DNA from: Anaerolineaceae bacterium oral taxon 439
GTDB lineage: Bacteria; Chloroflexota; Anaerolineae; Anaerolineales; Anaerolineaceae
NCBI GenBank assembly: GCA_001717545.1
Contig: CP017039.1
Span: 1 to 64,000, forward strand
Direction of reading: 5' to 3'
DNA: 64,000 nt
Below the pieces are notes generated by a model, which worked only from the letters and a program-made list of their open reading frames with translations, was not told the DNA's origin and ran no database searches. Position numbers and translations under genes: made by a program. Shown in pieces: positions 1-64,000 of this stretch (positions within the stretch are counted from its first letter, which is position 1; each line of letters starts with the position of its first letter).

Positions 1-329
1 TCTTCGTCGGGCCGAACGCCGTTTTTACCAACGACTACTATCCGCGCGGCTTTATTCAGGATTGGGAGGTCTCCGAAACGCTTGTCAGGCGCGGCGCGTC
101 GATCGGAGCGAATGCGACGATTGTCTGCCGCCATACGTTGGGAGAATATTGCATGGTCGGCGCCGGATCCGTCGTCACCGCCGACGTTCCCGCGTATACG
201 CTCGTCGTTGGCAACCCCGCCCGTCCGATCGGAAAAGTCTGCCGCTGCGGACGGCGTCTTTTTAACGACGCACCCTGCGCGGCCTGCGGCTTCGACCTGA
301 AAAAAGCGCTGGCAGGTCCGGAATCCTGA
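1..329 (+). CDS. Hexapeptide-repeat acyltransferase, C-terminal part (5' end outside window)
   Basis: The reading frame is open from position 3 to a TGA at 327-329, so only about 108 C-terminal residues are present. The visible part holds the last left-handed beta-helix turns (IGANATIVC, LGEYCMVGAGSVVT) followed by the DVPAYTLVVGNPARPIG ending. That ending is typical of sugar N- or O-acetyltransferases acting on nucleotide-sugars (WlbB/WbpD or MaA/CysE-like). Unusually, the enzyme is extended by a small four-cysteine tail, CRCG then nine residues then CAACG, which looks like a zinc ribbon. The exact acceptor sugar cannot be told. The next feature is a tRNA gene about 60 bases downstream, so this is probably the last gene of its operon. 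Confidence 0.8.
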   Translation, partial: FVGPNAVFTNDYYPRGFIQDWEVSETLVRRGASIGANATIVCRHTLGEYCMVGAGSVVTADVPAYTLVVGNPARPIGKVCRCGRRLFNDAPCAACGFDLKKALAGPES

Positions 330-388
330 CCCGGAGAGACGGCGATTCTTGCGCAATCGTTGAAAATCATGTATACTTACGCCGTGTT

Positions 389-463
389 CGGGGCATGGCG
401 CAGCCCGGCTAGCGCGCTTGCATGGGGTGCAAGAGGCCCCGGGTTCAAATCCCGGTGCCCCGA
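389..463 (+). tRNA. tRNA-Pro (anticodon GGG)
   Basis: A full cloverleaf can be folded by eye. The acceptor stem CGGGGCA (389-395) pairs with TGCCCCG (456-462), followed by discriminator A463. The anticodon stem CTTGC/GCAAG closes the loop ATGGGGT, giving anticodon GGG (proline). The T arm is CCGGG TTCAAAT CCCGG. CCA is not encoded. A terminator follows within 10 bases. Confidence 0.95.
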
Positions 464-468
464 CATGG

Positions 469-500
469 ACGACTTCGGAAAAAACGGAGTCGTTTTTCTT
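469..500 (+). terminator. Intrinsic terminator after tRNA-Pro(GGG)
   Basis: The arms ACGACTTCG (469-477) and CGGAGTCGT (485-493) form a 9-bp stem with one G-T pair and a short A-rich loop. A run of T residues follows. Confidence 0.8.
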
Positions 501-577
501 TTCACCCCTGAATCGGCCCGAAGAAATCAGGGAATCATAAGGCAAGGCGAACGCGAATCCGGCTTAAAATTTTTCAC

Positions 578-606
578 TTGACTTTTGTGTCAAAATGTTC
601 TATAGT
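578..606 (+). promoter_or_regulatory. Sigma-70-type promoter of the LuxR/surface-protein unit
   Basis: The -35 box TTGACT (578-583) is separated by exactly 17 bases from the -10 box TATAGT (601-606). Predicted transcription starts near 613, about 40 bases before the ATG at 652. The -35 box also forms the left arm of a dyad, TTGAC-N6-GTCAA (578-593), which could serve as an operator for the encoded regulator. That last point is inference. Confidence 0.75.
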
Positions 607-651
607 ATCTTAGAACCGATATTCTAAGCTCGCAAGGCGGGGAACAGGAAC

Positions 652-1134
652 ATGACCAAAATCATTTTTATCATTAACGATACGCAGATCGCGCTGACAA
701 AAAGTCCCGATCCTCTCGATCAGGTCCTCGACCGGATCGCCGCGCAGACCTTTCCGCTTCCTGCCGATACGCGGCCGGAAGACTGGGCGGCCATTAACGG
801 CGTCCTTGTCGTCGCGTTAAGTCGGAACCCAACGTCCATTGAACAGCTTAGCCCGCGCCAGCGGACGGTTTTGGAGCTGCTGACCGCCGGGTCGACGCGG
901 GAACAAATCGCGCAGAGCTTAAGAATTTCACCGCCGACGGTCGACTTTCATCTTGACGGAGCGAAAGAAAAATTTAAGGTCGCGACGCGAAACGAACTGA
1001 TCGCCCGCTTCGCCGCTGAGCGCGAGCGGGAAAAACGCGAAAACGAGTCAACCGTCCTGATCGGCGAACCGAACGACGAGTTTTCAGGAAATGCAAATAT
1101 TTTGGGAACAAAATTGCCGCGTGAATCGTATTAA
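652..1134 (+). CDS. LuxR/GerE-type DNA-binding regulator, single HTH domain without receiver
   Basis: This 160-residue protein has a GerE-type helix-turn-helix at about residues 65-122, starting LSPRQRTVLELLTAGSTREQ and continuing through IAQSLRISPPTVDFHL. The 64-residue N-terminal part is short and resembles neither a response-regulator receiver nor an autoinducer-binding domain, so the input signal is unknown. The tail after residue 125 is charged and probably disordered. The gene has a good promoter at 578-606 and lies 24 bases upstream of the large secreted repeat protein, which it probably controls (context only). The ATG at 652 is preceded by a purine-rich AGGCGGGGAACAGG stretch. Confidence 0.8.
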   Translation: MTKIIFIINDTQIALTKSPDPLDQVLDRIAAQTFPLPADTRPEDWAAINGVLVVALSRNPTSIEQLSPRQRTVLELLTAGSTREQIAQSLRISPPTVDFHLDGAKEKFKVATRNELIARFAAEREREKRENESTVLIGEPNDEFSGNANILGTKLPRESY

Positions 1135-1158
1135 CTGATATAAATCGGGGAGGTAAAT

Positions 1159-3609
1159 ATGATGTTAGAAACGATTTTCTTAAAAACCAGAGGCAGGACG
1201 AAGCGATCGCATTCCGCGGCCGCACTCGTCTTTTTCATTCTCTTCCTGACGGTGCTGACGCCCGCCGCGGCGCAGCGTCCCGTCTGTCTTGATCCGATTG
1301 GGAACCCGCGGACCGTCGCGACGTCGAACGCTGAAGACATCTGCTATGATCAGCTGGGGAACCCGACGACGCTTAAATTCAGCGAGTATCTATCGATCTT
1401 AGCAAAGCTTCAGCAAACCATCACGCCGGCCGCACCCGCACAGCCCGGCACTCAGCCTATACCGACGGAGGACCTGTTAGGTCAGCCGCAGCCTGTGCCG
1501 CTCGACCCGCTACGCGAGACGCCGGACGTGCTGCCGAGCGAGACGCCGGACGTGCCGCCGAGCGAGACGCCGGACATACCGCCGAGCGCGACGCCGGACG
1601 TGCCGCCGAGCGCGACGCCGGACGTGCCGCCGAGCGAGACGCCGGACGTGCCGCCGAGCGAGACGCCGGACGTGCCGCCGAGCGAGACGCCGGACGTGCC
1701 GCCGACCGAAACGCCGGACGTGCCGCCGACCGAGACGCCGGACGTGCCGCCGACCGAGACGCCGGACATGCCGCCGAGCGAGACGCCGGACGTGCCGCCG
1801 ACGGAAACGCCGGACGTGCCGCCGACCGAGACGCCGGACGTGCCGCCGACCAACACGCCGGTTACGCCGCCGACCAACACGCCGGTTACGCCGCCGACGA
1901 ATACGCCGGTTACGCCGCCGACGAATACGCCGGTTACGCCGCCGACGAGTACGCCGGTTACACCGCCGACCAACACGCCGACCGCGACCGAAATCCCCGC
2001 GCCGGGGAAACCAATCCTGATCAGCCCGAACGCCGAATACACCACGCGAACGCAGACGTTCAGCTGGAAAATTTCGTCCGACACGACGAAATACCGCGTG
2101 TTCTGGAAGAACGAATGGAATGATACCGGTACGGCTGATCTTCCGGCGACCGATCCCGCCTGCGGAAGCGACAGCTGTTCGCTGACGACGACGCTCCCGA
2201 TCGAAGGAAAGTACACCTGGAACGTCACCGCATCCAACAGCGGCAGCAAGACGACCGTTTCCGACAACATGGAATTCCGCGTCAATCCGAATATCACGAC
2301 CCCGGGCGGCATCCTGCCAAGCGGATATATTAATAACCGCCGCTGGGTCAGCTTCGTCTTCGACGACGTTCGCGACGGTGTTAAGGAATACAACGTCCAG
2401 ATCTACAATGAAGACAAGCGGGTCGTGATGGACGAGAAACGGAAAACGTCCGAGCTTACCTTCGCAAATAACCGCGTGACCTTTAACGCCTATGTTGACC
2501 TGCCGGCCGGAAAGTATTACTGGCGTGTCCGCGGACGAAGCGACAATTCGCTCAGCAACTGGTCCGCGCCGATCGAAATCCGGACGACAACGTATTATCA
2601 GCCGCCGGCCCCGCCGCCAGCCAACAATTACAACACGCTGGCTATCTTCTCGCCGTCGGGAACGGTGACCGATGCGTCGCTGACGCTGAGCTGGCGTCCG
2701 ATCGTCGGAGCGTCGAGTTACACGATCAAAGTCTATAACAGTTCCGGCGCTGAAATCTTCTCCAGTGACGTCTCCTCGTCGGTCTGCTCCGCGTACAGCT
2801 GTTCCGCGACACCGGGATTCACCTATCCCGCCGTCGGGAGCTATCGGATTTACGTCGCCGCGCGATCCGCGACCGGCGTGAACTGGGGCGACGGTTCGTC
2901 CTGGGTCACGTACAGCACGACGCCGGCAACCGTCGCGACCACATCGCCGCTCACGATCCGCCCCGCCGGAAGCGACCCGAATCAAGCAACTGTGAGCGAA
3001 ACGCGCTTTCTCTCGCCCGCCGATCAGGGCAAGCTGCACGTTTCAGAAGCCGCGATCAGCTGGGTCGATCAGGGCGAAACCGTCAAATATTACGACGTTA
3101 AGATTACCGACGCGTCCGGCGCGACCCTCCTTGAAACGACGCTCGACCGCCAGACGGCCTACTGCAACAATAAAAACTGCACAATCGTCTTCGACGAAAT
3201 CGCGCCAGCCGATGGGTACCGCCTGACGCTGACCCCCAAGAGCGAAAACGGGACGGCCGGAACGGCGGCGACGTTGACATTCAACGTCACCGATCAGGAC
3301 CTGCCGATGACTGGGTTATATCCGACCGAAGGCCAGACGACCGCCCAGCGCCCGTATTTCAGCTGGACGCTTCCGACCGGAACCGCCAACGCCGAAACGT
3401 TTACGTATGCGCTGAAGTTAAAATCCACGACGAATAAAGCCGAGACGATCTATTCCGATCTGGTCTGCACGGATGAGCGCGTGGGCTGCTTCAAAGGCGG
3501 GGCGTCGTTTGTCCTGACCGAAAACCTGCCCGCCGGCGAATACACGTGGCAGGTTCAGAATAAGGAAACGAACCTGATGACCGAGGAAATGAAATTCGTC
3601 GTTCCGTAA
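1159..3609 (+). CDS. Secreted surface protein with 8-residue Pro/Thr repeats and Fn3-like domains
   Basis: The product has 816 residues. A long signal peptide (residues 1 to about 38) has a basic start, a hydrophobic core VFFILFLTVLTP and an AAA-Q cleavage site. Residues 120-271 are nineteen perfect-length copies of an 8-residue unit, first ETPDVPPS/T (14 copies), then NTPVTPPT (5 copies), probably an extended and perhaps glycosylated stalk. The remainder holds about five beta-sandwich (fibronectin III-like) modules marked by GKYTWNV, GKYYWRVRGRS, GSYRIYV and GEYTWQV strands. Paired cysteines sit close together within modules (CGSDSC, CSAYSC, CNNKNC, CTDERVGC) and could be disulfides of an exported protein. 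No sortase or membrane anchor is visible. The ATG at 1159 has the ribosome site GGGGAGG. Adhesin or polymer-binding roles are possible but unproven. Confidence 0.85.
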   Translation: MMLETIFLKTRGRTKRSHSAAALVFFILFLTVLTPAAAQRPVCLDPIGNPRTVATSNAEDICYDQLGNPTTLKFSEYLSILAKLQQTITPAAPAQPGTQPIPTEDLLGQPQPVPLDPLRETPDVLPSETPDVPPSETPDIPPSATPDVPPSATPDVPPSETPDVPPSETPDVPPSETPDVPPTETPDVPPTETPDVPPTETPDMPPSETPDVPPTETPDVPPTETPDVPPTNTPVTPPTNTPVTPPTNTPVTPPTNTPVTPPTSTPVTPPTNTPTATEIPAPGKPILISPNAEYTTRTQTFSWKISSDTTKYRVFWKNEWNDTGTADLPATDPACGSDSCSLTTTLPIEGKYTWNVTASNSGSKTTVSDNMEFRVNPNITTPGGILPSGYINNRRWVSFVFDDVRDGVKEYNVQIYNEDKRVVMDEKRKTSELTFANNRVTFNAYVDLPAGKYYWRVRGRSDNSLSNWSAPIEIRTTTYYQPPAPPPANNYNTLAIFSPSGTVTDASLTLSWRPIVGASSYTIKVYNSSGAEIFSSDVSSSVCSAYSCSATPGFTYPAVGSYRIYVAARSATGVNWGDGSSWVTYSTTPATVATTSPLTIRPAGSDPNQATVSETRFLSPADQGKLHVSEAAISWVDQGETVKYYDVKITDASGATLLETTLDRQTAYCNNKNCTIVFDEIAPADGYRLTLTPKSENGTAGTAATLTFNVTDQDLPMTGLYPTEGQTTAQRPYFSWTLPTGTANAETFTYALKLKSTTNKAETIYSDLVCTDERVGCFKGGASFVLTENLPAGEYTWQVQNKETNLMTEEMKFVVP
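1516..1971 (+). repeat. In-frame 24-bp minisatellite, 19 copies, within the surface-protein gene
   Basis: Exactly 456 bases form 19 units of 24 bp. The first 14 units encode ETPDVPPS/T variants and the last five encode NTPVTPPT or STPVTPPT. Neighbouring copies are nearly identical at DNA level, with only GAG/GAA and AGC/ACC-type changes. This indicates recent slippage or recombination expansion rather than old duplication. Because the unit is a multiple of three, copy changes only lengthen or shorten the stalk. Confidence 0.95.
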
Positions 3610-3626
3610 ACCGGGACGCATCACAG

Positions 3627-3656
3627 AAAGACCTCATGCCGCGCGTGGGGTCTTTT
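3627..3656 (+). terminator. Intrinsic terminator after the surface protein
   Basis: AAAGACCTC (3627-3635) pairs with GGGGTCTTT (3647-3655) and is followed by T residues. An upstream ATG at 3636 lies inside this hairpin, which argues against it being the start of the next gene. Confidence 0.75.
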
Positions 3657-3728
3657 CATATCCTTTCCCGCTTCATCGCCGGACTTTGGCTTCAAATTTG
3701 CACTATCCCATTCGCAGAGAGAGACTTG

Positions 3729-6689
3729 ATGAACCAGCCTACGCCAAACCACCCAACGCCGCCCAACGCTTCATTTCACGCGCCGAAATTCGAGATCCGA
3801 TACGCGACATACGCGGCGTTGGAAAAGCTGAAATCCGAAATCTGGATGGAGTTTGATCATGAAAAACCGACGGTCGTCGTCTGCGTCTGGGACGGGGCCG
3901 GAGCGGTCGACTCGATCAACGTCTTCACCTCGTTTGAAAGCGCGATCGACGAGCGCGGCGCCGATATCCGCGTCGTTCTCCGCGAAATCGACGGGACAAA
4001 CCTGGAAGATCAGCCGGCGATCGTCCTGTTTCTTCCGACGCATGAACTTCAATCGCGCGTTACGCCGGACCGCTGCGGCGCGCTGACCGACCGTTTTATC
4101 CGCCGCCTCCAGGAGCAGGACGAAGAAACGCAGCGGATCATTCGCTCAGTAAAACGATCCCCCGTCCGGCCCGGCTCAGCGCGGCCGGCCCCGCCGCCCG
4201 CCCGGACAACGGCGGAACGTCCCGTCTTTGTCAGCGGAAGCGAACCGAAATTCCCTTTCCTTTCGCGAAAACAGGCGCGGCGGGCCCCCGACGAGCTTCG
4301 CGCGCCCGCGCTGCCGCCGCCGGCGACTTCGCCGGTCCGAACGGCGCTGACCACGCTCTCCAACGAGATCATGCGGAAATATCCGGCTGACGAGAATCAT
4401 CTCGTCATCTGCGCCGGGGAAGGGAAATCCGCTTCCGCCGCGATCGCGCTCTACACGTCGCTGCAAAAAGCCGTTGACGAGGAAGATCTCCCGGTCAGGC
4501 TGCATATCAAAAAACTTGAAAGCGCCTTTTTACGCGAAATGAGCCCGATCGTCCTGACCGCGCCAACGGAAGCGATTTATATTAACGTCCGCGCCTGCGA
4601 CGCCGCCAATATCGTTCGCAGGACGATCCTCAAAGGCGAGATACTCGAGGCGCTGACGTATCAGGACAGCGCCGGCGTCACGTCGCGTTCGCTCTCGGTC
4701 AAAGAACTGACCGACCTCGCCGCCGAGAACGAACCGATCGCGTCGCGATCGGACGAAGACCTTCCCGATCCGATCGCGCTCCTGATCCCCGGGAAAGCGG
4801 CTTTCCACCCCGACGCGGCGGAGCTTCTCGAAACGCCGGGCGTTAAAGAACGGATCCTCTTCAGCGCGCTGACGGCCGCCGCGGAAACGAAGCCCGCCCC
4901 ACGAGCCAGGCCGCAGGCCGCCGCGTCGACCGACGGCGAAAGCGAATTCATGACGGTCGCCGAACTTTTCGCGCTAAGCGACGCCGACGCGCTCCGTTCG
5001 AACGGAACGGACGCCGAAGAAAACGACGGACAGGACCCGACCGTCGCGAATTCAAATAATATTCATCAGGCATTCGACGAAATTCTCGCGAAAAGCTCGA
5101 CCGTGAACCCACCGGACAGGCCGCAGCTCCTCGTCCTCTACGGGACGGCCGGCGAGCGCGGCGCCGCTCAGGCTTTCGCCGCCGAACTCCGCGAAGCCGC
5201 CGGACTGATCGATGTTAAGGTCAGCCTCTCCTCCGCGCTGGGGATTCCCAACGCCGGCGTCGCGCTGCGGATCGACCCAGCCGGGATCCTGTATACGCAG
5301 CTTCGTCGCGGCGACTGCGACCGGATCGTGAACATGACGATCGCGGGCGGCGTCGTCCTGCCCGAATACCTGATGCGCGACGGACGAAGCGGGAAACGCT
5401 ATCTCCTCTATCGCGATATCCCCTGGATCCGGCAACAAACGCGCCTGATCAGCGACGATTTCGCCGCGATATCCGCCGAATCGCTTTCCGCCTGGTTGAA
5501 TCAGGGCGGCTACCGCGGCGCAGTCCGGGCGCTGACGGCGCGTCCGGACGAAAATCTGCGCGAGATTCAGGCTTCCCATCTTCGCGGACGCGGTGGCGCC
5601 GGCTTCCCGACCTGGCGGAAAATGGAGCTGGCGGCGGCGGAATTAGCCGTCCCAAAAACGATCGTCGCAATCTGCGCCGCGGAAACCGCCGAAGCGATCC
5701 TTTCGCGCGCGCCTCATGCCGTCATCGAAGGCATGATTATCGCGGGGAGGACGATCGGCGCAAGAAAAGGCATCCTCGCGCTGCAGAGCTGCGCATCATA
5801 TACCAAACGCGTCTGCCAAAAGGCGATTCACGACGCGGAGAGCAACCGCCTGATCGGGAGCGACCTCCTTAATAGCGGGCTGCGCTTCGACGTCGAGATT
5901 CAGGCCGTCGACGAAGCGACGCCAGCCGGAGACGAAAGCGCGATTCTCGCAGCGCTGAACAGGAAATCGCCGCGGCCGACGAAACGCCCTCCTTATCCGA
6001 CGCAATCCGGAATCAACGGCAAACCGACTGTCGTTCTCGACGTACGGACGGTTTGTGCGCTGCCGGTTATTTTCCGTGACGGCGCGGCGGCGTTCGCCGT
6101 TGAGGGGACGCGCTCTTCGGGCGGAACGCAGTTCATCAGGATCAAAACCGCGGGACGAAGCGACGCGCTGATGGAAATTCCGATCGGCCGGCGTCTCGAC
6201 GTTCTGGCCATGAACACGCTTTCGTTCGAAGAACGGAAGAAAATTACCGGCGTCCGTCTTGGCGACCAGCATGGCTGTTATCTGTCCGCCGATCAGTTCC
6301 AGCTCACACTGGACGAAGCCGCTTTCGAATCGATCGGCAGCCCGCTGCAAACGACGATCGAATGGCTCGACGATTCAACCGATATTTTAGCGCGGGTCCA
6401 TGCCGACCTCGAGGCCGCGCTCGACCGCGCCGACGGCGAAAACGATCTATACCGGTTCGGGCTGGAAGCGCTGCTGAAATCGATCGATCGCCTCCGCGCG
6501 GGAGAGTTTAAGAACGACCGCGACCTGATCGCGCTCCGGAACCTCGCGGAAGGGATCCGCGACAGCGCGCAAACACGGACGCATCGCGAATCGCTGATCC
6601 CGATTCTCAGTGCGCTCGCCTGCTTCACCGCTGAATTTCGCGCGCGTTTCGCGAAACGCCGCTTTACCGCGAAAGAAAGGAACCCGTAA
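3729..6689 (+). CDS. Giant NuoF/HydB-like pseudoenzyme with three cysteine-less thioredoxin-like ferredoxin domains
   Basis: The product has 986 residues. Three thioredoxin-fold [2Fe-2S]-ferredoxin-like segments lie at about 36-130, 205-312 and 463-550, separated by Pro/Ala linkers. They resemble the NuoE/HydB N-domain (VICAGEGKSASAAIALYTSL; LRIDPAGILYTQL), yet none keeps the four cluster cysteines. Residues 615-960 follow NuoF: HLRGRGGAGFPTWRKME, HAVIEGMIIAGRTIGARKG, GDESAILAALN, GINGKPTVV and a RDSAQ...LIPILSAL tail. The NuoF motif ESEPG is replaced by TAEAI, and the CGKCTPCREG iron-sulfur motif by DDSTDILARVHAD. FMN, NADH and cluster binding therefore look lost, suggesting a scaffold or regulatory subunit. 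The start at 3729 is preferred because the ATG at 3636 lies within a terminator. The stop overlaps the next start (TAATG), so the two genes are translationally coupled. Confidence 0.75.
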   Translation: MNQPTPNHPTPPNASFHAPKFEIRYATYAALEKLKSEIWMEFDHEKPTVVVCVWDGAGAVDSINVFTSFESAIDERGADIRVVLREIDGTNLEDQPAIVLFLPTHELQSRVTPDRCGALTDRFIRRLQEQDEETQRIIRSVKRSPVRPGSARPAPPPARTTAERPVFVSGSEPKFPFLSRKQARRAPDELRAPALPPPATSPVRTALTTLSNEIMRKYPADENHLVICAGEGKSASAAIALYTSLQKAVDEEDLPVRLHIKKLESAFLREMSPIVLTAPTEAIYINVRACDAANIVRRTILKGEILEALTYQDSAGVTSRSLSVKELTDLAAENEPIASRSDEDLPDPIALLIPGKAAFHPDAAELLETPGVKERILFSALTAAAETKPAPRARPQAAASTDGESEFMTVAELFALSDADALRSNGTDAEENDGQDPTVANSNNIHQAFDEILAKSSTVNPPDRPQLLVLYGTAGERGAAQAFAAELREAAGLIDVKVSLSSALGIPNAGVALRIDPAGILYTQLRRGDCDRIVNMTIAGGVVLPEYLMRDGRSGKRYLLYRDIPWIRQQTRLISDDFAAISAESLSAWLNQGGYRGAVRALTARPDENLREIQASHLRGRGGAGFPTWRKMELAAAELAVPKTIVAICAAETAEAILSRAPHAVIEGMIIAGRTIGARKGILALQSCASYTKRVCQKAIHDAESNRLIGSDLLNSGLRFDVEIQAVDEATPAGDESAILAALNRKSPRPTKRPPYPTQSGINGKPTVVLDVRTVCALPVIFRDGAAAFAVEGTRSSGGTQFIRIKTAGRSDALMEIPIGRRLDVLAMNTLSFEERKKITGVRLGDQHGCYLSADQFQLTLDEAAFESIGSPLQTTIEWLDDSTDILARVHADLEAALDRADGENDLYRFGLEALLKSIDRLRAGEFKNDRDLIALRNLAEGIRDSAQTRTHRESLIPILSALACFTAEFRARFAKRRFTAKERNP

Positions 6690-8176
6690 TGATCCGGATC
6701 ACGATCGATAAAAAAACGTTCGCGGTCGACGGGTCCGTCTCAATTCTGACCGCCGCCCGTGCGAACGGATTCGAAATTCCGACCTTCTGCGACGTGGCCG
6801 GACTGACGCCGGATGGGAGCTGCCGCGTTTGTCTCGTCGAAGTCACGTATCCGGACGGAACGCGAAAAATCGTTCCCGCCTGCGATACGCCGGTCTGCGA
6901 CGGGCTTCGAATCCGGACCGGAACCCCCGCCGTCCGCAACGCGCGGAAGCAGGCGGCGGCGATCTTCCTGAGCCTCGCGCCGGACGCGCCGAAAATCCGC
7001 CGGCTCGCCGCTTCGCTCGGCGTTGAACGGCCGATCTTTATATCCGACCGCGCCGGCCCCGGCGCCTGTATCCATTGCGGGATTTGCGTCCGCGCCTGCG
7101 CCGAAAAGTCGAACGGGGCCCTCCGCTTCTCGGGAACAGGGAAAAACCGCCGGCTGACGCTTCCCGGCGTCGATCCGCGTCAGGAACGGCGCGACTGCGA
7201 AGCCTGTATTCCATACTGCCCGACAGGGGCGCTGAAACGGGATGTCGGGCTGGGAATCGGGATGGAAACCGCGGCCGCTCAGCGCCGCCGCAGCGCCATC
7301 CGGCAAATCGTCCGTTGGCTTTTCCTGATCGCCTTCGCCGCGCTCGTGTCAATCACCGCGGTCGGCGACCTCTTCGGGACGGAAGCGCTCTCGGCTTTCT
7401 CGCGGATTAATCCCTTCGAAGGGCTGATCGTCCTGCTGACGCGCGGCCCTGCCGCCGCGCTGCCATACCTGCCCTCTCTGCTGGTGCTTCTCGGGACCGG
7501 CGTTTTCGGCCGGGTCTGGTGCGGCTGGATCTGTCCGACGGGAACGCTGCTGACGGCCTTCGGACCGAAAGGAAGCCGGATAACGAACCGCGGGCTGATG
7601 CGCTTTAAAACAGTATTGCTCCTGACCGCGATTGTCCTCGCGCTGGTCCGGCTGACGGCTCCGTTATACCTCGACCCGATCGCGCTCTTCAGCCGCGGCG
7701 TCCTCACGATCCGAGACATAGCCGCGGGCGGCGTTTTTCCGCCGTTAAACTTGGAAACGGTCCTGCGCGGATCGCTTCCGTTCGCCGTCCTGATGTTATT
7801 GAACGGCATTGAACGCGGCTTTTATTGCCGCTATCTCTGCCCGCTCGGCGCGCTCCTGGGACTGATTTCAAGATTCAGCCTGCTGAAACGGATCGTCAAT
7901 TTGGACGCCTGCGTTGAAGGCGAAGACTGCGCCGATCGCTGCCCGACCGGCGCGATCTCGGCTAAGCTCGGAAGTATTTCCGATCCGGCCGAATGCGTCC
8001 AGTGCGGCGACTGCCAGCCTGATTCCCCGACGAACGCGATCACGTTTGAATTCGGCTCGCCGTTCCGCGCGGTCCCCCGCGAATTTCGATTCGGACGCTT
8101 CGAGCTGATCGGAGCGGCGGCGCTGATCGCGCTGATCACGATCGCCCTGCTGATTTTCTCGCCCGGCCTACCCTGA
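6689..8176 (+). CDS. Membrane iron-sulfur fusion: [2Fe-2S] ferredoxin + 4Fe-4S + NapH/PceC-type polyferredoxin
   Basis: The product has 495 residues. Residues 1-80 are a NuoG/HydA-type [2Fe-2S] domain with C34, C45, C48 and C65. The usual HisCys3 segment that follows is cysteine-free (LSLAPDAPKIRRLAASLGV). A 4Fe-4S pair comes next: C127/C130/C133/C137 and the incomplete C170/C173/C177. Residues about 208-395 are a NapH/NosR-like membrane part with five or so helices and the two signature sites WCGWICP (277-283) and YCRYLCP (379-385). Two C-terminal 4Fe-4S motifs follow, the second ending DSP where CP is expected (C436, C439, C442, S446), then a last helix (473-491). The likely role is moving electrons between a soluble donor and the membrane. 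Its only partner here is the NuoF-like pseudoenzyme upstream. I do not know a named family with this architecture. Confidence 0.8.
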   Translation: MIRITIDKKTFAVDGSVSILTAARANGFEIPTFCDVAGLTPDGSCRVCLVEVTYPDGTRKIVPACDTPVCDGLRIRTGTPAVRNARKQAAAIFLSLAPDAPKIRRLAASLGVERPIFISDRAGPGACIHCGICVRACAEKSNGALRFSGTGKNRRLTLPGVDPRQERRDCEACIPYCPTGALKRDVGLGIGMETAAAQRRRSAIRQIVRWLFLIAFAALVSITAVGDLFGTEALSAFSRINPFEGLIVLLTRGPAAALPYLPSLLVLLGTGVFGRVWCGWICPTGTLLTAFGPKGSRITNRGLMRFKTVLLLTAIVLALVRLTAPLYLDPIALFSRGVLTIRDIAAGGVFPPLNLETVLRGSLPFAVLMLLNGIERGFYCRYLCPLGALLGLISRFSLLKRIVNLDACVEGEDCADRCPTGAISAKLGSISDPAECVQCGDCQPDSPTNAITFEFGSPFRAVPREFRFGRFELIGAAALIALITIALLIFSPGLP

Positions 8177-8208
8177 GACGCAAGGTCCCGGCGGACGCGG
8201 AAAATCGA

Positions 8209-8895
8209 TTACAGCTTCGCGAGTTTTTCTTTCAGCTCCTGAGCCAGTTCGCCGAACAAATCGACGAACGCCGACGCCTGCGCTTTCGAATTGAAGTTGA
8301 TCCTGACCGTCAGGCTGACGCCGCCGTCTTTTCGTTTCGACGTCGAAGAAGACGTCGACGCGGCGGAATCGCCTTCGTCATACTCCTTCCGCAGCGTCAG
8401 GTACAAATTCGCCATCGTTCTGGCCTTCGACTCCGATTCGCCGCTCGCGCGCTCGAACCAGCGCTGGATCTTCGCCCGGTCCGATTTCGTCGAATAATCC
8501 ATCGCCAAAAGCTCCTCCGGATACCCGGCCTTCAGGATTTTCGCGACCGCGGCGCGATAACCGGACTCGCTTCCGAGCGAATCGGCCAGTTTCGTCGACT
8601 TCCCGTCCTTGCGAACGATCCCCATCAACTCCAGCGACGGCAGCACCGACGACTCAATTGTCGACTGCGAAACGTCAAGCGCGCTGACGAGCCAGCGCGT
8701 GGTAATATTTTCAGGAACGTTCGATCGGAACTTCGCGATCAGCTTCGACCAGTTCGCCGCGCTCAGCGTCGGAAATTTCGTCCCCCCGCCGAGAAGCCCG
8801 CCCGCCGAATCCAATATCGACCCCAAATCCAGCTTGCCGCCGCTTAAAAGATCGCCAGCTAAATCCGTCAGCATCTTTCCCGCGTCATTCGCCAT
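8209..8895 (-). CDS. DUF5343-like protein of unknown function
   Basis: The product has 228 residues. A glycine-rich N-terminus (about 1-45) precedes a domain at about 46-170 that matches my memory of DUF5343. It has paired winged-helix-like segments, TTRWLVSALDVSQSTIESSVLPSL and LELMGIVRKDGKSTKLAD, followed by a helical YRAAVAKILKAGYPEEL part. A Ser/Ala linker (SAASTSSSTSKRK) leads to a C-terminal beta-helix segment of about 45 residues (VSLTVRINFNSKAQASAFVDLF). No signal peptide or membrane helix is present, so it is probably cytosolic. The gene stands alone, convergent with the preceding redox gene. The function is unknown; DNA binding is only suggested by the helix-turn-helix-like pattern. 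Confidence 0.6.
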   Translation of the reverse strand: MANDAGKMLTDLAGDLLSGGKLDLGSILDSAGGLLGGGTKFPTLSAANWSKLIAKFRSNVPENITTRWLVSALDVSQSTIESSVLPSLELMGIVRKDGKSTKLADSLGSESGYRAAVAKILKAGYPEELLAMDYSTKSDRAKIQRWFERASGESESKARTMANLYLTLRKEYDEGDSAASTSSSTSKRKDGGVSLTVRINFNSKAQASAFVDLFGELAQELKEKLAKL

Positions 8896-9010
8896 AACCT
8901 GCCTCCGTAAACGAAAGATTGTTGCCCGCTGAAACTATATCACGAAACCGTCCGCAGGGCACGGCCGCCAGGCCTGAAAAAAATACGGAAACGGAACCGC
9001 CGTCTCCGCG

Positions 9011-9042
9011 AAAAAAACGGGCGTGGATTCTGCCCACGCCCG
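9011..9042 (-). terminator. Intrinsic terminator of the carbamate kinase gene
   Basis: Read on the minus strand, GGGCGTGG and CCACGCCC close a small loop and are followed by a run of seven T residues (A9011-9017 on the plus strand). Confidence 0.85.
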
Positions 9043-9074
9043 CTCGATTCATGCTCCAGCTTCAGCCCGCCCGC

Positions 9075-10028
9075 TTACGGAAGGATCCAGGTCCCGGTTT
9101 CGCCCTTCAGCGCCCGGCCGATATTCTCCGGATTCGTAATCAGCGCTGATTTTCCGCCGCGATCGAGGAAGTTGATACAGGCCTGGATCTTCGGAGCCAT
9201 CGATCCGCCTTTGAAATGCGTCCCCTCAGCGAGATAACGTTTCGCGTCCGCCAGCGACAGCTTATCCAGCCACGTTTCGTTCGGCTTTCCGAAATTCAGC
9301 GCAACCTTTTCAACCGCCGTTGAAATCAGGAGCATATCCGCCTGAATCAGGCTCGCCAGCAGGCTGTTCCCGAAATCCTTATCGATGACCGCCGCGATTC
9401 CTTCCAGATCGCCGTCCTCGCGGCGAATGACCGGAATTCCCCCGCCGCCGACCGAAATCGTCACGATCCCCGCGCTGATCAGCGCCCGGATCGCTTCAAG
9501 CTCGACGATTTCCTGCGGAATCGGCGAAGCGACGACGCGCCGCCAGCCGCGGCCTGCGTCTTCGATAACCGTCCAGCCTTCTTCCGCCTTCCGCTTCTTC
9601 GCCTCCGCCTCGGTCATGAAGCCGCCAATCGGCTTCGTCGGATTCGAAAACGCCGGGTCGTTCCGATCCACGACGGTTTGCTCGATGACAGAGGCGACCG
9701 GTTTATTAATCCCGCGCCGCTTGAGCTCGTTTTGAAGATTCTGCGCCAGCGCGTACCCGATCTGACCCTGGCTCTGCGCACCGCAGACGTCCAGCCCCGC
9801 CATCGGCAATCCAATAGCGCCGTACGCGATCTCGGCTTTTTGCAGGATGAAACCCACCTGCGGACCGTTGCCATGACCGACAACGACGTCCCAACCGCTT
9901 TCGATCATGTCGACAATATGAAACGCGGTTTCCTTCGCCGCTAAGTACTGATCCGCCGTTGAGGTGTGCTTACTGTCCTTGATCAATGAATTACCGCCGA
10001 TCGCTACGACCGCTACTTTTTTTTCCAT
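9075..10028 (-). CDS. arcC: Carbamate kinase
   Basis: The product has 317 residues, the usual length for bacterial carbamate kinase, which makes ATP and carbamate from carbamoyl phosphate and ADP. Typical amino-acid-kinase motifs are present: VVAIGGNSLI at the N-terminus, GHGNGPQVG, SVGGGGIPV, AVIDKDFGNSLLA and the phosphate-binding GSMAPK near the end. The start at 10028 is chosen over an in-frame ATG 26 codons upstream. It has the ribosome site GGAGGGACC just before it and matches the family N-terminus. No arginine deiminase or ornithine carbamoyltransferase gene is nearby, so its pathway (arginine, agmatine, citrulline or purine/allantoin degradation) is open. The gene is monocistronic, with a -10 box at 10065-10070 and its own terminator. 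Confidence 0.93.
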   Translation of the reverse strand: MEKKVAVVAIGGNSLIKDSKHTSTADQYLAAKETAFHIVDMIESGWDVVVGHGNGPQVGFILQKAEIAYGAIGLPMAGLDVCGAQSQGQIGYALAQNLQNELKRRGINKPVASVIEQTVVDRNDPAFSNPTKPIGGFMTEAEAKKRKAEEGWTVIEDAGRGWRRVVASPIPQEIVELEAIRALISAGIVTISVGGGGIPVIRREDGDLEGIAAVIDKDFGNSLLASLIQADMLLISTAVEKVALNFGKPNETWLDKLSLADAKRYLAEGTHFKGGSMAPKIQACINFLDRGGKSALITNPENIGRALKGETGTWILP

Positions 10029-10064
10029 TTCTGGTCCCTCCAATATTAGGTTGTCTGACAATAG

Positions 10065-10070
10065 ATTATA
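10065..10070 (-). promoter_or_regulatory. -10 box upstream of arcC
   Basis: A consensus TATAAT on the minus strand lies about 36 bases before the ATG at 10028. No convincing -35 hexamer is seen at 16-18 bases. Confidence 0.5.
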
Positions 10071-10155
10071 ACGTGAGTTCGCCTTCCGGACGTTCTTCCA
10101 CGACAAAGGTCATAAGGTTTCATGACTGATGCAACCTCATGCACACAACCCCGCT

Positions 10156-11088
10156 TCAGCTAAGAAACGGCAGCGCGGCCGTCATCACGATCAGGAACAG
10201 CACCGTCGAAAACATCAGCGTCAGCTTGGACTCGTTCTCCGCGGCCTGATAGCGCTGGCTCAGGACAAACGCGTTCACCGCGCAAGGCAGCGCAGCGCAA
10301 ACGACCAGGCTCTTTACCCACCATCCGGTCAGGCCAACAACGCGCGTCCCGATCCAAAGCGCAGCCAGCGGCTGGAGAATGACCTTCTGCGCTGCGGCGA
10401 CCGTCGCCATCAGGAAATCCCGCCGCCTGAACCCTTTCGCCTCCGGCAGGTAACAGGTATATCCGAGCGAGAACAGCCCGACCGTCATCGCCGGCTTACC
10501 CAGCAAATCAGCTCCATGGACGAGGAAAACCGGAACCTGAAACCCGATCAGCCTGAACCCCAGCGCGCACACCCCAGCCATCAGGATCGGATTCACCGCC
10601 AGAATCTTCAATACCCCGCCGAGCGACAGCGACGATTTCCCAATCGACTGGAAATCGAGGAGCGCCGAAATCAGCGGCAGGAAAATAATCGTCTGGACCA
10701 GCAGAATCAACAGCGGAGGAATCGCCGACCCGACCGTCAGCAGGCAGACCGGGACGCCGACGTAGGTCGCGTTCGCGTAAAACCCGCCCATGACCTGAAC
10801 GATCAGCGTCGAACGCCGAAGCCCGAAGCCCCATCCAAAAATCATCAGCCCAAGCACGGCCGACAGGCAAAGCGTCAGGAAATATCCGATCAGGAAACGA
10901 GTATTTGCGACGTCCTCCGGCTTCGCCGCGTAAATATTCGAAAAGATCAGGAACGGCATCGAAAAATAAAACAGGTAACGGGACAGCGTCGCCCCGGCGT
11001 CCGCAGGGAGAACCTTCAACGCCGCAGCAGCGAACCCCACCCCGATCAGGATCAGGATCGGCCCGATCGCGTTAAGAATTTCTTCCAT
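10156..11088 (-). CDS. AEC-family (auxin efflux carrier-like) membrane transporter
   Basis: The product has 310 residues and is almost entirely hydrophobic, with about ten membrane helices in two halves. Family signs are the N-terminal ILIGVGF segment, GGFYANATYVGVPVC and the matching C-terminal half with ALPCAVNAFVLSQRY. Bacterial AEC proteins export or exchange small organic anions such as malonate or malate, or amino acids; the substrate cannot be read here. The ATG overlaps the mvaD stop by one base (TAATG), so it is translated from the same mRNA. It is the last gene of that operon. Confidence 0.85.
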   Translation of the reverse strand: MEEILNAIGPILILIGVGFAAAALKVLPADAGATLSRYLFYFSMPFLIFSNIYAAKPEDVANTRFLIGYFLTLCLSAVLGLMIFGWGFGLRRSTLIVQVMGGFYANATYVGVPVCLLTVGSAIPPLLILLVQTIIFLPLISALLDFQSIGKSSLSLGGVLKILAVNPILMAGVCALGFRLIGFQVPVFLVHGADLLGKPAMTVGLFSLGYTCYLPEAKGFRRRDFLMATVAAAQKVILQPLAALWIGTRVVGLTGWWVKSLVVCAALPCAVNAFVLSQRYQAAENESKLTLMFSTVLFLIVMTAALPFLS

Positions 11089-12068
11089 TAAAATTCCGCG
11101 GCGACGATTCGCGCCGGTCCGCCGACCCCGGAACGCAGCAAATCATTCACGCCCGGCATCGCGCGCAACCGCCGTTCCGCCTCGTTCGCGTCTTCGCCTG
11201 AGCAGAGAACATGAACCGTCGGGCCCGCGTCCAGCGTAAAAAAAACGCGCAGCCCTTCCAGACGCCATTCAGGAACCGCTTTCATAATCGCCAGCGAGGC
11301 AGGTTCCCAGTAAAACAGCGGCGGTCGCTGCGTCATCATGACGCAATGCATCAGCGTCGAATCCTCTTCCGAAATCGCCGCCAGCCTCGCGAAATCGCGC
11401 GTCCGGATCGCCTCGCGGCAGCCTTCGATCCGACCCGGCGCGCCGGCAATCCGCGCCGCCTGATACGGGCTCGTGGCCGCGCCCGGATGACCCGCGGAAG
11501 ATCCGACCTTTTTATGCGTCGTCGATAAAATCGCGATCAGGTCTACCAGATCCCAACGATCCGCGTCCGCGATCGAAACGGCGATCGAATCCGCGTCGCC
11601 CGTCCCCATCCGCCATTCGCAGAACCCGCCCGGGACCGAACGGCAGGCCGAACCGGAGCCCAACCGCGCCAGACGCGAAACCTCTCCCTCGCTCAGCGAA
11701 AGCCCCGCCGCCGTCGACGCCGCCAGCGCCAGCGCCGAGAACGCCGCCGCGGAAGAAGCCACGCCGACACCCAGCGGGAAGTCCGCGACCGACTCGACGC
11801 GCGCGCGCGCGCCAATCCGCGCGATCCGCCGAACCTCATCCAGAACCGACGAAACCCGGGCGACCGCCGCCTCCGCCGCGCCGTTAATCGTCAGCGAATC
11901 CTGACGCAGCGAACCGTCGAACGTTACCTTCGTCGTCGTCGTCAACGCTCCCAGATTCATCGAAACCGACCCATTAACCGGAAGGCGGAGACGATCGTCC
12001 CGGTTCCCCCAATACTTAATAAACGCGATGTTCGGATGCGCCTGAGCGGTCGCGGTCGCCCGGCTCAC
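11088..12068 (-). CDS. mvaD: Diphosphomevalonate (or phosphomevalonate) decarboxylase, GHMP family
   Basis: The product has 326 residues. It matches mevalonate-pathway decarboxylases, which convert a phosphorylated mevalonate to isopentenyl (di)phosphate with ATP. Visible motifs are HPNIAFIKYWGNRDD with LPVNGSVSMNL, the GHMP ATP loop FPLGVGVASSAAAFSAL, GSGSACRSVPGGFCEW, and the catalytic-aspartate segment TLDAGPTVHVL. Some Chloroflexota enzymes of this family act on the monophosphate with an isopentenyl phosphate kinase, and sequence alone does not separate the two. Translation begins at GTG (12066-12068), overlapping the upstream small gene by four bases (GTGA). No other mevalonate-pathway gene lies in the window. 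Confidence 0.88.
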   Translation of the reverse strand: MSRATATAQAHPNIAFIKYWGNRDDRLRLPVNGSVSMNLGALTTTTKVTFDGSLRQDSLTINGAAEAAVARVSSVLDEVRRIARIGARARVESVADFPLGVGVASSAAAFSALALAASTAAGLSLSEGEVSRLARLGSGSACRSVPGGFCEWRMGTGDADSIAVSIADADRWDLVDLIAILSTTHKKVGSSAGHPGAATSPYQAARIAGAPGRIEGCREAIRTRDFARLAAISEEDSTLMHCVMMTQRPPLFYWEPASLAIMKAVPEWRLEGLRVFFTLDAGPTVHVLCSGEDANEAERRLRAMPGVNDLLRSGVGGPARIVAAEF

Positions 12069-12286
12069 TTCGCGTCGCCTTCTTCAAGAACCTTGATCAG
12101 CCGGTCCCGAATCTGCCGCGCCTGCTCCCGGGTCAGGTACAGCTCCGTCTCCCCTCCGCAAAATACCTTTTCGTCCTCCGGGCAGTCCTCAACGAACCGA
12201 AAACAAACGTCGTCCTCAAACTCCGCGTCGCTCGCGTCGATGTAAATATCCAAATGAACGGTCTGATCCAGTAAATGAATCGTCAT
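12065..12286 (-). CDS. Small acidic conserved-looking protein leading the mvaD operon
   Basis: This 73-residue acidic protein contains three cysteines (VCFRFVEDCPEDEKVFCGG) and a C-terminal helix EQARQIRDRLIKVLEEG. It has a strong ribosome site (GGGAGGG) before the ATG and its stop overlaps the GTG of mvaD, so it is real and coupled to mvaD. I do not recognise the family. The two-strand start followed by a terminal helix could be a small cytosolic fold, and metal binding by the cysteines is only a possibility. Confidence 0.7.
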   Translation of the reverse strand: MTIHLLDQTVHLDIYIDASDAEFEDDVCFRFVEDCPEDEKVFCGGETELYLTREQARQIRDRLIKVLEEGDAK

Positions 12287-12307
12287 AGCGCCCTCCCTTT
12301 TCTTTTC

Positions 12308-12313
12308 ATTATA
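12308..12313 (-). promoter_or_regulatory. -10 box of the small protein/mvaD/AEC operon
   Basis: TATAAT on the minus strand lies 21 bases upstream of the first ATG of the operon. The expected -35 position carries no clear consensus. Confidence 0.5.
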
Positions 12314-12402
12314 TCAGCGCTCCCACCTGAGCTGGCAGGGGGAACAGACTCGCCAGTGCGCCGGGATACTGGCCGAAATGTCATTTCTTTTTTGAGAACT
12401 AC

Positions 12403-12446
12403 TTGATTTGTCGTAGTAGCCTGCTTATACTTCATTTACTACGACA
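12403..12446 (+). promoter_or_regulatory. PadR-operon promoter overlapped by a perfect 10-bp inverted-repeat operator
   Basis: The -35 box TTGATT (12403-12408) and -10 box TATACT (12426-12431) are 17 bases apart. TGTCGTAGTA (12409-12418) fills the spacer, and its exact inverse TACTACGACA (12437-12446) covers the start site, with an 18-base centre. This is the layout expected for repression by the dimeric PadR protein encoded directly downstream. The site is seen in sequence; binding is inferred. Confidence 0.85.
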
Positions 12447-12517
12447 GACATAGAACGTCAGATAAAGTACGCCCGTCGTGGTATTAAAAAACGAACGAAC
12501 CTGAAAGGAGGAATCGC

Positions 12518-12880
12518 TTGGGAAAAGACGAACGGACCGCAGCGCAGCGGATCAGCGGAGACAGCATCCGCGGGTACACGGACATCATCGTCCTCTACCT
12601 GATCCGGAATGAACCGGATTACGGATATTCGATCTCGAAACGAATCCGATCGAAAAGCGCGGAAAAATACGCTATAAAGGAAACGACCCTGTACAGCGCG
12701 TTCGCCCGGCTCGAAAAAAACGGATTCATCGAATCGTTCGACGGAACGATCAGCGAAGGCGGACGCCGAACCTACTATCGGATTACGGAAGCCGGAAGCG
12801 AATACTACCGGATAAAATGTGACGAATGGCAATTGACAAAAGAAGTCGTCGACAAATTTATCGCGACGACAGCTAACTAA
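12518..12880 (+). CDS. PadR-family transcriptional regulator
   Basis: The product has 120 residues. It carries the PadR winged helix: DIIVLYLIRNEPDYGYSISK, then KETTLYSAFARLEKNGFIES, then a wing GRRTYYRITEAG and a short dimerisation helix. PadR proteins usually repress membrane-protein or efflux operons and respond to small ligands. Translation appears to start at TTG (12518-12520), which lies seven bases after the near-perfect ribosome site AAAGGAGG. No ATG or GTG is suitably placed. The gene is followed after 17 bases by a permease-prefix membrane protein, a very common PadR partnership. The palindrome at 12409-12446 is its probable target. Confidence 0.9.
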   Translation: MGKDERTAAQRISGDSIRGYTDIIVLYLIRNEPDYGYSISKRIRSKSAEKYAIKETTLYSAFARLEKNGFIESFDGTISEGGRRTYYRITEAGSEYYRIKCDEWQLTKEVVDKFIATTAN

Positions 12881-12897
12881 AAAAAGAGGAGAAAAAA

Positions 12898-13893
12898 ATG
12901 GAAGAAATCAAGACCTACCTGGATAAAATGTTTACCGGCCTGCCGGCCACGGAAAAAGTCCGCAAAGCTAAAAATGAACTGTTGACGATGATGACCGATA
13001 AATACAAAGAGCTCATCGCAGAAGGCAAAAGCGAGAACGAAGCGCTCGGAACCGTCATCATGGAATTCGGCAACCTGAACGAGCTTTCCGAAGAACTCGG
13101 ACTGACCGAAGAAATCCGCAGCGCCGAAGCGAACCGGATCACGCTGACTCAGGCCGACGCCGAAGCGTATTGGTCAGCGAACGAAAAATTCGCGATCTTC
13201 GTCGGGATCGGAAGCGGCCTGATGATTACGTCTCCCAGCCTGATTATCACGTCAGCGGCGCTGAACGCAATTCCCGCGGCCGAACCGCTGGGAAAAATCC
13301 TCCTGGTCATCGGGATTATCGTCATGCTGATCCTCGTCGCGGCCGGCGTCGGTTCGATCGTCTACGGCGCTTCGCTGACGCCGCGCACCCGCTGGCTCAG
13401 GGAACAACGCTTCAGCCTTGATCCTGACGCCGCCGCATTCGTCAAAGAGAAACGCGCCGCGGAATACCGCCGGAGCACGCTGATCACGATTGCCGCGATC
13501 GCCTGTTTCATCATGGCGGCGCTCCCGCCGTCAATCACGGGAATCCTGAATGGATTGAGCAGGAGCCGAAGCCTTTATCCGCTGACCGTTTTCTCGATCG
13601 TCGGAACGTTGCTGCTCGCCGCGATCGGCGTATTCCTGATCCAATTCGGCGGACTGCAAAAGCAGTACTTCGATATTCTGGAAGGGAAAACCAAACCGTC
13701 CCACTCGGGCGAAAGGAGCTATAAAACCGGCGAAAAAATCAACGCGATCGTCTGGTCGCTTGTGGCTCCATTCTACCTGCTGATCAGCTTCCTGACGGGC
13801 GCATGGCGGTTCACCTGGCTCATCTTTCCTTTCGCGACCGCGTTCAGCGCGATCCTCGCGATCGTGACCCGAAATCCTGAGAAAAAGGACTGA
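12898..13893 (+). CDS. Permease-prefix-domain (DUF1700-like) membrane protein
   Basis: The product has 331 residues. Residues 1-75 form the helical cytosolic prefix domain often found before bacterial permeases (MEEIKTYLDKMFTGLP, EALGTVIMEFGNLNELSEELG). Five or so membrane helices follow at about 97-118, 132-158, 193-212, 227-248 and 282-325, with a charged loop between the second and third. No catalytic or transport motif is visible. It shares an operon with the PadR regulator and has the ribosome site AGAGGAG. It is probably a sensor or stress-membrane component, which is inference from partnership only. Confidence 0.75.
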   Translation: MEEIKTYLDKMFTGLPATEKVRKAKNELLTMMTDKYKELIAEGKSENEALGTVIMEFGNLNELSEELGLTEEIRSAEANRITLTQADAEAYWSANEKFAIFVGIGSGLMITSPSLIITSAALNAIPAAEPLGKILLVIGIIVMLILVAAGVGSIVYGASLTPRTRWLREQRFSLDPDAAAFVKEKRAAEYRRSTLITIAAIACFIMAALPPSITGILNGLSRSRSLYPLTVFSIVGTLLLAAIGVFLIQFGGLQKQYFDILEGKTKPSHSGERSYKTGEKINAIVWSLVAPFYLLISFLTGAWRFTWLIFPFATAFSAILAIVTRNPEKKD

Positions 13894-13914
13894 CGCCGGA
13901 GATCGAGCGTATAG

Positions 13915-13947
13915 AAAAACCAGCCTGATCAACCGGGCTGGTTTTTT
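13915..13947 (+). terminator. Intrinsic terminator of the padR operon
   Basis: AACCAGCC (13918-13925) pairs with GGCTGGTT (13936-13943), with A residues before and T residues after. It can therefore work in both directions, also stopping transcripts from the minus-strand tRNA-Leu. Confidence 0.85.
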
Positions 13948-13950
13948 ATG

Positions 13951-14034
13951 TGCCGGAGGAGGGATTTGAACCCTCATGAGAGTACTCTCACTGCGCCCTG
14001 AACGCAGCGCGTCTGCCAGTTCCGCCACTTCGGC
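13951..14034 (-). tRNA. tRNA-Leu (anticodon CAG)
   Basis: Read on the minus strand this is an 84-base class II tRNA with a long variable arm (TGAGAGTACTCTCA). The anticodon stem CTGCG/CGCAG closes the loop TTCAGGG, giving CAG. The T arm is GAGGG TTCAAAT CCCTC. The acceptor stem GCCGAAG/CTCCGGC has one A-C mismatch, and the discriminator is A. CCA is not encoded. Confidence 0.94.
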
Positions 14035-14055
14035 AACATCTCTTCAACAAAAATG

Positions 14056-14083
14056 ATTTTACATGTTTCCGACGTTTTGTCAA
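14056..14083 (-). promoter_or_regulatory. Promoter of tRNA-Leu
   Basis: On the minus strand a perfect -35 TTGACA (14083-14078) is followed after 16 bases by the -10 box TAAAAT (14061-14056). The tRNA 5' end lies 21 bases further downstream. Confidence 0.8.
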
Positions 14084-14193
14084 GATGGTCGGGAAAAAGG
14101 GTCTGTTGTTTGTGAAAAGTCTGTGATATTGTCTTAAAGAAGTTTTTTGGAAACAAAATATAACGGCCTCAGCTCGAAAACCCCAATCGCGGG

Positions 14194-14199
14194 TATAAT
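14194..14199 (+). promoter_or_regulatory. -10 box of tRNA-Pro(UGG)
   Basis: A consensus TATAAT ends 14 bases before the mature tRNA start at 14214. The -35 position is not recognisable. Confidence 0.6.
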
Positions 14200-14213
14200 A
14201 TCTTCGCTGAGTT

Positions 14214-14286
14214 CGGGGTGTAGCGCAGTTGGCAGCGCACCGCGTTTGGGACGCGGGGGTCCGCGGTTCGAGTCCGCGCACCCCGA
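14214..14286 (+). tRNA. tRNA-Pro (anticodon UGG)
   Basis: The acceptor stem CGGGGTG (14214-14220) pairs with CACCCCG (14279-14285), with discriminator A. The anticodon stem CCGCG/CGCGG closes the loop TTTGGGA, giving anticodon TGG. The T arm is CGCGG TTCGAGT CCGCG. This is the second proline isoacceptor of the window. Confidence 0.95.
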
Positions 14287-14335
14287 CTTAAAGTTGCGAT
14301 TCGTTATACGATTCATGATTTTATCGAAATCCCTG

Positions 14336-14341
14336 TATAAT
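14336..14341 (+). promoter_or_regulatory. -10 box upstream of the nucleotidyltransferase
   Basis: TATAAT lies 66 bases before the ATG at 14408. The 5' leader contains GCCGGCTTTTTTACCGG plus a T run, a short hairpin that might be a weak attenuator or the tRNA-Pro terminator. No clear -35 was found. Confidence 0.45.
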
Positions 14342-14407
14342 TAACTCAGCGTCCGACGCCGGCTTTTTTACCGGTTTTTTTAAGAAGGATAGATCAGGGA
14401 GTTCAGC

Positions 14408-15418
14408 ATGAAACAACAGATTCAAATTGTGATTCCGATGGCCGGGTTCGGGTCCAGGCTTCGCCCGTGGACCTGGAGCAAGCCCAAACCGCTGATTAAC
14501 ATGGCGGGGCGCACGTCGCTCGATTATCTCCTGGACGAATTCAGGAGCCTCGAAGACGCGTTTGAACTCGAGTATATTTTTATTATTTCCCCGACAGGCT
14601 GGGGGATCAGGACATTCATGGATCAGCAGTATCCGGGCGTCAGCGCCAGATACGTCGTTCAGGAGGAAATGAAAGGGCAGTCGCACGCGATTTTTCTCGC
14701 CAAAGACCTGATTTCCGGACCGATGATCATGACCTTTTCCGATACGATCATCGATTCAGATCTGAGCTTCCTGAAAAACGAGACGGCCGACGGCGTCGCC
14801 TGGACGCAGTATAACGAGCAGCCGCAGCGTTTCGGCGTCGCGATTACCGACGCGAAGAACCGCGTCGAGCGGTTTATCGAAAAACCGCCGACAGACGAAT
14901 TCAAGCAGGTCATCGTCGGCTTCTATTATTTCAGGGAAGGCCGGGACCTGATCGCGGCGATCGATCGCCAGATCCGCGAAAATATTTCGCTTAAGAACGA
15001 ATACTATATCGCCGATGCGTTGAATATCATGATCGAGCAGGGCGCGAATTTCACGATCGCTGAGACCGGGCTTTGGCTCGATACCGGCGTTCCGGAGACA
15101 GTTTTCTCGTCGAACCGATATTTCTTAGCGCATGGGAACGACAATAGTTCAGCCGCTCAAAAGCGCGCGAGCGTAACCGTTATCGAACCGGTTTTTGTCG
15201 CTGAGGACGCGATCGTTGAGAACACGGTTATCGGTCCGTACGTGTCCGTCGCTTCCGGCGCGAAAATCCGGAACTGCGTTATTTCGAATTCGATTATCGC
15301 CGAGAATACGACGATCGAAAATCAGGTTCTTAAGGATTCGCTCGTCGGCGCGAAGGTCAGGTTAAGCGGGAAAGAGAAGAGCCTCTTCGTTGGCGATAAC
15401 TCGGTCTTAGAGCTGTAA
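14408..15418 (+). CDS. Sugar-phosphate nucleotidyltransferase with C-terminal left-handed beta-helix
   Basis: The product has 336 residues. Residues 1-245 are a nucleotidyltransferase (GT-A-like) domain with the pyrophosphorylase signature MAGFGSRLRPWTWSKPKPL, a MTFSDTIIDSD metal-binding site and a VERFIEKPP segment. Residues about 256-336 are hexapeptide-like repeats (AIVENTVIGPYVSVASGAKI, NTTIENQVLKDSLVGAKV). The enzyme activates a sugar-1-phosphate with NTP for cell-envelope glycans or compatible sugars. It resembles RmlA/GlmU-related two-domain enzymes, but the helix is too short for a clear acetyltransferase active site. It is probably cytosolic and monocistronic, with a terminator right after. 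Confidence 0.85.
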   Translation: MKQQIQIVIPMAGFGSRLRPWTWSKPKPLINMAGRTSLDYLLDEFRSLEDAFELEYIFIISPTGWGIRTFMDQQYPGVSARYVVQEEMKGQSHAIFLAKDLISGPMIMTFSDTIIDSDLSFLKNETADGVAWTQYNEQPQRFGVAITDAKNRVERFIEKPPTDEFKQVIVGFYYFREGRDLIAAIDRQIRENISLKNEYYIADALNIMIEQGANFTIAETGLWLDTGVPETVFSSNRYFLAHGNDNSSAAQKRASVTVIEPVFVAEDAIVENTVIGPYVSVASGAKIRNCVISNSIIAENTTIENQVLKDSLVGAKVRLSGKEKSLFVGDNSVLEL

Positions 15419-15439
15419 CCCGTCGTTCCGTATCGAGTC

Positions 15440-15471
15440 AAGGCGGCGGTGACGAAGTCCCCCGCCTTTTT
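15440..15471 (+). terminator. Intrinsic terminator after the nucleotidyltransferase
   Basis: AAGGCGG (15440-15446) pairs with CCGCCTT (15462-15468), followed by T residues. It stands just before a TATAAT box (15475-15480) that probably begins the aminotransferase transcript. Confidence 0.75.
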
Positions 15472-15558
15472 CGCTATAATAGAGAGAAATTTTTTTTATC
15501 CGGAAAAACGAATCCCGGTTTCGGCGCGGCGTTTTTTATCGGAGTTGAAGGAGCGCCT

Positions 15559-16707
15559 ATGCCTGTTAAGTTATCGTTCCGTGCGGAATCGATTCAACCG
15601 TCCGCGATTCGCCGTTATTTTGATGTCCCGAAGGACGTCGTTTCGCTGGGGATCGGCGAACCCGATTTCTCGTCGCCGGACTGCGTCGTTCAGGCCGCGG
15701 TCGCCGGGCTTCAGGGCAGCGAAACGCACTATACCGCGAATCTTGGGATTGCCGGGCTGCGAACCGCGATCTCGGATCATCTTTTCAATCTTTACGGCGT
15801 TCGTTATGACCCCGACGACGAGATTATCGTCACGGTCGGCTGCTCCGAGGCGCTTTTCCTGGCGCTGGCGGCGACCGTCAATCCTGGGGACGAAGTCATT
15901 GTGATTACGCCCTGTTTCGTCTCGTATCAGGCGGCGGTTTACCTCGCTTCCGGGATTCCCGTTGAAATTCCCTGCACGATCGAGAACGATTTCGATCTCG
16001 ACGTCGCGACCATCGAAGCGGCGATAACGCCGAAAACGCGGGCGATCCTGTTCGGATTCCCCTGCAATCCCACGGGCGCGGTCGCTTCGCGTGAGGCGTT
16101 GACGCGGTTGACGCAGCTGGCTTTAAAATATGATCTCGCGATGATTTCGGACGAGCTGTATGATCAGCTTGTTTTTGTGGGGGAGCATGTCTGCGCGCCG
16201 AGTATTCCGGGCGCGTTCGACCGGACCTTCCTCGTCGGCGGATTTTCGAAAAATTACGCGATGACCGGATTCCGGATCGGGTATATCTGCGGTCCGCGAA
16301 ACTTACTGAACGGGGCATATAAGATTCATCAATACCTGATCATGTCCGCGCCAACGCTGGCGCAGCTGGGCGCGATCGCGGCGCTGAAAGATGGGGCGGA
16401 AGACGTCGTGCGTATGCGCAATGAATATGACCGGCGGCGGAAGCTGCTGTACAAGACGCTGAACGAATTCGGTCTTCGGACGGCGGAACCGAAAGGTGCG
16501 TTTTATATCTTCCCGGAAATCCGGTCGACCGGGCTGACGAGCGAGGCGTTCGCCGGGCGGCTCCTGAACGAGAAGCGCGTCGCGCTGATTCCGGGGAATG
16601 GATTCGGGAAGGGCGGCGAAGGGTTCGTTCGGATTTCATACGCGACGGCGTATGAAAAAATCGAGATCGCGTTGGAACGGATCCGGAGTTTCCTGAAGGA
16701 CCTGTAA
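15559..16707 (+). CDS. Class I/II PLP-dependent aminotransferase
   Basis: The product has 382 residues, fold type I. Family markers are GIGEPDFSSPD, HYTANLGIAGLR, N170-PTG, D198 with Y201 (ISDELYDQL), the Schiff-base lysine K231 in GGFSKNYAMTGFRIGY, and a C-terminal FVRISYA arginine motif. The closest group is the aspartate/aromatic aminotransferases of the AspC/PatA type, common in Chloroflexota; the exact donor cannot be assigned. The ATG at 15559 follows GAAGGAG by six bases. A TATAAT at 15475-15480 is the likely -10 box, and a strong terminator closes the unit. Confidence 0.9.
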   Translation: MPVKLSFRAESIQPSAIRRYFDVPKDVVSLGIGEPDFSSPDCVVQAAVAGLQGSETHYTANLGIAGLRTAISDHLFNLYGVRYDPDDEIIVTVGCSEALFLALAATVNPGDEVIVITPCFVSYQAAVYLASGIPVEIPCTIENDFDLDVATIEAAITPKTRAILFGFPCNPTGAVASREALTRLTQLALKYDLAMISDELYDQLVFVGEHVCAPSIPGAFDRTFLVGGFSKNYAMTGFRIGYICGPRNLLNGAYKIHQYLIMSAPTLAQLGAIAALKDGAEDVVRMRNEYDRRRKLLYKTLNEFGLRTAEPKGAFYIFPEIRSTGLTSEAFAGRLLNEKRVALIPGNGFGKGGEGFVRISYATAYEKIEIALERIRSFLKDL

Positions 16708-16762
16708 CCGATCGAGCGCGATCGAAGAGACGTCGTCGTTTTTACGATTGGAATGAAGCTTG

Positions 16763-16789
16763 AAGACTGGACAGCTATCCAGTCTTTTT
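16763..16789 (+). terminator. Intrinsic terminator after the aminotransferase
   Basis: AAGACTGGA (16763-16771) pairs with TCCAGTCTT (16778-16786), with a six-base loop and T residues following. The converging fic gene ends just beyond it. Confidence 0.9.
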
Positions 16790-16807
16790 GTATATCAGGG
16801 AAGCTGC

Positions 16808-17974
16808 TTATGAATCCGACGATTCAAGCTCCGTCCCTTCGCTTAATATATTTAAATATTCTGTAAATAAATAGGAACGGTTTCTTCTCTGATTTGGCGT
16901 CGCCGGCGTTAAAACGTTTTTCTCAGCGAATAACTCGACGAGGGATTTTGCTGTTGGATACGTTATTTCGAGTTTTTTCTGGATTTCTGTTATCGTCAGT
17001 ATTGGCGTTTCAAAAAGGAGGTCGATCAAGGTCTCGACATTCGCCTTGTTTTTTCTTTCTTTGTGAAAACTGGATCGAAGTCTCTCTTTTAAATTGATAA
17101 TTTCTCTTCCGCATGACGTTGCGGATTCTGCAGTTGTCGCCACGGCTCGGAGGAAAAACAGGACCCACTCTTCCCATTTTCCAAATTCGCTGACTTCTCT
17201 CAACCTGTCGTAATATTCGATGCGATGTTTTTTCAGGTAGTAGCTGATGTATAGCAATGGATAATTGAGTATTTTTTGATCATAGAGCCAGAAGGTAATC
17301 AGAAGGCGCCCAACTCTCCCATTCCCATCGAGAAAAGGATGAATCATTTCAAATTGCGCATGGATCAGCGCGATTTGTATCAGTTTTGGGATCGTATTGC
17401 TTGGCTGCATGAACAATTCGAGATCTGAAAGCGCTGCCATCATTTCATCCGGCGGCGGGGGAACAAAGCTCGCATCTTTTAAAAGGCAGCCGCTTGCGCC
17501 AATCCAGTTTTGCGTTATGCGAAACTCTCCTGGTCTTTTATTTTGTCCCCTTACGCCGCGAAGCAGGATCTTATGGATTTCCCGAATTAATCGAAGGCTC
17601 AGCGGAAGATCGTCCAGCCTTTCTATTCCATAATTCAGCGCTGCAACATAGTTAACGACTTCTGACGCTTCACGCTTTTTCATTCCGGAAAGCTCGTCTA
17701 CCTGAATTACGTCGAGGAGTGTCGCTTGCGTCCCCTCGATCTGGGAACTGAGCAGCGCTTCTTTTGTGACGTACATTGAGACAAAAAGATTGGGGTTGGG
17801 CAATACTGTCGTTAATCCATCCAATCGCCCGATTTTTCGATCCGCTTCTGAGAGCTGGGTCAATATCGCTTCCGTTATTTGCAGCGCCGGGTTTGGGGGG
17901 AGCTGCTTGGGGATAAAAGCTGAATAACCGGCAAGTTGTTTAATAATACGTCCGCTTCGGTTCCTGCAATCCAT
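16808..17974 (-). CDS. Fic-family AMP-transferase with N-terminal inhibitory helix
   Basis: The product has 388 residues. The Fic core contains HPFLDGNGRVGRLL (catalytic His, FIC loop) at about residue 215. An N-terminal helix carries SSQIEGTQ, the (S/T)xxxE(G/N) motif whose glutamate blocks ATP in self-inhibited (class II) Fic proteins. A winged-helix-like C-terminus (LTITEIQKKLEITYPTAKSLVEL) is typical of the chromosomal Fic group with DUF4172/Fic_N architecture. The gene is visibly more A+T-rich than its neighbours and stands alone, pointing to transfer. The 5' region holds a long inverted repeat and a tandem repeat (18000-18076). Its target is unknown; AMPylation, or de-AMPylation, of a cellular protein is the family activity. 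Confidence 0.9.
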   Translation of the reverse strand: MDCRNRSGRIIKQLAGYSAFIPKQLPPNPALQITEAILTQLSEADRKIGRLDGLTTVLPNPNLFVSMYVTKEALLSSQIEGTQATLLDVIQVDELSGMKKREASEVVNYVAALNYGIERLDDLPLSLRLIREIHKILLRGVRGQNKRPGEFRITQNWIGASGCLLKDASFVPPPPDEMMAALSDLELFMQPSNTIPKLIQIALIHAQFEMIHPFLDGNGRVGRLLITFWLYDQKILNYPLLYISYYLKKHRIEYYDRLREVSEFGKWEEWVLFFLRAVATTAESATSCGREIINLKERLRSSFHKERKNKANVETLIDLLFETPILTITEIQKKLEITYPTAKSLVELFAEKNVLTPATPNQRRNRSYLFTEYLNILSEGTELESSDS

Positions 17975-17999
17975 TATAATTAAGACCTGCTTTCGTTTT

Positions 18000-18076
18000 C
18001 CTTATTAAAATTTTACCCGGTTTTCTTTAATAGCGGGCGCTTCAGCGGGCGCTTATTAAAAATGATTTTAATAAGG
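18000..18076. repeat. Perfect 12-bp inverted repeat enclosing an 11-bp tandem repeat, upstream of fic
   Basis: CCTTATTAAAAT (18000-18011) recurs exactly inverted as ATTTTAATAAGG (18065-18076). Between them AGCGGGCGCTT occurs twice (18032-18042 and 18044-18054) with a 12-bp period. The element lies between the fic start (17974) and the pheST T-box promoter. It may be an operator of fic or a recombination scar; no open reading frame covers it. Confidence 0.8.
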
Positions 18077-18101
18077 TCGGGCCGCATGCGCGGGTGCATG
18101 G

Positions 18102-18107
18102 TATACT
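18102..18107 (+). promoter_or_regulatory. -10 box of the T-box-pheST transcript
   Basis: TATACT preceded by ATGG lies just upstream of the T-box leader. It is the only good -10 candidate between the inverted repeat and the leader. The -35 is unclear. Confidence 0.5.
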
Positions 18108-18117
18108 TTTACCGTTG

Positions 18118-18376
18118 AAATTGAATTGAGAAAAGCGACGACCACGGAAAGTACGCCGTTCTCAACCGACAGGGAGCGCAGGGGCTGGGACTGAGACCCC
18201 GCGCGGGAGAGGAGAAGGGGGGAAGTTCCCGTGCGAGCCGTTCGGGTGAACCTCGCTTCAGGAGCGGGCGGTAGTCCGGACCGTCAGCCGGCGATAACGG
18301 CGGATAAGCGGGTTTCGCATGAAACCAAACCGGGTGGTACCGCGGAAATATCCGTCCCTGTAGGGGGCGGTTTTTT
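18118..18376 (+). promoter_or_regulatory. T-box riboswitch leader of pheST (phenylalanine specifier likely)
   Basis: The hallmark T-box sequence GGGTGGTACCGCGG occupies 18332-18345 and is followed by a terminator at 18352-18376. Upstream are the expected long stem-loops, including a GGGGCTGGGACTGAGACCCC apical hairpin near 18181. A UUC triplet in GGAAGTTCCC (18226-18228) sits where the specifier loop should be, which would read tRNA-Phe and fits the downstream genes. Uncharged tRNA-Phe should favour the antiterminator and switch on pheST. The specifier assignment is by eye; the T-box itself is clear. Confidence 0.9.
18352..18376 (+). terminator. T-box-controlled terminator before pheS
   Basis: CCGTCCC (18352-18358) pairs with GGGGCGG (18364-18370), followed by six T residues. 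It competes with the antiterminator formed with the T-box sequence. Confidence 0.85.
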
Positions 18377-18431
18377 ATTGAAAAGCGCCGAACCACGTTC
18401 GGCTTTATGATGGGGAAGGGATTGTACTGTT

Positions 18432-19469
18432 ATGGAAAATGACTTATTCCAACAGCTCGCATCGTTCGAGGCGGAGGCGCTGGCCGCGCTCGAAGCGGCT
18501 CAGGACGAAGGCGAGTTATCGCGCTGGAAATCGGCTTATTTAGGAAAAGCTTCGTTCGTCCAGCAGGTTTTCAGCCGCATGGGTTCGGCCGCGAAGGAGG
18601 ATCGTCCGCGGATCGGGCAGTCCGCGAACCGGACGCGCGCGGCGCTGGAGAGCGCTTTCGAGCTGCGCAGCGCCACGGCCGCGGAAAAGGCGATGGCCGA
18701 TCGGCTGGCTTCCGAGCGGATCGACGTGACGCTTCCAGGCCGCCCGATCCGGAAGGGCAGGCTGCATCCGGCGACGCAGAACCTCCGGGAAATTCTCTCC
18801 GTCCTGTCAGAGCTGGGCTTTGAGGTTTTTCGTTCGCCCGAGGTTGAGACGGACGTGAATAATTTCGAGCTGCTGAATATCCCGACATATCATCCGGCCC
18901 GCGACATGTGGGATACGTTTTATACGGTCGATCCCGGTGTTCTGCTGCGGACGCATACGTCTCCGGGCCAGATTCACGCGATGCGAAGGTTCGCGCCGGA
19001 GCCGATTCGCGTCGCGCTCCCGGGAATGTGCTTTCGGTATGAGCAGGTCAGCGCCCGATCCGAAATCCAGTTTAATCAGATCGAGCTTCTGGCGGTAGGG
19101 AAGCATATTTCGTTTGCCGACCTGAAAGGGACGCTTGAAGACTTTGCGAAGCGGATGTTCGGGGAGAACGTCCGGACGCGGTTCCGCCCATCCTATTTCC
19201 CGTTTACGGAACCGAGCGCGGAGATGGACGTTGAATGTTTCCTCTGCGACGGGAGCGGCTGCTCGATGTGTAAAAATTCGGGATGGCTCGAAATTCTTGG
19301 CTGCGGCATGGTCCATCCGACGGTCCTTCGCAACGGGGGTTACGATCCGGCGGTATATTCCGGCTACGCCGCAGGGATGGGACCTGAACGGATTATGATA
19401 TTACGGCATGCGATCGACGATATTCGCTATTTCTGGAACAACGATATTCGATTCCTGGAGCAATTCTGA
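18432..19469 (+). CDS. pheS: Phenylalanyl-tRNA synthetase alpha subunit
   Basis: The product has 345 residues, the normal length. An N-terminal coiled-coil domain (about 1-95) binds tRNA. The class II catalytic core carries motif 2 PIRVALPGMCFRYEQVSARSE with FNQIE, and motif 3 GYAAGMGPERIMILRH. The four-cysteine CDGSGCSMCKNSGW segment is common in bacterial PheS. PheS and PheT form an alpha2-beta2 enzyme charging tRNA-Phe. Expression is controlled by the T-box leader upstream. The TGA stop overlaps the pheT ATG by one base. Confidence 0.97.
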   Translation: MENDLFQQLASFEAEALAALEAAQDEGELSRWKSAYLGKASFVQQVFSRMGSAAKEDRPRIGQSANRTRAALESAFELRSATAAEKAMADRLASERIDVTLPGRPIRKGRLHPATQNLREILSVLSELGFEVFRSPEVETDVNNFELLNIPTYHPARDMWDTFYTVDPGVLLRTHTSPGQIHAMRRFAPEPIRVALPGMCFRYEQVSARSEIQFNQIELLAVGKHISFADLKGTLEDFAKRMFGENVRTRFRPSYFPFTEPSAEMDVECFLCDGSGCSMCKNSGWLEILGCGMVHPTVLRNGGYDPAVYSGYAAGMGPERIMILRHAIDDIRYFWNNDIRFLEQF

Positions 19470-21997
19470 TGAACATTCCTCTTTCCTGGTTAAAAGATTT
19501 TGTTGAAATAAATCTCCCGCTCGAAGAAATCGCCCGGGTCATGACGATGGCGGGGCTGGAGGTTGACGAGGTCAGGCTGTTGGGGCTGGCGGCGCCGGAT
19601 AACGACCGGCACGGCTTTAAATTTACCGGGCTGTCCTGGCCCGCGGATAAATTCGTCGTCGCCGAAATTCAGGAAGTCAACGCGCATCCCGACGCCGACC
19701 GGCTGGTTCTCTGCGAGCTGGACGATGGAACGGGCATCCGGACGATCCTGACCGGCGCGCCGAACCTCTATCCGTATAAGGGGAAGGGCCGGATCGAGCC
19801 GCCGCTGAAGGTCGCTTACGTTCGCGAGGGAGCGGTTCTCTACGACGGGCATAAACCGGGTTTTGAGTTGACGAAGCTGAAAAAAACGAAGATTCGCGGG
19901 TTTGAGACGAATTCGATGGTCTGCTCTGAGAAGGAGCTGGGCTTATCGGAGGAGAGCGACGGGATTATCCTTTTCGACAGCGACGCGCCGACAGGGACGC
20001 CGCTCGCGGATTACATCGGCGACGCGGTCTTTGTGGTCGATATCCTTCCGAATATGGCGCGGAACGCCTGTATCCGCGGGGTCGCCCGCGAAATCGCGGC
20101 GCAGCTCAAGCTTCCGCTCAAGTCGCCGTGCCGTCCGGTCCAGCCGAGCGGCGCGCCGATCGATGGGCTGGCTTCAATCGAAATTCGCGATCCGGAATTG
20201 AACCCGCGCTTTATTCTGGGGTATGCCGATGGGCTCAGGGCGCAGCCGAGTCCGCGCTGGGTCCAGCGGCGGTTGAACGCCGCCGGGATGCGTCCGATTA
20301 ATAGTATCGTCGACGCGACGAATTACGTCATGCTTGAGTTGGGCTTGCCGCTGCATGCGTTCGATTACGATTCGCTTGTCCGGCGGGCGAACGGCGCCGC
20401 TCCCGCGATTGTTACGCGCCATGCGCGCAGCGGCGAGGTCCTGAAGACGCTGGACGACGTCGAACGGACGCTGGACGATTCGATGATGCTCGTGACCGAC
20501 GGCGCCGGCGCGCTTTCGATCGGCGGAATCATGGGCGGGATGGAGAGCGAGATCCTTCCGGAAACGACGAGGGTTTTGCTTGAATCAGCGGCCTGGAACT
20601 TCGTGAATATCCGGAAAACGGCGACGAAGCTGCGGCTGAGCAGCGAGGCTGGGTACCGGAACAGCCGCGGGGTCCATCCGAATATTGCGCGCGAGGCCTG
20701 CGAGGCCTGCTTATCGCGGATGGTCGACTGGAGCGGCGGGCGGATCGCTCCGGGAACGATCGACCGGTACCCGAACGTTTTCCCGGATACGGTCAACGAG
20801 CTCAGCGCGGACGATATCGAGCGCGCGCTGGGCGTTCGGATCCCGTTATCCGAAGTCGCGGAATACCTGCGTCGGTTGGAATTCGACGTTGAAGCGATCG
20901 ACAGCGGCGAACGGCTCCGCGTGACAACCCCGGCGCACCGGCTCGATATTGGAGAAGGGCTGATCGGGAAGGCCGACCTGATCGAGGAGACTGCGCGTCT
21001 TTACGGGTATGACCGGATTCCGACGACGCGGATGAGCGACGAGCTTCCGCCGGCGTATGCGAATCCGATGATCCAGTTTGAGAATAAGGTCCGCGACGAG
21101 CTCGCGAGCGTCGGTTTATACGAAATTATCACGTACCGGATGACGGCGCCGGAGCGCGAGGCGCGGTTCTTCGGGACGGCAGCAGAGCGCTGCGTCCGGC
21201 TGGCGAACCCGATTTCGCCCGACCGGTCCGTTTTGCGGACGAGCCTGCTCCCCGGAGTGATGGAAGTTGTCGAACGCAACGTCCGTCTTCATGACGAGAT
21301 CGGATTTTTCGAGGTGGGGCCGGTTTTTATCCCGGTCGACGGCGAGGCGCTCCCGCGCGAAGAGATTCGGCTTTCGGCCGCGATGAGCGGGAAACGCTTC
21401 GTAGACAGCTGGGATCATCATTCGGACGAACGGATCAACTTTTTCGATCTGAAAGCCGTTCTGGAAACGCTGACCGCAGGGCTTCACCTCCCGAAGCTGA
21501 CGCTCGTCCCGACCGTCCTTCCGTATTTCCATCCCGGCAAGGCGGCTGAGATCCGGATAGACGATACGCCGGTCGGCGTGATTGGCGAGCTGCATCCGTC
21601 TTCGCAAAAGAACTATGACCTGACGGGGAACACGGTTGCGGTGATGGACCTGTCGCTGGAAACGCTGCAGTCGCTGGCGGACGTGAATTATCCGATCCGT
21701 CCGATTTCGACGTTCCCGATGATTTTTGAGGATATTGCGGTGATCGTCGATGAGGCGCTGCCGGCCGCGGAGGTGATCGCGCTGATCCGGCAGTCGGGCG
21801 GAAAGATCCTGAAGAAGGTCGAGCTGTTCGATATTTTCCGGTCGGAGGCGATTGGATCGGACAAGAAAAGCCTTGCGTTCAGCCTCGCGTACCAGTCCGA
21901 CGAAAAGACGCTGACGGATAAGGACGCGACGGCGATCCGGAATAAGATCGTCCGCCGCCTGGAGCAGGTTTTCGGCGCAAAGCTGCGCAGTTCGTAG
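19469..21997 (+). CDS. pheT: Phenylalanyl-tRNA synthetase beta subunit
   Basis: The product has 842 residues, full length. In order: an N-terminal B1 region with OB-fold tRNA-binding segment (about 45-160, VAEIQEVNAHPDADRLVLCEL), the B3/B4 editing domain (about 215-385), the B5 domain (about 405-475), the catalytic-like core (RLYGYDRIPTT onward), and a C-terminal anticodon-binding FDX-ACB domain (YPIRPISTFPMIFEDIAVIV to the end). Editing removes Tyr mischarged on tRNA-Phe. The ATG overlaps the pheS stop, so the pair is translationally coupled, and a strong terminator follows 90 bases later. Confidence 0.97.
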   Translation: MNIPLSWLKDFVEINLPLEEIARVMTMAGLEVDEVRLLGLAAPDNDRHGFKFTGLSWPADKFVVAEIQEVNAHPDADRLVLCELDDGTGIRTILTGAPNLYPYKGKGRIEPPLKVAYVREGAVLYDGHKPGFELTKLKKTKIRGFETNSMVCSEKELGLSEESDGIILFDSDAPTGTPLADYIGDAVFVVDILPNMARNACIRGVAREIAAQLKLPLKSPCRPVQPSGAPIDGLASIEIRDPELNPRFILGYADGLRAQPSPRWVQRRLNAAGMRPINSIVDATNYVMLELGLPLHAFDYDSLVRRANGAAPAIVTRHARSGEVLKTLDDVERTLDDSMMLVTDGAGALSIGGIMGGMESEILPETTRVLLESAAWNFVNIRKTATKLRLSSEAGYRNSRGVHPNIAREACEACLSRMVDWSGGRIAPGTIDRYPNVFPDTVNELSADDIERALGVRIPLSEVAEYLRRLEFDVEAIDSGERLRVTTPAHRLDIGEGLIGKADLIEETARLYGYDRIPTTRMSDELPPAYANPMIQFENKVRDELASVGLYEIITYRMTAPEREARFFGTAAERCVRLANPISPDRSVLRTSLLPGVMEVVERNVRLHDEIGFFEVGPVFIPVDGEALPREEIRLSAAMSGKRFVDSWDHHSDERINFFDLKAVLETLTAGLHLPKLTLVPTVLPYFHPGKAAEIRIDDTPVGVIGELHPSSQKNYDLTGNTVAVMDLSLETLQSLADVNYPIRPISTFPMIFEDIAVIVDEALPAAEVIALIRQSGGKILKKVELFDIFRSEAIGSDKKSLAFSLAYQSDEKTLTDKDATAIRNKIVRRLEQVFGAKLRSS

Positions 21998-22086
21998 ATA
22001 AAACAGGGAAAAGAATGAACGTAAGAGACCGTTTTGAATGCTGATATAAGCGACCCTGTAAATCATTGCCATGGTTTAATAAGAAG

Positions 22087-22122
22087 AGGCTGCCCTTTTC
22101 CGACTTTTGGGGCAGCCTTTTT
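22087..22122 (+). terminator. Intrinsic terminator of the pheST operon
   Basis: AGGCTGCCC (22087-22095) pairs with GGGCAGCCT (22110-22118), with a T tail. The following 100 bases up to 22227 hold nothing recognisable. Confidence 0.9.
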
Positions 22123-22227
22123 ATCCGCCATGGGTCATATTATTAAGATATAGAAACAAATCGGGAGACTTCCGGAGAATATCATTGTAAACGGGGGATA
22201 TAGGGCACTCTCAAGAATCCCGCATAT

Positions 22228-23477
22228 TTACTCTGAAAATTGTTCTTTCGAATGGTATTTTGAGACGCCTTCATTATTTGTCCCTGCCCGATCCATTAGT
22301 TGATAAGGCAATTCCACCGAAACTGTTTCCCCGGCTAAAAAGCCCTTTTCCTTCAGGCAATACAATATCTGCGGCATAGGCTGTCTGGCGGCGGCGCGGG
22401 TCCTTCCGAAAGACGCCGACGGTTCCGCCCAAAGGATACCGTCCGCCCAAAACAGCCTCACTGGCTGCATGAAATCTATCCATCTCCCCGGCACATCCGC
22501 CGTCAGGCAGGCGGAGACCCGCATGGATTCCCGGCGGCGGCCCGCCGTCAGCAGATCTATCGCCGCACGGAGATAATACAGGCAGATCAGCCGCGCTCCG
22601 CCCGGAGGGCCGGGGATACCCAACACCGGCACACCCCCAATGAAGGTCAGGCTGCAATGCTTGCCGGGAGCCACGCCCAATTCCTGTACCACGACCGTAC
22701 CCAGTTTCTCCAGCACATCCATGGTAAAATCCTTGCTCCACTTGGAGGAACCCGCGCCAATCACCACCATGTCCGCCTGCCGCACGCCACGCAGCAACGC
22801 CGCTTCCAGATCCGCCGGGTCGTCGGGCACAATGCCGCCCACCGCCGCCTGACAACCGAAACGCTTCAGCATGGCATACACCATGACGCTGTTGGATTCT
22901 ACGTTTTTCCCAATGGGCACTTGCCCCCGGAGGGGATCAGCTCGTCTCCGGTGGGAAGAAACAGGACTCGCGGCTTCGCAAAAACGGGCACGCTTTGAAA
23001 CCCCGCGGAAAGACGGCTTCCCAAAGCGTCCGGCGTCAGCGTTTCACCCCGACGGGCCAGAATTTCCCCTTTCATCATCAGGCTCCCCGCGGGCTGGATC
23101 TCTTCGCCTTTCCGCTTAGGGGCTGTGCAGATAGAAATCTCTTTGCCGTATTTCTTCACTTCTTCAATGGGAATCACCGTGTCGAATTCTTCGGGAATCG
23201 CAACGCCTGTGTTGCTGTAAACAAACTCCCGACCTTCTGTCCAGTCGGACGTATCCGGCAACCCGGCGGCAAAATCCGCGAAGCGCACGGCGATCCCGTC
23301 ACAGGCGCTGGCATCCTGACCCGGCAAGGAATAGGGAGCAGTCAGATCCTCGGAAACTGTCCTCCCGTCCGCCTCCCAAATGGGGACCAACTCCATCCGG
23401 TTCAGAAATGGGATATGCTTTTCCAGAATGGACATCATCTCGTCCCGCGTGGGCTCAAAAGCAAGGGGATGATACAT
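22228..23477 (-). pseudogene. moeA-like molybdopterin-binding gene broken by a one-base frameshift
   Basis: The N-terminal part reads from the ATG at 23477 (MYHPLAFEPTRDEMMSILEK) through FLPTGDELIPSGGK, then runs into TAG at 22899-22901. The C-terminal part continues in another frame from about 22920 (VPIGKNVESNSVMVYAM) to 22228. Restoring one C between 22920 and 22921 (plus strand) joins them into a continuous protein of about 416 residues. It resembles MoeA proteins, which insert molybdenum into molybdopterin, though SSKWSKDF and PGPPGGARL replace usual MoeA motifs, so it is a divergent branch. The start overlaps the stop of the DUF364 gene (TGATG). It could be a pseudogene, a sequencing error, or two polypeptides with a GTG restart at 22920. 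Confidence 0.85.
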
Positions 23478-24310
23478 CACAGCACCGCCTTTCGCCGGAT
23501 GACGGTCCGCTCGGCGGATTTTCCGAAGAAGTGATAGCCGGAGCCGCCTTCGCTGATGATGTCCAAAAGCGCATCCGGCTTCGTCACCTGGATGCCGCCC
23601 AGCATCGTCACGCCTCTGGCGAAAAAGGCGTCCGGCAACATACTGGCGGTGGGACCTGTGACCAGGATTTCCGCTCCCGGCTTTGCCAGCTCCAAAAGCC
23701 CCGGCAGGGTATCGTTGAGGATCGTCACGCCGGTGATGACCAGCAGGTCCGCGTCCGGCACGCACTCCGCCGCCCTCTCCGGCGGCAGATAGTATGGCAT
23801 TTCCCGTTCCTTAAGGGTCCGGGGGTCCTGTTCCATCACATGGAAATCCGCCCCGGCGGCTATCAGCTTTTTCAGCATGGGCGCCAGCGCGCCCACCACC
23901 ACCGTTTTGCGATAGCGGGTCACATCCAGCTCGTCAAAGGCGTCCGCTCCTGTCAGAATCTCATAATCCCGGGGCGGGGATTTCTCCCAGACCGCCATAC
24001 TCAAAGCGTTCAGGGCGGCAATGCCCAAGGTACGGCGAAGAATATTATCGCAGAAAATATCCTCTAAACAGGCTCGGGCAGGCCGTCCCCGGAGCCGTCC
24101 CGACAGCGGCATGGCCCTGGCGGAGCTGGGGCAGCATACCGCCTCCGGCATTTCCTTCACTGGGGTGAAACACAGACCGCCGTGGCCTGTGGACAGCTTC
24201 ACACCGGAGAAAAACAGCCCGAAGGCTGCTCTCTCCACCGTGACGCCATCCAGATCAAGGACAGTCTCCGCCTGCCGGATGGAATCCCGCAGAATCGAAA
24301 GCCGTTCCAT
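23477..24310 (-). CDS. DUF4213/DUF364 putative metal-chelation (Rossmann-like) protein
   Basis: The product has 277 residues. The N-terminal part (about 10-95) fits DUF4213 (enolase-N-like; VERAAFGLFFSGVKLSTGHGG). The rest is the DUF364 Rossmann-like domain (VVVGALAPMLKKLIAAGADFHVMEQDP, DADLLVITGVTILNDTLPGLLELAKPGAEILVTGPT). This family is usually linked to metal uptake and ABC transporters of molybdenum or iron type; its biochemical role is unproven. It has a strong GGGAGG ribosome site and sits between an ABC-transporter remnant and the broken moeA-like gene. Codon choice differs from the flanks, with many GGC/GCC/CTG and fewer NCG codons, suggesting import of the whole cluster. Confidence 0.8.
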   Translation of the reverse strand: MERLSILRDSIRQAETVLDLDGVTVERAAFGLFFSGVKLSTGHGGLCFTPVKEMPEAVCCPSSARAMPLSGRLRGRPARACLEDIFCDNILRRTLGIAALNALSMAVWEKSPPRDYEILTGADAFDELDVTRYRKTVVVGALAPMLKKLIAAGADFHVMEQDPRTLKEREMPYYLPPERAAECVPDADLLVITGVTILNDTLPGLLELAKPGAEILVTGPTASMLPDAFFARGVTMLGGIQVTKPDALLDIISEGGSGYHFFGKSAERTVIRRKAVL

Positions 24311-24321
24311 AGCGCCTCCCG

Positions 24322-24621
24322 TTACAGGCCGATGATGGCGACGATCTGATCTTCCGTCAGCTCACGCTTGAAGAAGTGGCTGTAGAAGTAAGCAATCTTT
24401 TCGGTCAGGTCCTCGGTGGTCTCCACCACCTTCCAGGCGGCGCTTTCCCAATAAGGCTCCAGATCCCGGAGGGAGGCGGTGAGGATGTCCCAGACGGTCT
24501 TCGCGTCCAAGGGGTAGCTGCCAATCAAAAACGACAGGAAGAACAGCGCCGCCAGCAACGCCAGAAGCCCCAGAACGGCAAGGCCGAAAACGCGTTGTTT
24601 ATTGGAAATAAAGTGTGGCAT
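24322..24621 (-). pseudogene. ABC-transporter remnant: FecCD-type permease N-terminus joined to an unrelated C-terminal tail
   Basis: The 99-residue frame begins like a FecCD-family permease: a basic start, one hydrophobic helix FGLAVLGLLALLAALFFLSF, then GSYPLDAKTVWDIL. FecCD proteins run to about 330 residues with ten helices, so nearly all is missing. From about residue 50 the sequence becomes soluble and helical (WESAAWKVVETTEDLTEKI, RELTEDQIVAIIGL) and resembles the C-terminal end of a periplasmic metal-binding protein. The simplest explanation is an internal deletion that fused the first gene of a metal-uptake operon in frame to the end of a later one. It keeps a good GGAGGA ribosome site and may still be translated. 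The tail assignment is inference. Confidence 0.6.
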
Positions 24622-24775
24622 GGGGCGTTCTCCTCCAAAAGAAAATACGCTTTCCCTTGATTATAGCAGATGGAAGCTCAGAAGCGGCTGTCCCAATATC
24701 AGGGTTTGATTCATGAATTTCAGAATACTGAAATATCTCCTCGGTTTTTTCTGAAAGCTATTTCCGTTTAACTCA

Positions 24776-24805
24776 TTGATTAATTCAGGTGAGGAGGCTT
24801 ATAAT
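24776..24805 (+). promoter_or_regulatory. Promoter of the sugar ABC-transporter operon
   Basis: The -35 box TTGATT (24776-24781) and a perfect -10 TATAAT (24800-24805) are separated by 18 bases. This leaves a leader of about 66 bases before the ATG at 24878, with ribosome site AAAGGAGG at 24863-24870. Confidence 0.8.
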
Positions 24806-24877
24806 CATACATGCAATCCATTTCTTGCAGCGTGGATCCGACAATCAAAAGGAATTCGTATCAAAGGAGGAACTTGT

Positions 24878-26212
24878 ATGATTTCCGGGAATAAAAGGAA
24901 GATGTTGATAATTCTTATCGCCGCCGTATTGGGCATGTCGTTAATGACCGGCTGCGGATCGAAGCCGACGGAGACGCCGGAAACGGGGGCGCCTGAGACC
25001 GGGGCGGACGCGCCGGTGACGCTGCGGTTTGCCTGGTGGGGGAATCAGGTCCGCAACGACCTGACGCAAAAGGCAAACGAGCGATATCACGAGTTGAACG
25101 GGAACGTCACCGTTCAGGGTTCGTTTTATCAGTGGAGCGATTACTGGAGCAAGATGGCGACGCAATCCGCCGGGAAGCAGATGCCGGATATTATTCAGAT
25201 GGATCTCTCGTATATCGATCAGTATGTATCGAATAACCAGCTTCTCGATCTGACTCCGTATATTGAAAGCGGCGCGCTCGATACTTCGAAAATTCCGGAG
25301 AATATTCTCGTAATGGGAAAGGTTGGCGAAGGAAATTATGGGATCGCCGCAGGAGTGAACGTCATGTGCCTGTTTTACGATAAGGCGATTACGGATTCCG
25401 TCGGCGTCACGATCGAAGACAATATGACTTTCGACGCGTTCGTCGAAGTCGCGAAGAAAATTACCGCCGAGACGGGCTATCGTGCGAAACTGATTTACGA
25501 CGCGAACTATATGCGCGATTGGGCGCGCGCGGAAGGGATTTCGATTCAGAAGGCTGAGATGCCGGTTGACAGCGCCGACGCTTATGTTCCGTATTTTCAG
25601 ATTCTTGTAGACGGGGTCGCTGAAGGATGGCATACCACTCCGGACGTCATGACCGGGAACGCGATTGAAATGGAACCGCTCGTTTATGGCTCAACGCCGG
25701 AAACCATGTCCTGGTGCACGCTGAACGGCGGGAGTAATCAACTGACCGCGCTGCAAAAAGCGGCGAAGGAGGGTCAGAAAATTACCGTTTCGACTATTCC
25801 GACCAGCGATCCGATCAAATCGAATTACCTGAAACCGAGCATGTTCTTTTCGATCAGCGCGGATACAAAAAATCCGGACGCGGCGGTAGCGTTCCTGAAC
25901 TACCTGATCAATTCGGTGGAAGCGAACGAAATTCTTTTAGGCGAGCGCGGCGTGCCGATCAATACTGACATCGCTGATTTTATTTACGATAAAATCACGC
26001 CGGGAGAACAGGAAGTCATCAAGTTCGTCACTGAGGTCGTTACGCCGAACAGCAGTCCGATCGATCCTCCGGATCCGAAAGGCTCTTCTGAATTAAACGC
26101 CGCCTTGCGCGATATTGTCGAGAAAGTCGGTTACGGCGAATACAGCGCTGAAGAAGCGGCGCAGGAATATTTCACACGCGGAACCGAAATTTTCGCGGAA
26201 AGCAATAAATAG
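24878..26212 (+). CDS. Extracellular carbohydrate-binding lipoprotein (solute-binding family 1)
   Basis: The product has 444 residues. The lipoprotein signal peptide ends in the lipobox LMTGC with the modified Cys at about residue 24, followed by a Thr/Glu/Pro spacer. The mature part has the family 1 opening VTLRFAWWGNQVRNDLTQKA and typical later segments (MPDIIQMDLSYIDQY, FSISADTKNPDAAVAFLNYL). It delivers an oligosaccharide or monosaccharide derivative to the two permeases downstream. The start at 24878 is preferred over an in-frame ATG 34 codons earlier because of the AAAGGAGG site and the proper signal peptide. The sugar is unknown; neighbouring oxidoreductases and an isomerase suggest a cyclitol, uronate or modified sugar. 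Confidence 0.92.
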   Translation: MISGNKRKMLIILIAAVLGMSLMTGCGSKPTETPETGAPETGADAPVTLRFAWWGNQVRNDLTQKANERYHELNGNVTVQGSFYQWSDYWSKMATQSAGKQMPDIIQMDLSYIDQYVSNNQLLDLTPYIESGALDTSKIPENILVMGKVGEGNYGIAAGVNVMCLFYDKAITDSVGVTIEDNMTFDAFVEVAKKITAETGYRAKLIYDANYMRDWARAEGISIQKAEMPVDSADAYVPYFQILVDGVAEGWHTTPDVMTGNAIEMEPLVYGSTPETMSWCTLNGGSNQLTALQKAAKEGQKITVSTIPTSDPIKSNYLKPSMFFSISADTKNPDAAVAFLNYLINSVEANEILLGERGVPINTDIADFIYDKITPGEQEVIKFVTEVVTPNSSPIDPPDPKGSSELNAALRDIVEKVGYGEYSAEEAAQEYFTRGTEIFAESNK

Positions 26213-26241
26213 GCTGCATATCCCTGGATATTCAGGATTGC

Positions 26242-26280
26242 CTGCCGCTTTTGATCCCGAATCACGAGCGGCAGATTTTT
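26242..26280 (+). terminator. Attenuator-like terminator between binding-protein and permease genes
   Basis: CTGCCGCT (26242-26249) pairs with AGCGGCAG (26267-26274), followed by ATTTTT. Placed inside the operon it should stop most transcripts after the binding-protein gene, or protect that mRNA end. Either would explain a higher dose of binding protein than permease. Confidence 0.8.
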
Positions 26281-26306
26281 AAACAACGCGGCTGAAGGAG
26301 GAGCGG

Positions 26307-27209
26307 ATGAATTCAATTCAAAGACTGAATCGATGGCTGAATCGGGAGAGCGTAGCCGGGGTCGTTTTCAGCCTGCCGTTTATTATCGGTTTTTTACTGT
26401 TTCTGGCGGTTCCGATGGGTTTGTCGCTGATCTATTCGTTCAGCGACTATGATATTTTATCGCCGGCGCGTTTCGCCGGGTTCAGCAACTATATCAGGAT
26501 TTTTACTCATGATCAAACGTTTATCAGCTCGGTCAAAGCAACGTTTTATTTCGCGCTCGTATCGGTTCCGCTGCGGCTGGTTTTTGCCCTGATCGTGGCG
26601 CTGATTCTGGTCAGGCCGACGAAGGCGGTCGGGTTTTATCGCGCCGCTTATTACCTGCCTTCGATTATCGGCGGCTCGGTCGCGATTTCGGTGTTGTGGC
26701 GGCGAATGTTTGCTGTTGACGGCGTCGTTAACAGTCTTTTGGGCCTGATTGGAATTCCGTCGAATCTGCCTTGGCTCTCGAATACGCGGACGGCGATCTG
26801 GACGCTGATTATCTTAGCCGTCTGGCAGTTCGGGTCGTCGATGCTGATTTTTCTCGCTTCGTTGAAACAGATTCCGGCTTCTTTGTACGAAGCGGCGGAA
26901 ATCGACGGCGCGTCCGGATGGCGGACATTTTTTAATGTCACGCTGCCGCTGCTGACGCCGACGATTTTCTTTAATCTGGTGATGCAGACGATTAACGGTT
27001 TCCTCGCGTTTACGCAGAGTTTAATCATTACCGACGGTCGTCCGTTGAATACGACGCTGTTCTATGCGGTGTACATGTACCGACAGGCGTTCCAATACGG
27101 CAACGCCGGATATGCGGCGGCTCTCGCATGGGTCATGCTGGCGTTTATCGGCCTGCTGACGTTTATTTTATTCCAGACAAAAAAATACTGGGTTTATCAG
27201 CAGGATTGA
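26307..27209 (+). CDS. Sugar ABC transporter permease, MalF/UgpA type
   Basis: The product has 300 residues with six membrane helices. The cytosolic EAA loop YEAAEIDGASGWRTFFNVTL, which contacts the ATPase, lies at about residue 195. The N-terminal segment FIIGFLLFLAVPMGLSLIYSF is typical of the short MalF-like carbohydrate-uptake-1 permeases. It pairs with the next gene to form the membrane channel. No ATPase gene is present in this operon, so a shared MsmK/UgpC-type ATPase encoded elsewhere is expected. The ATG has ribosome site AAGGAGGAG. Confidence 0.93.
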   Translation: MNSIQRLNRWLNRESVAGVVFSLPFIIGFLLFLAVPMGLSLIYSFSDYDILSPARFAGFSNYIRIFTHDQTFISSVKATFYFALVSVPLRLVFALIVALILVRPTKAVGFYRAAYYLPSIIGGSVAISVLWRRMFAVDGVVNSLLGLIGIPSNLPWLSNTRTAIWTLIILAVWQFGSSMLIFLASLKQIPASLYEAAEIDGASGWRTFFNVTLPLLTPTIFFNLVMQTINGFLAFTQSLIITDGRPLNTTLFYAVYMYRQAFQYGNAGYAAALAWVMLAFIGLLTFILFQTKKYWVYQQD

Positions 27210-27222
27210 TGGAAAGAGACTG

Positions 27223-28074
27223 GTGAAAATGAAAGGTAAAAAAATAACGAAAGCCGTCGTTTATCATGTACTTGTCTGCGGCCTTGGGTTGGTGATGCTT
27301 TATCCGTTGATCTGGATGTTCATGAGTTCGTTTAAAGAGACGACTTCTATTTTTCGGACAGCCGGGTCCCTGATCCCTGAGCAGTTTACGATCGCCAATT
27401 ATACGAACGGCTGGCGGGGGATGGGGGGCGTTTCATTCGCTTCCTTTTTTGGAAATTCGCTTCTGATTTCGTTGACAGCGACACTGGGGACGCTGGCGTC
27501 GTCTGCGCTGGTCGCTTTTGGATTATCGCGCTGTAGATTCCGTGGGAAAGGGATCCTCCATGTCGCGATGCTGGCGTCGATGATGCTTCCTGGTCAGATC
27601 CTCATGGTTCCGCAGTATCTCTGGTATCAGAAGCTGGGCTGGGTCGGATCGTACGCGCCGTTAATCGTACCGTACTGTTTTGCGGTTCAGGGATTTTTCG
27701 TCTTCCTTTTCATGAATTTCATGGAGGGAATTCCGCGTGAGCTGGACGAAGCCGCGAAGATTGACGGCTGTTCCTACTATGGGATTTTCTTCCGGATCGT
27801 CCTGCCGCTGGTTTCGCCGGCGCTGATTACCGGCGCGATCTTTTCGTTCATGTGGCGTTGGGATGATTTCATGTCAGCGCTGCTGTATATTAACGACGTC
27901 GCGAAATACCCCGTGTCGCTGGCGCTGAAGCTCTTCTCCGATCCCGGCTCGTCTTCGGATTTTGGTTCGATGTTCGCGATGTCGGTTCTTTCTCTGGTTC
28001 CGATTGTCATTGTTTTTATTTTGTTCCAGAAATACCTCGTCGAAGGCATCGCTTCAACCGGTATCAAGGGCTAA
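27223..28074 (+). CDS. Sugar ABC transporter permease, MalG/AraQ type
   Basis: The product has 283 residues with six membrane helices. The EAA loop DEAAKIDGCSYYGIFFRIVL is at about residue 185, and the LYPLIWMFMSSFKET opening is typical of the MalG/UgpE family. It is the second half of the channel encoded with the previous gene. The frame can start at GTG (27223) or at ATG (27229). The weak ribosome site GGAAAGAGA ends near 27219, so spacing slightly favours the ATG, and two residues are uncertain. Confidence 0.93.
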   Translation: MKMKGKKITKAVVYHVLVCGLGLVMLYPLIWMFMSSFKETTSIFRTAGSLIPEQFTIANYTNGWRGMGGVSFASFFGNSLLISLTATLGTLASSALVAFGLSRCRFRGKGILHVAMLASMMLPGQILMVPQYLWYQKLGWVGSYAPLIVPYCFAVQGFFVFLFMNFMEGIPRELDEAAKIDGCSYYGIFFRIVLPLVSPALITGAIFSFMWRWDDFMSALLYINDVAKYPVSLALKLFSDPGSSSDFGSMFAMSVLSLVPIVIVFILFQKYLVEGIASTGIKG

Positions 28075-28096
28075 TCAGCAGGCAAAGGAGCAGCTT

Positions 28097-29113
28097 ACGA
28101 ACGTCAGCATTATCGGCTGTGGCAATATCGCGAAAGTTCATTCGTCCGTCCTGACGGGAATCGACGGCGTCCGGGTCACTGGGTTCGTTGACCCGATCCG
28201 TACGCGGGCTGAGGCACTCGCGGCGGAATACGGATCGCCTGAAAGCGGCGTTTATGCGTCGTTGGAAGAGCTCTTCAGCGATCGGGCAATCGACGCGGTG
28301 CATCTTTGTACGCCTCATAACCTTCACCCCGAGCAGGCGATCGCCGCTCTCGATCACGGCTGCCATGTTTTCATGGAAAAGCCGCCGGCGATTGACCTCG
28401 ACGAGTTTGAGCGGCTGCGCAATCGCGCGGCGCAATCCGATCGGCGCGTCGCCGTCTGTTTCCAGAATCGTTATAATGACGGGTTCCGCCGTGCGCTCGA
28501 CCTCGTCCAGCGCGGCGATCTCGGTTCGATTGTTGGCAGCCGGGGAATCGTAACTTGGAACCGGGAACGCAGGTACTACGCCGGGTCGGACTGGAAAGGA
28601 ACCTGGGCGAGAGAGGGCGGCGGCGTCCTGATCAATCAGGCAATCCACACGCTCGACCTGATGACGCAGCTCATGGGGAAACCGATCGAAGCGGAGGCGT
28701 CATTCATGAATCACAGGCTTAAGTCCGTCATCGAGGTCGAAGACACGATCGAAGCCTGCGTCCGTTTCGAAAAAGGAGACGCGGTTTTTTACGCGACGAA
28801 CGCCTATCGCGACGACAGTCCCCCGTTTATCGAGGTCGTTTGCACGAAAGGCAAGCTACGCCTCGAAGGGAACCAGCTTGAAACGTTCGCAGGAGACGGG
28901 CGATCAACGGTCTATGATCCACCGTCAGAAGCGATCGGAGGAAAAGCCTACTGGGGGGACAGTCATCCTCGCTGTATCCGCGATTTTTACGACGGAATCC
29001 GAAACGGATCCTCGAATCGGGTCAGCCTGGACAGCGTCGCGGATTCTTTTCGGTTGGCGCTCGGTCTTTATCAATCCGCGCGGGAACATCGCGTCATCCG
29101 ATTCAGCGGATGA
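28097..29113 (+). CDS. Gfo/Idh/MocA-family oxidoreductase with apparent ACG start
   Basis: The product has about 338 residues. An N-terminal Rossmann domain (VSIIGCGNIAKVHSSVL) binds NAD(P), followed by the family's EKPPAIDLDEFE loop with the conserved lysine and the C-terminal alpha/beta domain with VLINQAIHTLDLM. Such enzymes oxidise or epimerise sugars, inositols or uronates. No ATG, GTG or TTG lies between the preceding permease stop and the first conserved residues. Six bases after a strong AAAGGAG site (28084-28090) stands an in-frame ACG, the best candidate start. An ATG further up the frame at 27962 lies deep inside the permease gene and is rejected. The stop overlaps the next open frame by ATGA. 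Confidence 0.8.
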   Translation, partial: TNVSIIGCGNIAKVHSSVLTGIDGVRVTGFVDPIRTRAEALAAEYGSPESGVYASLEELFSDRAIDAVHLCTPHNLHPEQAIAALDHGCHVFMEKPPAIDLDEFERLRNRAAQSDRRVAVCFQNRYNDGFRRALDLVQRGDLGSIVGSRGIVTWNRERRYYAGSDWKGTWAREGGGVLINQAIHTLDLMTQLMGKPIEAEASFMNHRLKSVIEVEDTIEACVRFEKGDAVFYATNAYRDDSPPFIEVVCTKGKLRLEGNQLETFAGDGRSTVYDPPSEAIGGKAYWGDSHPRCIRDFYDGIRNGSSNRVSLDSVADSFRLALGLYQSAREHRVIRFSG

Positions 29114-29214
29114 CCGCGGTCCCGCGCCAGGAAAAAACGGAAATCGGAATCAAAATGAAATCAACCGTCCGCGCGTTTTCAGCGGAACGGAAAATCGGAG
29201 CCAAAGAAGAAATT

Positions 29215-30375
29215 ATGGAAAAAGTAAAGCTGGGTATCATCGGTATTGGGAATATGGGGTCGGTCCATCTGGGGAATATCCTGAAAGGGAAGGTCCCCGG
29301 TTTGGAGCTGGCGGCCGTCGCGGACCGAAAAGAATCGCGCAGGGCGCAGCTCCGTGAGACGCTTCCAGCGGCGATTGAAATCTTTGAGGAAGGGCGGGAT
29401 CTGATTGAGCGTGGGAGCGTCGACGCGGTCCTGATCGCAGTTCCGCATTATCAGCATCCCGAATTATCGATCGCAGCGTTCCGGAAGGGGCTTCATGTGC
29501 TTTGCGAAAAGCCGGCGGGCGTTTATACGAAGCAGGTTCGCGAAATGAACGAAGCGGCGAAAAAGTCCGACGTCGTCTTCGCCATGATGTTCAATCAGCG
29601 GACGAATTGTATCTATCGAAAGATTCATGAGATGATCGAGAACGGCGAAATCGGCGCAATCCGCCGCGTTAACTGGATCATTACCGACTGGTACCGAACG
29701 CAAATCTATTACGATTCGGGGAGCTGGCGCGCGACCTGGGACGGAGAAGGCGGCGGCGTGCTGCTGAACCAATGCCCGCATCAGCTCGACCTGCTGCAAT
29801 GGCTCTGCGGACTGCCAGTTCGGGTCCAAGGCTTCTGCCATGAAGGAAAGTGGCATGATATCGAGGTAGAAGACGATGTAACCGCGGTACTTGAATTCGC
29901 GAATGGAGCGACCGGCGTTTTCGTGACTTCGACCGGCGACGCTCCGGGGACGAACCGGCTTGAGATTACCGGAGAAAACGGGAAACTCGTCAGCGAGGAT
30001 GGGAAGCTGACCTTCTGGCGCCTGAAACAAAGTATTCCTGAGCACTGCGCGACGAGCCAAGGCGGTTTCGATAAGCCGGGGATGGAAATCGTCAAGGTTG
30101 AAACCGATGGGCAGGATGAAGAGCATATCGGGGTGATAAAAGCGTTCGCTGGGAGGATTCTGAACGGAACGCCGTTGGTCGCCGAAGGCGTCGAAGGCAT
30201 ACGCGGACTGACGCTTTCGAACGCGATCCACCTGTCAAGCTGGCTCAAGCGACCGGTTGAAATTCCGTTTGACGAGGATCTTTTCCTCGCCGAGCTGGAA
30301 AAGCGGCGCGCTTCGTCGCGCGCGAAGGAAGACCGCGATATCGTTTTCAACACGGAAGGCTCTTACGGAAAGTAG
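29215..30375 (+). CDS. Gfo/Idh/MocA-family oxidoreductase
   Basis: The product has 386 residues. The Rossmann start KLGIIGIGNMGSVHLGNI is followed by VPHYQHPELSIAAF and the CEKPAGVY loop. The substrate-domain motif LLNQCPHQLDLLQWL contains the likely catalytic histidine. It is only distantly similar to the oxidoreductase before it, so the pair may perform sequential oxidation and reduction steps (3-keto sugar chemistry is common for such pairs; inference). The frame is open back to an ATG at 29110 that overlaps the previous stop. The ATG at 29215 is preferred because the family fold begins there and an AAAGAAG ribosome site precedes it. Confidence 0.88.
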   Translation: MEKVKLGIIGIGNMGSVHLGNILKGKVPGLELAAVADRKESRRAQLRETLPAAIEIFEEGRDLIERGSVDAVLIAVPHYQHPELSIAAFRKGLHVLCEKPAGVYTKQVREMNEAAKKSDVVFAMMFNQRTNCIYRKIHEMIENGEIGAIRRVNWIITDWYRTQIYYDSGSWRATWDGEGGGVLLNQCPHQLDLLQWLCGLPVRVQGFCHEGKWHDIEVEDDVTAVLEFANGATGVFVTSTGDAPGTNRLEITGENGKLVSEDGKLTFWRLKQSIPEHCATSQGGFDKPGMEIVKVETDGQDEEHIGVIKAFAGRILNGTPLVAEGVEGIRGLTLSNAIHLSSWLKRPVEIPFDEDLFLAELEKRRASSRAKEDRDIVFNTEGSYGK

Positions 30376-30414
30376 TTCGATTTTATATCCAACTTAAGAT
30401 GAAAGGATCGAAAA

Positions 30415-31284
30415 ATGAAAAATAAAATAATAATCTCGGGTTTCGCTGACGAAATCGCTCCGCAGCTGAGCAACCAGATTAACGTGATCCGGAAGCTGGG
30501 AATTTCTCATATCGAAATGCGCGGGGTAGACGGGCTTTCTCTCGTTCTCCATCCATTTGACGACGTTTGGAAAATTAAATCGGTTCTCGACCAGAACCGG
30601 ATTCGCCTGTCGGCGGTCGGCTCGCCGATCGGAAAAATCCAGATTACCGATCCGTTCGAGCCGCATTTTGAACTCTTCAAACGGACGATCGCGATCGCGA
30701 AAATCCTGAATACGCGACTGATCCGCATGTTCAGTTTCTTCATCCCTGAAAACGAGAACGCGGAAAAGTATCAGGACGAGGTCTTTAAGCGCATGGATGC
30801 GTTCGTGAATTACGCCGCGGATCAGGACGTTATCCTTCTTCATGAGAATGAAAAAGATATTTACGGCGATATTGCGCCGCGCTGCCGCGCGTTAATGGAC
30901 CGGTTTTACGGTGAGAATTTCAAAGCGGTCTTTGATTTCGCGAATTTCGTCCAGGTGGGTCAGGATACGCTGGAAGCGTACGAGCTGCTGAAGCCGTTCG
31001 TTTATTATATTCATGTTAAAGATGCGCTCAAGTCGGACCGTCAGGTTGTTCCGGCAGGTTACGGAGACGGAAACGTTGAAACAATCCTGCGCGCGCTTTT
31101 CGACAGTGGTTTTAACGGTTTCCTTTCGCTCGAACCGCATCTGGCAAACTTCACCGGTTTCAGTCTTCTGGAGCAAGGGGACGGCCATCGGAAAGAGCCG
31201 ATGAGCGGCGAGGAGGCGTTTACGACTGCGTATTTTGCGCTGAAGAAGATCCTGGACCAGCTTGGGGTCACTGTCCCGGCATGA
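30415..31284 (+). CDS. Sugar phosphate isomerase/epimerase-like TIM-barrel protein
   Basis: The product has 289 residues with the xylose-isomerase-like TIM-barrel pattern. Candidate metal ligands are the glutamate in SHIEMRG, H and E in LLHENEKDI, D in AVFDFANF, H in YIHVKDAL, and E in FLSLEPHL. Relatives include IolE/IolI (inosose) and 3-keto-sugar enzymes. In this operon it probably isomerises or cleaves the product of the two oxidoreductases. The ribosome site is GAAAGGA, and a strong terminator follows, ending the operon. Confidence 0.85.
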   Translation: MKNKIIISGFADEIAPQLSNQINVIRKLGISHIEMRGVDGLSLVLHPFDDVWKIKSVLDQNRIRLSAVGSPIGKIQITDPFEPHFELFKRTIAIAKILNTRLIRMFSFFIPENENAEKYQDEVFKRMDAFVNYAADQDVILLHENEKDIYGDIAPRCRALMDRFYGENFKAVFDFANFVQVGQDTLEAYELLKPFVYYIHVKDALKSDRQVVPAGYGDGNVETILRALFDSGFNGFLSLEPHLANFTGFSLLEQGDGHRKEPMSGEEAFTTAYFALKKILDQLGVTVPA

Positions 31285-31345
31285 TCGCTGAAAACGGGTC
31301 GCGGAAAATTTCAGGGTTCGAATCGAACGAATAGCTTTTTCGTAC

Positions 31346-31386
31346 GTCAGGAGAGCGGATCGAAACCGCTCTCCTGACTCTTTTTA
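31346..31386 (+). terminator. Strong terminator ending the sugar-catabolic operon
   Basis: GTCAGGAGAGCGG and CCGCTCTCCTGAC form a perfect 13-bp stem (31346-31358 with 31366-31378) with a 7-base loop and a T tail. The 140 bases after it up to 31528 contain AT-rich sequence but no promoter I can defend. Confidence 0.95.
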
Positions 31387-31528
31387 ACCTGGCTGTCATA
31401 AGCTATGATCTCGTTCGCTTTTATCCACTAAAATTAAATTCATACTAAATCCCATGATTCAGCGCGTTTCGCGGCAGGCGGCGCGTTAATTAGTCGGTTC
31501 TCGGTCTTAACTCAAAAAGGGGGCAACA

Positions 31529-33247
31529 ATGAAAAGGGTTTCTATTCTTCTGTTCTGTATCATTATAGTGTTCGCTTTCCCGCTTCCATCAGCGGGACGG
31601 GAGGCTGTCTTTAAGACCAGCTTCAACAGCGGTGATATTCCCTCAATCGATCAGTCGCTCGTCAGCGATTTCATCGGTATTCAATTGGCTGACGAGATGA
31701 CAGTTGGGCTCTTTCGGCAGGACGAAATCACCGGCGCGATCGAACCAGGGATGGCGACGGATTGGGAACTCAGCGAAGATCGGTTGTTGATTCGGATGAA
31801 TCTTTTGAAAGACGTTCCCTGGGTCCGCTATGACGCCGAGAGTGGCGCGGTCGAAGAAGTGAAAAACTGCGACGGAGGCGTCCGAACTGTCACAGCTCAT
31901 GATTTCGTCTATGGAATCGAGCGGACGCTGCGGCCCGATACCGCTTCGCCTTACGCGTTCCTGGTTAATCAGGTCGTGTCCGGCGCGGCCGCCTATCATA
32001 GCGGCGAGACGACCGACTTTACGACCGTCGGCGTCAAAGCGGTCGACAATTCAACGCTCGAAATCCGGTTTACAGAGAGCGGCGAATTTAACCTGTCGAT
32101 TCTTTCGATGTGGATGATGCATGCGATGCCGTCCTGGATTATCGACGGGGATACCTGTACCGAGGGACTTGGGGAACGCTGGACCGAGGCGGAAACGTAC
32201 CAGGGCTACGGACCGTTCACGTTGAAGGAATGGGTCCATGATTCGAATTTGACGCTGATCCGGAATCCGTTCTGGCCTGGGACGGATTCGGTCCCCGAAC
32301 CGAAGCTGGACGAGGTTCAGTACGCGCTGATCGGGGACGTCATGGCGCTTTCGGAATATGAGTCGGGGAATATGGATTACGCCGTGATTCCGGCGGGCGA
32401 TTACGACCGGATCACGACCGACCCGCTCTACGCGGATCATCTCGTTTTCCAGCCGACGTCGATCGGGACGGAATGGCTGGCTTATAATTCGCTCTTAGCT
32501 CCAACCGACGACGTTCGGGTCCGGCTGGCGCTGAGTTACGCTGTCGACAAGGACGCGATCGTTCAGGCGGTCAGAGCGGGCGTCAGCGCCCCTTATTTCG
32601 TGAATCCCGGCGTTTCCGGCGCGCCGAAGCTCGAAGTTTATCCGGATCTGGGAATTATGTATGACCCTGAAAAGGCGAAGGCGCTGCTGGCGGAATACTG
32701 CGAAGAGAAGGGGATTACGCCGTCCGAAATTGAAATCATCTATGCCTACAGCACGTCAGATCAGAATAAGCTTCGCGCCGAGGCGGTCCAGTCGATGTGG
32801 GAAAAGACGCTGGGGATTAAAGTCAGCTTGCAGAACAGTGAGTGGGCAGTGTTTAAAGTTGAGCGAAAGGAAGGATTGGCGAACGTCTACCGCTCGTCAT
32901 GGGTTCAGGATTACATGGACGCGAATAATTTCACAGCGGACGTATTCCTCTGCCCTGGCGGCGGGTACCAGGAAATCCTGGATTGGCCGTCGCTCGGTTG
33001 TACCGATCTGTCGAATCCGAACTATATTCGTTACGCCGATACGATCCGGACGGCGGGGAAAGAATCCGATCCCGGGAAGCGCGCCGAATTATACGCCGCC
33101 GCGGAAGAGATCCTGCTGATCGACGAGGCGATTCTGAATCCGCTGAGTTGGAATTACGCGTATGTCCTGATGAACCCGGCGATTACTGCGCCCGAATCCG
33201 CGACCGGGTACCAGCGTTGGGAGAAATGGGAAAAAGCAGGGGAATAA
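31529..33247 (+). CDS. Family 5 (peptide/nickel type) extracellular solute-binding protein, orphan
   Basis: The product has 572 residues. A cleavable signal peptide (LLFCIIIVFAFPLPSAG) has no lipobox, unusual for a monoderm-like exporter set where other binding proteins are lipoproteins. Mature features are family 5: GDIPSIDQSLVSDFIGIQLADEM, TAHDFVYGIERTLRPD, NLTLIRNPFWPG and VRLALSYAVDKDAIVQ. The ligand is usually an oligopeptide. No permease or ATPase gene is near, so it must work with a transporter encoded elsewhere or act as a sensor. The ATG follows AAAAAGGGGG. Confidence 0.9.
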   Translation: MKRVSILLFCIIIVFAFPLPSAGREAVFKTSFNSGDIPSIDQSLVSDFIGIQLADEMTVGLFRQDEITGAIEPGMATDWELSEDRLLIRMNLLKDVPWVRYDAESGAVEEVKNCDGGVRTVTAHDFVYGIERTLRPDTASPYAFLVNQVVSGAAAYHSGETTDFTTVGVKAVDNSTLEIRFTESGEFNLSILSMWMMHAMPSWIIDGDTCTEGLGERWTEAETYQGYGPFTLKEWVHDSNLTLIRNPFWPGTDSVPEPKLDEVQYALIGDVMALSEYESGNMDYAVIPAGDYDRITTDPLYADHLVFQPTSIGTEWLAYNSLLAPTDDVRVRLALSYAVDKDAIVQAVRAGVSAPYFVNPGVSGAPKLEVYPDLGIMYDPEKAKALLAEYCEEKGITPSEIEIIYAYSTSDQNKLRAEAVQSMWEKTLGIKVSLQNSEWAVFKVERKEGLANVYRSSWVQDYMDANNFTADVFLCPGGGYQEILDWPSLGCTDLSNPNYIRYADTIRTAGKESDPGKRAELYAAAEEILLIDEAILNPLSWNYAYVLMNPAITAPESATGYQRWEKWEKAGE

Positions 33248-33272
33248 GCGCCTGTTCGTTTACATTTTACAT

Positions 33273-33308
33273 AAAAAGACGGCTCATTTTTATCATGAGC
33301 CGTCTTTT
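33273..33308. terminator. Bidirectional terminator between the binding protein and aspS
   Basis: AAAAGACGGCTCAT (33274-33287) and ATGAGCCGTCTTTT (33295-33308) form a perfect 14-bp stem. It has A residues on one side and T residues on the other, serving both converging genes. Confidence 0.95.
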
Positions 33309-33326
33309 GATTTCCCATTTTCCGGT

Positions 33327-35111
33327 TTATTTTTTCGTTTCGGGCGGCGGGAGGAGCGCCAGTCCGAGTTCTTTCAGTTGCCCGTCCATGGCCTCCGACG
33401 GAGCGCCGGACATCATATCGCGGGCGGCGTTATTCTTCGGGAACGCAATAACCTCGCGGATATTCGGTTCATTCGCCAGGAGCATGACCAGCCGGTCAAT
33501 CCCGGGAGCGATTCCGCCATGCGGCGGGGCGCCGTATTCGAACGCGTCCATGATCTGATGAAACCGTTCGTCCGCGACTTCCTTCGGCAGCCCAATCAGC
33601 TTAAAGATTTTTTCCTGAAGCGACCGCTCGTGAATCCGGATCGAACCTGACGCTAACTCATAATTGTTCATGACCATATCGTACTGATCGCCGAGAATGC
33701 GTCCCGGATCGCTGTCCAGGAACGCCATATCCTCTTTGCGCGGACGCGTAAAAGGATGATGCGTCGCGTCCCAGCGGTTCTCTTCTTCTTTCCATTCAAA
33801 CAGCGGGAAGTCGACAATCCAGCAGAACGCCAGGACGTTCGGATCGCGCAGCCCTAAACGGTCACCGAGCAGGATGCGCAGCCGCGCCAGGCTGTCCAGC
33901 GCTACGGCGGTTTTATCGGCGACGAAGAGCAGCAGATCGCCGTTTTTCGCGTTCATCGCCTTGAGCAATTCGGCGAATTTTTCGTCGCTGAAAAATTTTT
34001 TGAACGGCGAAGTGGTTTCGCCGTTCTGATCGATCTTGACGTAAGCGAGACCCTTCGCGCCCCAGAGCTTGACCTGCTCGGTGAGCTCGTCGAGCTGCTT
34101 GCGCGTGCTTTCGCCGAGGCCTTCGGCGTTGATCCCGCGGACCGTTCCGCCGTCTTTGACCGCGTTCACGAAAACCGAAAATTCGCTGTCCCTGACGAAA
34201 TCGGAAACGTTAACGAGTTCCATTCCAAATCGCATGTCGGGAGCGTCTTTCCCAAAACGGTCCATTGCTTCCTGATACGTCAGCTTTGGCCAGGGAGCGA
34301 ACAGGACTTTCTTTTCCGGCGTGATCTTCGCGATCATTTTGGTGAATAAATCCTCGACCAGGTCCAGGACATCGTCCCGTTCAACAAACGACATCTCCAT
34401 ATCCAGCTGGGTAAATTCGGGCTGGCGGTCGCCGCGCTGATCTTCGTCACGGAAGCATCGGGCAATCTGGAAATATTTCTCGATTCCGGCGACCTGGAGA
34501 AGCTGCTTGAGCTGCTGCGGACTTTGAGGAAGCGCGTAGAACTGCCCCGGGTAAATTCGGGACGGGACGAGATAATCGCGCGCGCCTTCGGGCGTTGTTT
34601 TGAAAAGAATCGGCGTTTCGACTTCATAGAAGCCGCGTTCGTCGAGATAGTCACGGATAAATTTGATCAATCGATGGCGCAGCCGCAAATTAGATTGCAT
34701 CCGTTCGCGGCGCAGGTCGAGGTAACGATACCTGAGACGGATCGATTCCTCGGTGTTCTCCTCTTTGTTAATTGCGAACGGAAGCGGTTTGCACGTGTTT
34801 AATACGGCGACTTCGGACGCGCTGACCTCGATCTCGCCGGTTGGCAGATTTAGATTAACGGATTCGGCGGGGCGGAAACGAACCTCGCCCGTAACCTGCA
34901 ACACCCATTCCACGCGAACGTCGCTGACCAGCTTTGCGAATTCCGGCGAATTTTCGGGGTTGATCACGATCTGAACCAGGCCGGAACGGTCACGCAGATC
35001 AATAAAATATACGCCGCCATGATCGCGGAAACGATGAACCCAACCGGCGAGAACGACGGTTTTTCCCGCGTCGACGGCGGTCAATTCGCCGCAGCTTCGA
35101 TTTCTATACAT
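33327..35111 (-). CDS. aspS: Aspartyl-tRNA synthetase (bacterial type)
   Basis: The product has 594 residues, normal for bacterial AspRS. The N-terminal OB-fold anticodon domain ([23 protein letters not shown]) is followed by the class II core with motif 2 [29 protein letters not shown]. The bacterial GAD insertion lies at about 285-420, and motif 3 is [18 protein letters not shown]. It charges tRNA-Asp, possibly also tRNA-Asn if the amidotransferase pathway exists (not visible here). The ribosome site GAGAGGG precedes the ATG. A TATAAT box on the minus strand (35174-35179) is a likely -10, and a small CGCTGC/GCAGCG hairpin lies in the leader. Confidence 0.97.
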
Positions 35112-35282
35112 ATCGTTGGCCCTCTCTGATCCCTCGCTGCGTTCTCTTGCAGCGGAATAGATATTTGCGTGAAATTATAACGCTGATAAAGGAGGTTTAA
35201 AGATGAAAAGTGCGCCTTGGATCGGGAAGCGGACGGTTCCGGACTTTGCCGCGTGGTTCCCGCCGCAAGGTCAACCCTCGGT

Positions 35283-36833
35283 TCAGCTTTCTTCCAGCTT
35301 CTCGCTTCTGAGATGTTCTCGAAGCCGGCGCCGGAGGATTTTCCCGGCGTCGTTCCTCGGAAGCGCTTTGACGACGATAAACCGCTTTGGCGCGGCGTAT
35401 GGAGCGATCGCGGACGTTACCGCTTTTTTCAGCCGCAGTTCGAGTTCTTCGCTCCATGCAGCCCCTTCTTTCAGGACAAGAACCGCAGCAACCGCTTCGA
35501 AGATAAGCGGATCCGGAACGGAAACGACGGCGGCATCGGCGACCGACGCGTCGGCGGTCAGGACGGACTCGACTTCAAACGGTCCGAGCAGGTGCCCGGA
35601 GGTGTTAATAATATCGTCGTCGCGCCCGATAAATTTAAAGCGTCCCTGTTCGTCGCGCGCCGCGAGATCGCCGCTCAGGTAGTATTCCCCGCTGAATTTC
35701 GACACGGTCAGGTCTGCCCGTCCAGCGTAGCTCAGGAAGGCGCTGTCCCAGCCGCAGCGCAGCGCCAGCTTCCCCACTCGAGCCGGGGAATTGTCCGGGA
35801 GCGGGACGAGTTCGTCGTCCAGCAGCGCGACTTCGGAGTCATCCGCCGCCCGACCCATCCAGCCCGGCCGAATTTCATCTCCGGGCAGGTTAGCGATTCG
35901 GATCGTTCCGGCTTCCGACTGAAACCAGGTATCATAAATAGTTCGGCCGAGGACGCGCCGGCCCCATTCATAAACCGCCTCGCTCAGCGGTTCGCCGACG
36001 CTGAAAATCGCGCGCAGTCTTTCTAACTCGAACGCTGCGAAAAATGCGTCGTCCATGCGCATCAATCCGCGCAGCGCCGAAGGCGCGGTATAAAACGTTG
36101 AGACGCCGGCGCTTCCCAGGAGAGGGAGCCACCGTTTGGCATGGAACGCGCCGGTATAGCGGATCGAGACGGCGCTGCCGAGAATTGGCCCGATGACAGA
36201 GTAGACCGTCCCGGTAATCCAGGCCGGATGCGCCGTGCACCAGTACGTTTCGCCCGGTTGGACGCCTAAAACATTTTTCATGCTGCGGAGGATTGGCTCG
36301 GCGATGCCCTGTCGATGCAGCACTGCTTTCGGGAATCCGGTTGATCCGGAGGTGAAGATCATGAATGCGGGGTCGTCCGGTCCCGGCGCGGCAGGCTCAA
36401 ATCCGGATCCTGGCATGGCCGCCTTGATATCCTCCGTCCGCAGGACCATCCGCAGCCCGGGACTGGCGTCGATCGCCGTTGACAGCGCGGGAGAATCCTG
36501 GTCCAGAATCAGGACGTCCGCAGCGCCGGACCGGAAACGCACGCTCAGCGCGTCCGCGCCGTAATCGGTGAAAAGCAGACATGGGACCGCGCCTATTAAA
36601 ACGGACGCCCAGAAATACACCGTCATTTCGGGTTCCGACGTCAGCGACAGGAAAACATGATCTCCCTTACGAACGCCGGCGTCTTTCAGCCCTCCCGCAA
36701 TCCGTTCGACCGCCGATTTGAACTCGTTTGCTGTGAACGTGGTTTCCGTGAGGCGTCCGTCGAAGACGCGGAGAATGACGCCGGCGTCGGGCTTTTCGAA
36801 GCGATCCTGCCATGCTGAGACGAGCGTTTTCAT
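35283..36833 (-). CDS. AMP-forming acyl-CoA synthetase (acetyl-CoA synthetase-like)
   Basis: The product has 516 residues of the ANL superfamily. Motifs are the P-loop FTSGSTGFPKAV (160-171), YDTWFQSEAG (adenine and acyl site), YLSGDLAARDEQGRFKF and GRDDDIINTSGHLLGP (hinge), and the C-terminal NDAGKILRR with the catalytic lysine. Tryptophan residues in the YDTWFQSE and HPAWITG areas suggest a short- to medium-chain acid such as acetate or propionate. It is shorter than canonical Acs (about 650 residues), closer to medium-chain ligases. The lysine could be acetyl-regulated, but no acetyltransferase is nearby. AAGGAGG precedes the ATG, and the promoter is at 36899-36928. Confidence 0.88.
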   Translation of the reverse strand: MKTLVSAWQDRFEKPDAGVILRVFDGRLTETTFTANEFKSAVERIAGGLKDAGVRKGDHVFLSLTSEPEMTVYFWASVLIGAVPCLLFTDYGADALSVRFRSGAADVLILDQDSPALSTAIDASPGLRMVLRTEDIKAAMPGSGFEPAAPGPDDPAFMIFTSGSTGFPKAVLHRQGIAEPILRSMKNVLGVQPGETYWCTAHPAWITGTVYSVIGPILGSAVSIRYTGAFHAKRWLPLLGSAGVSTFYTAPSALRGLMRMDDAFFAAFELERLRAIFSVGEPLSEAVYEWGRRVLGRTIYDTWFQSEAGTIRIANLPGDEIRPGWMGRAADDSEVALLDDELVPLPDNSPARVGKLALRCGWDSAFLSYAGRADLTVSKFSGEYYLSGDLAARDEQGRFKFIGRDDDIINTSGHLLGPFEVESVLTADASVADAAVVSVPDPLIFEAVAAVLVLKEGAAWSEELELRLKKAVTSAIAPYAAPKRFIVVKALPRNDAGKILRRRLREHLRSEKLEES

Positions 36834-36898
36834 ACGTTTTCCTCCTTTTTAGTCGGCGCGTCGTCAGGCTGCCGCGGGACCTTTGCCGCGCCGATGGC

Positions 36899-36928
36899 AT
36901 CATAATTGTACCGAAAAGTTCAGGTCAA
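36899..36928 (-). promoter_or_regulatory. Promoter of the acyl-CoA synthetase gene
   Basis: On the minus strand TTGACC (36928-36923) and TATGAT (36904-36899) are 18 bases apart, about 65 bases upstream of the ATG at 36833. Confidence 0.65.
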
Positions 36929-36973
36929 AGGGTTTGAATTCCTGAATCGTACGGACCATCAGCCTTCGTCAGG

Positions 36974-36979
36974 TATAAT
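36974..36979 (+). promoter_or_regulatory. -10 box almost touching the start codon of the papain-like protein
   Basis: TATAAT ends eight bases before the ATG at 36988, so transcription would begin at or within two bases of the start codon. The mRNA would have little or no leader. Confidence 0.6.
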
Positions 36980-36987
36980 CAGGAACG

Positions 36988-38637
36988 ATGGAGAAATTGA
37001 AGCTGAATTGCCATATCGTCAGGGTGATCCTGATCGCGTTCGCGCTGGGAAGCTGGATCGCGGGGGGCGTTTTCGCGGAATCGTACGACGTCGACAGCGG
37101 ATTCCGCCCAATTAAAGACGGCTTTTCATTTGTCAATTATGGCGAAGTCGGGTGCAGCGACCCGCTCTGTTTCCGGGAATTCCCGATCGTTAATTTAGGC
37201 GTTGACGAGATGGTCCGGCTGTTTGGACGGAGCGTCTGCGTCAATCCGGACGCGGACGAATCCTGCGCACTGTCTAAAGTTGCGGCCAGCTGGATGGAAA
37301 ACGCAAATGCAGCGATGAATAACGGGCATTGCGAAGGATTGTCGATCCTGAGCGCGCTGTTTTATCGAGGCGTCCTGGCTCCGGACCGTTTCGGCGCGCC
37401 CACGGTTGATCAGCTTTTTCTTCCCGGGAATACCCGCCTTCAGCGGGAGATTGCGTACTGGTACGCGACCCAGCTGCTGACGGAGACAGTTGTCGTCGAA
37501 GAGGATCCGATCGCGCTGCTGCGAACGCTGATTCTGGCGTTGCGCGAGAATCCGGACCGGATCATTCAGCTGGGGCTTTACCGCCGTGATCGTCAGTTCG
37601 GCCATACCGTCAGCGCGTATGCGATCCGGGATATGGGAGAAGGGATCTTCCGCGTCATGGTCTATGACAGCAACTTCCCGGCAATCGAACGTTTTATCAC
37701 GATCGACGTGAAGACGAACAGCTGGCAATATCTCGGTTCGTCTCTCCCGACGGCGAAGACGACGATTTACAGCGGCGAAGGGACGTTTAATCCGATCCGG
37801 CGGATCGAGATGAACGAAAAACTGGACGGGTTCCATTGCGAATTCTGCCCAACGCCTGAAGAGGCGTCGGACGCGCCAGTCCGAATCGTGACGAACGGGA
37901 AAACGGATATCTTCATCGCGGACGAAACCGGGAAAAAAGCGGGCGTGGATTGGAAAACGGGCGAATCGTTCGACGAACTCCCCGGCGTTACCTTCCGTCA
38001 GATCCTGGGGACGAACAGCGCGGTTTTCCCGCGCGATCAGCAGTATTTTTTCTGGCTGAATTCGCCGAACGATCAGCAATGGCAGCGATTTCATGTTTCG
38101 CTGACCGAGCCAGGGTCGATCCTGACGCTGACGAACGTTCTGGAAAGCTATGAATATCCGACGCTGACGTATCGGCCGGCGGATCCTGACGCGAATATTT
38201 CGTTTGAGTCGTTCGACGTTCTGGCTTCTCCGAACGCGCTTCCGGAAATCAGCTACGTCGTCGCGAACCAATCGGTCGAAGCGCGGATCGCTTTTCAGCC
38301 GGAGGCGATCGGTAATTTGGAAGAGGTTCCGAATCTGAATATCTTTTTATTCCATGATGAAAGTATTGGAACGATTGCGATCGAGGTGTATCCAGCGAAG
38401 GAGAGCGAGGCGAGCGCCGCGGCGGAGGATTTTTCGCTGCGGTTTAATGGGCGGATCGAGCTGTATCAGGGCGAGAAGGCGCTGACGGCGGAAAGCGCGG
38501 CTTTCCTGCAACCGGTTGAAATCGGGCTGGGGGGACGATTTACGTTTAATTACCTTGAGTGGGGCGAGACAGGGCGGCTGCGGTTCGACGTTCTGCCGTC
38601 GGAAATGGGACTGATCTGGACGTTTGACGCGGAGTAG
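36988..38637 (+). CDS. Secreted protein with candidate papain-like cysteine protease site
   Basis: The product has 549 residues. A signal peptide spans about residues 1-30 (VRVILIAFALGSWIAGGVFAE). The N-terminal half contains C115 in NNGHCEGLSIL at a helix start, H206 in FGHTVSAYAIRD and D227 in VMVYDSNFP. That is the order and spacing of a papain/transglutaminase-type Cys-His-Asp triad, including the usual strand V-x-VYDSN. The C-terminal half (about 285-549) looks all-beta, perhaps two sandwich domains for binding or anchoring. I do not recognise a named family. No partner genes flank it. The protease idea rests on motif geometry only; a catalytically dead or transglutaminase-like role is possible. 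Confidence 0.65.
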   Translation: MEKLKLNCHIVRVILIAFALGSWIAGGVFAESYDVDSGFRPIKDGFSFVNYGEVGCSDPLCFREFPIVNLGVDEMVRLFGRSVCVNPDADESCALSKVAASWMENANAAMNNGHCEGLSILSALFYRGVLAPDRFGAPTVDQLFLPGNTRLQREIAYWYATQLLTETVVVEEDPIALLRTLILALRENPDRIIQLGLYRRDRQFGHTVSAYAIRDMGEGIFRVMVYDSNFPAIERFITIDVKTNSWQYLGSSLPTAKTTIYSGEGTFNPIRRIEMNEKLDGFHCEFCPTPEEASDAPVRIVTNGKTDIFIADETGKKAGVDWKTGESFDELPGVTFRQILGTNSAVFPRDQQYFFWLNSPNDQQWQRFHVSLTEPGSILTLTNVLESYEYPTLTYRPADPDANISFESFDVLASPNALPEISYVVANQSVEARIAFQPEAIGNLEEVPNLNIFLFHDESIGTIAIEVYPAKESEASAAAEDFSLRFNGRIELYQGEKALTAESAAFLQPVEIGLGGRFTFNYLEWGETGRLRFDVLPSEMGLIWTFDAE

Positions 38638-38741
38638 CGTTGGTTTGTCAATGATGCGTTTACTTCAGTCGAACTCATATCCCACTCACCGCCTGATTTT
38701 CCTCTCCGTTTCGTTCCCTGATTTTTAGACGAATATTATGG

Positions 38742-38747
38742 TAAAAT
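38742..38747 (+). promoter_or_regulatory. Extended -10 box before the glycosyltransferase
   Basis: TAAAAT preceded by TATGG places transcription start near 38754. The ATG at 38738 lies inside this promoter and so is unlikely to be the translation start. Confidence 0.55.
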
Positions 38748-38785
38748 ACGGTCAGGCTCTAAAAAATCAAGTAAAGGTAAAAAAC

Positions 38786-39514
38786 GTGACCCAAGAGATT
38801 TTCTTTTCGCTGATTCTCCCAGCGCATAACGAACAGGAGCGGCTCCCGGGCTGTATCGAGAAAGTCGCGGCGTTCGTTTCGACGTTTAAATACCCGATCG
38901 AAGTCCTGATCGTCGAGAACGCAAGTTCGGATAAAACGTTCGAGCTCGCGGAGTCATACGCGGAAAAGTTCGAGTGGCTCCGGGCGATTAAGGACGATCA
39001 GCGCGGGAAAGGACGCGCTGTCCGGACCGGAATGCTCGCCGCACGCGGAAGGATTCGCTTTTTCGCCGACGTTGATTTTTCGATGCCGATCGACGAGATT
39101 TATAATTTCCTTCCGCCGCGAATGACGGATCGGTTCGACGTTGCGATCGGATCGCGCGAGGCCGAAGGCGCGGTCCGCTACGACGAGCCGGAGCTCAGGC
39201 ATTTCACAGGCAGAGTTTTTAACTGGGTCGTCCGGATCCTCGCGGTCCATGGCCTGAAGGACACCCAATGCGGATTTAAATGTTTCACGGCGGAAGCGGC
39301 GGAAAAATTATTCAGTAGGCAGAAAATCGACGGCTGGGCGTTCGACGCCGAGGTCCTCTTCATTGCGCAGCGACTGGGACTGCGTATCATCGAGGTTCCG
39401 GTACAGTGGTACTACGACGGATCGAGCAAGATTCATATCTGGAGCGACGCGATCAAGATGATTCGCGAGCTGGTCCAGATTCGGATTAACGCATGGAAAG
39501 GGCTTTACAAATAA
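38786..39514 (+). CDS. Family 2 glycosyltransferase, dolichyl/polyprenyl-phosphate sugar synthase-like
   Basis: The product has about 242 residues. The GT-A fold has SLILPAHNEQERL, VENASSDKT, KGRAVRTGMLAARG and the metal-binding FFADVDFSMP (DxD). The closest group is bacterial homologues of dolichyl-phosphate beta-glucosyl/mannosyltransferase, which load a sugar onto polyprenyl phosphate at the membrane. C-terminal membrane helices are absent. The GTG at 38786, eight bases after AAAGG, is chosen because the upstream ATG (38738) sits within the -10 region. The last part overlaps possible starts of rnhB. Confidence 0.88.
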   Translation: MTQEIFFSLILPAHNEQERLPGCIEKVAAFVSTFKYPIEVLIVENASSDKTFELAESYAEKFEWLRAIKDDQRGKGRAVRTGMLAARGRIRFFADVDFSMPIDEIYNFLPPRMTDRFDVAIGSREAEGAVRYDEPELRHFTGRVFNWVVRILAVHGLKDTQCGFKCFTAEAAEKLFSRQKIDGWAFDAEVLFIAQRLGLRIIEVPVQWYYDGSSKIHIWSDAIKMIRELVQIRINAWKGLYK

Positions 39515-39522
39515 AGCGCATT

Positions 39523-40167
39523 ATGCCGACGCTGACATATGAGAAGGCTCTTCAGATGGAGGGCTTTTTTTGTATCGCCGGGATTGACGAAGCTGGACGC
39601 GGAGCCTGGGCCGGACCGGTCAGCGCCGCCGCCGTGATCCTCCCCAACGCGCTGGACGCGTCGTTTTCCGCTTCGATCCGCGACAGCAAGCTGCTGACCC
39701 CGGCGCAGCGGAAAACCGCTGCGGTCGAAATCCGGGAGCGCTGCGTCGGCGCGTCGATCGCGTTCGCGACTGCGGCTGAAATTGACGAAATCGGGATTTT
39801 AAACGCGACGAAACTGGCGATGACGAGAGCCATTTCGGGCCTGATCCCCGCGCCGGACGCGCTGCTGATCGATTTTATCCGGCTGGATTCGCTGCGGATG
39901 CGCCAGCGGACGCCGGCGCATGGGGACCGCGACTCGCTGACGATTGCGGCCGCGTCGATTTTAGCGAAAACGGCGCGGGACGAATGGATGGAACGCGCCG
40001 CAGAGGCGGCTTATCCCGGTTACGGTTTTGCACGGCATAAGGGATACGGGACCCGGATCCATCAGGAGGCGCTGACAACGCTGGGCGTCTCCCCGATCCA
40101 TCGGCATTCCTACGCCCCGGTCCGCAGCGCCGCTAAAAGGATCAACGCGCTCCGGCTTACGTCCTGA
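39523..40167 (+). CDS. rnhB: Ribonuclease HII
   Basis: The product has 214 residues. It removes ribonucleotides from RNA-DNA hybrids and misincorporated ribonucleotides from DNA. The GIDEAGRGAWAGPVSAAAVI segment carries the first catalytic Asp-Glu. SIRDSKLLTPAQR, LIDFIRLDSL and the DRDSLTIAAASILAKTARD helix complete the site. Start options are ATG at 39493, 39523 and 39556. MPTLTYEKAL at 39523 matches the usual family N-terminus, while 39556 has a better GAGAAGG site. The 3' end overlaps the converging fic gene by 11 bases. Confidence 0.93.
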   Translation: MPTLTYEKALQMEGFFCIAGIDEAGRGAWAGPVSAAAVILPNALDASFSASIRDSKLLTPAQRKTAAVEIRERCVGASIAFATAAEIDEIGILNATKLAMTRAISGLIPAPDALLIDFIRLDSLRMRQRTPAHGDRDSLTIAAASILAKTARDEWMERAAEAAYPGYGFARHKGYGTRIHQEALTTLGVSPIHRHSYAPVRSAAKRINALRLTS

Positions 40168-41149
40168 TATAGCGCTGGTTCCGGCTGTTCGGCTTCTCCG
40201 GAACCGTCATCGCGACCAAACCCTGATCCATCGCCGGCGTCAGATAATGCTTACGGAACGTCTCTCTGGACCTCAATCCCAACAGCGTCATCAGCTCGAT
40301 CGCTGAATAGGAAACCCCATACGCCATAACGTTCAGCAGCCTCCCGATATACGTGTTCGTTTCAGCTCCCGCGATACGCAGCTGATCCAGAGCTTCGTCG
40401 AGAGCCTGATCGATCCGTTCCAGCATGAATTCGACAAAGCCGATAGAATCGCCGCGCCGATTCGACGCGGCGATCGCTTCATAGTATCCGTCCTGAAATT
40501 TTTCGATCTGGTTTTCCAACGGAATCGATTCGTATACAGGACGCCACTGAGCCAGCAGCGCTGAATGCCAAAGCCTCGCCATCCGGCCGTTCCCATCCGA
40601 AAACGGATGAATAAAAACGAATTCATAGTGAAAAACCGCGGACAGGATCAGCGGATGAATCTCCGCGCGATTCGCCTTCATCCATGAAAATAACTCAGCC
40701 ATCAAGCCCGGGACGTTCCGAGCCGGCGGCGCGATAAAAACGCACTGGTCCCCAGAGAAAACGCCCTCTTCGCCTTTTCGGAAGCTGCCCGATTCAGCGA
40801 TCAACCCAGCGGTCATTACCCCATGAATCCGCTTCAGATCCTGAAGATTATACGGGTCTATCTCCTGAAGCTGATCGTAGGCCCAAAACGCGTTTTTCAC
40901 CTCCTGAATTTCGATCCGATCCCCGATCACGGCGCGACCGTCGATAACGTCGCGGACTTCGGAAAGCGAAAGGGAATTCGCCTCAATCCTCAACGAAGCA
41001 TGAATCGATCGGATCCGATTATTCCGGCGCAGCCGCGGCCTGACGTCCAACGCTCCACAGCTGACGACTTTTTCAGTCTTCTCTGAAATCGTCGCGACCA
41101 GCCTGAGCGCTTTATTCGTAATGATAAAAGGCGGCGTATACCCGGCCAT
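40157..41149 (-). CDS. Fic-family AMP-transferase, second copy in window
   Basis: The product has 330 residues. The Fic loop HPFSDGNGRMARLWHSALL is complete (catalytic His, phosphate-binding GNGR). The N-terminal helix has SLRIEANS, a variant of the S-x-x-x-E inhibitory motif in which Ala follows the glutamate before Asn. A C-terminal winged-helix part (MAYGVSYSAIELMTLLGLRSRETF) may bind DNA and autoregulate. It shares only family features with the Fic gene at 16808, and unlike it has the normal host base composition. The 5' region carries tandem repeats (41166-41188). Confidence 0.9.
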   Translation of the reverse strand: MAGYTPPFIITNKALRLVATISEKTEKVVSCGALDVRPRLRRNNRIRSIHASLRIEANSLSLSEVRDVIDGRAVIGDRIEIQEVKNAFWAYDQLQEIDPYNLQDLKRIHGVMTAGLIAESGSFRKGEEGVFSGDQCVFIAPPARNVPGLMAELFSWMKANRAEIHPLILSAVFHYEFVFIHPFSDGNGRMARLWHSALLAQWRPVYESIPLENQIEKFQDGYYEAIAASNRRGDSIGFVEFMLERIDQALDEALDQLRIAGAETNTYIGRLLNVMAYGVSYSAIELMTLLGLRSRETFRKHYLTPAMDQGLVAMTVPEKPNSRNQRYIRT

Positions 41150-41165
41150 GTTCGCTCCCTGTTAA

Positions 41166-41188
41166 CTTGCGTATTACCTTGCGTATTA
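41166..41188. repeat. Tandem 11-bp repeats with 12-bp period upstream of fic
   Basis: CTTGCGTATTA occurs at 41166-41176 and 41178-41188, with a degraded third copy (CTTACTCG) after. On the gene's strand this reads TAATACGCAAG twice, ending 16 bases before the ATG of the Fic gene. It is probably an operator for the Fic protein's own winged helix or another regulator. Confidence 0.75.
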
Positions 41189-41337
41189 TCTTACTCGTTT
41201 TTGATCAGCGAGGAGAAGCGGAACGGGGAACGCATTATTCACGGACCGGCCCAGCGTCTTCCCTGGCATTTCTGATTCCGCCAATCCAGCAACATGACGC
41301 CAGTCCCGACGGATTCAGATCAACGCGCAGCCTGATT

Positions 41338-41343
41338 TATAAT
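41338..41343 (+). promoter_or_regulatory. -10 box of a probably leaderless gene
   Basis: TATAAT ends six bases before the ATG at 41350, which would itself be the transcription start. A TTCAGA -35-like box lies 18 bases upstream. No ribosome site is present. Confidence 0.65.
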
Positions 41344-41349
41344 TAGCGC

Positions 41350-43176
41350 ATGAATAAGAAAATAAGTTTCCTGATTCTCGCCGCGCTGCTGACGCTGAGC
41401 GGCTGCCGGTTACCGACGGAAACGATTCGCGAAGCTGAAAAAGAAATCGACGGAGCGAACGCGCCGAAACGGCTGACAGTCCTGCTGACCGGGATCCCGG
41501 CGAACGTGAACCTTCTCGGGACGTTATCCGAATCCGGGGCGACGATCGCCGACGCGCTTTTCGACGGACCGTTCGACGAGATCAACGGCGAGGAGTTCCC
41601 GGTGATCTTTTCGAGCGTCAGCGTCGAAACGGAAGCTGTCGAAGTCGTTCCCGGCGAAACGATCTACAGCGCCGCCGAACGCGCCGAACCGCTTACGCTG
41701 GACACGCGCGTCATCCCGGCGGATAGCGAGGCTGTCTGCGGTTACAGTAATTGCGGCGTGACGCTGGCGACGCTCCCGCCGGGCGCACCGCTCCGACTGA
41801 CGCGGGCGACGGTAACGTTTATCCTTCGCGACGAGCTCCGCTGGTCAGACGGCGAACCGGTTACGGCGGAGGACGCGGCGCTTTCCTACGAGTTATTCGG
41901 CGCAGGGAGCGGCGCTTCGGAAAGGACCGGGACGTACGAAATCGTCGGCGACCGTTCGCTCCGCTGGGTCGGGATTCCCGGATACGTTCCGGCTCGTCTG
42001 GCCGACGTCTTTCTCGCCCCGATCCCATCGCATTCCTTCCACGGAAAGAGCCTTGAAGAAATTCTTTCAGACCCAACGTTCACTGAGCGTCCGTCAGGCT
42101 GGGGCGCGTATCGTTTCGCTGATTCGAAGCGGGAAGACGGATCGCTTTTTTTAGAACGGAACCCATACTATTTTGGCGGCCCGGCGCCTTACGATGAAAT
42201 CGTCTTCGCAGCGCGGGGCCGCGGCGAGGACAGCTTTGCCTACGCGCTGACCCATGGGAGCGGAACGATCACACAGTCGGGAATCGATTTCAGCGATCGA
42301 ATCGAGCCGCTCTTAGAAGACATTCGCGATCGGAAGCTCAGCGCGTCGATCTATCCGACGCTCGACGTCCGGGAAATTATTTTCAACTTCGAAAGCGCGA
42401 ACCTGCCGTTCCGCGAGCTGATCGCGGACAGCGCGGCCCGAAGCGCGTTAACGCAGTGCGTCGATCGAGCGCGCCTGATCCGGGAAATCGTCTATGGCCA
42501 GTCGGAAATCCCGGTCGCGGCTTACCCGTCGTTCCATGCGCTTTCGGGTGGAGTCGAAGGATATATCGGCTACGATCCGGCGAACGGACGCGAAACGGTC
42601 GCCGCGCTGGGCGGAGAGGGGCTCCCGCTGAAGCTGACGTATATTGCAGGGGAGACGAACCGCCGAACCGCCGCTTTCGTCCGCGACGGCTGGCGGGACT
42701 GCGGATTGGCGGTGGAAATCGAAGAAATCCCGCTTCAGGCGTTCGGACAGCTCCAGCGCGGGGAATTCGACGCGGCGCTGACGCTCCGGCCCGGGGGAGC
42801 GCTCCTCCCCTGCCGCGCGTGGCTCTCAACGGAGCGGCCCGACGACGCCGCGGACGGAAGCGGGATTAACCTGAGCCGGTTCGGCTCGAAGGATGTCGAC
42901 GCTCTCTGCGCCGCGGCGCGGTTCAGCCCGCCGATCGGCGGCGGCGATTCGATGATCCGAACGGCGCAATCGATTTTTAACACCATGGCGATCACGATCC
43001 CGCTGTATTTCGAGCCGCGTTTTGCGCTGACAACGGCGGATGTCTGCGGCGTGGCGTCGGTGATCGGAATGCGCTCGATCCTCTGGAACGTCGAGCGATT
43101 AAGACCGGCGGGGATCGGTGAAGATTGCTACGCGCCGCAGTGGAACGATATTTACCAGCAGCTTTTTATAAATTGA
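41350..43176 (+). CDS. Divergent family 5 solute-binding lipoprotein, orphan
   Basis: The product has 608 residues. The signal peptide ends with lipobox LTLSGC (Cys at about 19). The mature protein keeps the family 5 frame: VTFILRDELRWSDGEPVTAEDAALSYELF, LFLERNPYYFGG, ALTQCVDRARLIREIVYG and a C-terminal RSILWNVERL. It has an unusual N-terminal insert of about 100 residues containing the pair CGYSNC. No permease or ATPase genes are close. With the binding protein at 31529 this makes two orphan family 5 receptors in 12 kb. The gene lacks a ribosome site and appears leaderless. Confidence 0.85.
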   Translation: MNKKISFLILAALLTLSGCRLPTETIREAEKEIDGANAPKRLTVLLTGIPANVNLLGTLSESGATIADALFDGPFDEINGEEFPVIFSSVSVETEAVEVVPGETIYSAAERAEPLTLDTRVIPADSEAVCGYSNCGVTLATLPPGAPLRLTRATVTFILRDELRWSDGEPVTAEDAALSYELFGAGSGASERTGTYEIVGDRSLRWVGIPGYVPARLADVFLAPIPSHSFHGKSLEEILSDPTFTERPSGWGAYRFADSKREDGSLFLERNPYYFGGPAPYDEIVFAARGRGEDSFAYALTHGSGTITQSGIDFSDRIEPLLEDIRDRKLSASIYPTLDVREIIFNFESANLPFRELIADSAARSALTQCVDRARLIREIVYGQSEIPVAAYPSFHALSGGVEGYIGYDPANGRETVAALGGEGLPLKLTYIAGETNRRTAAFVRDGWRDCGLAVEIEEIPLQAFGQLQRGEFDAALTLRPGGALLPCRAWLSTERPDDAADGSGINLSRFGSKDVDALCAAARFSPPIGGGDSMIRTAQSIFNTMAITIPLYFEPRFALTTADVCGVASVIGMRSILWNVERLRPAGIGEDCYAPQWNDIYQQLFIN

Positions 43177-43226
43177 TGAACCGTTTTCGAAAATGATCCG
43201 TATATGAAAATAAGGAGTCAGAAAAG

Positions 43227-43574
43227 ATGAAAAAATTATATCGAAGCTCACAGGATCGGATTATCGCTGGCGTCTGCGGCGGGTTGGCGGAATATCTGGA
43301 ATTAGATCCTTCATTAGTACGGCTGGTTTTCTGCGTCCTGTCGATCCTTGGCGCGGGCGGCTTCTTTGTCGTCTTGTACGTGGCGATCATGCTGATCGTC
43401 CCGGTCAATCCGGGTCCCGCCGGTCAGCAGACGGTAAATTATTCGACCGTAAACGAATCGGTCCGGTACCACGATGGGACGCGCGAAGAGGCGGGCAGCG
43501 TCGTTATTGAGGGCAAACGCCCGGGCGGAGCGCCCGAAAACAGCGATCATTCGAACGAATCGGTCCTGAAATAA
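43227..43574 (+). CDS. PspC-domain membrane protein
   Basis: The product has 115 residues. Residues 1-62 are a complete PspC domain: KKLYRSSQDRIIAGVCGGLAEYLELDPSLVRL then one membrane helix FCVLSILGAGGFFVVLYVAIMLIV. The C-terminal 50 residues are polar and probably disordered. PspC proteins take part in envelope-stress sensing; no pspA is nearby. The ribosome site AAGGAG stands well before the ATG. It is followed 32 bases later by a tiny membrane peptide gene in the same transcript. Confidence 0.9.
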   Translation: MKKLYRSSQDRIIAGVCGGLAEYLELDPSLVRLVFCVLSILGAGGFFVVLYVAIMLIVPVNPGPAGQQTVNYSTVNESVRYHDGTREEAGSVVIEGKRPGGAPENSDHSNESVLK

Positions 43575-43606
43575 AGTTCGAGCGCGCCGAACGAATGGGA
43601 GGAATA

Positions 43607-43696
43607 ATGTGGATCGTTATTTTCGGATTTTGGACGGCGCTGACCGGAGGAATCGTTATTACGGGATTGATCAAAGAAAACGCCCGAACGCCCTGA
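43607..43696 (+). CDS. 29-residue single-helix membrane peptide
   Basis: The frame from ATG 43607 to TGA 43694-43696 encodes 29 residues starting MWIVIFGFWTALTGGIVITG and ending LIKENARTP. This is one membrane helix with a short polar tail. A near-perfect ribosome site GGGAGGA ends three bases before the ATG. The gene follows pspC and is closed by a terminator at 43738, supporting it as a real small gene. Function is unknown; a partner or regulator of PspC is a guess. Confidence 0.6.
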   Translation: MWIVIFGFWTALTGGIVITGLIKENARTP

Positions 43697-43737
43697 GCCG
43701 AGGCGCACCCTGCGTCAAGCGTATCCGTACCATACAG

Positions 43738-43777
43738 AAAGAGCAACGAAAAAGGGAAATCCTCGCTGCTCTTTTTT
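43738..43777 (+). terminator. Terminator after the pspC unit
   Basis: AAAGAGCA (43738-43745) pairs with TGCTCTTT (43767-43774) with additional inner pairing, followed by T residues. It also lies in the path of minus-strand gdhA transcription. Confidence 0.8.
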
Positions 43778-43806
43778 CAACAACCCGTTCAGTACCGAAG
43801 CCGGGA

Positions 43807-45093
43807 TCAGACCCAGCCGCGCGCTTTCATCGCGTTGACAACGCGTTCGATCGCGACCATGTACGCCGCGTCGCGCATGTAAACCTTGGACGAAGCCTGC
43901 TTATCGTAGACCGAATTGAACGCGTTCGTCATCTTTTCATCCAGCCGTTCGAGGACGGTCTCCTCCGACCAGTAGAAGTTCGCGTCGTTCTGAACGCCTT
44001 CAAAATAGGAGCAGGTAACGCCGCCGCAGTTGCAGAGGAAATCCGGAATCATGAAGATCCCACGCGACTTGATCACGTCATCCGCCTCGATCATCGTCGG
44101 CCCGTTCGCGGCTTCGGCGATAACTTTGACGTTCTTACTGATTTTATCGACGTTATCGGCGCGAATCTGTCCTTCGAGCGCGGCAGGGACGAGAACGTCG
44201 ACGTCGAGACCCAGCCAGTATTCGCCGTCATGGACCTGATAACCGGCTTCGATCGCTTTCGCGCGATCGACCATTCCATACGCATCCGTAATTGACATCA
44301 GGAAGCGCGGATCGACGCCATCTTCCTTATAGTAAGAATAGCTGACCTTATCGACCCGATCCCAGCAGGTTACGCATTTCACGACCATGCCGAGACGGTT
44401 GATAAGATTCGTCGCAGTGTACTGGCCAACGTTGCCGAAGCCCTGGATCGACGCGGTCATACCTTTCGAATTCAGCCCCAGCTTCTTCAGCGCTTCGCGA
44501 ATGCAGATCATGACGCCGAAGCCTGTCGCCTGCGTCCGGCCGAGCGAACCGCCCGCGCCGAGCGGTTTCCCGGTCACGACGCCGGGCGTAAACGAGCCGG
44601 AAAGCTGACTGTACTCGTCCATGAACCAGCACATCATCTGAGCATTGGTTCCCATATCCGGGGCGGGAACGTCCGTCCGCGGGCCAAAATTCTTCCAGAG
44701 CGCGCGAACGTAAGCGCGAACGAGGCGCTCCTTTTCACCGGCGCTGAGCGTCGTCGGATCAACGACGATTCCGCCTTTCCCGCCGCCGAGCGGAATATCC
44801 GCGACCGCCGTTTTCCAGGTCATCCAGGTCGCTAAAGCCCGGACCGTGTCGAACGTCTCGGCCGCGGAGAAGCGCATCCCACCCTTATTCGGGCCGCGGG
44901 AATCGTTATGCTGAACGCGGAAGCCCTCAAAGACTTTCGTTTCGCCGTTATCCATCCTGACGGGAATGCGAACATGATATTCGCGCATCGGCCAACGGAG
45001 TAAATCCCGGACGTTATTACCGAGTCCAAGCATGTCCGCTACGTGATCAAACTGTTTTTGGGCAAGGGTAAAGGGGTTGATTAAATCGCTCAT
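43807..45093 (-). CDS. gdhA: Glutamate dehydrogenase (NAD(P)-dependent, hexameric type)
   Basis: The product has 428 residues. It interconverts glutamate with 2-oxoglutarate and ammonia. Clear motifs are GPNKGGMRF and PLGGGKGGIVVDP (substrate lysines), GPRTDVPAPDMGTN (catalytic Asp), GRTQATGFGVMICI, the nucleotide fingerprint GFGNVG, and PAALEGQI with EAANGP. Length and motif order fit the GdhA/GudB/RocG group of about 420 residues; coenzyme choice is not decidable. The AAAGGAG site is rather far (13 bases) from the ATG. A TACAAT -10 candidate (45148-45153) and a palindromic operator (45192-45206) lie upstream. Confidence 0.96.
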   Translation of the reverse strand: MSDLINPFTLAQKQFDHVADMLGLGNNVRDLLRWPMREYHVRIPVRMDNGETKVFEGFRVQHNDSRGPNKGGMRFSAAETFDTVRALATWMTWKTAVADIPLGGGKGGIVVDPTTLSAGEKERLVRAYVRALWKNFGPRTDVPAPDMGTNAQMMCWFMDEYSQLSGSFTPGVVTGKPLGAGGSLGRTQATGFGVMICIREALKKLGLNSKGMTASIQGFGNVGQYTATNLINRLGMVVKCVTCWDRVDKVSYSYYKEDGVDPRFLMSITDAYGMVDRAKAIEAGYQVHDGEYWLGLDVDVLVPAALEGQIRADNVDKISKNVKVIAEAANGPTMIEADDVIKSRGIFMIPDFLCNCGGVTCSYFEGVQNDANFYWSEETVLERLDEKMTNAFNSVYDKQASSKVYMRDAAYMVAIERVVNAMKARGWV

Positions 45094-45191
45094 ACTGTTT
45101 TCAAATCTCCTTTGAACAATGAAATCCAGAAAACTTTCCTTGTCGAAATTGTAACAAACCTGCCGCCGATTCCCTACTGATTAACCGTCCT

Positions 45192-45206
45192 ATTTGTCAG
45201 ACAAAT
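45192..45206. promoter_or_regulatory. Palindromic operator candidate upstream of gdhA
   Basis: ATTTGTC-A-GACAAAT is a perfect 7+1+7 dyad. It is about 100 bases upstream of the gdhA ATG and about 40 bases upstream of the presumed -10 box, suited to an activator or repressor site. The regulator is not known. Confidence 0.6.
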
Positions 45207-45253
45207 GTCACATCTTTTTGGGGATGCGAACAGGAGTCAAGGGCGCGCAATAT

Positions 45254-46144
45254 CTACCCTTCAACTAACGCTAATAAATTCTCACGGCAGATTTTGTTGT
45301 ACGCCTTCTGACTAATTCGTCCGTTTTCAACGCCTTCGTCCAAAAAATGAGACAGTTCGCGATAGTTTTTAATCGTGCAATAATCAACGCCAAAAAACAG
45401 TTTATCCTGAAACTCCTCTAAAAATTTATAGCCAAATTCCGGGTCTCGCATGATCGCGTTTTCACCGGAACCGGCGGAAAGGTCAGCCAGCATATTCGGA
45501 TAATTCCGCATGAGCTCCACAACGCGACCGCCGGGAGTAACCGGCGTCTTCTGATCGCGCCCCCGGTTTTCAACCGTGCAGTCTCCGCTGATTTCCGACC
45601 ACCATTTATGACTATGCCCAATCAGTCTCAATTTCGGAAATTTCTGAAGCGTCGCTTCGATATTATATAAACCGAGTCCGTCAACAATCCCATAATCGTC
45701 ACCCTGCCAGCCAATATGGAACAAAATCGGCAAATCACATTTCTGCGCATGATAAAAAGCGTTTTGCATCAAGGGATCTTCAACTGGAAGGTTCGCGGTA
45801 AACTCGCCAATACCTTTTGCGCCAAGCGACTTGTAATACATTAGAATAATTGATAAGTCCGAACGCGGATGATTTTCAATCCATCGCGGATCAATATTGC
45901 AGAACCACCAGCCAATCGTTTCCGGATACATTTCAGAGGCGATCCGAGCTTCGCGATTGGTAAACTGATCCGACATATGCTCCGGCGAAACGAGAGGCAG
46001 CGCAACTCCTTTCTCAACACCAATTTTGTCATACATCCCGCGCAACTCTTCGCAGGTTAATCCCATATCCTGGCCGCCTGCCATACAAGGGTACGTTTTT
46101 TCCAGCAACACGTGCGCATGAATATCCAATTTCTTTATTATCAT
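45254..46144 (-). CDS. Amidohydrolase-2 family metal-dependent hydrolase
   Basis: The product has 296 residues with a TIM-barrel. The N-terminal HxH metal site is KLDIHAHVLL. Further likely ligands are H in ILFHIGWQ, H in LIGHSHKWW and D in FFGVDYC near the end. The family includes decarboxylases and lactonases of uronates, inositol derivatives or aromatic acids. It is the last gene of the minus-strand Afu-like transporter operon, so it probably acts on the imported compound or a derivative. The substrate cannot be identified. Confidence 0.82.
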   Translation of the reverse strand: MIIKKLDIHAHVLLEKTYPCMAGGQDMGLTCEELRGMYDKIGVEKGVALPLVSPEHMSDQFTNREARIASEMYPETIGWWFCNIDPRWIENHPRSDLSIILMYYKSLGAKGIGEFTANLPVEDPLMQNAFYHAQKCDLPILFHIGWQGDDYGIVDGLGLYNIEATLQKFPKLRLIGHSHKWWSEISGDCTVENRGRDQKTPVTPGGRVVELMRNYPNMLADLSAGSGENAIMRDPEFGYKFLEEFQDKLFFGVDYCTIKNYRELSHFLDEGVENGRISQKAYNKICRENLLALVEG

Positions 46145-46245
46145 ATTTCATCCTCATTTTCAAGATTAGCGTTTCCGTACAGCAAAAAGGAAATCTCCGA
46201 TTCTCTTATAAATAATTATCAATCCGAGTGAACTCCCGAAGCAGC

Positions 46246-47130
46246 TCAGGCAGCTCGTTCTTTCTTCCAGGGAGGAACGCTCGGCAAACATCTGTCAAAC
46301 CTGACCAGCTGTTCCTCCTGCGCAGCGCCGCTATACCTCTGGTAGTAAAAATCGTCAATACCCTGCAAATAAAACGCCTTCCAGGAATTTATCTCATCGA
46401 GCGGACGAATCGGAAAAAACAGGATCGAATTATCAGCCGCAGCCTTCCAGTCGCCAGGCGCATCCCCAATCATAATCGCGTGATCAGCGTGATAAAAATC
46501 TTTGACCGCCGCAATAATCTCTTTCTTACTGCCGTCTTCCTGCGCGCCCAGAAACGTTACAAATTGGTCAAGCCCATGCTCACGCCATTCTTTCACCAAG
46601 GCTTCTCGCGGCGTCGCCGATACAATGACAATATCCGCGAACTCGCTCAGCTTTTCAAGACTTTCCCGAACAAACGGGAAAGGAGGGATCCCATAGACCA
46701 TCTTCGCGACATTCCGATTCATTTCATAAGACCAATCAAGCGCTCTCACCAGTTCGGCTTCGTCGCTTCGCTTTGACAGCGCTTCGTTATTAAGGATCGG
46801 AGCCGTTTCGACCCAGCGGCGAAACTGACCATATTCAGGCATTTTAAATCCGCGGTCCCTGACTTCATCCCGTTCACGAAGCAAATCCAAAACCCGGATA
46901 ATTGCATGAAACCGACTGCAGCCCCGCGTCTTAGAATACAAATTAACAAATTCCCACGCCTCCCTTGCCAGGCTTGAAACAGCTTGCAATTCCCATTTAT
47001 AGATCGTAGCAGGACAGAAGCACTCTTTATGCTTGATCTCCATCGTATCGAACGCGCATCCGTCAGAATCGATGCAAACCAAAAAATTACGTTTCGCTAT
47101 ATACGGGTTCTTCGAAAGATCAACGATCAT
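46246..47130 (-). CDS. HAD-superfamily hydrolase (phosphatase)
   Basis: The product has 294 residues. HAD motif I is FLVCIDSDGCAFDT, motif II VIVSATPRE, and motif IV MIGDAPGDWKAA, with a large helical cap (about 50-180). It is probably a phosphatase for a sugar phosphate or related metabolite. The start at 47130 is preferred over a longer frame; it follows GAGGGAT and lies just one base after the stop of the upstream HAD gene, so the two are coupled. The unusual CIDSDGCAFDTME motif I keeps both catalytic aspartates. Confidence 0.82.
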   Translation of the reverse strand: MIVDLSKNPYIAKRNFLVCIDSDGCAFDTMEIKHKECFCPATIYKWELQAVSSLAREAWEFVNLYSKTRGCSRFHAIIRVLDLLRERDEVRDRGFKMPEYGQFRRWVETAPILNNEALSKRSDEAELVRALDWSYEMNRNVAKMVYGIPPFPFVRESLEKLSEFADIVIVSATPREALVKEWREHGLDQFVTFLGAQEDGSKKEIIAAVKDFYHADHAIMIGDAPGDWKAAADNSILFFPIRPLDEINSWKAFYLQGIDDFYYQRYSGAAQEEQLVRFDRCLPSVPPWKKERAA

Positions 47131-47131
47131 T

Positions 47132-47986
47132 TTATCCCTCGCCCAGGATATACTTCTCAATTGCCTTCGCGAAGCCATCCCGGTCCGATCGATCCGTTAT
47201 AACGTCGGCAATTTCTTTCAGCTTAGCGTCAGCGTTTTCCATCGCGACCCCCAACGCTGCCCGGCTAATCATGGAGCTGTCCATTCCCATGGAGTCCCCA
47301 ATGCTCATTACGTTTTCAAACGTAAGGCCTAAACGTCCCAAAATCGCCTCAATCGCCTTAACTCGATCGGTCGCAGTGCTGTAAAATTGAATATCCTGCG
47401 TCGAGCCGTCTAAAAATTCTACGTAAGGTCTTTCTTTCAAGCCTTGAATAATCGGCTGTTGCATGTCCTCCCGAACGCCATACAGATTAATTTTCTCAAT
47501 TCCAATATGCTGCTCAAGAAAGAAATCGGACAATTTTCCATAAATTCCAATCTGCTTCCCAGATTCGAGATACCAAACGTGATGAGGCGGGACGGCGTAC
47601 TTCCATAATTCATCCAGAATCTCCTGCTCAAAGTAGAGGCGACCTTCCGCGGCGACCTCGCTATATATCTGACGACCTTCATAAAGGGCGCAGAGCTCCG
47701 CAGATTGCTCCAGCGTAAACGTTGCCTTATACAGAATTTCACCGGTCAGCCGATCGATAACGCGAGAACCAGCAGCCGTAACCCAATATCGAAAAATCTG
47801 ATTCCCATCAATTTGGGGCGGAAACATATCCGCACTGCGTCCCGAGCAAGGGACGCAATAAATCCCTCTCTTCGCGCATTCTCGGAGAGCCCGCATATTA
47901 CGAAAGCTCAGCCAGGTCTGGTCTTTTTGAAGCGATGTCCCGTCAAAATCGATCGTGATCAATTTGATTTTACTGCTGTCAAACAT
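47132..47986 (-). CDS. Cof-type HAD-IIB phosphatase
   Basis: The product has 284 residues. Motif I is LITIDFDGTSLQ, motif II CVPCSGRSADMF, and motif IV SIGDSMGMDSSMISRA. A C2-type cap lies between, as in Cof/YidA sugar-phosphate phosphatases. The ribosome site GGAGGGG is well placed. It is coupled to the second HAD gene and follows the ABC permease. Two phosphatases in a transporter operon fit import of a phosphorylated sugar or release of product phosphate (inference). Confidence 0.88.
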   Translation of the reverse strand: MFDSSKIKLITIDFDGTSLQKDQTWLSFRNMRALRECAKRGIYCVPCSGRSADMFPPQIDGNQIFRYWVTAAGSRVIDRLTGEILYKATFTLEQSAELCALYEGRQIYSEVAAEGRLYFEQEILDELWKYAVPPHHVWYLESGKQIGIYGKLSDFFLEQHIGIEKINLYGVREDMQQPIIQGLKERPYVEFLDGSTQDIQFYSTATDRVKAIEAILGRLGLTFENVMSIGDSMGMDSSMISRAALGVAMENADAKLKEIADVITDRSDRDGFAKAIEKYILGEG

Positions 47987-48015
47987 ATTTTGAACCCCTC
48001 CAAAGCAAATATAAA

Positions 48016-49776
48016 TTACATATCAATATCAGCGTTTCCGGTCAGCCTGAAAAATAACAGCATTGACCCAACAACCATAACAATCAACATGGTTGAAAGC
48101 GCTGAGGCAACTCCATAAGCGCCACGGCTAACCTGATGAAATAAAGATACAGACAAAGTCGCAGTTTTAGCGCTATACAGCATCAATGTAGAAGATAACT
48201 CCTGAATAAGGGTAATCCAACTCAGAATCGCGCCCGATATAATCCCCGAAGTCATCACTGGCATAGTGATATTAAAGAAAGTTGGCACCGAACCATACCC
48301 CAAAGACATCGAAGCCTCTTCGATTCCGGGATTCATCTGCCGAAGAATGGACGCGCTTGATCTCAGCGTATAGGGCATGCGCCGAACAATATACGCGATA
48401 ACAATAATCGCTCCCGTTCCGCCCAAGGCTAAGAAGTTGAGAGAGTCTTTCGTAAGCGTAATCATATGCCCCAGGATACGGATCGTCCTTTCATCCGCGA
48501 TTCGCTGCGCAGTTTCTTCAGAGAATGACATTGGAATTCCGATTCCATTGTTATAGCAAATCAGAAGCATCAGGCCAAAAATGACCCCGGATAAAACGTA
48601 AGGTATCTGTGCGCATGTATCAAGAACCCGCGAGAAAACGTTCCTCCGCCGTACAGTGATATAGGCAAACATAGTCCCGAAAATAACGATAAAGACCAGC
48701 GCGGCAAGCGCAAATTTAAGCGTATTAACCAGCGACGATCCCATTTTATTCCAAGCATCGACATAATTTTTCAAAGTCCATGCATCCTTGATGATGCCAT
48801 GCTTAACTTCGCGAAATGAAAGAACCGTACAATAAAGGACAGGGAGCAACGCGAGAAAAGTAACCAGATAAACATAAAAGTGGGCTGCGATATTCCCGAT
48901 TCCTGTAATTTTCTTCGCGACAGGCGGATTCAGCATACTCATATTGTAGTTTTTTCGGCTAAAATGCATTTGCAACAGGAATACTACAATCGCGACAAGG
49001 ATCATAACAAAAGCAATAGAGGAAGAAAAGAAGGCATCAGATCCCTCCTCGCTTAGCCATTCGTTATAAACCAGCACGGGCATCGTTGTAAACCCTTCGC
49101 CAATTAAACGAGGAGTACCATAATCAGCAAACGCCCGAAGAAAAACGATCGCCCCACCAGCGAGAATTGTCGGCGTTACCAACGGAAGGCTGACCTTAAG
49201 AACTTTTTTAAGACCATGATCGCCGAGGCTTTCAGCCGCCTCAATCAGCGTCGCGTCAACTTTTTTCAGCGCCCCTTTTGTATACATATAAATATAAATA
49301 AAAAGGTGAAGCGTAAAAACAATCATAATCCCGGTAAAGCCATAAATACTCGGGAGCTTAATACCGTGAGACGCAAAAAACTTCGTGACACTTCCCGCGC
49401 GTCCGAACATCAAAATCCAGGAATAAGCGCCAATAAAAGGCGGCGAAAACATCGAGACAACGATCAGCACATTGATGACCCTGGATCCGAATATTTTAAT
49501 ATTCGTTGTGATATACGCTAAAGAAACCCCAATAACTGAAGCAAGAATCGTCGAAACGATCGTCACTTTGATCGAATTCCAGATAGCCTGCCGATAATAA
49601 TCGGTAGATACGAACTTGACGAAGTTTGAAAGTGAAAAGTGCCCAGGATTATCTACCGACTGAAAAGCGTTCGTGACCAGATGCGTAATCGGATAAATTA
49701 AAAAAAGCCCGAAGAAAATCAATGCAACAAAGGTCATGAAGCTCCAGAAATCGATCCGATAACGCTTATTGAACAT
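48016..49776 (-). CDS. Double-domain ABC permease of the Fbp/Afu (ferric-iron or sugar-phosphate) type
   Basis: The product has 586 residues with twelve membrane helices, a tandem duplication of a six-helix unit. Each half has its EAA loop: EAAESLGDHGLKKVLKVSLP at about 195 and EEASMSLGYGSVPTFFNITM at about 490. This fused architecture is typical for FbpB, AfuB and phosphonate-related permeases. The start overlaps the ATPase gene by 11 bases. Substrate must be judged from context; see the adjoining binding protein and phosphatases. Confidence 0.9.
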   Translation of the reverse strand: MFNKRYRIDFWSFMTFVALIFFGLFLIYPITHLVTNAFQSVDNPGHFSLSNFVKFVSTDYYRQAIWNSIKVTIVSTILASVIGVSLAYITTNIKIFGSRVINVLIVVSMFSPPFIGAYSWILMFGRAGSVTKFFASHGIKLPSIYGFTGIMIVFTLHLFIYIYMYTKGALKKVDATLIEAAESLGDHGLKKVLKVSLPLVTPTILAGGAIVFLRAFADYGTPRLIGEGFTTMPVLVYNEWLSEEGSDAFFSSSIAFVMILVAIVVFLLQMHFSRKNYNMSMLNPPVAKKITGIGNIAAHFYVYLVTFLALLPVLYCTVLSFREVKHGIIKDAWTLKNYVDAWNKMGSSLVNTLKFALAALVFIVIFGTMFAYITVRRRNVFSRVLDTCAQIPYVLSGVIFGLMLLICYNNGIGIPMSFSEETAQRIADERTIRILGHMITLTKDSLNFLALGGTGAIIVIAYIVRRMPYTLRSSASILRQMNPGIEEASMSLGYGSVPTFFNITMPVMTSGIISGAILSWITLIQELSSTLMLYSAKTATLSVSLFHQVSRGAYGVASALSTMLIVMVVGSMLLFFRLTGNADIDM

Positions 49777-50875
49777 TTCTATCCACTCCTGCTAAAAGCG
49801 TTGTTTCATCCTGCTTGTCGAATAGATTAATCCGACGCGAATTCACGCCTAAATAAATCGTTTCGCCTGGTTCGTATATCTTCGTAACGCTGGACGTATC
49901 AACGGTTACTTCAACATGCGCGCCATTCCCACAATCAACAATATACTGGATATATTTTCCCAGAAAGAGCTTCATCAAAACTACCGCCGCCATGCCCGTA
50001 TCCTTTTCCGCAAGAATAAATTCTTCCGGCCGAATAAAGACAAGAATCTCTTTCTGCTCGCGCAGCGGCCTTACACCCGAGACTTGAATATCAAACCCCG
50101 TATCCAGCCGAATCAACGTCGCGCCCTGAATCTGCTCCAGAACTGTCCCGATAAACCGATTGCTATGTCCAAGAAAATTCGCAACAAACGTATTAAAGGG
50201 CCGCGAATAAATACTTTCAGGACTTTGGACCTGTTGAATAACTCCCTTATCCATTACCGCAATCCGATCCGAAATGGCAAGCGCCTCTTCCTGATCATGG
50301 GTAACATACACTGTTGTAATCCCAATTTTTTTCTGGATTTCGCGAATCGCCTCGCGCATCTCGATCCTCAGCTTCGCGTCGAGATTCGAAAGCGGTTCAT
50401 CCATCAACAGCACCTGAGGGCGAACGACAATTGCACGCGCGAGCGCCACCCGCTGCTGCTGACCGCCGGAAAGCTTATCCGGATAACGATCCTTATATCG
50501 CGAAATCTGAACCGTTTCCATGATCTTATCAACACGGATTTTTATTTCATCTTTTGAAAGCTTTTTATTTTTAAGCCCATACTCAATATTGCCGTATACC
50601 GTCATATTGGGAAAAATTGCGTAGCTCTGAAAAACCATCCCGAAGTTTCGTTTATAAACGGGCACGTGGTTAATAACTTTGTCATCAAAAGCAATTGTCC
50701 CGGCTTCAATCGAATTAAACCCGGCGATCATCCGAAGCAACGTCGTCTTCCCGCATCCGCTCGGACCCAGCAGCGTAAACAACTCTCCCGGATTAATATC
50801 CGCTGACAGATCCTGAATCACAACGTTGTCCCCATACACCTTTTTCACGTGTTCAATATGAATTGAAACAGCCAT
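49766..50875 (-). CDS. ABC transporter ATPase, FbpC/PotA/AfuC type
   Basis: The product has 369 residues. Walker A is GPSGCGKTTLLRMI, the Q-loop is in FQSYAIFPNMTV, the signature is LSGGQQQRVALARA, Walker B is VLLMDEPLSNLDAKLR, and the switch histidine is YVTHDQEEA. A C-terminal TOBE/OB regulatory domain spans about 240-369. It energises the double permease encoded downstream. A hairpin (50889-50923) separates it from the binding-protein gene and may modulate relative expression. Confidence 0.94.
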   Translation of the reverse strand: MAVSIHIEHVKKVYGDNVVIQDLSADINPGELFTLLGPSGCGKTTLLRMIAGFNSIEAGTIAFDDKVINHVPVYKRNFGMVFQSYAIFPNMTVYGNIEYGLKNKKLSKDEIKIRVDKIMETVQISRYKDRYPDKLSGGQQQRVALARAIVVRPQVLLMDEPLSNLDAKLRIEMREAIREIQKKIGITTVYVTHDQEEALAISDRIAVMDKGVIQQVQSPESIYSRPFNTFVANFLGHSNRFIGTVLEQIQGATLIRLDTGFDIQVSGVRPLREQKEILVFIRPEEFILAEKDTGMAAVVLMKLFLGKYIQYIVDCGNGAHVEVTVDTSSVTKIYEPGETIYLGVNSRRINLFDKQDETTLLAGVDRNVQ

Positions 50876-50888
50876 TCTTCCTCCCTAA

Positions 50889-50923
50889 CGTTCCGGGTCC
50901 CCAAAGATCGGGAACCCGGAACG
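50889..50923 (-). other. Intercistronic hairpin between binding-protein and ATPase genes
   Basis: CGTTCCGGGT (50889-50898) and ACCCGGAACG (50914-50923) are exact complements. There is no T run, so rather than a terminator it is likely an mRNA-stability or processing element in the transporter operon. Confidence 0.7.
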
Positions 50924-50945
50924 CCGTTGACGCACAAGAGACAAT

Positions 50946-52004
50946 TTAGTTAATCGAACTGATTAATTCCTGGAGCCGGGTTTTCAGATCTGTATTCTCG
51001 GCAACCCAATCAACCGGATAATTCATCGCAGGAAGCTCATCGCTCCCCGGAACATTATCCAACCCGGTAAACATGACATCAGGACGAACCGAGCGCATCA
51101 GACATACATCCGCCAAAGCCTGTTGAACGTCCCGGGAAATAACAAAGTCAACAAACGCCTTGGCATTATCGACGTTCCGGCTATTTTTAATGACACCCAT
51201 GAACGAATTGCGAAGCGTAATTCCTTCTTTCGCGTAAACCGGCGAAACGTCGACGCCATCACGCATGAGCTGAAGGATGAGTTCTTCGTTTGTAATACCC
51301 ACTGCGTATTCGCCATTCGCAACCGCCTGCGGAACTTTTAAGGAGCTGCTCTGTAGTTTTTTGTCCAGATTGACGAAGTATTTTTTGACGAAATCCCAAT
51401 TGTCATCCATCGTATTATTATTCTTCTTCGCTATCGCCGCCAGCATGTTAATCACTTGCTCGCGAGCTGACGAAGAGGCCGATGGGTCAACATAGCTGAT
51501 ATTCCCTTTCAGCGCCTCATCAGTCAACGACTCCCATCCATCAACAATAATACCAAGATCAGAAATCATCTCATTATTCACGATAATCGTATTGACATTA
51601 ATCTGCATCGGAGTATACATATCCGTTTCCCCGCAATACGACGGCAGACACTCAGCTTTAGCAGGAGACACATACGGCTGAAGAAAATCGACCAACCCGG
51701 CGTAAACGCTATAAGAGCCGCCTAATAAAACGTCACCCTGCGGGTTCTCAGCTTCCGCTTCGATTCGCGCCGCAAGTTCGCCCGTACCATTAACAATAAA
51801 CTCGATTTCGCAATCTGGATAACGCTCTTCCCAAAGTTCTGTCAGGACTTCTACCTCATCTTCGCTCCCTGCGCAATATACGACCAATTTTCCAGTCGGA
51901 ATATATCCTTCCCCAGGCGCCGAATCAAAGGCAAAAACCGCAGACCCGACCACGAGAACCATCGTCAACACAAACCACAATACGCACAAAACACTTCTTC
52001 TCAT
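50946..52004 (-). CDS. Periplasmic-type binding protein, family 1 (FbpA/AfuA-like)
   Basis: The product has 352 residues. A signal peptide (CVLWFVLTMVLVVGSAVFAF) has no lipobox. The mature start KLVVYCAGSEDEVEVLTELW with later GDVLLGGSYSVYAGL and TPMQINVNTIIVNN fits FbpA/AfuA relatives. Iron-binding FbpA proteins use two adjacent tyrosines late in the protein. Here the region corresponding to that pair reads GEYAVGITNEE and no YY pair is seen, so ferric iron is unlikely. AfuA-type proteins bind hexose phosphates. Regulated together with the AraC protein upstream. The ribosome site is AGGGGAG. Confidence 0.85.
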   Translation of the reverse strand: MRRSVLCVLWFVLTMVLVVGSAVFAFDSAPGEGYIPTGKLVVYCAGSEDEVEVLTELWEERYPDCEIEFIVNGTGELAARIEAEAENPQGDVLLGGSYSVYAGLVDFLQPYVSPAKAECLPSYCGETDMYTPMQINVNTIIVNNEMISDLGIIVDGWESLTDEALKGNISYVDPSASSSAREQVINMLAAIAKKNNNTMDDNWDFVKKYFVNLDKKLQSSSLKVPQAVANGEYAVGITNEELILQLMRDGVDVSPVYAKEGITLRNSFMGVIKNSRNVDNAKAFVDFVISRDVQQALADVCLMRSVRPDVMFTGLDNVPGSDELPAMNYPVDWVAENTDLKTRLQELISSIN

Positions 52005-52283
52005 CTTTATCTCCCCTTTTTATGAATTGAACTTTTTGCAATGAAGCAGATCAGCATATCGAAAAAACGCTTTATTTAAGGAGTAGAGAATCGAATACTC
52101 CCGGTTTATCCTGTTTTAATCCGCTACAATGCAATTCGCGATTAAATTTTACGAAATTAGGGCATATTCTGCCATGTAAATTTATGGAATTTTCATGTAT
52201 CCTTCTATTTTTCAAAGCTAAAAAAAAGAAATGAAAACAGTTTCTTTCAAATAAATAACCGGGGCGATTAAACCAGAATTCAG

Positions 52284-53213
52284 CTAAGCGTCAACATCCA
52301 GAGGAGCGCCAACCCTGGACAAAGGCGGAAAATGACTTGAATGTGCTTTTCGGTATCGCGAAGGCGCCAACCCAGTATAAGCTTTAAAAACCTTACTAAA
52401 ATGAAATTGGTCGTAAAAACCCAATTGCGCAGCAATTTCGCTGAGAGAAATCGTCGGATCCGAAAGGTATTCGATCGATCGCGCGATCTTCATATTTTGC
52501 GTATACGCCGTAATCGTTTCACCGGTAACCTGCTTAAATAGCTTGCTCAGGTAATTCGGTGAAAGCGAAACGTAATCGCTTAGATCGTTAAGCGAAAGAG
52601 ACTCATGAATTCTCTCTTTAATGTACCGCTGAAGCTCGAAAACAACCGCATTCATCCAGACATGACCTGGGGATTCGCTGCTGAAGCTCATTTTCTGAAG
52701 CAGCAGCGATAAAAAAGCCTTAATGTAACTGGTAACAGCTTCCTCTGAGCCTCTCCGTTTCAGCGCCTGTTCCGCGCAGATCTCGCCGACAATAAAATTT
52801 CCTGGGATATATAAGTCAGTCCCATAGACCTTGTTTTTTCCATCTTTAGAATAAATACTATAGCCGGTTCGAACGATTTCGCTGGTTACGCTGATCCAAA
52901 GAATCTTCGCAGGACGGTTGGAATAAGAGATTCCCTGGAGACAGTGATAAATCCCCTGAGAGATGATACAAAACTGATTCCGGCAAAGCTGATAAAAATC
53001 CTCGCCGATTTGAATGTCGCTGCTCTGATCTATCTGAATCGCAATTTCATAGAACTGATGAAATTCGGCTGCAGCCTGTTTTTCCCCAGCGCCAAGGAAG
53101 TTGGCAATCCCTGGCCCCAGCTTAGCGTAATAATTTACATAAAATTTTCCAAGATTATCAGGCCTGATTTCTTCGCGGATATAGGATAATACGTCAACAA
53201 TTTCCCCGACCAT
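52284..53213 (-). CDS. AraC-family transcriptional regulator
   Basis: The product has 309 residues. The C-terminal AraC DNA-binding domain (about 200-295) has both helix-turn-helices: LSLNDLSDYVSLSPNYLSKL and ISLSEIAAQLGFYDQFHFSKVF. The N-terminal 190 residues are a ligand domain without a recognisable cupin signature. It lies upstream of the Afu-like transporter operon and divergent from nagB, so it probably activates one or both in response to the imported sugar. The 279 bases between its stop and the transporter gene probably hold the transporter promoter, but no site there is convincing. Confidence 0.9.
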   Translation of the reverse strand: MVGEIVDVLSYIREEIRPDNLGKFYVNYYAKLGPGIANFLGAGEKQAAAEFHQFYEIAIQIDQSSDIQIGEDFYQLCRNQFCIISQGIYHCLQGISYSNRPAKILWISVTSEIVRTGYSIYSKDGKNKVYGTDLYIPGNFIVGEICAEQALKRRGSEEAVTSYIKAFLSLLLQKMSFSSESPGHVWMNAVVFELQRYIKERIHESLSLNDLSDYVSLSPNYLSKLFKQVTGETITAYTQNMKIARSIEYLSDPTISLSEIAAQLGFYDQFHFSKVFKAYTGLAPSRYRKAHSSHFPPLSRVGAPLDVDA

Positions 53214-53353
53214 GAAAAAAATTATACTGCATCAAGTTTCAAAAAACGCTCATCTAAACAGCGGGCCAGATTAATTTTTTACATTCTTTTCCATTAAACA
53301 TCCATGGAACACAACCGCCGACTTCAATATAATAATTCGTAAACCGGCCTCCT

Positions 53354-53375
53354 GAATGCATTAAAAAGAATGCAT
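53354..53375. repeat. Direct repeat GAATGCAT upstream of nagB
   Basis: GAATGCAT occurs at 53354-53361 and again at 53368-53375 (14-bp period), 50-72 bases before the nagB ATG in the divergent araC-nagB region. Each copy contains the palindrome ATGCAT. It is a possible regulator site. Confidence 0.55.
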
Positions 53376-53425
53376 CCACCGTCAGGAAAGACGCCAAAGA
53401 GTCGGGATGGCCTGAAAGGAATTTC

Positions 53426-54184
53426 ATGAAAACGCTTTGTAAAGACGATTTGCACATTAAAATTTTTAACACAAGATCAGAAATGGGAACCGCCGCGGCA
53501 AAAGATTTCTCAGCACATGTAAAAAAAATTCTCGAGACCAAAGATTTCCTTCGAATTATATTCGCAGCTGCGCCGTCTCAAATTGAATTTCTATCTGCGA
53601 TCGCTGCGGATAAAACAATTGAATTCAACCGATTTGACGCATTTCATATGGACGAATATATCGGACTTGAAAAAGACTCGCCTCAATCATTTGGGAACTT
53701 CCTGCAACGACATATTTTTTCTCTCCGTGAATTCCGGTCCATCCGCTATATCGATGGACAAAATTCAGATCCGGAAGCTGCGTGTCGAGAATACGCAAGA
53801 TTCCTCACCGAAAAGCCGATCGATATCGTATGCATGGGAATTGGCGAAAATGGGCATATTGCGTTTAACGATCCGCCCACGGCCGATTTCCAGGATCAAA
53901 AAATCGTAAAAGTCGTGGAGTTAGACGAAACATGCAGAATGCAGCAGGTTCATGACGGTTGTTTTCCAGAAATTGCCGCAGTGCCAACCCACGCGATTAC
54001 GTTAACAATTCCAACGCTAACCTCAGCGGGAACTCGTTTCTGTGTCGTTCCCTCCGCTACAAAAGCGAATGCTGTCAAGCGCATGATTCAGGACCCGATC
54101 CATGAAAGCTGTCCATGCACGATCCTTCGCAGGACAAAAAACTCGACCCTATACCTGGACGCTGACAGCAGCGCTTTACTTTAG
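53426..54184 (+). CDS. nagB: Glucosamine-6-phosphate deaminase
   Basis: The product has 252 residues. It converts glucosamine 6-phosphate to fructose 6-phosphate and ammonia. The active-site motif FDAFHMDEYIGL holds the catalytic aspartate, and GIGENGHIAFNDPP the ring-opening histidine and partners. VPTHAITLTIPTLTSA is the usual allosteric or lid region. The length is typical of the short NagB type without C-terminal extension. It begins the nagB-nagA-SIS operon; the ATG follows GAAAGGA. Confidence 0.93.
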   Translation: MKTLCKDDLHIKIFNTRSEMGTAAAKDFSAHVKKILETKDFLRIIFAAAPSQIEFLSAIAADKTIEFNRFDAFHMDEYIGLEKDSPQSFGNFLQRHIFSLREFRSIRYIDGQNSDPEAACREYARFLTEKPIDIVCMGIGENGHIAFNDPPTADFQDQKIVKVVELDETCRMQQVHDGCFPEIAAVPTHAITLTIPTLTSAGTRFCVVPSATKANAVKRMIQDPIHESCPCTILRRTKNSTLYLDADSSALL

Positions 54185-54196
54185 GCAGAGGTCAGC

Positions 54197-55384
54197 ATGA
54201 AGACCCTTATTAAGAACGTAAGAATTGTTGACGGAGGGGAAATTCAATCTGGACATATTCTCGTTGAAAATCGAAGAATAAGCGCAATTCTGCCGTTGGG
54301 AGCCGAAATAGACGAGGGAATCGTCTATGACTTTTCTGGTTTGTACGCTTCGGCAGGGTTTATCGACACGCATACCCACGGAGGCGGCGGACATGACTTC
54401 ATGGACGGAACGCTGGACGCGTTCATCGGCGCATGCCAAATGCACCTGAGACATGGAACCACAACCATCATCCCTACGACACTCTCCGCCTCGGAAGCGG
54501 AATTAATCCGGAGTGTCGCCGCTTTCCGGGAAGCTCAGGCAAAGCAAAAAAACACGCAGTGCCTTCACGGACTTCATATGGAAGGGCCTTACTTCGCCAT
54601 GAACCAGAAGGGCGCCCAAGACCCGCAATATATCAGAGACCCAGACCCCGCCGAATATCGACGAATTATTGACCTTGCGGATGGCGCTATCGTTCGTTGG
54701 TCAGTCGCTCCAGAACGTACAGGCGCAATGGAGATGGGAGACTTTCTAACGGCAAACGGAATATTACCCTCCATCGCACATACCGACGCGACCTATGCTG
54801 ATTGCGTTGAGGCGATTCAGCATGGATATACTCACGTTACGCACCTGTACTCCTGCACTTCGACCATCACGCGAAAAAGCGGATTCCGAATCCTCGGCGT
54901 CACCGAAAGCGCATATTGCTTAGATGAGCTTACGGTTGAAGTCATTGCCGACGGCTGCCATCTTCCGCCGGAACTACTGAACATGGTTGTAAAATGCAAA
55001 GGCGTCGACCGTGTCAGCTTAGTAACCGACTCGCTGCGGCCGGCCGGGCTTGACGTTGCGACCTCAATCGCCGGCAGCCTTGAAAATGGGAAGCCCTGCA
55101 TTATTGAAGACGGCGTTGCGAAACTTCCAGATAGAAGCGCTTTTGCAGGCAGTATCGCAACGGCGGACCGGCTTGTGCGAACCATGTGGAAAAAGGCTAA
55201 TGTTCCATTAACGGACACAATCAAAATGATCACGGAGAACCCAGCCAAATTACTGAAAATCGACGACCTGAAGGGCCGCCTTTTGCCTGGGAAAGATGCG
55301 GACATTGTAATTTTCGATGAAAACGTAAATATTCAAGCGGTTTTTTACGCAGGCAAAAAAATCGAAGAAGAAACAATGATTTGA
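54197..55384 (+). CDS. nagA: N-acetylglucosamine-6-phosphate deacetylase
   Basis: The product has 395 residues of the amidohydrolase superfamily. It removes acetate from GlcNAc-6-phosphate to feed NagB. Motifs are FIDTHTHGGGGHDFMDGT (metal site and first histidines), HGLHMEGPYF (metal glutamate), IAHTDATYADC, HLYSCTSTITRKSG and VTDSLRPAG (catalytic Asp). The usual HLFNAM and TDA motifs are varied, so a related N-acyl-sugar phosphate is possible. It starts 12 bases after nagB and has AGAGG in front. Confidence 0.9.
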   Translation: MKTLIKNVRIVDGGEIQSGHILVENRRISAILPLGAEIDEGIVYDFSGLYASAGFIDTHTHGGGGHDFMDGTLDAFIGACQMHLRHGTTTIIPTTLSASEAELIRSVAAFREAQAKQKNTQCLHGLHMEGPYFAMNQKGAQDPQYIRDPDPAEYRRIIDLADGAIVRWSVAPERTGAMEMGDFLTANGILPSIAHTDATYADCVEAIQHGYTHVTHLYSCTSTITRKSGFRILGVTESAYCLDELTVEVIADGCHLPPELLNMVVKCKGVDRVSLVTDSLRPAGLDVATSIAGSLENGKPCIIEDGVAKLPDRSAFAGSIATADRLVRTMWKKANVPLTDTIKMITENPAKLLKIDDLKGRLLPGKDADIVIFDENVNIQAVFYAGKKIEEETMI

Positions 55385-55405
55385 AAACAAGGAAAGGCGA
55401 TAAAA

Positions 55406-56164
55406 ATGGGGCAGGAAATTACACAATCATACTTTGATCAGATAGTCGAATATTTAACGCGAATTAAAGAAGAAGAAAACGAACGGATCGGGATCGCGGC
55501 AGGCTTAATAGCGGATCAGATCGAAAAAGATAAACTGATTCATATCTGGGGGCCAGGCGGCCATTCCAACATGAACGCGATGGAAATCTTCTTTCGGGCA
55601 GGTGGATTACTGCATATTAACGCAATCCTGGACGAGGGAACAATGCTGTCCAGCGGTGCGCTCCGATCCATGGCGATCGAGCGAACCGCCGGATACGGAA
55701 AAATTGTCGTAGAAGATAACGGAATCGGATCCGGAGACCTGCTGATTATTGCGAACGCATACGGAATCAATGCTGCGTGCCTTGACGCAGCGTTCACCGC
55801 GAAATCATCAGGCGCGACAACAATTGCAGTTACCTCAATCACCCACGCAAACCAGATCCCAGAAGATCACCCGGCCCGTCATCCCTCCAAAATCAACCTT
55901 TACCAAGCCTGCGATTACTATATCGACACAAAAGTCCCGGTTGGCGACGCAGTAATTGAAATCGATGGACTTGATCAAAAGATGGGCGCGGTGTCAACGC
56001 TTTGCAACGCATTCGCGTTAAATTGTCTGATGATGACCGCGGCTTCAATTCTTAAATCCCACGGCGTAGAAGTACCAATCTGGAAAAGTGGAAACTGTCC
56101 AGGCGGAGACGAATGGAACGCACGATTCATTTCACGATTCAAAGGGAAAGTTCGACTATTGTAG
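55406..56164 (+). CDS. SIS-domain phosphosugar-binding protein
   Basis: The product has 252 residues. The N-terminal helical region (about 1-40) leads into a SIS sugar-isomerase fold: KLIHIWGPGGHSNMNAMEIFFRAGG, then GSGDLLIIANAYGINAACLD and TTIAVTSITHANQIPEDHPARHPS. It resembles the group of sugar-phosphate isomerase-like proteins encoded with nag or aga genes. It may be a ketose/aldose isomerase or an etherase-like (MurQ) partner, but the MurQ signature is not seen. It is the last gene of the amino-sugar operon, before a terminator. Confidence 0.85.
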   Translation: MGQEITQSYFDQIVEYLTRIKEEENERIGIAAGLIADQIEKDKLIHIWGPGGHSNMNAMEIFFRAGGLLHINAILDEGTMLSSGALRSMAIERTAGYGKIVVEDNGIGSGDLLIIANAYGINAACLDAAFTAKSSGATTIAVTSITHANQIPEDHPARHPSKINLYQACDYYIDTKVPVGDAVIEIDGLDQKMGAVSTLCNAFALNCLMMTAASILKSHGVEVPIWKSGNCPGGDEWNARFISRFKGKVRLL

Positions 56165-56180
56165 TGATCGTTATTGATTA

Positions 56181-56213
56181 TGCCCCGAAAAAACCTCCTT
56201 CGGGGCATTTTTC
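56181..56213. terminator. Bidirectional terminator between the nag operon and the xdh operon
   Basis: TGCCCCGA (56181-56188) pairs with TCGGGGCA (56200-56207), with A and T runs arranged so that it can serve both converging operons. Confidence 0.9.
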
Positions 56214-56223
56214 CTAATTCAAA

Positions 56224-56700
56224 TTATCGTCCGCTTTCCGTGCCGACGACCTTCTCTAAAGCGCGCAGGATATTTTCATATCCAGTACAACGGCATAAAT
56301 GCCCGGAAATCTGTTCCCGAAGTTCGGCGCGCGTATATTTTTTTCCGCTATTGACCAACTCAACCCCCGTCAGGATCAGGCCCGGCGTACAGAAACCGCA
56401 TTGAATAGCGGCTTCATCGACAAAAGCCTGCTGAACGGGATGCAATAGTCCATTCTTTCCGCGAATACCTTCAACCGTGATAATTTCATGTCCATCAGCC
56501 CAGACAGTGAGATAAATACAGCTGTTTTTAGATACGCCGTCAATCAGAACCGTACACGCACCGCATTCGCCTACTTCACATCCTTTTTTAACGCTTTTCA
56601 GACCTAATCTTTCACGCAGCGTATCGGTAAGACTTTCCCGCTCGTCAACCGATATTTCAACAGGTTTGCCATTTACGGTCATGTGAATCGTTCTAAACAT
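56224..56700 (-). CDS. Xanthine-dehydrogenase-family iron-sulfur subunit
   Basis: The product has 158 residues. It carries two [2Fe-2S] clusters. The plant-type set is in GCEVGECGACTVLIDG plus the SCIYLTVWADG cysteine, and the second in QCGFCTPG and HLCRCTGYENI. It passes electrons from the molybdenum subunit to the FAD subunit. The start at 56700 is preferred because GGGAGGTG lies six bases before it; an upstream TTG (56724) would place that site inside the gene. It overlaps the FAD-subunit gene by eight bases. It is the last gene of the operon. Confidence 0.95.
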   Translation of the reverse strand: MFRTIHMTVNGKPVEISVDERESLTDTLRERLGLKSVKKGCEVGECGACTVLIDGVSKNSCIYLTVWADGHEIITVEGIRGKNGLLHPVQQAFVDEAAIQCGFCTPGLILTGVELVNSGKKYTRAELREQISGHLCRCTGYENILRALEKVVGTESGR

Positions 56701-57580
56701 GAATTTCACCTCCCAAAGTTTCAATCGCCTGCGCGGTTGCGCGCGCGCTTAATTCGCGGATAAGCTGCAAGCGCAGTTCCTTTGAAGCCCGCCAGCTTTC
56801 GCGGGGCTGCGTCTCAAGAAGAACCGCGTCCTGCAAAGCCTGAATGACCGAGGGAGCCGGCTTTTTCCCAATCATCATCGCTTCAGCTTTCGGGCAGCGA
56901 ATCGGAGTCGGAGCGGCAACGCCAAACGCAATCGCAAAATCACGAATGGTTCCGTTGCCGAATAAAGCAAGATTAACCGCACAGCCCAACGTCGAAATTT
57001 CCATCGCGTTGCGCATTCCGAACTTAAGGTAACAGCCGCCATGTTCCGCATACTTCTCGCGCGGAATCCGGATTCCTGTCAGAATCTCTTCTTCCGCTTT
57101 CAATACCGTTTTCCCAGGGCCTGTATAAAACTCACGAATCGGAAGAGTTCGCGAACCGCCGGAGCTTGCAAGCTCTAATCGGGCGTCAAGAACGAGAAGC
57201 GAGGGGGCGGAATCCGCGCTGACCGCCCCGTTGCAGATATTCCCGCCGATCGTAGCAATATTCCGAATCTGCGGACTGCCTACCTGACGGCTTACTTCCG
57301 CTAAGATCGGAACGCAACGCCGGATCAAAGGGTCAGAATGCAATAAGCTGAAACAGGTTCCCGCCCCGATCAAAAGGTCGCCGTTCTCCTCCAACCGTAC
57401 GCCGCAAAGCTCAGGGATATCTAAAATACTGATCAGCGTCGCCTGACGCAGCTTCAATTCCCTCAGCCGGATCATAACGTCCGTTCCACCGCAAACAATC
57501 ACCGCACCCTGATTCTCCGAAAGAAGCCGAAGCGCGTCCTGGACGCTCTCAGCGCGGAAAGTTGTCTTAATATCATACAT
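56693..57580 (-). CDS. Xanthine-dehydrogenase-family FAD-binding subunit
   Basis: The product has 295 residues. FAD-binding motifs of the CoxM/XdhB group are present: VIVCGGTDVMIRL, QIRNIATIGGNICNGAVSADSAPSLLVL, and a C-terminal CO-dehydrogenase flavoprotein domain (about 180-290). It receives electrons from the [2Fe-2S] subunit and passes them to NAD+ or ferredoxin. The ribosome site AAAGGAGC precedes the ATG. It sits between the molybdenum and iron-sulfur subunit genes. Confidence 0.94.
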   Translation of the reverse strand: MYDIKTTFRAESVQDALRLLSENQGAVIVCGGTDVMIRLRELKLRQATLISILDIPELCGVRLEENGDLLIGAGTCFSLLHSDPLIRRCVPILAEVSRQVGSPQIRNIATIGGNICNGAVSADSAPSLLVLDARLELASSGGSRTLPIREFYTGPGKTVLKAEEEILTGIRIPREKYAEHGGCYLKFGMRNAMEISTLGCAVNLALFGNGTIRDFAIAFGVAAPTPIRCPKAEAMMIGKKPAPSVIQALQDAVLLETQPRESWRASKELRLQLIRELSARATAQAIETLGGEIHV

Positions 57581-57596
57581 GGCGAAAAGCTCCTTT

Positions 57597-59936
57597 TCAG
57601 TTCTGGATCAGGCCAGCTTCAATAAACGCATGGACAAGGCTTTGCGGATTCATCGGCAGGTTAAAAACGCCGATCCCTGTAGCGTGGAGGATTGCGTTTC
57701 GGACGGCGGGCGCCTGCGGAATAAGCGGCGGTTCGGCCAGCCCTTTATTTCCGAAGGGCCCTGACGGCTCAAACGTCTCGACGAAATAAGTCTCAATCTC
57801 AGGCATATCCATAGCCGTTGGCGTCTTATAATCAAGCAAATTATTATTCAAGGGGCGCCCTGTCTTCGGATCAAAAAGCAGCTGCTCGCCAAGCGCATAC
57901 CCAAGCCCCATCGCGATACCGCCATGGAGCTGACCATGAGAAAGCGCAGGATTCAAAATCTGCCCGCTATCATGAACCGAGTAGACTTTGTTAATTTTGA
58001 CCTTTCCCAAAGGAACGTCGACATCAAGATCGATATAGCTGACGCCATAGGAAAAACAGATCGACTGCGCGGTGTAGGTCGCTTCGGCGGTAAGATGCTC
58101 CGTCATTGTCACATGATCGTTGGTATGATTCATGAACGTACAAAGCTGTCCAATAGTGCAAATAATTTGCCCGGTCTCAATATTCTTAATCTTCTCGCTC
58201 TCGAGACAGAGGGACTCATAAGCCTGATCATATACCGCCGCGGCGCGCGCCAGAAGCTTTCCACGCAAGAGTTCCGCCGCTTTTCTGACAGCGCCGCCAG
58301 ACACATAAGTCTGGCGGGAGGCATACGCGCCGCTGTCATACGGAGATACGTCCGTATCGCAGTATGGAATTAACGTCAGGCGATTTTCTGGAATCGTCGT
58401 AATCTCGGAAACCATCTGGCAAAAAACCGTGTCTGAACCTTGCCCGATCTCAGTTGCCCCAACTTGAATCACAGCGGTTCCATCCTCATTCATCACAATT
58501 CGGCAGGACGCGTTCTCAACTTGAATTGGCCAGACGCCGGTCTTATATGAGAAGCAGGCCATTCCGATACCCTTTTTGATATTCTTCGACGTCTTATTAA
58601 ATTCGGAATATTCTTTCCGCTTACGATCCCAGCCGGAAACTTCGCGGCCCCTCTGAATACAGCCCTGCATTCCACAACTGGACACAACAAATTTATCAAA
58701 CGGGTCAACAAATCCGTCGGTTTGAATATTTTTCAGCCTCAGGTCAACCGGATCCCATCCGTGCGCAAGCGCGATATCGTCCATTTCGGACTCCATCGCA
58801 AAAGCCAGCTGCGGAATACCGTAACCCCTGAGCGCCGCGGCCGAAGGCAGATTCGTGTATGCCGTCGACGACTCCCCAACCTGAACGCCCGAGGTCGGGT
58901 AATTTTGGAAATTGTTCGTTATTGCGTAAGCGGTAACCGCATGCGTATGCGCCGCATACGCCCCTCCATTTGAATTGATCCGCAAACCGCGCTTGATCAT
59001 TTTTCCCGCTGCGTCGACCTCGGATTTAATCAGCATATCAAAAGCATGCCGAACGCGGGTAGAAGTAAAAGTTTCTTCTCTCGTAAGAATGATCGCGACC
59101 GGACGTCCGCCCAATTTCATTGTACATAAAGCAACGATCGGCTCGTACATGGTGTCCTGTTTATTTCCAAAACCGCCGCCGATATAAGGTCGGATGACGC
59201 GGATATCGCCGACCGGAATCCCAACAGCTTCCGCCACATTTCGCCGCAGCGTAAAAGGAACCTGGTTGCAGGAACAGATAATCAACTTCCGCCCTTCCAT
59301 ATAAGCGAAGCAACCGTTCGGCTCAATATGACAGGCGTTCACCATCGGGACATAATACTGAACGCCAACCAGATCCTCCCGCCCGGCAATTTCCTTCTCC
59401 GTCGAAAACTTCCCTGTATAGAAATTTACTTCTCCTTCCGGCGAAATATTGAAATCCATTCGAGACAATTCGTTCCCAGGTCTGAATTCATGAATTGTAC
59501 AGGGGTGATGAATCGCCGCAGCCGGCGTCAGCAAAGGCTCAAATACCTCGTACGTTACTTTAACTTTTTCAGCCGCAAGTCTTGCGTTCAACGGCGTATC
59601 CGCGACGACAACCGCGATATCGTCTCCATAATATCTGACGCGCTGTTCAAGAATAAGCTTATCCTTCGTATCAGTGTGGTTCGGATCCAGAGAAAGCGGA
59701 TGCCCCGAAGTCGCGAATAAATTTTTCGGGACGTCGAAACACGTCAAAATTAATTCAACGCCCGGCATTTTCAACGCTTCAGAAGTATCGATCGACTTTA
59801 CCATCCCATTCGCGATCGTACTGCGAACCATCTTGCCGTGAAGCGCACCGACAGGGATCAGATCCTCAACATATTTTGCTTCCCCGGTCGCTTTCTGGAC
59901 AGCGTCCAGGCGAACGACATTTCTTTTAATACCCAA
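57597..59936 (-). CDS. Xanthine-dehydrogenase-family molybdopterin-binding subunit
   Basis: The product has 779 residues, the normal length for the large catalytic subunit. Cofactor and active-site motifs are RPYIGGGFGNKQDTM, ALRGYGIPQLAFAME, VQVGATEIGQGSDTVF, and GNKGLAEPPLIPQAPAV with the catalytic glutamate. Family members hydroxylate hypoxanthine, xanthine, nicotinate or other heterocycles. The nucleoside-type importer in the same operon points to purines. Translation begins at TTG (59934-59936) right after AAAGGAGG. A selenium-dependent variant cannot be excluded from sequence alone. Confidence 0.93.
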   Translation of the reverse strand: MGIKRNVVRLDAVQKATGEAKYVEDLIPVGALHGKMVRSTIANGMVKSIDTSEALKMPGVELILTCFDVPKNLFATSGHPLSLDPNHTDTKDKLILEQRVRYYGDDIAVVVADTPLNARLAAEKVKVTYEVFEPLLTPAAAIHHPCTIHEFRPGNELSRMDFNISPEGEVNFYTGKFSTEKEIAGREDLVGVQYYVPMVNACHIEPNGCFAYMEGRKLIICSCNQVPFTLRRNVAEAVGIPVGDIRVIRPYIGGGFGNKQDTMYEPIVALCTMKLGGRPVAIILTREETFTSTRVRHAFDMLIKSEVDAAGKMIKRGLRINSNGGAYAAHTHAVTAYAITNNFQNYPTSGVQVGESSTAYTNLPSAAALRGYGIPQLAFAMESEMDDIALAHGWDPVDLRLKNIQTDGFVDPFDKFVVSSCGMQGCIQRGREVSGWDRKRKEYSEFNKTSKNIKKGIGMACFSYKTGVWPIQVENASCRIVMNEDGTAVIQVGATEIGQGSDTVFCQMVSEITTIPENRLTLIPYCDTDVSPYDSGAYASRQTYVSGGAVRKAAELLRGKLLARAAAVYDQAYESLCLESEKIKNIETGQIICTIGQLCTFMNHTNDHVTMTEHLTAEATYTAQSICFSYGVSYIDLDVDVPLGKVKINKVYSVHDSGQILNPALSHGQLHGGIAMGLGYALGEQLLFDPKTGRPLNNNLLDYKTPTAMDMPEIETYFVETFEPSGPFGNKGLAEPPLIPQAPAVRNAILHATGIGVFNLPMNPQSLVHAFIEAGLIQN

Positions 59937-59989
59937 AACAAACCTCCTTTGACAAACTACCTGAATGTTCCCGCTATATGCAAATTAAA

Positions 59990-60466
59990 TCAATCGACGA
60001 TATCGTAATACCAATCTAACGAATAAGAAATATGATCAAACTTATTAAGATAGCTCCCGTCAATAAATCGCTCCCAATCTTCAACGTAGTAATCTCCGTT
60101 TTCATATACCAGCCGAACCGTATATTCCATCCCAACGATCCGAGCCGCCTGTTTGAAAACGACCCGAGCCGCCTTCCTGTCTGGGGCAATTGTCAATTCC
60201 GGATAAAAAATATAAAGCGGGGTAATATAAGGATAGCTTCGTTCCTTCGCAAAAGCCTCGCAAAACGCCTCCTCGCTGATGGCGGAACGAATTTCAGCGG
60301 TCAGGAATCGATAAATTTTCTCAGGCTCCCGATAATCATGATTAATCGCGTCCGCATACGCATTGGCCCTCTCTTCCGCCCGATCGAGATCGGGCTCGTA
60401 CGAGGTCCAGCCTGAAGCGAAGAATACAGCGAACAGAATCGTAATACCCGTTAAATATTTAAACAC
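59990..60466 (-). CDS. Small secreted protein, NTF2-like fold suspected
   Basis: The product has 158 residues. A signal peptide (YLTGITILFAVFFASG) is followed by a helical start (YEPDLDRAEERANAYADAIN) and a beta-rich half (MEYTVRLVYENGDYYVEDWERFIDG). That pattern suggests an NTF2-like or DUF4878-type fold. Start codon is GTG (60464-60466), two bases after the stop of the ABC permease, so it is part of the transporter operon. Function is unknown; perhaps a cell-surface accessory of the importer. Confidence 0.65.
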   Translation of the reverse strand: MFKYLTGITILFAVFFASGWTSYEPDLDRAEERANAYADAINHDYREPEKIYRFLTAEIRSAISEEAFCEAFAKERSYPYITPLYIFYPELTIAPDRKAARVVFKQAARIVGMEYTVRLVYENGDYYVEDWERFIDGSYLNKFDHISYSLDWYYDIVD

Positions 60467-60468
60467 GA

Positions 60469-61419
60469 TTACCGCTCCATCCGTGAGTAAGGAATCGTAT
60501 ATGCGCTCGGGAACTCCGCCTTTTTGGAAGCGAAGATCAGCGCCGCGATCGTCAGAGCATACGGCAGCATCAATAGCAGCTGCGATGGAATTCCTGATCC
60601 CAGCGCCTGAAGCCGAACCTGAAGCGCCGAAGCAAACCCAAACAGCAGCGCGCCGCCCATCGCCCGATAAGGATCAAAACGTCCAAAAATAACGACGGAC
60701 ACCGCGATATACCCGAAACCGCCAATAACGGATTCCGTAAACATATTCAAATAAGCGATGGTCATAAAAACCCCGCCGGCGCCAGCGTAAGCGCCGCCGA
60801 TCACCACCGCCGCATAGCGAATCCAGGGAACGCTGATTCCCCTGGAATCGGCGGCTCTTGGATGTTCCCCCACCATCTTAATCTTCAACCCGAACATTGT
60901 CTTTTCCAGAAAAAACCAGGTCAGCGGGACCATCGCGAAAGCAAGATACACCAGAATATTATGCTGAAATAAAATCGTACCGAGATATGGAATTCCTGAA
61001 AGCCATGGAATATTGACGGCGGGGAAAGACGTAATCTTAGCGGGAAGCGCGCGAATTCCGAAAAGAAGCCGATAAATATACGCAGCCAACCCCGTCGCGA
61101 GCACGTTCATCCCGATTCCAGCAATAACCTGATTCACACGGAGAGTTACGCTGAGCCACGCCATCAGCAAAGCGTAAACGGCGCCGGTAATAATTCCCAC
61201 AATAAAGCCGACCCATAAGCTGGCGCCGGACGCCACGGCGGCAAATCCGAGGATCGAAGCAATCAGCATCGTCCCTTCTACCCCGAGATTTAATATCCCG
61301 GCGCGCTGCGTATAAATCTGACCCAGCGCAGGCATCAGGATCGGCGTAGCCAGCCGAATCGTCCCCGCGAGCAGGCTGGTAAAAAAACCGATCGACAGAA
61401 TTTCATTCAGCATGTCCAC
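60469..61419 (-). CDS. Nucleoside-type ABC transporter permease (NupC/YufQ-like)
   Basis: The product has 316 residues with about nine membrane helices. The BPD_transp_2 family pattern is clear: ATPILMPALGQIYTQRAGILNLGVEGTMLI near the N-terminus and KIKMVGEHPRAADSRGISV in the middle loop. Together with the next two genes it forms an importer of the Bmp/Nup class, which takes up nucleosides and occasionally other small molecules. It overlaps the upstream permease gene by 17 bases. Confidence 0.92.
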   Translation of the reverse strand: MDMLNEILSIGFFTSLLAGTIRLATPILMPALGQIYTQRAGILNLGVEGTMLIASILGFAAVASGASLWVGFIVGIITGAVYALLMAWLSVTLRVNQVIAGIGMNVLATGLAAYIYRLLFGIRALPAKITSFPAVNIPWLSGIPYLGTILFQHNILVYLAFAMVPLTWFFLEKTMFGLKIKMVGEHPRAADSRGISVPWIRYAAVVIGGAYAGAGGVFMTIAYLNMFTESVIGGFGYIAVSVVIFGRFDPYRAMGGALLFGFASALQVRLQALGSGIPSQLLLMLPYALTIAALIFASKKAEFPSAYTIPYSRMER

Positions 61420-62485
61420 CCGCTTCTTTCTTACACATCAGACGCATGATATTAAAGCGCTCGCTATGCTCGCTGAAAACGCTCTTCGCAATCACAAATA
61501 TAATAATCAGACCCTGAATAACGTCGACAACCGAGTACGGAATGTCCGTCATCCGTTTCATCGACGCCCCACCGCAAAGCAGCGCAGCGAAAAAGATCGC
61601 TGCGGCGATAATGCCATAAACGTTCAAAGATCCAAGCAGCGCAACAATCGTAGCAGTATTGCCTAAACCTCCGGCAATTCCATCCAATAAACGGAACTGT
61701 ATGCCAAAAATTTCAATCCAGCCCGCAAGCCCGATCAAACCCCCGGAAATCGCCATTGTCAAAATAATGGTTTTCTTAACCTGGATTCCTGCGTACGTCG
61801 CGACCTTCTCCCCCTGGCCGGTAAGGTCGATCCGATATCCCAGCGCCGTTTTCCAGAAAAAAATCATCAGCACAACCACAGCCATCATAATAAACAATCC
61901 GGAATGCAGCCGAAAGGTCGGACCGATAATTTTCGCCAGGCGCATCCCATCCGGAATCACATCTGTCTGCGGCAAATCGCTGTATGGATCCTGCATCGGA
62001 CCATTAATCAAATAAAGCAGCAAATAATGCGCAATGTAATTCAGCATTAACGTTGTAATAACTTCATTCGCGCTGAATTTCGTTTTCAGCCAGCCGGCAA
62101 GCGCAGCCCACCCTGCCCCAGCTATAACCGCCGCAACAAACGACAGCGGCACGCGAAGCCATAGCGGGACAGGAAGATAAAGAGCAATAGCGACGGAAAC
62201 AATCGACCCGATCAGAAACTGTCCTCCCGCGCCGATATTCCATAACTGCGCACGGAACGCAACGGACACGCCTGACGCCATAATCAGGATTGGAATCAGT
62301 TTAACAACGACTTCGGTTATTTTCTGCTTAGACCCAAACGCCCCCAGGATCATCGCACGATAGGCCTCCGCCGGACTGTTTTCCGACATAACAACTAAAA
62401 TCGCGCCAATTAACAAAGCTGCGATAACCATCAAGACAGTTCCACTGATTTCCAGAGCAATTTTGAACAACAGCCTACTTTTCAA
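61403..62485 (-). CDS. Nucleoside-type ABC transporter permease (NupB/YufP-like)
   Basis: The product has 360 residues with about ten helices. Family signs are NSPAEAYRAMILGAFGSK, RAQLWNIGAGGQFLIGSI, KFSANEVITTLMLNYIAHYLL and YAGIQVKKTIILTMAISGGL. It is the partner of the permease encoded downstream, and overlaps the ATPase gene by 11 bases. The tight overlaps through the operon point to coupled translation. Confidence 0.92.
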   Translation of the reverse strand: MKSRLLFKIALEISGTVLMVIAALLIGAILVVMSENSPAEAYRAMILGAFGSKQKITEVVVKLIPILIMASGVSVAFRAQLWNIGAGGQFLIGSIVSVAIALYLPVPLWLRVPLSFVAAVIAGAGWAALAGWLKTKFSANEVITTLMLNYIAHYLLLYLINGPMQDPYSDLPQTDVIPDGMRLAKIIGPTFRLHSGLFIMMAVVVLMIFFWKTALGYRIDLTGQGEKVATYAGIQVKKTIILTMAISGGLIGLAGWIEIFGIQFRLLDGIAGGLGNTATIVALLGSLNVYGIIAAAIFFAALLCGGASMKRMTDIPYSVVDVIQGLIIIFVIAKSVFSEHSERFNIMRLMCKKEAGGHAE

Positions 62486-64000
62486 CTTGAAGATCCTCCG
62501 CCCTCTTCCCCATCATCAACGCGCCGATTTCCAGCAGGTCGCTTCCGCGCGGAAGAATCCCCATTAGCATCCCGCTGTAAATCACGGCGATACGATCCGA
62601 AAGCTGTAAGATTTCTTCCAAATCCGCGGAGATAACCAGACAGGCAGTTCCGCTGTTCCTGGCTTCGATAATCCGGGTCCGGACGTATTCCGCCGCGCCG
62701 ACGTCCAGTCCACGAGTCGGCTGATTCGCGATCAGGACGCGAGGGTCGCTGTTTAATTCTCTTGCCAAAATGACCTTTTGCTGATTGCCACCGGAAAGCG
62801 ACCGCGCGCGTTCATCGCCATCGACAGCGAAAATCTTATATTCTTTTTCCGCGCGTTCCCAATTCTCTTCGACTTGCTTTGATTGAATTATTTTATGACT
62901 GCAAATCGGAAATTTCCCGAAATTTTTTAAGACCAGGTTGTTTTTAAGACTCCAGTTTAACGCTAACCCGGTCGTATGCCGATCTTCAGGGATATGCGAA
63001 ACGCGCTTTTCAATATAAGACGCCGGATCACGGTTTGTAACGTCTTCCCCGTCAAGTTCCATTCGCCCCGAAATCGCAGAGCGTAAACCGGTCAGCACCT
63101 CACAAAGTTCTTTCTGACCATTTCCATCTACGCCCGCTAAACCAACGATTTCGCCTTCCTTCAACTCAAGCGAAAAATCATTCAACGCCGGAACACCCTT
63201 GTCGTTCATCGCACAGACGCCCTCTAAACGCAGCCTGACCTCGCCCGACTGACGCATAAGCGGGGGAAATTGAAACAGAACGTCGCGCCCAACCATCATT
63301 CGCGTCAACTCGTCTTTTGTAACCATCTCGTCGATACGCTTCGACGCGATCAAACGGCCGTTTCGCAACACGGTTACTTCGTCGACAATCGATAAAATTT
63401 CTTCGAGCTTATGCGTAATAAGAATGATCGACTTGCCATCGTCGCGCATTTCACGTAAAGTATCAAAGAAAATTTCCGTTTCCTGCGGTGTTAAAACGGC
63501 GGTCGGCTCATCCAGAATCAAAATTTCCGCGCCCAGATAGATTGCGGAGAGAATCTCAACCCGTTGCTGTTCTCCGACGGAAAGCTGCCAGATTTTTGAA
63601 TAAGGATCAATACCCATCCTGTATCGCGAGGATAACTCGCTTAGCTCGCGAGCCGTTTTATCCGTATCGAGCAAAAAACCCCGGCGAGACTTTTTTCCTA
63701 ACATGACGTTTTCAACAACGGATAACGGACGGGCCAGCATAAAGTGCTGATGAACCATGCCAATCCCCAACGCGATCGCTTTCGTCGGAGACGAAATATC
63801 AACAGGCTGTCCGTTAATTGCAATCGTCCCTTCTTCTTGCCGGTACAGCCCGTACAGGACGTTCATCAAAGTCGTTTTCCCAGCCCCATTTTCTCCGAGA
63901 AGTCCATGAATCGAACCTTTCCATACATCGAAATCAACATGGTCATTTGCGTTAACGCCATTGAAAGACTTCGTAATCCCTCTCATTTTGACAGCAAGGG
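62475..64000 (-). CDS. Nucleoside-type ABC transporter ATPase (NupA/YufO-like), 5' end outside window
   Basis: Two ATPase domains lie in tandem. The first has GLLGENGAGKTTLMNVLYG, LSVGEQQRVEIL and LILDEPTAVLTPQE. The second has the degenerate A-loop VDGNGQKELCEVLTG, LSGGNQQKVILARE and VLIANQPTRGLDVGA. The frame remains open upstream of the internal ATG at 63986 (codons for LAVK precede it), so the true start is probably beyond 64000. The visible part is about 508 residues, nearly the whole protein. The family's binding protein (BmpA-like) should be encoded upstream, outside the window. Confidence 0.93.
   Translation of the reverse strand, partial: LAVKMRGITKSFNGVNANDHVDFDVWKGSIHGLLGENGAGKTTLMNVLYGLYRQEEGTIAINGQPVDISSPTKAIALGIGMVHQHFMLARPLSVVENVMLGKKSRRGFLLDTDKTARELSELSSRYRMGIDPYSKIWQLSVGEQQRVEILSAIYLGAEILILDEPTAVLTPQETEIFFDTLREMRDDGKSIILITHKLEEILSIVDEVTVLRNGRLIASKRIDEMVTKDELTRMMVGRDVLFQFPPLMRQSGEVRLRLEGVCAMNDKGVPALNDFSLELKEGEIVGLAGVDGNGQKELCEVLTGLRSAISGRMELDGEDVTNRDPASYIEKRVSHIPEDRHTTGLALNWSLKNNLVLKNFGKFPICSHKIIQSKQVEENWERAEKEYKIFAVDGDERARSLSGGNQQKVILARELNSDPRVLIANQPTRGLDVGAAEYVRTRIIEARNSGTACLVISADLEEILQLSDRIAVIYSGMLMGILPRGSDLLEIGALMMGKRAEDLQVEK

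Follow-up and report, generated by a model that had tools for sequence, protein, structure and literature searches.

Apparent stepwise dismantling of an NADH-using complex, with its membrane half retained, within one anaerobic genus of the Anaerolineaceae

The closest described systems to the gene pair examined in this study are the electron-bifurcating enzymes of the Bfu family (BfuABC), which include HydABC and Wor-Bfu. The paper that defines this family describes an absolute conservation of the core cofactors and names the ligands of cluster B2 (PMC9304861). Other points of reference are the bifurcating tungsten aldehyde oxidoreductase with NADH (9mqx), the NuoEFG part of complex I, and the membrane proteins NapH and NapG with their MauN/MauM, NosR and RdhC relatives, among which NapH is assigned a role in quinol oxidation in other systems by PMC5928378. 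Here we report on two genes, A and B, in the first 64,000 nucleotides of contig CP017039.1 of Anaerolineaceae bacterium oral taxon 439 (this whole stretch of DNA is called the window). The pair appears to reflect the stepwise dismantling of an NADH-using complex in one anaerobic Anaerolineaceae genus, in which the membrane half has been kept, though in this genome it is partly eroded.

An earlier note on this DNA, made from the letters alone, had described two overlapping genes joined at TAATG, and both the coordinates and the overlap of one nucleotide are confirmed (Table 1). The sequence AGAGAG lies just upstream of the assigned start of A, and an alternative in-frame ATG is present at position 3636. 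Among 14 genomes of the genus, B was found in seven (the window genome, G002, G003, G007, G008, G009 and G010) and was absent from the other seven. Gene A is located immediately upstream in six of the seven carriers, and the search of related genomes that had been proposed as a check recovered the same pair in six of 14, the window genome among them; in G007, B is instead fused to a thioredoxin domain. The B gene of G002 is cut by the end of its contig, and a further piece resides on contig C73.

Table 1. Features of the A/B locus and its flanking genes in the window
Feature	Coordinates	Strand
LuxR-type HTH regulator with homologues in all 14 genomes of the genus	652..1134	+
Large repeat protein, secreted, containing pairs of Cys; other genus members encode similar proteins	1159..3609	+
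Gene A, cluster-less Trx-Trx-Trx-NuoF/HydB pseudoenzyme, 986 aa	3729..6689	+
Trx1, cluster-less domain at aa 25-115 of A; retains Cys52 and is the most conserved part of the protein	3801..4073	+
Trx2, cluster-less domain at aa 226-325 of A; Cys228 remains at the first former ligand position	4404..4703	+
Trx3 of A, aa 439-545, corresponding to the [2Fe-2S] domain (B5) at the N-terminus of HydB; its four ligand Cys are missing	5043..5363	+
NuoF/HydB fold at aa 585-972 of A, without the NADH/FMN loop (deleted) and the ligands of N3/B1 and B2	5481..6644	+
Retained glycine loop of the FMN site, LRGRGGAGFPT (aa 618-628)	5580..5612	+
A/B stop/start overlap TAATG, GAAAGGA ahead	6687..6691	+
Gene B, 495 aa, type-2-BfuA-like arm fused to NapH, without NapG half	6689..8176	+
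[2Fe-2S] domain at aa 1-80 of B, with Cys34/45/48/65 all present	6689..6928	+
Pair of [4Fe-4S] motifs at aa 121-187 of B, one complete and the next with R167 in place of its first Cys	7049..7249	+
NapH core of B, aa 190-455; both CX3CP motifs intact, each ferredoxin motif short of one Cys (G411, S446)	7256..8053	+
DUF5343 protein; similar-looking proteins (by eye) are encoded next to the pair in G003, G007, G009 and G010	8209..8895	-

Secreted repeat proteins are encoded upstream of the pair in the window, G002, G003, G008, G009 and G010, and all of these except G002 carry a regulator gene upstream of the secreted proteins. The regulator and the secreted proteins are also present in G001, which lacks A/B. 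A scan of PHROGs returned five matches for the LuxR-type regulator, mostly regulators, and none for the DUF5343 neighbour. The idea that A/B act as a disulfide partner for the paired Cys of the neighbouring secreted protein is unsupported, because these pairs are found in G001 as well.

The earlier assignment of three thioredoxin folds and a NuoF fold to A is supported by several comparisons. When aligned by hhalign with intact HydB thioredoxin domains, Trx1 and Trx2 each yield a probability of 99.6 %, and Trx3 yields 85.6 %. Gene A passes the Pfam model Complex1_51K (PF01512) with 73.9 bits (cut-off 31.2, E 1.6e-20), and falls below the cut-offs for NADH_4Fe-4S of Pfam (16.4 bits, cut-off 23.5) and for the NuoF equivalog TIGR01959 (164.4 bits, cut-off 558.65), the latter of which is also missed by the HydB of G020 despite its intact motifs (506.7 bits). 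The solved structures closest to A by sequence are HydB/NuoF proteins, with 7p5h_B as the best PDB match. Foldseek aligned the predicted structure of A with 7p8n_b (E 1.3e-36), but this model is weak (mean pLDDT 53.5) and is biased toward the HydB fold because it was built from an alignment with intact HydB proteins.

Relative to homologues with intact motifs, A lacks the NADEGDPGAF loop through deletion of five residues, and carries LD in place of NN and GDE in place of GEE. The last change is a weakened mark of erosion, given that working-looking homologues vary at this site too (GES in L094, GEG in a paralogue from the same genome). At the N3/B1 [4Fe-4S] site of window A, both SCGKCxxC and the fourth Cys have been lost, the C-terminal 2[4Fe-4S] domain (B3/B4) is missing, and alignments of the thioredoxin domains reveal the loss of every Cys save one in Trx1 and one in Trx2. 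The B2 site, a segment of the HxxxxxCPAGVC type examined at its His and at the two Cys of the CPxxxC region, is missing from the aligned proteins of the window and G008, and is kept in G002, G003, G009 and G010. Retained in window A are the GRGGAGFPT glycine loop of the FMN site and its lysine. The earlier statement that all FMN, NADH and Fe-S motifs of A are replaced therefore goes too far, given the glycine loop and lysine. No BfuC gene (C1 cluster) was seen by eye beside A/B in the window; elsewhere, a hydrogenase-type cluster of the same genome encodes a BfuC-type protein (recognized by eye) and the NuoF-family paralogue, which has its NADH loop as well as the NN and N3 motifs.

Domain matches for B (Fer2_4, Fer4 and NapH) agree with the earlier description of a [2Fe-2S] plus 4Fe-4S domain fused to a NapH-type membrane protein, and define a NuoG/HydA-type [2Fe-2S]+2[4Fe-4S] arm joined to NapH. 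The match of aa 203-454 to TIGR02163 (NapH/MauN; E 2e-14, 53.6 bits) is below the cut-off of 213.05, as is that of the B protein of G020 (96.7 bits). No His/Cys cluster was seen between the [2Fe-2S] and [4Fe-4S] motifs of the arm. The NapH helices derive from a low-confidence model only, and the predicted structure of B is poor (pLDDT 47) and unusable for the A-B interface.

The earlier reading missed the erosion of B, which is evident from its residues: the NapG half is missing and three cluster Cys are gone, with R167, G411 and S446 occupying positions that are Cys in most or all relatives. By the ferredoxin pairing rule, the G411 and S446 sites are assigned to one cluster. The proposal of an active electron carrier is not supported for window B in the sense of a fully active one; B retains the [2Fe-2S] motif, one complete and one three-Cys [4Fe-4S] motif in the arm, and one complete [4Fe-4S] motif in NapH. 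The twin-arginine ahead of the last helix reads RF in window B. The NapG polyferredoxin is present in G003 (KR for RR), G007, G008, G009, G010 and G020, and loss of the Tat system was rejected as an explanation for the absent NapG half, since TatC occurs in 14 of 14 genus genomes. The missing second Cys of the first NapH ferredoxin motif is weakened as a mark of pseudogenization, because L093 and L094 share this loss beside a HydB with NADH loop and cluster motifs.

The arrangement of A/B, which had seemed unfamiliar, is explained by homology to a HydC-HydB-[BfuA-NapH-NapG] cluster that is largely intact in other Chloroflexi. Where its motifs are intact, this triad adjoins genes resembling those for tungsten oxidoreductases (AOR) or reductive dehalogenases (RDH); AOR was tested with Pfam in the G020 cluster only, and was judged by eye in L090-L092 and L094. 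The filter applied to open reading frames may hide genes. Within the genus, AOR-family proteins and RDH above cut-off were each found in none of the 14 genomes. No description of a BfuA-NapH-NapG fusion beside AOR-like or RDH-like genes was met in a limited literature search, and no degenerate NuoF paralogues were found in the literature searched.

The genus presents a loss series in which the NADH loop, flavin loop, clusters, HydC and C-terminal ferredoxin are lost in different combinations, and different sub-lineages have lost different sites of A. The Cys of B1, B3/B4, B5 and C1, the B2 His and two Cys that were checked, and an adjacent BfuC are retained in G003, G009 and G010. The glycine loop of the FMN site is lost in G002 and G008. 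In G008, A has also lost the rest of its flavin and NADH sites, the Trx3 ligands and the C-terminal ferredoxin, with three of the four N3 Cys remaining, while B keeps its cluster Cys and NapG; the earlier claim of a cofactor-stripped NuoF-like protein paired with a membrane Fe-S protein, a pairing conserved in relatives, is borne out most clearly by this genome. In G007, which was excluded from the A alignments and entered the B alignment only from residue 301 on, the NuoF fold and Fe-S arm are lost and only Trx and NapH-NapG persist. Constant in all seven carriers of B are the NapH core and at least one cluster-less thioredoxin domain, which keeps the Cys of the first former ligand in 7/7.

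The NuoF fold has evolved faster than the Fe-S arm of B. In trees of 10 sequences, built without G007, L091, L092 and the paralogue from the window genome, NuoF-core branches from the genus ancestor measure 1.04-1.76 for the window, G002 and G008 versus 0.49-0.56 for G003, G009 and G010, and the corresponding values for the arm are 0.64-1.01 versus 0.61-0.65. Identities among the window, G002 and G008 are 49-60 % for Trx1, 48-55 % for the Fer2 domain of B and 33-35 % for the FMN fold of NuoF. Trx2 of the window, at 42 and 36 % to G002 and G008, is hardly above the FMN fold (35 and 35 %), and the NapH branch of window B is the longest in the genus (1.75). The A proteins of the other five genomes are 28-32 % identical to that of the window (69 % between G009 and G010), and the A frames of all six genomes, ~1000 codons each, are unbroken by stops. 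For G009/G010, dN/dS is ~0.10 in Trx1, NuoF and NapH and 0.49 in Trx3; window pairs are saturated and were hence unused. The codon-position GC of A resembles that of two window genes taken for pheS and pheT.

Overall, the earlier observation is confirmed and its interpretation holds in part. From the homology, the motif losses, the conserved pairing, the loss series and the faster change of the NuoF fold, as established by sequence comparison, we infer with a probability of roughly 0.56 that A/B represents an NADH complex of the Bfu type which has lost its coupling to NADH, and that A persists as an adaptor of B without a redox function. The ancestor would have been a membrane-anchored complex of HydC/BfuC, HydB/BfuB and a BfuA-NapH-NapG fusion. 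In clusters that keep this complex, neighbouring genes suggest that electrons from NADH probably cross the membrane to an extracytoplasmic reductase. In the genus, where the oxidoreductase and dehalogenase-like partners were not found, the NADH half would have been dismantled stepwise. The thioredoxin doublet and leftover NuoF fold of window A, which has no recognizable NADH or cluster site, may now dock on the cytosolic arm of B, and B, if electrons still reach it, would receive them from some soluble donor that is not NADH. Both the low identity of window Trx2 and the seven genomes without B are points against an adaptor.

The erosion and long NapH branch of window B are also compatible with plain decay, and both genes might be on their way out, their purpose lost with the partner reductase while their frames are still whole. 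That clusters, HydC, the C-terminal ferredoxin and NapG went one after another is consistent with such a relic, as are the reduced form in G007 and the absence of B from half of the genomes. However, whole frames at such low identities, the conservation of Trx1 and the Fer2 domain, the low dN/dS in G009/G010 (Trx3 apart) and the codon-position GC of A make this outcome rather unlikely. It seems less probable still that a cluster-less Trx and NapH core has acquired a new function in signalling or assembly with the LuxR-type regulator and secreted repeat protein, for example in sensing or in the maturation of surface proteins. The gene order (secreted proteins before the pair in six genomes, the regulator before them in five) and the parts retained by G007 would suit this proposal, and CprC, an RdhC protein, was originally taken for a NosR/NirI-type regulator according to PMC5928378. 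However, G001 has the regulator and secreted proteins without A/B, and no specific dependence is visible because the secreted proteins have Cys pairs regardless of A/B.

The intact CX3CP motifs of B and the part that NapH takes in quinol oxidation elsewhere are compatible with transfer of electrons from ferredoxin or NADH to a quinone pool. MqnA/D-family matches exceed their low cut-off in three of the 14 genus genomes, including that of the window (38 bits). However, these matches score only 27-38 bits and the Thermotoga maritima control passes too, MenD is over its cut-off in 0/14 (the best match, 166 of 244 bits, is in G012, which lacks B), and window B is without the NapG half and the ligands of one NapH cluster. 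The link to the quinone pool suggested by the earlier note thus finds no support, and we judge this role very improbable; ion-pumping subunits were not recognized by eye among the genes of the window. Hardly credible is a window A that still oxidizes NADH through an altered flavin site: the glycine loop and lysine are intact, but the NADEGDPG loop is deleted, NN and GEE are changed, the N3/B1 acceptor cluster is absent, no HydC gene was seen beside A, and G002 and G008 lack even the glycine loop.

A bolder reading, which we offer tentatively, is that a bifurcation-type NADH complex has become a flavin-free and NADH-free membrane module whose constant core is a cluster-less Trx retaining one former ligand Cys, plus the NapH CX3CP membrane core. 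If true, living species would display each step from an electron-transfer enzyme to a non-redox adaptor or signalling machine, with the Trx-NapH-NapG fusion of G007, devoid of NuoF and Fe-S arm, as the minimal form. Homologues that have all, some or none of their cluster ligands occur in one genus, still paired with the same membrane partner, which makes the order of losses and the worth of a flavin-less bifurcation core testable. The BfuA-NapH-NapG fusions beside AOR-like or RDH-like genes look like a quinone-free path from NADH to the membrane exterior.

In the Bfu family, the homologue of A is BfuB and that of the B arm is a type-2 BfuA, but no BfuC was seen next to A in the window, every one of the B1-B5 ligand sets is missing, A carries two extra cluster-less Trx domains, and the BfuA part is fused to NapH. 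Only the glycine loop remains of the FMN/NADH site of BfuB. Chain A of 9mqx is the best solved relative of the B arm (E 3.5e-25) and chain B matches A by fold; unlike the window pair, the two matched chains have no NapH part, and the genus has no AOR-family protein (0 of 14). Complex I shares its NuoF fold with A and its NuoG-type [2Fe-2S] domain with B, but no NuoE or membrane subunit was recognized by eye beside the pair, and the NuoF part of A is without cofactor sites. Although window B lacks the NapG half and two ligands and scores under the NCBIfam cut-offs, it shares with NapH and its relatives the TIGR02163 region and two CX3CP motifs, here fused to a BfuA-type arm.

Genes A and B overlap by one base, in TAATG, in a single-contig genome of 2.95 Mb, of which the window is positions 1-64000. 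The A protein matches Complex1_51K (E 1.6e-20) and, under the Pfam cut-off, NADH_4Fe-4S. Its relatives reached by PDB sequence search are HydB/BfuB proteins of the electron-bifurcating Bfu/Hyd family, and a fold search is consistent with this assignment, using a weak model (mean pLDDT 53.5) built with intact HydB rows. Three thioredoxin folds (Trx1 to Trx3; hhalign 99.6, 99.6 and 85.6%) lie N-terminal to the NuoF fold. When scored against homologues that keep the motifs, A has an NADEGDPGAF loop that is five residues shorter and aligns no ligand residues, carries LD for NN and GDE for GEE, and lacks the N3/B1 cysteines and the four ligand cysteines of Trx3; alignment with motif-bearing homologues also revealed no C-terminal ferredoxin domain. 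These losses bear out most of an earlier claim that the NuoF cofactor motifs are all replaced, which is slightly too strong because the glycine loop GRGGAGFPT is retained.

The B protein fuses an arm of the NuoG/HydA/HoxU kind ([2Fe-2S] plus two [4Fe-4S]) to a NapH core. Its [2Fe-2S] ligand set (Cys34/45/48/65) is complete, as are the two CX3CP motifs. Substitutions affect three cluster positions, one in the arm (R167) and two in NapH (G411 and S446). By the usual ferredoxin cross-pairing rule, the two in NapH presumably map to a single cluster; this would be left with two ligands while its neighbor has all four. The change at G411 alone proves little, since two other Chloroflexi loci (L093 and L094) likewise lack Cys there. 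Relatives of B extend via a twin-arginine helix (KR in genus member G003) into a NapG-like polyferredoxin, as evident by matches of NapG and MauM/NapG models, under their cut-offs, to residues 472-659 of the homologue from another Chloroflexi genome, G020. This NapG half is absent from the window B, where RR has become RF. We propose that A serves as a non-redox adaptor that would dock on the Fe-S arm of B, and that B may be the sole part able to carry electrons, probably supplied by a soluble donor that is not NADH, to an acceptor, if any. The strongest rival to this reading is plain decay of A and B.

Coordinates of genes A and B and of related loci (coordinates on the window or on the sequence named)
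Feature	Location	Strand	Description
Gene A	window 3729-6689	+	986 aa
Gene B	window 6689-8176	+	495 aa
G007 fusion	L050:10894-13293	-	Trx domain directly joined to NapH-NapG
HydC-HydB-[BfuA-NapH-NapG] cluster	L049:1712-12323		intact motifs
HydC-HydB-[BfuA-NapH-NapG] cluster	L091:413-11022		intact motifs
HydC-HydB-[BfuA-NapH-NapG] cluster	L092:451-10971		intact motifs
HydC-HydB-[BfuA-NapH-NapG] cluster	L093:833-6697		intact motifs
FGE-sulfatase-domain gene, G009	L046:5446-6720		between secreted repeat proteins and HydC

B homologues occur in seven of the 14 genus genomes (E <= 1e-20), and A lies directly 5′ of B in six (the window, G002, G003, G008, G009 and G010). The seventh, G007, has a single match to A (E 5.1e-14) and encodes one 800-aa protein in which a Trx domain (57.6% to G003 A) is followed by NapH-NapG (68% to G003 B), skipping the NuoF fold and Fe-S arm. 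This is apparently an in-frame deletion across the A/B boundary; a misassembly is possible because the assembly has 610 contigs. Within the family, G020 B is matched in 31 of 147 genomes (E <= 1e-60), with the arm covered in six window-genus and five genus g8 genomes and the match limited to NapH-NapG in the other 20. In the class sample, L094 B is matched in 55 of 396 genomes (E <= 1e-90), six of these matches covering L094 B from residue 1 or 2 through its last residue.

Among B homologues that include the full arm and have named records, the closest belong to MAGs of Anaerolineaceae, Anaerolineales and other Chloroflexi (L090-L094). HydC, HydB and a BfuA-NapH-NapG protein are consecutive in G020 and L090-L093, and L094 has HydB plus the fusion protein. 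HydC was identified with Pfam in G020, through alignment in L090 and L093 as well, and by visual inspection in L091 and L092. All six HydB proteins retain the NADH loop, NN, and the cysteines of N3 and Trx. In L094 GEE is replaced by GES, and the slice of L092 that was compared stops within the last ferredoxin motif. At L092:7171-10971, HydB and the fusion protein form a single 1267-aa open frame, and a B match in genome G168 lies in a 1270-aa frame. RDH-family proteins exceed the NCBIfam cut-off in G020 and L091-L094 (in L094 ~7 kb downstream), with none identified in L090. The tabulated clusters adjoin a Tat-type RDH-like protein, above that cut-off in all four. An AOR gene adjoins the G020 cluster (Pfam), and a tungsten-oxidoreductase-like gene is present at L049 (Pfam), L091 and L092 (by eye), with none seen at L093. 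These clusters look like a quinone-free route from NADH to the outside. The 14 genus genomes contain no AOR and no RDH above cut-off; weak RDH matches occur in 13, as they do in 11 of 14 control genomes. We infer that the ancestral complex passed NADH electrons via NapH-NapG to an extracytoplasmic reductase, an acceptor that the genus would later have lost.

Within the genus, G003, G009 and G010 retain HydC, the ligands of clusters B1 and B3-B5, and those B2 ligands that were checked; the conserved glutamate is missing from their NADH loop, which reads NGNAADPG or NGDAGDPG. G002 lacks the glycine loop, NADH loop, Trx3 ligands and any HydC between A and the preceding gene. It keeps N3/B1, the C-terminal ferredoxin and, for B2, the residues checked. 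In G008 that ferredoxin and the B2 residues are additionally lost, with three of four N3 cysteines left and a complete B with NapG. In the window, only the glycine loop survives in A, and B is without NapG. These differing patterns show that the losses are partly independent, not simply nested.

Identity among the window, G002 and G008 is 49-60% for Trx1 and 36-66% for Trx2. By comparison, Trx3 reaches 26-33%, the FMN fold 33-35% and the C-terminal helices 25-26%; window Trx2 (42 and 36%) barely exceeds its FMN fold (35 and 35%). Branches from the genus ancestor are accelerated for the NuoF core in these three (1.04-1.76 vs 0.49-0.56) and far less so for the Fe-S arm (0.64-1.01 vs 0.61-0.65). 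The window NapH branch is long (1.75 vs 0.56-1.15 for the other genomes), which is evidence against a fully maintained B. Between the closely related G009 and G010, dN/dS is 0.10 for Trx1, NuoF and NapH, 0.11 for the 4Fe-4S part of the arm, 0.27 for Fer2 and 0.49 for Trx3. The cluster-less Trx domain keeps its first former ligand cysteine in all seven genus members with B. In a domain tree it groups with Trx1 in G009/G010 (support 98) and with Trx2 in G003/G007 (support only 66); thus the genus ancestor probably had the Trx1-Trx2 doublet, of which every line retained at least one. A possible quinone-pool role for B, suggested in the earlier note, is not supported, as MenD exceeds the cut-off in none of the 14 genus genomes; MqnA/D-family matches lie above a low cut-off in three (27-38 bits), but this family also matches in the Thermotoga control.

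Upstream of A, the window and G008 encode a regulator of the LuxR type and a large secreted protein with repeats. A HydC gene intervenes between secreted protein and A in G003, G009 and G010, with an FGE-sulfatase-type gene also in this interval in G009 (Pfam) and a look-alike in G010. The G002 contig extends to secreted-type genes without reaching a regulator. The association is not a strict one, because G001 carries regulator and secreted proteins and has no A/B. The window secreted protein (1159-3609), similar to proteins in other genus members, has a long ETPDVPP-type repeat stretch and, in later modules, Cys pairs that are mostly Cx4C. Elsewhere in the genome (L048:7760-11645), HydC, HydB and a HydA-type gene are consecutive (HydC and HydA by eye), and this HydB retains the NADH loop, NN and N3 motifs, providing an internal control.

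Among known systems, tungsten oxidoreductases have been classified, including a membrane-associated class V, in a paper whose main text lacks the strings ‘Chloroflex’, ‘Anaerolin’ and ‘NapH’ (PMC13328260). The Bfu core has been defined with a statement that its cofactors are absolutely conserved, in a main text that does not mention NapH (PMC9304861). The topology and CX3CP motifs of NapH/NosR/RdhC proteins are reviewed elsewhere (PMC5928378).
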